From assembly GCA_900546615.1 (NCBI GenBank), contig URDJ01000062.1, positions 1 through 11,848 on the forward strand: a stretch of DNA of 11,848 nucleotides. The letters run 5' to 3'. The translations under genes and the position numbers were made by a program. The stretch comes from an uncultured Eubacteriales bacterium (lineage in GTDB: Bacteria > Bacillota > Clostridia > Oscillospirales > Oscillospiraceae). Of this stretch, positions 1-11,848 are shown one piece after another. The notes beneath the pieces were generated by a model. It made no database searches. It worked only from the letters and a program-made list of their open reading frames with translations, and was not told the DNA's origin. The number at the start of each line of letters is the position of its first letter. Position 1 is the stretch's first letter.

Positions 1-84
1 CGGGTGGGATTCGAACCCACGGTGCCTTTGAGGGGCACACCTGATTTCGAGTCAGGGCCGTTATAACCACTTCGATACCGCTCC
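1..84 (-). tRNA. tRNA-Ser (anticodon CGA), 3' end cut by the window
   Basis: Read on the minus strand, the 5' acceptor strand GGAGCGG lies at 78-84, followed by a D arm. The anticodon stem CCTGA/TCAGG encloses the loop CTCGAAA, which gives anticodon CGA and decodes UCG serine codons. A long variable arm, as expected of tRNA-Ser, precedes the T arm (GTGGG/CCCAC around GTTCGAATC). Only the first three bases of the 3' acceptor strand (CCG) fall inside the window, so the rest of that strand, the discriminator and the CCA are missing because of the window edge, not because the gene is broken. Confidence 0.95.
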
Positions 85-226
85 GTATATTAACTTTGAT
101 TCTCGTCCCTCGATTTTAGGAGAGACATTCAGGAGAGAAGCGGTTCCCTCCGCTCCTCCGATGAACCCCGGAAGCATTGATTTTACTGGATTTTTTGCTT
201 GTGAGTTTCTGCATGAGGTAGACGAT

Positions 227-496
227 TTCGAGTTCCATGCGAACAAGCCCAACAGCAAATGGGTAACAGGCATCTCCTACATCCACACCAAGCGGGGTGT
301 ACTGTACCTGTCGATCTCTACGACAACAGCATCGTTGCCTACAAGACCGGAACACAGCAGACGGTAAATCTGGTGCTGGACACCATCCGCCTGGCCATGC
401 GCTGAGATGATTGACCGCTACATCGATTTTTACAACCACGAGCACATCCAGCTAAAAACTGGAGTGGCGCCGCTCACGCTGCGCCACTCCGCTTAA
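227..496 (+). pseudogene. IS3-family transposase OrfB, C-terminal remnant with frameshifts and deletion
   Basis: Three pieces in different frames match the catalytic half of IS150-type transposases. The first (227 to about 316) reads FEFHANKPNSKWVTGISYIH and continues into GVLYLS, covering the first Asp region of the DDE domain. The second (319-405) reads YDNSIVAYKTGTQQTVNLVL and ends at a TGA. The third (407-496) contains MIDRYIDFYNHEHIQLKTG and ends LTLRHSA, the usual C terminus of the family. About a dozen bases appear lost between pieces one and two. Roughly 90 residues, including the second Asp and the catalytic Glu, are missing between pieces two and three. The lesions are inferred by comparison with the family consensus from memory; loss of function is certain from the frames. 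Confidence 0.85.
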
Positions 497-531
497 AACT
501 TCATATTTCCCTACATTGAGGCTTTTTGTAC

Positions 532-556
532 TGTCCGCACAATCTGGGGCGGTTCA
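532..556 (+). repeat. Right terminal inverted repeat of the IS3-family remnant
   Basis: Read on the minus strand this sequence begins TGAACCGCCCCAGATTG, matching the TGAAC-rich, C-rich outer ends typical of IS150-group elements. It lies about 35 bases after the transposase stop, the expected distance. No matching left repeat is present in the window, so a target-site duplication cannot be assessed. Confidence 0.6.
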
Positions 557-594
557 CTTCCGTTTCAAGGCTTTTTTGTTTTCCGGCGGCGGGG

Positions 595-894
595 TTAGAA
601 CAGCTCGTCGCCGCTTTTGTTGTCGAGGCCGGGGTGGAGGTCAAAGCGGACGGCGCCGACGCGGGCTTTGCCGTTTACCGCCTGCTCCACCAGCCAGGCA
701 CCCCTTATGCCAAAGCCGCCGCAGAGTTCTATCGCGCCGCAGCCAGCTTCCGCCATCTCGGCCGCCGCGGCGGCGCCCTGCTCGTAGGTCGATACGCCTA
801 TGCTCGTCAGCCGCACCGACGGGGTCTCGACAAGCCCGCGGTCCTTTGCCGGGTCTGCGCCCGGAGCTATGAATATGAACGCCGCGTTCAGCAT
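595..894 (-). CDS. Small conserved protein, DUF6506-like
   Basis: A 99-residue soluble protein of unknown function. It begins MLNAAFIFIAPGADPAKDR and ends GLDNKSGDELF. I recognise this pattern as the DUF6506 family of short proteins (about 100 residues), known only as conserved hypotheticals; the family name is from memory. Conserved-looking features are an APGADP motif near residues 10-15, an AIELCGGFG motif in the middle and an RFDLHPG motif near the C terminus. There is no signal peptide or membrane segment. The start is set by an AAAGGAGG site 7 bases before the ATG at 894; a GTG six codons upstream would place that site inside the coding region. It starts 14 bases after the acoL stop, so it is the last gene of the acetoin operon. 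The Asp, His, Glu and Cys residues would suit a small enzyme or ligand-binding protein, but that is a guess. Confidence 0.75.
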   Translation of the reverse strand: MLNAAFIFIAPGADPAKDRGLVETPSVRLTSIGVSTYEQGAAAAAEMAEAGCGAIELCGGFGIRGAWLVEQAVNGKARVGAVRFDLHPGLDNKSGDELF

Positions 895-908
895 CTCTGT
901 GCCTCCTT

Positions 909-2597
909 TCACTTTTTGTTCGGGATATGTATCGCCCGCTTGCGCGCGGCGAGCGCGGCCTCGCGCAGGGCCTCGGCCACCGTCGGGTGGCAGTGGATGG
1001 TGTCCGTCAGCTCGTCGAGCGTGGCCTCGAGCCTTATCGCCAGCGCGGCCTCCTCGATGAGCTCCGTCGCGCTCGGCGCGAGGATATGCACGCCCAGTAT
1101 CTCGCCGAACTTAGGCCCGGCCAGGACCTTTATCATGCCGCCCGTGCAGCCGGCGACCAGACTTCGGCCGTTGGCGCTGGTCGGGAAGCGGCCGACGATG
1201 TACTCTATGCCCAGCTCCTTGGCGCGCTCCTCGGTGTAGCCGACGCCCGCTATCTCGGGGCCGACGTAGGCGCAGGCGGGGCTCATGTCCGCGTCAAAGC
1301 CCGCGTCGCCGCCCATGGCGTTCTCCGCCGCGGCCTCGCCCATCGCCATGGCCGCGTGGGCCAGCATGAGCCTGCCGGAGCAGTCGCCGACGGCGTAAAC
1401 GCCCTTGACGCTGGTCTCGAGGTGCGCGTCCACCTTTATGAAGCCGTCCTCCACGGCTATCCCGGCCTTCTCGAGGCACAGCGGCTCGAGGTTCGGGCTC
1501 CTGCCGACGCAGACGAGGACCTTCTCGGCCTCGAACACGTTGTCGCGGCCGTCTATCTCCGCGTGCACCGCCGCGCCCTTTGCCGTGGTGTCCACGCTCG
1601 TGACCCGCGCGCCGGTGCGCACGTCCATGCCCTCGGAGATGAGCTGCGCCTTTGCGAGCTCGGCCAATTCGCCGTCCATCTGCGGGAGTATGCGCGGCTG
1701 AAGCTCCAGCACCGTGACCTTTGCGCCGAAGCGGCGGTAGACGCTGCCAAGCTCCATGCCGATGACGCCGCCGCCGATGACGACGAGGCTCTCGGGGATG
1801 TGGTCGAGCGTCAGGCAGGCCGTGGAGTCTATGCAGGCCGGGCACTCGCGCAGTCCGGGGATGCCGGGCATGATGGGCTTTGAGCCCGCGGCGATGATTA
1901 TCTTCTCGGGGCTCAGGGTCTTGTCGCCCACGCGGACAGTCATCGGTCCGGTGAAGCTGGCCTCGCCCTCGAGCACCGTGACCTTGTTCGCGCGCATGAG
2001 GGCCCGGACGCCGCCGGTCAGCTTGTCTGAGACGCTCTGACGGTTTTGCTGCACGCGTGCCCAGTCCACGGCCACGTCGCGGCCAATTATGCCTATGCTC
2101 TCGGACTTCGTCGCGAGCTCGTAGACCTCGGAGCTGTGCAGCAGGGCCTTTGTGGGCATGCAGCCGCGGTTCAGGCAGGTGCCGCCTATCTGAGCGCGCT
2201 CTGCGAGCGTGACCTTAGCGCCGAGCTGCGCGGCCCTTATCGCCGCAACATAGCCGCCGGGGCCGCCGCCTATAACGAGCACGCCGCAGCCCTCCGAGGA
2301 CCCGGGTTCCGCCTCGGCGGGGTGCCCGGCAGCCGCCGGGACGGGAGTGACGCTCTCGCCCCGTGCGCCTATGACGGCCACAGGCGTCAGGCAGGGCACC
2401 GTCCCGCCCGCGGCGACAAGTACCCTCAGCAGCACGCCGGAGGCAGTGGCCTCCACGTCGTTCGTCAGCTTGTCCGTCGAGACGGAGAAGAGCTTCTCGC
2501 CCTCCTGCACCGCCTCGCCCTCCTTCTTGTACCAGCTTTCTATCGTGCCCTCGGTCATGGTCAGGCCGAGCTTCGGCATTACAATCTCCTTTGCCAT
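909..2597 (-). CDS. acoL: Dihydrolipoyl dehydrogenase (E3) with N-terminal lipoyl domain
   Basis: The FAD-dependent E3 subunit reoxidises dihydrolipoyl groups of the complex and reduces NAD+. At 562 residues it is about 90 longer than ordinary E3 because of an N-terminal biotinyl/lipoyl domain (residues 1-80) with the attachment lysine at K43 in TDKLTN. An Ala/Pro/Glu/Gly-rich linker (about 84-103) leads to the FAD-binding GGGPGG motif (110-115). The redox disulfide is C141/C146 in GGTCLNRGCMPTK. The NAD-binding GGGVIG is at 275-280, and the catalytic His537/Glu542 pair lies in HCHPTVAE. All key residues are present. The AGGAGG site overlaps the acoC stop codon and lies 5 bases before the ATG, so translation is probably coupled to acoC. 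Lipoyl-E3 fusions are known from clostridial acetoin dehydrogenases, which supports the acetoin assignment over a generic pyruvate dehydrogenase. Confidence 0.93.
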   Translation of the reverse strand: MAKEIVMPKLGLTMTEGTIESWYKKEGEAVQEGEKLFSVSTDKLTNDVEATASGVLLRVLVAAGGTVPCLTPVAVIGARGESVTPVPAAAGHPAEAEPGSSEGCGVLVIGGGPGGYVAAIRAAQLGAKVTLAERAQIGGTCLNRGCMPTKALLHSSEVYELATKSESIGIIGRDVAVDWARVQQNRQSVSDKLTGGVRALMRANKVTVLEGEASFTGPMTVRVGDKTLSPEKIIIAAGSKPIMPGIPGLRECPACIDSTACLTLDHIPESLVVIGGGVIGMELGSVYRRFGAKVTVLELQPRILPQMDGELAELAKAQLISEGMDVRTGARVTSVDTTAKGAAVHAEIDGRDNVFEAEKVLVCVGRSPNLEPLCLEKAGIAVEDGFIKVDAHLETSVKGVYAVGDCSGRLMLAHAAMAMGEAAAENAMGGDAGFDADMSPACAYVGPEIAGVGYTEERAKELGIEYIVGRFPTSANGRSLVAGCTGGMIKVLAGPKFGEILGVHILAPSATELIEEAALAIRLEATLDELTDTIHCHPTVAEALREAALAARKRAIHIPNKK

Positions 2598-2606
2598 ACG
2601 CGCCTC

Positions 2607-3920
2607 CTATGCCAGCGCCAGCGCCGGGCACTCTATGAGCTTCTTGAGCCTCTGCAGGAACTGCGCCGCCACCGAACCGTCCACGACCCTGTGGTCCGCC
2701 GTCAGTGAGAGGTTGAGTATGGGCCGCACGCAAATCTCGCCGTCCACGACCACCACCTTGTCCTCTATCGTGTTGACACCCAGAATGGCCACCTCGGGCT
2801 GGTTAATTATCGGCGTGAAGCTCTCTATGCCGTACATACCCAGGTTGGTTATCGTGAAGGTGCCGCCCTTGAGCCTGTCCATGGGCAGGCCGCCCGTGCG
2901 TGCGAGATTGGCCAGCTCCTTCACTTCGGCGGAGATCTCACGCAGGCTCTTCATGTCGGCGTCCGGCACGTTCGGCACGACAAGGCCGTTATCCAGCGCC
3001 ACGGCGACGCCGATGTTCACGTAGTTCTTGTAGATGATATTGTCCCCGTCCACAGAGCAGTTGAGCAGCGGGAACTCGCGCAGGGCCAGAGCCGTCAGCT
3101 TCACGAGGATGTCGGTGTAGCTGACCTTTATGTCCTCAGCCTTGAGCCTCTGCCGGAACTTAGCAAGCTCGGAGACGTCGCAGCCGAGGTTGAAGCTGAC
3201 GGTGGGGCTGGTCATGTGGCTGTTGTGCATATTCCTGGCTATGGCGCGGCGCATACCGGTCATGGGCTTGGTCTCCTCACGCGGCTGGGCTTCCGGCGCA
3301 GCGCCCCTGGATGCGGCGGCGAGGATGTCGGCGGCGAGGATGCGCCCGCCCTTGTGTGGGACGTCCTTCAGCTCGAGGCCGAGCTCGGCCGCGGCCTTGG
3401 CGGCGAGCGGGCTGGCCTTGGGGCCGGGCTCTGCGGGCGGCGGGGGCGGCGCAGCCTTGAACTTTTTGACGTCCTCCTCCGTTATCCTGCCGCCGGGGCC
3501 GGTGCCGGGCACCTCGGCCAGCTCCACGCCGAGCTCCCTTGCGAGCTTCTTGGCCGCAGGCGAGGCCACGACCCTGCCGGCGGGCGGCTTCGGCGCCGGG
3601 GCGGGCTTGGGCGCGGCCGCCTCAGGACCGGGCGCCGGCCCGGCCTCAGGCGCGCCGGGCAGGAGCGGGGAAATGTCCTCGCCCGCCTCACCTATGACGG
3701 CCACGCCGGCCAGGCAGGGTAGGGTCTCTCCCTCCTTCGCCAGTATCTTCAAAAGTGTGCCCGAGGCCGTGGCCTCTATGGTGTTCGTGAGCTTGTCGGT
3801 CTCGACCTCGAAGAGCGGCTCGCCTTCCCTGACGGCCTCGCCCTCGGCCTTGAGCCAGCGGCTGACCGCGCCCTCCGTCATCGTGAGGCCGAGCTTCGGC
3901 ATCACTACGAGTTTTGCCAT
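2607..3920 (-). CDS. acoC: Dihydrolipoamide acetyltransferase (E2) of acetoin dehydrogenase, two subunit-binding domains
   Basis: The E2 core transfers the acetyl group from lipoyl to CoA, giving acetyl-CoA. It has 437 residues. A lipoyl domain (1-80) carries K43 in TDKLTN. A Pro/Ala/Lys-rich flexible linker covers about 88-115. There are two peripheral-subunit-binding domains: residues 117-153 (ASPAAKKLARELGVEL, then GTGPGGRITEEDV) and 168-203 (ASPLAAKAAAELGLEL, then KGGRILAADIL). The catalytic acetyltransferase domain runs from about 215 to the end and contains the active-site H410 and D414 in DHRVVDGS. Most bacterial E2 proteins have a single subunit-binding domain. An AAGGAGGG site lies inside the 3' end of acoX, 7 bases from the ATG, and the ATG directly follows the acoX TAA with no gap. 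The general E2 assignment is certain; acetoin specificity rests on acoX and acoR nearby. Confidence 0.92.
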   Translation of the reverse strand: MAKLVVMPKLGLTMTEGAVSRWLKAEGEAVREGEPLFEVETDKLTNTIEATASGTLLKILAKEGETLPCLAGVAVIGEAGEDISPLLPGAPEAGPAPGPEAAAPKPAPAPKPPAGRVVASPAAKKLARELGVELAEVPGTGPGGRITEEDVKKFKAAPPPPPAEPGPKASPLAAKAAAELGLELKDVPHKGGRILAADILAAASRGAAPEAQPREETKPMTGMRRAIARNMHNSHMTSPTVSFNLGCDVSELAKFRQRLKAEDIKVSYTDILVKLTALALREFPLLNCSVDGDNIIYKNYVNIGVAVALDNGLVVPNVPDADMKSLREISAEVKELANLARTGGLPMDRLKGGTFTITNLGMYGIESFTPIINQPEVAILGVNTIEDKVVVVDGEICVRPILNLSLTADHRVVDGSVAAQFLQRLKKLIECPALALA

Positions 3921-4934
3921 TTAAGATCCCTCCTTCTTCTGCCGGAACATACCGAGCCTTACGGCCTCGCCGAGCGCGGCTCTGGGCAGCACCCGCCAGG
4001 GGCCGTTCCTGTGTACGCTGAAGCTGACCTCGTTGCCGGGGTCAACGCGCAGCTCGCGCTCGCCGTCCAGGGCGATCATGTGCCGCTGCGCGGCGGTGAA
4101 GCCAAACTCCTGGCCGAGCCTCAGCTCGTGGACGCCGGAGATGCGCACCTCGGTGAGCACGCCCGCGGCTATGGGCGCCACCACGCTGCCCGCGCCCCCG
4201 CCTCCGAGCTCGACAGCCAGGGCTCTGTCCTCCGTGTCCTCTACCTGTCCGCAGACACCTGCCACAGCGGAAAAACCTATCGTCGCCGGGTGGCAGCGCG
4301 AGGCCACTATCAGCCGCATCCGCTCCGCGTCCCAGATGGCCCTCGCGCCCGCGAAAAAGTCGTCGGAGACGACGGCGTCTATGAGCGCGATGTCGCGCAG
4401 CCGGCCGTTCACCCTGACCTCTATGCGCTTGTCGCGTATGCAGCAGGCATAGGGCTCTGGCATGAGCGCAGCCGAGGCTGCGGCCATGCCGGCCACCGTG
4501 CCCTCCATGAGCGTCGGGTAAACGTTGTTCGTACCGGTGGATACAGACAACAGCGGCACGCTGTCTATGCCCTTGGCCGCGGCGCGGCTCGTGCCGTCGC
4601 CGCCGAGGACTACCACGCAGCCGACCCCCATCTGCTCAAACATACGCGCCGCCCGAGTCGTGTCCTCCTGGGTCGCCTCGATCTCAAAGTCCAGCAGCCC
4701 GACCTCGGCCCTGAGCACGCCGTCGCTCTCGAGCCCCTCGCGCACCGCCCAGCCTATCATGAAGGTCTCGGGCATGAACAGTACACGCTCTATGCCCAGG
4801 CCCTGGGCCGCGAGCACTATCCGTTTGCAGATGTTCACCTTTTCGTTGTTGTCTATCGTCGTCGCATAGGAGACGAGGCGGCGGATGTCCTTGCCGGACG
4901 CGGGGTTGGCAATGACGCCGATGGTCCTTTTCAT
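3921..4934 (-). CDS. acoX: AcoX, NAD kinase-like protein of the acetoin operon
   Basis: A 337-residue member of the AcoX family, which has an ATP-NAD kinase/diacylglycerol kinase-like fold and is regularly encoded with acetoin dehydrogenase. Its biochemical role is not established, and it is not a subunit of the purified complexes as far as I know. Visible motifs are ANPASGKDIRRL (9-20), the nucleotide-binding GGDGTSR (111-117) and STGTNN (132-137), a layout shared with NAD kinases. The start is the ATG at 4934, placed 8 bases after GAGAGG; a GTG three codons upstream would overlap that site. It follows a hairpin terminator that separates it from acoB, and its TAA abuts the acoC ATG. Its position between E1 and E2 suggests a cofactor-related or housekeeping function for the complex. 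That last point is inference. Confidence 0.88.
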   Translation of the reverse strand: MKRTIGVIANPASGKDIRRLVSYATTIDNNEKVNICKRIVLAAQGLGIERVLFMPETFMIGWAVREGLESDGVLRAEVGLLDFEIEATQEDTTRAARMFEQMGVGCVVVLGGDGTSRAAAKGIDSVPLLSVSTGTNNVYPTLMEGTVAGMAAASAALMPEPYACCIRDKRIEVRVNGRLRDIALIDAVVSDDFFAGARAIWDAERMRLIVASRCHPATIGFSAVAGVCGQVEDTEDRALAVELGGGGAGSVVAPIAAGVLTEVRISGVHELRLGQEFGFTAAQRHMIALDGERELRVDPGNEVSFSVHRNGPWRVLPRAALGEAVRLGMFRQKKEGS

Positions 4935-4948
4935 ACGCAGCACCTCTC

Positions 4949-4988
4949 AAAAAACGGCCCGCAGGTACCCAGTGAGCGCCTGCGGGCC
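4949..4988 (-). terminator. Intrinsic terminator or attenuator hairpin inside the aco operon
   Basis: On the minus strand, GGCCCGCAGG (4988-4979) pairs perfectly with CCTGCGGGCC (4965-4956) around a 13-base loop. One G then six Ts (4954-4949) follow, the classical Rho-independent form. It sits in the 68-base gap between the acoB stop and the acoX start, and the acoX ribosome binding site begins immediately after the T tract. It probably lets only part of transcription continue, giving more E1 mRNA than acoX-E2-E3 mRNA, or acts as a stabilising 3' end after processing. No promoter is obvious between it and acoX. Confidence 0.8.
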
Positions 4989-5002
4989 TCGCCTTGCCTG
5001 CT

Positions 5003-5971
5003 TTAGAACAGCTTCTTCGCCGCGACCAGGATGTCCTGGGCGTTGGGTATGTAGTACTGCTCAAGATTCGGGGCGAAGGGCACCGGTGTGTCCAGCGCTC
5101 CGATGCGGATTACGGGCGCGTCGAGGTAGTCGAAGAACTCCTCGCCGATTATCGCGCTTATCTCGCCGCCGTAGCCGCCGCGCTTGACCTCCTCGGTGAT
5201 GACGATGGCCTTGTGCGTCTTGGCGATGGTCTCGCCGATAAGCTCCTTGTCCAGCGGATATAGGCTGCGCAGGTCGATGACCTCGACGTCCACGCCCTCG
5301 CCGGCGAGCTTGTCGGCGGCCTCCAGCGCGTCGTATACCTGCTTGCCATATGTGATGATGGAGAGGTCGGAGCCGGGCCTCGCCACACGGCCCTTGCCCA
5401 GGGGGATGGGCTCGAGGCTCGTGACCTCACCCTTGACACCGAAGAGCGTTTTCTGCTCGAAGTACATAACGGGGTCCTCGTCGTCTATGGCCGCGAGCAT
5501 GAGGCCCAGGGCGTCCTGTGCGCAGGAGGGGTAGACGACCTTGAGGCCGGGGACGTGGGTCAGCCAGGCCTCGAGGCTCTGCGAGTGCTGCGCTGCGGCG
5601 CCCGTGCCCGCACCCGCGGGCAAGCGCACAACCATGGGCATGGAGATCTTGCCGCCGAACATATAGCGCATCTTCGCCGCCTGGTTCACGAGCTGGTCCA
5701 TACCGACCGTGAGGAAGTCGCAGAACATGAGCTCGGCTATGGGCCGCAGGCCCGTTGCCGCCGCGCCGACCGCGCAGCCTATGATGGCGCCCTCGGAGAT
5801 GGGCGTGTCCCGCACCCGCTCCGGGCCGAATTCGTCAAACATACCCGCAGAGACGCCAAAGCAGCCGCCGAAGGCGCCGACGTCCTCGCCGAACAGGACC
5901 ACGTTCGGGTTCTCGCGCATCCGGATGCTCATGCCCTCCCGGATGGCCTCACCGTAAGTCATCATCGTCAT
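5003..5971 (-). CDS. acoB: Acetoin dehydrogenase E1 component, beta subunit
   Basis: This is the beta half of the thiamine-diphosphate-dependent E1 heterotetramer, which cleaves acetoin and passes the acetyl group to E2-bound lipoate. At 322 residues it has the usual family length. The N-terminal pyrimidine-binding part has GED (28-30) and TPISEGAIIG with Glu60, the residue expected to activate the cofactor. The conserved loop AAQHSQSLEAW (His129) follows, as do KVVYPS and the transketolase C-terminal domain beginning near PLGKGRVARPGSDLSIITYG. The start ATG overlaps the acoA stop as ATGA, with a GAGGAGG site inside the acoA 3' end; M3 and M4 are possible alternative starts. Overlap with acoA implies translational coupling and equimolar subunits. 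The hairpin terminator lies just downstream. Confidence 0.93.
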   Translation of the reverse strand: MTMMTYGEAIREGMSIRMRENPNVVLFGEDVGAFGGCFGVSAGMFDEFGPERVRDTPISEGAIIGCAVGAAATGLRPIAELMFCDFLTVGMDQLVNQAAKMRYMFGGKISMPMVVRLPAGAGTGAAAQHSQSLEAWLTHVPGLKVVYPSCAQDALGLMLAAIDDEDPVMYFEQKTLFGVKGEVTSLEPIPLGKGRVARPGSDLSIITYGKQVYDALEAADKLAGEGVDVEVIDLRSLYPLDKELIGETIAKTHKAIVITEEVKRGGYGGEISAIIGEEFFDYLDAPVIRIGALDTPVPFAPNLEQYYIPNAQDILVAAKKLF

Positions 5972-6954
5972 CTCTCGCGCACCTCCTCAACTATGTCGGA
6001 ATAGACGTCCACGACCGCGCTCTCCAGGCTCGGTATGGGCTGGGCATCGGCAAAAGCGATGGCGTCCTCCACTTCTTTGGCCACCTGGGCGTCTATCGCT
6101 GCCACCTCGTCGGCGGAGCAGACGCCGTTGTCCACGAGGAAGGCCGCAAAGCGCGGCAGGGGGTCCTTTTCCATCCAGGAGGCCTGCTCCTCCTTGGGCT
6201 TGTAGGTCGCGGGGTCGCCCTCGAAGTGGCCGCGCTGGCGGTAGGTCTTGCACTCGAGCAGCGTCGGGCCCTTGCCGGCCCGCGCCCTTGCCACGGCCTC
6301 GGCGGCCGCCTCGTAGACGGCCAGGGGGTCGTTGCCGTCAACCGCGATGCCGGGGATGTTGTAGGCCGCGCCGCGGTCTGCTACGTCCTTTATGGCCTGG
6401 TGCCTGTCCTGGCTCATCGAAATGCCGTAGTGGTTGTTCTCGCATACGAAGATGATGGGCAGCTTCCAGATGGAGGCCATGTTGAGCGACTCGTGGAAGG
6501 TGCCCTGGTTCGTGGAGCCGTCACCGAAGAAGCAGACGCAGACCTGATCCGTGCCGCGTATCTTGGCGGAGAGGCCCGCGCCCGTGGAGATGCAGTGTCC
6601 CGCGCCGACGATGCCGTTGGCGCCGAGGATGCCCTTGTCCCTGTCCGCGATGTGCATGGAGCCGCCCTTGCCCTTGCAGTAGCCTGTCTCCCTGCCGAAG
6701 AGCTCAGCCATCATGAGGTTGAGGTCGCCGCCCTTGGCAATGATGTGGCCGTGGCCCCTGTGCGTGCTGGTGATGAAGTCGTCGTCGCGCAGGCATTCGC
6801 AGACGGCGGGCGCTATCGCCTCCTCGCCCAGGTACAGGTGGACGAAGCCGGGTATTTTGCCCTCCGCAAACAGCCGCGCAGCCGTGCTCTCGAAGTCCCG
6901 TATGCGGCGCATCTTCACATACATATCCTTCATTTGCTCTTTGCTGATCGCCAT
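5968..6954 (-). CDS. acoA: Acetoin dehydrogenase E1 component, alpha subunit
   Basis: This is the thiamine-diphosphate-binding alpha subunit of E1, 328 residues. The cofactor/Mg2+ signature starts at GDGSTNQG (144-151) and ends at ENN (172-174), the spacing expected for this motif. Other family landmarks are GFVHLYLGEEA (36-46), the active-site-loop histidines in STHRGHGHIIAKG (63-75) and GKGGSMHIAD (95-104). The substrate could in principle be another 2-oxo compound. The short AcoA-like length, acoX within the operon, lipoyl-E3 and adjacent acoR favour acetoin. An AAAGGAGG site lies 6 bases upstream of the ATG, and the preceding gene ends 12 bases away, so it is the second gene of the operon. 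Its stop overlaps the acoB start. Confidence 0.93.
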   Translation of the reverse strand: MAISKEQMKDMYVKMRRIRDFESTAARLFAEGKIPGFVHLYLGEEAIAPAVCECLRDDDFITSTHRGHGHIIAKGGDLNLMMAELFGRETGYCKGKGGSMHIADRDKGILGANGIVGAGHCISTGAGLSAKIRGTDQVCVCFFGDGSTNQGTFHESLNMASIWKLPIIFVCENNHYGISMSQDRHQAIKDVADRGAAYNIPGIAVDGNDPLAVYEAAAEAVARARAGKGPTLLECKTYRQRGHFEGDPATYKPKEEQASWMEKDPLPRFAAFLVDNGVCSADEVAAIDAQVAKEVEDAIAFADAQPIPSLESAVVDVYSDIVEEVRER

Positions 6955-6966
6955 TTTTGACCTCCT

Positions 6967-7326
6967 TTATTCAGTGATGAATACTTCAACGGCGGCCAGC
7001 GCCGCCTCGATGCTGCAGTCCCTGTCGCCGAAGGCCTCGATGCACAGCCCATCGACCGTGAGACCGCCCTTCACCGGCCTCACCTCGACCGTGCCGACGG
7101 GCAGCGCCGAGGCCACCTCGGCACAGTCCACCTCCTCCGGCCGCGAGACCGCCACCGTCGCCAGTATCCGCACCTGCCTCGTGAAGTCCGTCAGACCCAG
7201 CACCTCATCGAGCCCGCACAGGCAGCTGCGCGACACCGCATCCTTCACCGCCTTCTTCGCAGCCTTGGTGACATCCTGGCCATGAAAGTCCGTCCCCATC
7301 CCGAATTCAACGATGAATTTCTTCAA
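6967..7326 (-). CDS. Lin0512-family small protein, first gene of the aco operon
   Basis: A 119-residue soluble protein of unknown function. The first residues, KKFIVEFGMGTDFHGQDVTK, followed by AAKKAVKDAVSRSCLCGLDE, match my memory of the Lin0512 family (conserved hypotheticals of about 115 residues in bacteria and fungi). The start is the TTG at 7326. GGAGG at 7338-7334 lies 7 bases upstream, and the first family-like residue follows at once; an open frame extends 12 codons further upstream but would bury this site. Residues 10-20 (MGTDFHGQDVT) and 32-45 (SRSCLCGLDEVLGL) look the most conserved. There is no signal peptide or membrane segment. It is the promoter-proximal gene, about 34 bases downstream of the predicted transcript start and 12 bases ahead of acoA. 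A link to acetoin metabolism is inferred only from position. Confidence 0.75.
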   Translation of the reverse strand: MKKFIVEFGMGTDFHGQDVTKAAKKAVKDAVSRSCLCGLDEVLGLTDFTRQVRILATVAVSRPEEVDCAEVASALPVGTVEVRPVKGGLTVDGLCIEAFGDRDCSIEAALAAVEVFITE

Positions 7327-7338
7327 ATTCTCACCTCC
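7324..7338 (-). promoter_or_regulatory. Ribosome binding site and TTG start of the Lin0512-like gene
   Basis: Minus strand GGAGG, seven bases, then TTG. This is the only strong site near the first family-like residue, and it selects a rare TTG start for the first gene of an otherwise ATG-started operon. That may keep this product lower than the E1 subunits. Confidence 0.7.
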
Positions 7339-7366
7339 GTGATAACTTCTTTCCAAATCCACTTTG

Positions 7367-7395
7367 AGTATACACTACTGTCTCAATATTCTCAA
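7367..7395 (-). promoter_or_regulatory. Predicted sigma-A-type promoter of the aco operon
   Basis: On the minus strand, a -35 element TTGAGA (7395-7390) and a -10 element TATACT (7372-7367) are separated by exactly 17 bases. The predicted start is near 7360, giving a leader of about 34 bases before the Lin0512-like gene. It lies downstream of the acoR terminator, so the operon is transcribed separately. The -35 and the spacer are covered by a TTGAGAATATTGAGA motif, a natural place for a regulator to bind. This contrasts with the -24/-12 promoter expected for an AcoR-controlled operon. Confidence 0.65.
7381..7395 (-). promoter_or_regulatory. Operator-like motif over the aco -35 element
   Basis: TTGAGAATATTGAGA: two TTGAGA units nine bases apart, the first coinciding with the -35 box. 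Variants of the same TGAGAATATT core occur at 7474-7483, 7527-7537 and 10544-10553. Binding here could block or recruit RNA polymerase. The binding protein is unknown; AcoR is the obvious candidate. Confidence 0.4.
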
Positions 7396-7473
7396 GAGCA
7401 GAAGGAGAAATTTCCGCATTTCAGCATCAGAGACAAACTCTACGCCGTGATTTAGGTCCATTTTCATAAATTG

Positions 7474-7483
7474 TGAGAATAAT
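7474..7483 (+). promoter_or_regulatory. TGAGAATAAT motif copy
   Basis: TGAGAATAAT, one mismatch to the TGAGAATATT core, in opposite orientation to the copy over the aco -35 and about 80-90 bases upstream of it, just after the acoR terminator. The distance fits an upstream activator site. Confidence 0.3.
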
Positions 7484-7488
7484 GACAT

Positions 7489-7520
7489 AAAAAACGAGAC
7501 GAACCCCGGGAGTTCGTCTC
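7489..7520 (-). terminator. Rho-independent terminator of the lplA-acoR transcript
   Basis: On the minus strand, GAGACGAAC (7520-7512) pairs with GTTCGTCTC (7504-7496) around a 7-base loop, followed by one G and six Ts (7494-7489). It lies 44 bases after the acoR stop and separates acoR from the acetoin operon. Confidence 0.88.
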
Positions 7521-7526
7521 GTATTC

Positions 7527-7537
7527 TTGAGAATATT
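7527..7537 (+). promoter_or_regulatory. TTGAGAATATT motif copy, near-palindromic
   Basis: TTGAGAATATT sits inside the near-palindrome TATTCTTGAGAATA (7522-7535), between the acoR stop codon and its terminator. It is the inverted counterpart of the copy over the aco -35. It lies about 155 bases upstream of the -10, a distance typical of sites bound by enhancer-binding proteins. Confidence 0.4.
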
Positions 7538-7563
7538 ATCAATTTGTATCAAACAGCTGAGAA

Positions 7564-9480
7564 TTACCTCATACTTTTCACATCAATGCCGCAGCGCTTG
7601 ATTTTCCTGTATAGGGTCGCACGGCTCATGCCGAGGCGCCTGGCGGCGTCCTCAACGCTGCCGCCGGAGAGGGTGAGGGCGGAGAGCAGCTCGCCGGCCT
7701 CGCTGGCGGGCTCGGCGGGGGGCTTGGAGCTGGGGCAGAGGGAGAGCCTGAGGCTCTGCGCGTCGAGCAGGGCGCCGGTCGTGGAGTAGTAGGCGCGCTC
7801 GATGGTGTTCTGCAGCTCACGCACGTTGCCGGGCCAGTCGTATTCCATGAGCCCGGAGAGGAACTCCGGCGCCATGCTGCGCTCCGGCTCGGGCGACATC
7901 TTGTTGAGGCGCTCCAGGAAGTGCCCGGCGCACAGGCCGATGTCCCCGGGCCGCTCCCTGAGGGGCGGTATCTCGAGCTTGAGCACGTTGAGGCGGAAGT
8001 AGAGGTCCTGGCGGAAGCCTCCCTCGACGGCAAGCTGCTCCAGCTTGCGGTTGGTCGAGGCGATTATCCGGATGTCGAGGTCTATCTCCTGGCTGCCGCC
8101 GACCCTGGTTATCCTGTGGGTCTCAACGGCGCGCAGGAGCTTGGACTGGAACTCGATGGGCAGCTCGCCGATCTCGTCGAGGAAGAGGGTTCCGTGGTTG
8201 GCGAGCTCGAAGCGGCCGGGGTTGCCCTCGCCGGAATGGGCTCCGGGGAAGGTGCCTGCCTCGTAGCCGAAGAGCTCACGCTCGAGCAGGTCACGGGGGA
8301 TGGAGGCGCAGTTGATGGCGACAAAGGGGCCCTCAGAGCGGCTGCCCTCGTTGTGCATGGACTGGGCGAAGAGCTCCTTGCCGGTGCCGGACTCGCCCTC
8401 GATGAGTATGTTGCCGTCGTATTGGGCGTAGCGCCTCGCGAGGGCGATGGTCTTTTTCATCGCCGGGTCGCGGGTGGAGATGTCCTGGAAGGTGTAGATG
8501 GCCCGGTTTCCGCTGACCTTGTTCACGGAGTCGAGGAGGTGCTTTTGCTTTTTGAGCGTGACGCAGAGGGTGCGCACGTCGTAGTCCATGGAGGGGCTGA
8601 CAGAGGCAGAACAGTGCAGCAGGTCATCGCCGCTGATGAGCCTGGTGTCGTCGGAGAAGCAGCGGCTGCCCCGGCGCCAGTCCATGGCGTCCCAGCCGAT
8701 GTCGGGCATGAGCCTGCGGAAGTCGCGGCCCTTGAGCTCCTCGAGGCTGAGCCCAAGCAGCCTGCCGGCGGCGCTGTTCATCCAGATGGCCCTGTAGTCG
8801 TCCTGGCCGAGCAAGACGATGCCGTCGGCGCTGCCCTCGAGGGCGGCGCGCATGATCTCGGCGTTGTGCAGCAGCGAGAGCTTGCCCTCGATGCCGTAGA
8901 CGGCGGCGAGCACGACGGCCAGGGTGTGGTCGTGGACGCCGGAGGCGTCGCCGGACATATTGAAGCAGCCGATGACCTCGCCGTTGATGCCGTGTATGGG
9001 CGCCGCGGAGCAGGTCCAACTGTGGTGCGTGCGGCAGTAGTGCTCCGGCCCGACCATCTGTATGGGCGTGTCGCAGTCGAGGGCGACGCTTATGGCGTTC
9101 GTGCCCACGCTGAGGTTAGACCAGAGCGCCCCCGGGACAAAGCGCAGATCCTCGGTCCGCTCCATGATGGACTCGTCGCCCATGGTCTCGAGCACGTAGC
9201 CCGCGCTGTCGGTGAGCACCATGAGAAAGCCCGTGCGCCGGACGATGTCAAAGACGCTCTGCATGATCGGCAGGGCGATCTCCATGAGGGTGCTGTTGGC
9301 TTCCCTGATGGAGCGGAACACGGCGTCGTCCACCCTGCGGCCGATTCCGCCGTTGGGGTCCACCCCAGCCTCGCGGCATTTTCTCCAGCACTCGGCCACG
9401 GCGGGCTGCACGGAGCTGTCGAGCCTGCCCTCGTATACATAGGCAGCCCAGATCTCCTCAAGCCTTCTGAGATCCTTCAT
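7564..9480 (-). CDS. acoR: AcoR-like enhancer-binding regulator with altered GAFTGA loop
   Basis: A 638-residue transcriptional regulator of the AcoR/DhaR type. An N-terminal GAF-like sensor region (about 50-205, with the family-typical LSVGTNAI and HHSWTCSAAPI) precedes a PAS domain (about 207-265). The AAA+ domain (about 330-560) has Walker A GESGTGKE (362-369), Walker B GTLFLDE (430-436), a sensor region RIIASTN, the arginine-finger stretch FRQDLYFRL (489-497) and WPGNVREL. A Fis-type helix-turn-helix lies at 604-632. The ATPase looks intact, but the sigma-54-contact loop reads GTFPGA (409-414) instead of GAFTGA, with Pro replacing the key Thr. The ATG at 9480 lies inside the lplA 3' end, after a run of seven Gs that acts as a weak binding site; a TTG five codons upstream is less likely. 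It should control the downstream acetoin operon. Confidence 0.9.
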   Translation of the reverse strand: MKDLRRLEEIWAAYVYEGRLDSSVQPAVAECWRKCREAGVDPNGGIGRRVDDAVFRSIREANSTLMEIALPIMQSVFDIVRRTGFLMVLTDSAGYVLETMGDESIMERTEDLRFVPGALWSNLSVGTNAISVALDCDTPIQMVGPEHYCRTHHSWTCSAAPIHGINGEVIGCFNMSGDASGVHDHTLAVVLAAVYGIEGKLSLLHNAEIMRAALEGSADGIVLLGQDDYRAIWMNSAAGRLLGLSLEELKGRDFRRLMPDIGWDAMDWRRGSRCFSDDTRLISGDDLLHCSASVSPSMDYDVRTLCVTLKKQKHLLDSVNKVSGNRAIYTFQDISTRDPAMKKTIALARRYAQYDGNILIEGESGTGKELFAQSMHNEGSRSEGPFVAINCASIPRDLLERELFGYEAGTFPGAHSGEGNPGRFELANHGTLFLDEIGELPIEFQSKLLRAVETHRITRVGGSQEIDLDIRIIASTNRKLEQLAVEGGFRQDLYFRLNVLKLEIPPLRERPGDIGLCAGHFLERLNKMSPEPERSMAPEFLSGLMEYDWPGNVRELQNTIERAYYSTTGALLDAQSLRLSLCPSSKPPAEPASEAGELLSALTLSGGSVEDAARRLGMSRATLYRKIKRCGIDVKSMR

Positions 9481-10474
9481 TTTCAACCCCCCCAAATATG
9501 ATGAGCATGAGCTCCTCCGCGCCTATGCCTCCGAAAAACTCGTATAGCGGAAAGGCCCTCAGCCTCTCCGCGAACTCAGCCGGCTCAAAGCGGCAGCCCC
9601 TGAGGGCCTCACAGAGCTCCGAGCAGTCCCGCAGGGAGAGGAAGTCCCCGACGAAGGCCGCGGCCTCTATCTTGCCAGCAACGAGCTGGAGCTGCGCCTC
9701 TATACTTCCGGCGGGGAAGCGCCGGCGAGCGCGGAAGGAGAAATCCGGCGAGCGGCCCCGGTTCCAGTCCCAGCTGCGGTATTTTGCGTTCGCGAGCTCC
9801 TCGACCCGTGCCAGCTCCTCCTGCCCCAGGCTCTCGCACACGAGCCCGCCCTGCGCCAGCTGCGCGAGTATGGCACGCCGAAAACCGTGTACGTCCAAGT
9901 CCCCGCCGAGGAAGTCCCGAATGTTGCCCGTCCGGCTGCGCACGGATTTTGCGGCCTTGGATTCGAACTTGTCCGCCCTGGGTCTGAGCGCCGAGGCGAG
10001 GGCGTCCGCGTCCGTGTCGAACAGCAGCGTGCCGTGGTGGAGCACCCTGCCGCCACTGAGCCTCTGGGCGGTGCCGGAGACCTTCCGACCGTCAATGCAG
10101 ATGTCGTTCCTGCCGGAGAGCTCCGCCCTCAGCCCGAGCGAGCGTAGTGCGGAGCAGACGGGCCTCGCCAGCGCCTGCATACTCAGCTCCGCCGTGTTCC
10201 CGGCTTCGGTGATGAACGAGTAGTTGAGGTTCCCAAGGTCGTGGTAGACCGCGCCGCCGCCGGTCATGCGCCGGACGACGCGGATGCCGTGCGAGCTGAC
10301 ATAGGCCTCGTCAACCTCCTCGGAGACGTTCTGGTTGAGGCCTATTATCACCGAGCTCTCGTTCTGCCATAGGATGAGCCAGTCGCCATCCCTCTTGTTC
10401 TCGAGCACGTACTCTTCAAAGGCCAGGTTGAACTCCGGCTCGGTGCTTCCCGTTTCGAGGTAGTGCAGGGCCAT
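9458..10474 (-). CDS. lplA: Lipoate-protein ligase A
   Basis: This enzyme activates free lipoate with ATP and attaches it to lipoyl domains. The product has 338 residues, the usual length with the C-terminal accessory domain. The lipoate-binding signature RRMTGGGAVYHDLGNLNYSF starts at residue 68. GRNDICIDGRKVSGTAQ (121-137) contains the catalytic-type lysine K131, and HHGTLLFD follows at 146. The start is the ATG at 10474, 6 bases after GGAGG; the open frame extends far upstream but crosses the promoter and terminator and is not coding. The stop overlaps the acoR start by 23 bases, so the two genes form one operon. Its targets next door are K43 of AcoC and K43 of AcoL, so co-regulation makes sense. 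It could also serve other lipoylated proteins of the cell, such as GcvH. Confidence 0.92.
   Translation of the reverse strand: MALHYLETGSTEPEFNLAFEEYVLENKRDGDWLILWQNESSVIIGLNQNVSEEVDEAYVSSHGIRVVRRMTGGGAVYHDLGNLNYSFITEAGNTAELSMQALARPVCSALRSLGLRAELSGRNDICIDGRKVSGTAQRLSGGRVLHHGTLLFDTDADALASALRPRADKFESKAAKSVRSRTGNIRDFLGGDLDVHGFRRAILAQLAQGGLVCESLGQEELARVEELANAKYRSWDWNRGRSPDFSFRARRRFPAGSIEAQLQLVAGKIEAAAFVGDFLSLRDCSELCEALRGCRFEPAEFAERLRAFPLYEFFGGIGAEELMLIIFGGVENEGSQKA
9487..9493 (-). repeat. G7 run at the lplA/acoR overlap
   Basis: Seven consecutive Gs on the minus strand, 6 bases before the acoR ATG. They are the only Shine-Dalgarno-like sequence for acoR and also encode Gly-Gly near the end of LplA. 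Loss of one G would place lplA in the acoR frame. Confidence 0.6.
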
Positions 10475-10503
10475 GATGCGCCTCCGTCTCATGTGTTGAG
10501 AAA

Positions 10504-10532
10504 AGTATAGCAGATTTTTACGCGCAAGGCAA
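10504..10532 (-). promoter_or_regulatory. Predicted sigma-A-type promoter of lplA-acoR
   Basis: Minus strand TTGCCT (10532-10527), 17 bases, then TATACT (10509-10504). The same -10 hexamer and spacing occur at the aco promoter. The start is predicted near 10497, a leader of about 23 bases. The tandem TGAGAAT motifs lie immediately upstream of the -35. Confidence 0.6.
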
Positions 10533-10535
10533 GCG

Positions 10536-10553
10536 ATTCTCAAAATATTCTCA
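10536..10553 (-). promoter_or_regulatory. Tandem TGAGAAT operator-like motifs upstream of the lplA promoter
   Basis: On the minus strand TGAGAATATT is followed by TTGAGAAT, the TGAGAA units being 11 bases apart, one helical turn. They sit directly upstream of the -35, the usual place for an activator, and share the core found around the aco promoter. This suggests common control or autoregulation of lplA-acoR. Confidence 0.4.
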
Positions 10554-10573
10554 GGCGCAGCCCGCCGGGCGCG

Positions 10574-10603
10574 AAAAAAGCAGAGCCCCGGGAGAGGCTC
10601 CGC
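10574..10603 (-). terminator. Rho-independent terminator upstream of lplA
   Basis: Minus strand GCGGAGCC pairs with GGCTCTGC (one G-U) around an 8-base loop and is followed by six Ts (10579-10574). It lies directly after the beta-phosphoglucomutase remnant, whose terminator it probably was, and insulates the lplA promoter. Confidence 0.8.
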
Positions 10604-10612
10604 CCAAGCTTT

Positions 10613-10819
10613 AAATTTCAGCAGGCCGAGCTGGCGGAGGATGAAGGGCGTGTTCTTGCTCGAGGAGCCGATTGCGAGCCTGAGGCCCATGCGGTTGTTG
10701 ATCTCGCAGCCGAAACAAACCCCCAAGCTGTCGGCCATCCACTTCCAGGCTAGGTAGTGTTACTCGTACGTAAAGCAGATAACGCCGTCCAGGTCAAAGA
10801 TAACAGCCTGATATCACAT
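10613..10819 (-). pseudogene. pgmB: Beta-phosphoglucomutase (HAD family) pseudogene
   Basis: One minus-strand frame reads YQAVIFDLDGVICFTYE, a TAA stop (10762-10760), then HYLAWKWMADSLGV, CEINNRM, and GLRLAIGSSSKNTPFILRQ. These are the start (DxD motif of HAD phosphatases), the cap start and the motif-II/core region of beta-phosphoglucomutase, which interconverts beta-glucose 1-phosphate and glucose 6-phosphate in maltose/trehalose use. About 75 residues of the cap are missing between NNRM and GLRLAIG, the C-terminal third is absent, and the codon after the ATG at 10819 is TGA. A GAGGA site still precedes that ATG. The gene is clearly dead. The large losses inferred against the family are from memory, while the stops are seen directly. 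Confidence 0.85.
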
Positions 10820-10839
10820 AATCCAGTCCTCTTTCCAAA

Positions 10840-11382
10840 TCAAAGAATCCAGCACAAAGGCATCCCAGGGGTCAAGTTCGGCTCGGCCGCCGCCTTAATA
10901 GGCACACTGGTACCCGCCGTGTATTCGCCGCCTCTGAGTTCCAGCGTGCCGCTTTTGACTTCGATGATGGGTTCATCCGTTGTTTCCACATCTGTGTAGG
11001 TATCAAGGTTGTTAGTGAATAATCCATCTTCAAATTTCGCCGCATTTACAGCGAGGGTGCCGCCTTCTTCAACAATTATCGCGGGGCCATCGTAGCCGTC
11101 AACCATCTTGTAGGTAGTGGCAATGTTCCGGTTATGATCCTTAGCATAAGCATCAAGAACAACAAGTCCGTTATTTTCAACAGTAATGGGATTGCTAAGT
11201 GTTACTGTTAAGGGTGTGGTTGGCATATCCATCTCGTTTGTCAACAGCAGTCGGCCCCCGCTGCTGACCGTAACAGGGCCTGTTATATAGTAATCGCCAT
11301 AATATTTGGAGTTGTGACACGGTTGAGTTAACTGGATTCCTATAGTAAAGTAGGACGTACCTATAAAATACCGAAAATACAT
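10840..11382 (-). pseudogene. Fragment of a beta-helix-like surface protein (probable)
   Basis: An open frame of up to 180 codons with no recognisable enzyme motif. Its centre has at least four similar rungs of about 12-16 residues: GPVTVSSGGRLLLT, NPITVENNGLVVLD, AIIVEEGGTLAVNA and PIIEVKSGTLELRG. Alternating Val/Ile with Gly-Thr-Leu and Asn/Asp turns is typical of right-handed beta-helix adhesins and large surface proteins. There is no signal peptide, anchor, or clear ribosome binding site at the first ATG, and the sequence is visibly more AT-rich than the operons. The most likely reading is an internal piece of a large secreted protein left by deletion; coding probably ends before the odd tail MPLCWIL. 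An intact small secreted-like protein is less likely. The 122 bases between this and the integrase hold only a predicted promoter. Confidence 0.45.
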
Positions 11383-11426
11383 ATCTTGAGCTATCTGAGA
11401 GTTTTCTCTCGAGCATAGCCGTATCC

Positions 11427-11455
11427 TTGTGCATATCGAGGCCTCTGTTTATACT
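11427..11455 (+). promoter_or_regulatory. Possible promoter of the integrase remnant
   Basis: Plus strand TTGTGC, 17 bases, then TATACT, about 50 bases before the integrase ATG. The -35 is weak, so this is tentative. Confidence 0.35.
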
Positions 11456-11504
11456 GGTATAGTCAACGGCGGGTAATACGGCTCACTCGGAAGGAAGGCA
11501 CAAT

Positions 11505-11848
11505 ATGGTAGCCGGACACACGCAAGAAAAGCGCGGATACTTCTATATCGTCCTCAATTATAAAGATTCAGCCGGGGAGCCGAAACCGACAGCGCCGGCC
11601 ATGGCCGTCCCTCACGTCGCTGACTGGCAACGTGCTGTTTGCGGACTTTATGCTGAGCTGGCTGGACGTCATCAAACGCCCCGTTTCGCCGGTGACCTTC
11701 TCGTCGTACTCGGAAATGGTCAAGGGCATTACCGCGCCTTATTTCAGGAAAACCGGAATAAGGCTCTCAGCCCTGAAGCCGCGCGATATACAAGCGTTTT
11801 ATGACGAGAAAATAAAGACCGTCTCCGCAAACTCCGTCATACACTACC
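11505..11848 (+). pseudogene. Tyrosine recombinase (phage/ICE-type integrase), frameshifted, runs off the window
   Basis: The ATG at 11505 follows an AAGGAAGG site. The first frame reads MVAGHTQEKRGYFYIVLNYK, DSAGEPK, the N-terminal arm-binding start of Tn916/ICE-like integrases. From about 11629 the homology continues in another frame: NVLFADFMLSWLDVIKRPVS, then VTFSSYSEMVKGI and LSALKPRDIQAFYDEKIKTV, the SAM-like core-binding domain. Between these, the conserved WIPTG-type segment and about 40-50 residues appear deleted or scrambled, and the frame shifts. The catalytic domain would lie beyond the right edge and cannot be judged. Integrases of this kind excise and insert integrative elements; this copy is probably inactive. 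It is the only clear plus-strand coding remnant apart from the IS piece. Confidence 0.82.

Follow-up and report, generated by a model that had tools for sequence, protein, structure and literature searches.

The window analysed here, 11,848 nucleotides of DNA from an uncultured member of the Eubacteriales, carries an acoR-like regulator gene (7564..9480, start codon ATG at 9480), recognized from its open reading frame, its Pfam matches and its operon context. This gene and all of the window's genes and predicted elements described below lie on the minus strand. The regulator is followed by an operon that begins with a small gene of the Lin0512 family with a TTG start (6967..7326; PF09585, and TIGR02058 at 80.5 bits, above its cut-off). 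It continues with a dehydrogenase E1 alpha gene (acoA-like, 5968..6954; PF00676), E1 beta (acoB-like, 5003..5971; PF02779/PF02780), an NAD-kinase-like gene (acoX-like, 3921..4943; PF01513), an E2 acyltransferase (acoC-like, 2607..3920; PF00198), and an E3 dihydrolipoyl dehydrogenase with an N-terminal lipoyl domain (acoL-like, 909..2597; PF00364 and PF07992; TIGR01350). A DUF6506 gene (595..912; PF20116) is the final gene of the operon here and in many relatives.

Immediately upstream of acoR and overlapping it lies lplA, which encodes a lipoate-protein ligase (9458..10474; TIGR00545, 360.6 bits). The arrangement typical of AcoR, a regulator adjoining an acoABXCL-type operon together with lplA, is therefore found in the window. 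The best curated models for the dehydrogenase genes are of the pyruvate or 2-oxoglutarate dehydrogenase type. The name acetoin dehydrogenase is our presumption from the gene set, namely the acoX-like gene, and the substrate is putative. An intrinsic terminator of acoR, a 13-pair stem with a run of T after it, is predicted at 7494..7522.

The L1 loop of AcoR and its relatives

The acoR product combines an N-terminal sensor region, a PAS domain, an AAA+ sigma-54-activator domain and a Fis-type helix-turn-helix (Pfam: PF00158, PF25601, PF02954, PAS), a domain order that we take to be the same as in the AcoR proteins of Bacillus and Clostridium. The AAA+ domain scores 210.9 bits against PF00158 and contains an intact Walker A (GESGTGKE, 8374..8397), Walker B (GTLFLDE, 8173..8193) and arginine-finger stretch (FRQDLYFRL, 7990..8016). 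The helix-turn-helix (7594..7701, residues 594-629) matches PF02954 (HTH_8) at 36.5 bits, with SRATLYR as its recognition helix. A first-pass annotation of this DNA had described these four elements as intact, and the motifs and the HTH_8 match bear this out.

The same annotation had placed GTFPGA at residues 409-414, where sigma-54 activators have GAFTGA. This reading is correct: the codons at 8239..8256 are GGC ACC TTC CCC GGA GCC, counting the Met at 9480 as residue 1, and in a phmmer search against PDB sequences GTFPGA aligns exactly under the GAFTGA of 4l4u (NtrC family) and 1ojl (ZraR). Bacterial enhancer-binding proteins are marked by GAFTGA or a tolerated variant in the L1 loop, and the window has GTFPGA in its place. 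The query for this alignment and for the homologue search was 7567-9477, with the first Met missing. Against the NCBIfam models for TyrR and DhaR the protein scores 237.1 bits (cut-off 576) and 334.9 bits (cut-off 551), respectively, below the cut-off in both cases.

A chance change or sequencing error in the loop can be ruled out because the whole clade is deviant. Separate database proteins with 87% and 85% identity to the window's AcoR have GAFPGA, and among the best 120 of 7997 scored candidates the loop is deviant in 64 and of the FTGA type in 56. The nearest 58 relatives in that set include 57 with deviant loops, and examples among the relatives are GALPGG, GADPKA, GAFIGA and GASPLGG. 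Relatives at about 55-58% identity, such as those from Dysosmobacter, mostly have GAFTGA.

To compare the clade with its intact-loop kin, proteins more than 95% identical in the AAA+ part were removed, which reduced the broken-loop set from 82 to 53 and the intact-loop set from 68 to 18, with one protein, P0008, excluded. The window was represented in these comparisons and in the tree by P0001, the same protein with two residues differing outside the loop. The 53 broken-loop proteins contain 51 different loop stretches, 10-13 residues long, with Pro at the fourth loop position in 27 and Thr in one; all 18 intact-loop proteins share a single loop length. Mean entropy of the GTFPGA columns is 1.15 bits in the broken-loop set versus 0.08 bits in the intact-loop set, and the corresponding means for the AAA+ domain are 0.82 and 0.54 bits. 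The most variable six-residue stretch of the AAA+ domain among the 53 proteins, PGAHSG, starts inside the loop, and the stretch with the largest gain in variability over the intact-loop relatives is FPGAHS.

The residues that handle ATP are largely retained in the same 53 proteins: the Walker A Lys in 53, the arginine finger in 52 and the Walker B Glu in 48, with Gly replacing this Glu in five. Judged from sequence conservation, there is hardly any constraint on the contact loop in the clade, whereas the residues for ATP handling persist.

In a quick tree of 64 proteins, calculated with the loop columns removed, the window falls within a 33-member clade (SH-aLRT 100) in which 32 members have broken loops. 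The sole intact-type loop in this clade, GSFTGA, belongs to P0008, the window's sister in this tree. Compared in blocks of 40 residues, P0008 is 75-98% identical to the window up to column 360 and at most 65% identical afterwards, loop included, and because of this fall it may be a chimera. Broken loops outside the clade occur in L031, in the Coriobacteriales pair L044 and L045, and in L046, which sits on a long branch and is therefore uncertain in its position. The distant L044 and L045 proteins have also lost the Walker A and arginine-finger residues.

Promoter class of the operon and distribution of rpoN

When an alignment of the N-terminal region was used to scan genome contigs, 57 loci emerged, and the acoR-operon layout, frequently with lplA in front, is common to both loop types. 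Promoters were compared in the window and 32 of the 57 loci, which together make 12 intact-loop and 21 broken-loop loci; the remaining 25 were near-copies of L013, had no nearby match to E1 alpha or, in the case of L055, showed a distant layout. Ten near-identical loci with a GAFPGRA loop from different drafts (L012-L016, L018-L020, L047, L048) seem to be a single contig that was binned repeatedly. The group is represented by L012 or L013 wherever proteins or promoters are counted; for rpoN the ten genomes were kept separate. The stretch from acoR to E1 alpha was scanned (in L028, L032 and L033 the divergent gap instead), with identical scoring for all loci and 100 shuffles each. A -24/-12 site had to score at least 12.5 of 14.5, and a sigma-A promoter needed a 17-base spacer and a score of at least 10 of 12.

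Of the 12 intact-loop loci, nine have a -24/-12 match, with perfect sites in L010, L017, L021, L041 and L042, versus none of the 21 broken-loop loci, window included (Fisher P 6e-6, kinship ignored). Sigma-A matches had the opposite distribution, occurring in 19 of 21 broken-loop loci versus 0 of 12 intact-loop loci (Fisher P 3e-7, kinship likewise ignored). The exceptions are L031 and L045, which have a broken loop and no clear sigma-A promoter, and L022, L032 and L033, which have an intact loop and no clear -24/-12 site; the sigma-A match of L011 has P 0.07 in shuffles. No -24/-12 match was seen in the broken-loop loci of genomes that bear rpoN (L004, L006, L011, L024, L027, L028, L043). As far as predicted sites can tell, the promoter has changed along with the loop.

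In the window, the predicted sigma-A promoter of the operon (7367..7395) consists of TTGAGA (7395-7390), a 17-base spacer and TATACT (7372-7367), and agrees with the consensus at 10 of 12 positions (P 0.01, 100 shuffles). The best -24/-12 score in the operon region is only 11.0 of 14.5 (P 0.54 in shuffles), and the whole window contains one weak -24/-12 match, inside acoR, with 5.3 expected by chance. This promoter layout, with its 17-base spacer, is repeated in 18 further broken-loop loci. Across the 19 broken-loop loci with a sigma-A match, the -35 box is TTGAGA in 18, TTGATA in one (L024) and TTGACA in none. A search of 1.61 million strand-bases from 49 loci for TTGAGA-N17-TATAAT, with at least five of six matches required in the second box, gives 23 occurrences. 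Eighteen of these occurrences are in the operon-promoter place downstream of a broken-loop acoR (divergent in L028), one of them in L012, the near-copy of L013; of the other five, two lie immediately ahead of acoR (L002:3088, L003:9826) and three at other places (L052, L053, L057).

We surveyed rpoN with a Sigma54_DBD search of the 43 genomes reached via the loci. The domain exceeded the cut-off in 23 genomes, of which 21 have full-length matches and two (G011, G043) short, weak ones. The first-pass annotation had asked whether a GTFPGA-type loop goes together with absence of rpoN, and it does so in part. A full-length rpoN match is present in 8 of 20 broken-loop genomes versus 12 of 13 intact-loop genomes (Fisher P 0.004, kinship ignored), so 12 of the 20 have no such match while the eight that still have rpoN rule out a strict coupling. 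Genomes with the near-identical GAFPGRA contig have a full-length rpoN in one case of ten (G018). As a control, rpoB was found in 37 of 43 genomes, including all 12 rpoN-negative broken-loop genomes (as a fragment in G002 and G005).

The intact-loop genome G036 has no rpoN match despite a perfect -24/-12 site at the operon, and rpoN absence in draft genomes is therefore no proof of loss. Among the seven genomes that pass a filter of at least 90% completeness (G003, G006, G008, G017, G021, G023, G024), rpoN is absent in four; G003 was the centre of that search and its own passing is assumed. The 399 genomes of G003's family include seven carriers, every one already among the loci surveyed.

A search for further activator domains covered 27 of the 43 genomes, and the activator loop could not be read by pattern in three regions (L068, L072, L073). 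A single strong match (E <1e-30) is listed in 10 of the 12 rpoN-negative broken-loop genomes. Six of the eight rpoN-bearing broken-loop genomes (G004, G021, G024, G025, G038, G041) have another activator with GAFTGA, GAFTGS or GSFTGS; for G006 and G010 no other strong activator-domain match is listed. Loop and promoter are thus coupled to each other more tightly than either is to rpoN.

Half-sites and the proposed mode of control

The sequences around these promoters repeatedly contain TGAGA(A/C/T) or its complement. This half-site motif was picked by eye from the same sequences, with region lengths set by hand, and the strongest terminator hairpin in each gap was masked before counting. Because the motif was defined after viewing these sequences its enrichment is no independent test, but outside terminator stems 95 half-sites were observed versus 14.5 expected in the 21 broken-loop gaps and 39 versus 6.1 in the 12 intact-loop gaps, about sixfold in both groups (with terminator arms included, 131 versus 16.2 and 47 versus 6.3). 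Enrichment reaches P <=0.05 in 20 of 21 broken-loop and 8 of 12 intact-loop loci with terminators masked, the exceptions being L031 (broken) and L010, L029, L041 and L056 (intact).

Where the half-sites lie depends on the promoter. Where an intact-loop locus has a -24/-12 site (nine loci), 19 of 28 half-sites outside stems sit 140-210 bases upstream of that site, as enhancer sites would, and none is less than 52 bases from it. In 18 of the 19 broken-loop loci with a sigma-A match, a half-site lies inside the -35 box itself. A second promoter-proximal half-site is found 21 bases upstream of this one in 10 of the 19 loci (L001-L009, L043); in seven, window included, it falls in the spacer, which the polymerase footprint covers. 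The predicted half-sites of the window's operon promoter are TGAGAA within the -35 box (7389..7394), TGAGAC in the spacer, nine bases beyond it (7380..7385), and three upstream copies of TTCTCA at -84 (7474..7479), -138 (7528..7533) and -168 (7558..7563) from the start of the -35 box.

From this placement we infer that AcoR binds TGAGAA/TTCTCA. The combination known from TyrR, a sigma-70-type promoter with an operator over the -35 box, has a candidate counterpart in the sequence, namely a predicted sigma-A promoter with a putative AcoR half-site in its -35 box. AcoR of the decayed-loop clade likely controls the adjoining operon at its predicted sigma-A promoter, and probably does so as a TyrR-like repressor over the -35 box. 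It would occupy this box instead of activating sigma-54 RNA polymerase, and binding would repress until an inducer, perhaps acetoin, lifts the repression. The AAA+ ring would serve ATP-dependent assembly on the upstream and promoter sites, with no remodelling of sigma-54. Repression is our preferred reading on two grounds: the promoter comes close to consensus, and the window has both of its promoter-proximal half-sites inside the core promoter. Since canonical AcoR activates, a repressor would have to show an inverted response to inducer.

A more elaborate form of this model, which we put forward tentatively and consider rather unlikely, is a looped operator in which AcoR sits on the old upstream sites and the new -35 site, whole helical turns apart, and the ATP-driven ring closes the DNA loop. 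Nine loci were picked by hand for their dissimilar promoter regions, which align at 45-55% versus 45-48% for shuffled sequence. With terminator arms omitted, their upstream half-sites keep helical phase with the half-site in the -35 box (P 0.0004; R 0.75 at 10.5 bases), which also speaks for the simpler model of control at the sigma-A promoter. A fixed spacing of 126 bases between an upstream half-site and the -35 box was rejected as a general rule: it appears in 16 of 19 loci, but ten of these are acoR terminator arms. Before masking it is seen in eight of the nine chosen loci; without the arms it is left in 6 of 19 loci, all of them in the hand-picked set, where a common distance has P 0.005, and the window has no half-site at -126 from its -35 box. 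If the looped-operator reading is true, the operon swapped its promoter class and its regulatory logic while keeping the same regulator, and the swap preceded rpoN loss in many lineages.

The strongest competitor to repression, possible although the less probable of the two, is that AcoR acts independently of sigma-54 and is still an activator, recruiting sigma-A RNA polymerase from half-sites near the -35 box and upstream (class II activation). Rhodobacter capsulatus NtrC has reportedly been found to perform class II activation at sigma-70 promoters. Activation is the ancestral role, and ATPase residues under constraint fit ligand-driven assembly. The half-site 21 bases upstream of the -35 one in ten loci also suits an activator, as does the predicted lplA-acoR promoter region of the window (10486..10553, recognized from promoter boxes and half-sites). 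There, TTGCCT-N17-TATACT, with TG ahead of the second box, lies at 10532-10504, with half-sites TGAGAA at 10553 and 10542, TTCTCA at 10502-10497 and TGAGAC at 10491-10486; the first two are just upstream of a poor -35 box (TTGCCT), an activator-like place. However, with 10-11 of 12 consensus matches and an optimal spacer, the operon promoter should hardly depend on an activator, and the spacer half-sites of the seven loci lie where polymerase would bind. On sequence evidence, repression is the more probable role and activation a possible one.

Two further explanations are very improbable. The first-pass annotation had left open whether AcoR acts without sigma-54 or represents a little-known loop variant. 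Some loop variants do function, 100 such as GSFTGA among 490 Clostridiales activators being counted as still compatible (PMC6615313), and eight carriers keep rpoN; however, a working GTFPGA contact at a sigma-54-dependent operon is hard to reconcile with clade loops that vary in length and have little in common, or with the lack of a -24/-12 match in all 21 broken-loop loci, rpoN-bearing genomes included. The evidence favours sigma-54 independence because the loop is nearly unconstrained, predicted sigma-A promoters stand in place of -24/-12 sites and 12 of 20 carriers have no rpoN match. A decaying AcoR that no longer regulates a constitutive sigma-A operon would fit the Walker B substitutions and the losses in L044 and L045, but sits poorly with intact frames, ATPase residues conserved in the main clade, a conserved layout, and half-sites that are six times commoner than expected outside terminators and in phase with the -35 site.

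Relation to known regulators

The first-pass annotation had pointed to TyrR of enterobacteria, and the analogy holds: TyrR has the sigma-54-activator fold, has lost GAFTGA and has kept its ATP-binding core. Its target promoters are of the sigma-70 type, with boxes overlapping the -35 region (PMC1173090; PMC4374768), and such boxes repress tyrP and aroG (PMC4374768). TyrR is suggested to have evolved from the sigma-54 regulator PhhR (PMC1173090). The two systems differ in that TyrR governs genes for aromatic amino acids, which serve as its cofactors, whereas the window's AcoR adjoins a catabolic 2-oxo-acid-dehydrogenase-type operon in Clostridia, has a different sensor region, and has AcoR-type proteins as its nearest intact-loop kin.

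With AcoR of Bacillus and Clostridium the window shares a regulator adjoining an acoABCL-type operon. Those proteins are placed under sigma-54, AcoR being assigned to the sigma-54 regulon of Clostridium in a study of Clostridiales (PMC6615313), whereas the window's AcoR has no GAFTGA loop and its operon no -24/-12 promoter.

Several GAFTGA-less relatives work at sigma-70 promoters or are believed to do so. TyrR, DhaR (known from E. coli) and HupR are named as using sigma-70, with Vibrio VpsR as a probable case (PMC3162934), and the NtrC proteins of Caulobacter and Rhodobacter lack GAFTGA and work at sigma-70 promoters (PMC10274813). In these NtrC proteins, which are response regulators, the loop is deleted as a block, whereas in the window's clade it is substituted and variable and the regulators are of the one-component AcoR type.

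Francke et al. (2011) described about 110 deviant activators in which Pro is favoured at loop position 4 and suggested sigma-70 dependence for those in two sigma-54-less organisms (PMC3162934); this Pro is the residue shared by about half of the present clade (27 of 53). That set of deviants is not known to have been analysed by promoter or by clade. Among the literature matches listed, from a search with subscription papers mostly outside its scope, no title deals with a loop-lost AcoR in the Oscillospiraceae group, and none concerns acetoin dehydrogenase together with AcoR and sigma-70, or MimR with sigma-54.

Sigma-54-activator relatives without GAFTGA are thus already known, and the AcoR-type clade would join them. 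Because the loop has decayed and the adjoining genes have a predicted ordinary promoter whose -35 box holds a likely binding site, an AcoR-type switch has likely turned into a regulator of ordinary transcription across a group of Oscillospiraceae and their kin. This offers a traceable case of an enhancer-type regulator leaving sigma-54, in which loop, promoter and operator position differ together in one gene neighbourhood and intact-loop sisters allow comparison. It also raises the question of what role the retained AAA+ ATPase plays once its sigma-54 target is gone. Finally, several members of the clade (P0013, P0021, P0029, P0030) carry the public name 'sigma-54-dependent Fis family transcriptional regulator', which is likely wrong for this clade.

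Half-sites at lplA-acoR and at the acoR terminator

The predicted promoter of lplA-acoR (window 10486-10553, minus strand) is flanked by four half-sites, TGAGA(A/C/T) or its complement, the predicted AcoR binding motif. Their placement suggests that lplA-acoR is autoregulated and that the regulon includes the lipoate ligase. Adjoining lplA on its upstream side is a short frame, QAVIFDLDGVICFTYE, that ends in a stop (about 10760-10810, minus strand) and looks like what is left of a gene for a HAD-type phosphatase.

The hairpin that forms the acoR terminator also often contains the half-site motif in its arms, both in loci whose sigma-54 contact loop is broken (L001-L009 and L043) and in one whose loop is intact (L041). 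Because of this, a possible operator overlaps the terminator in these loci.

The gap between acoR and E1 alpha

In the window and many relatives, the first gene of the operon is a Lin0512-family gene (window 6967-7326, minus strand). The gap between acoR and the E1 alpha gene is about 900 bases longer in L003, L004 and L043 than in most other loci (1573-1583 versus roughly 600-730 bases). At 309-447 bases, the gaps of L013, L025, L027 and L030 seem to leave no room for the Lin0512-family gene.

ATPase residues and doubtful sequences among relatives

The two Coriobacteriales loci with broken loops, L044 and L045, also have an altered Walker A and have lost arginine-finger residues; neither of the corresponding genomes, G039 and G040, gave an rpoN match. 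In some clade members (proteins P0007, P0016, P0019 and P0038 and locus L011), the Walker B Glu is replaced by Gly, hinting that loss of ATP hydrolysis is under way there too.

Ten draft genomes carry near-identical acoR loci (L012-L016, L018-L020, L047 and L048), which probably represent a single contig binned repeatedly. The P0008 regulator is window-like over its first 360 columns and dissimilar beyond, with a GSFTGA loop, and could be an assembly chimera or a true domain swap.
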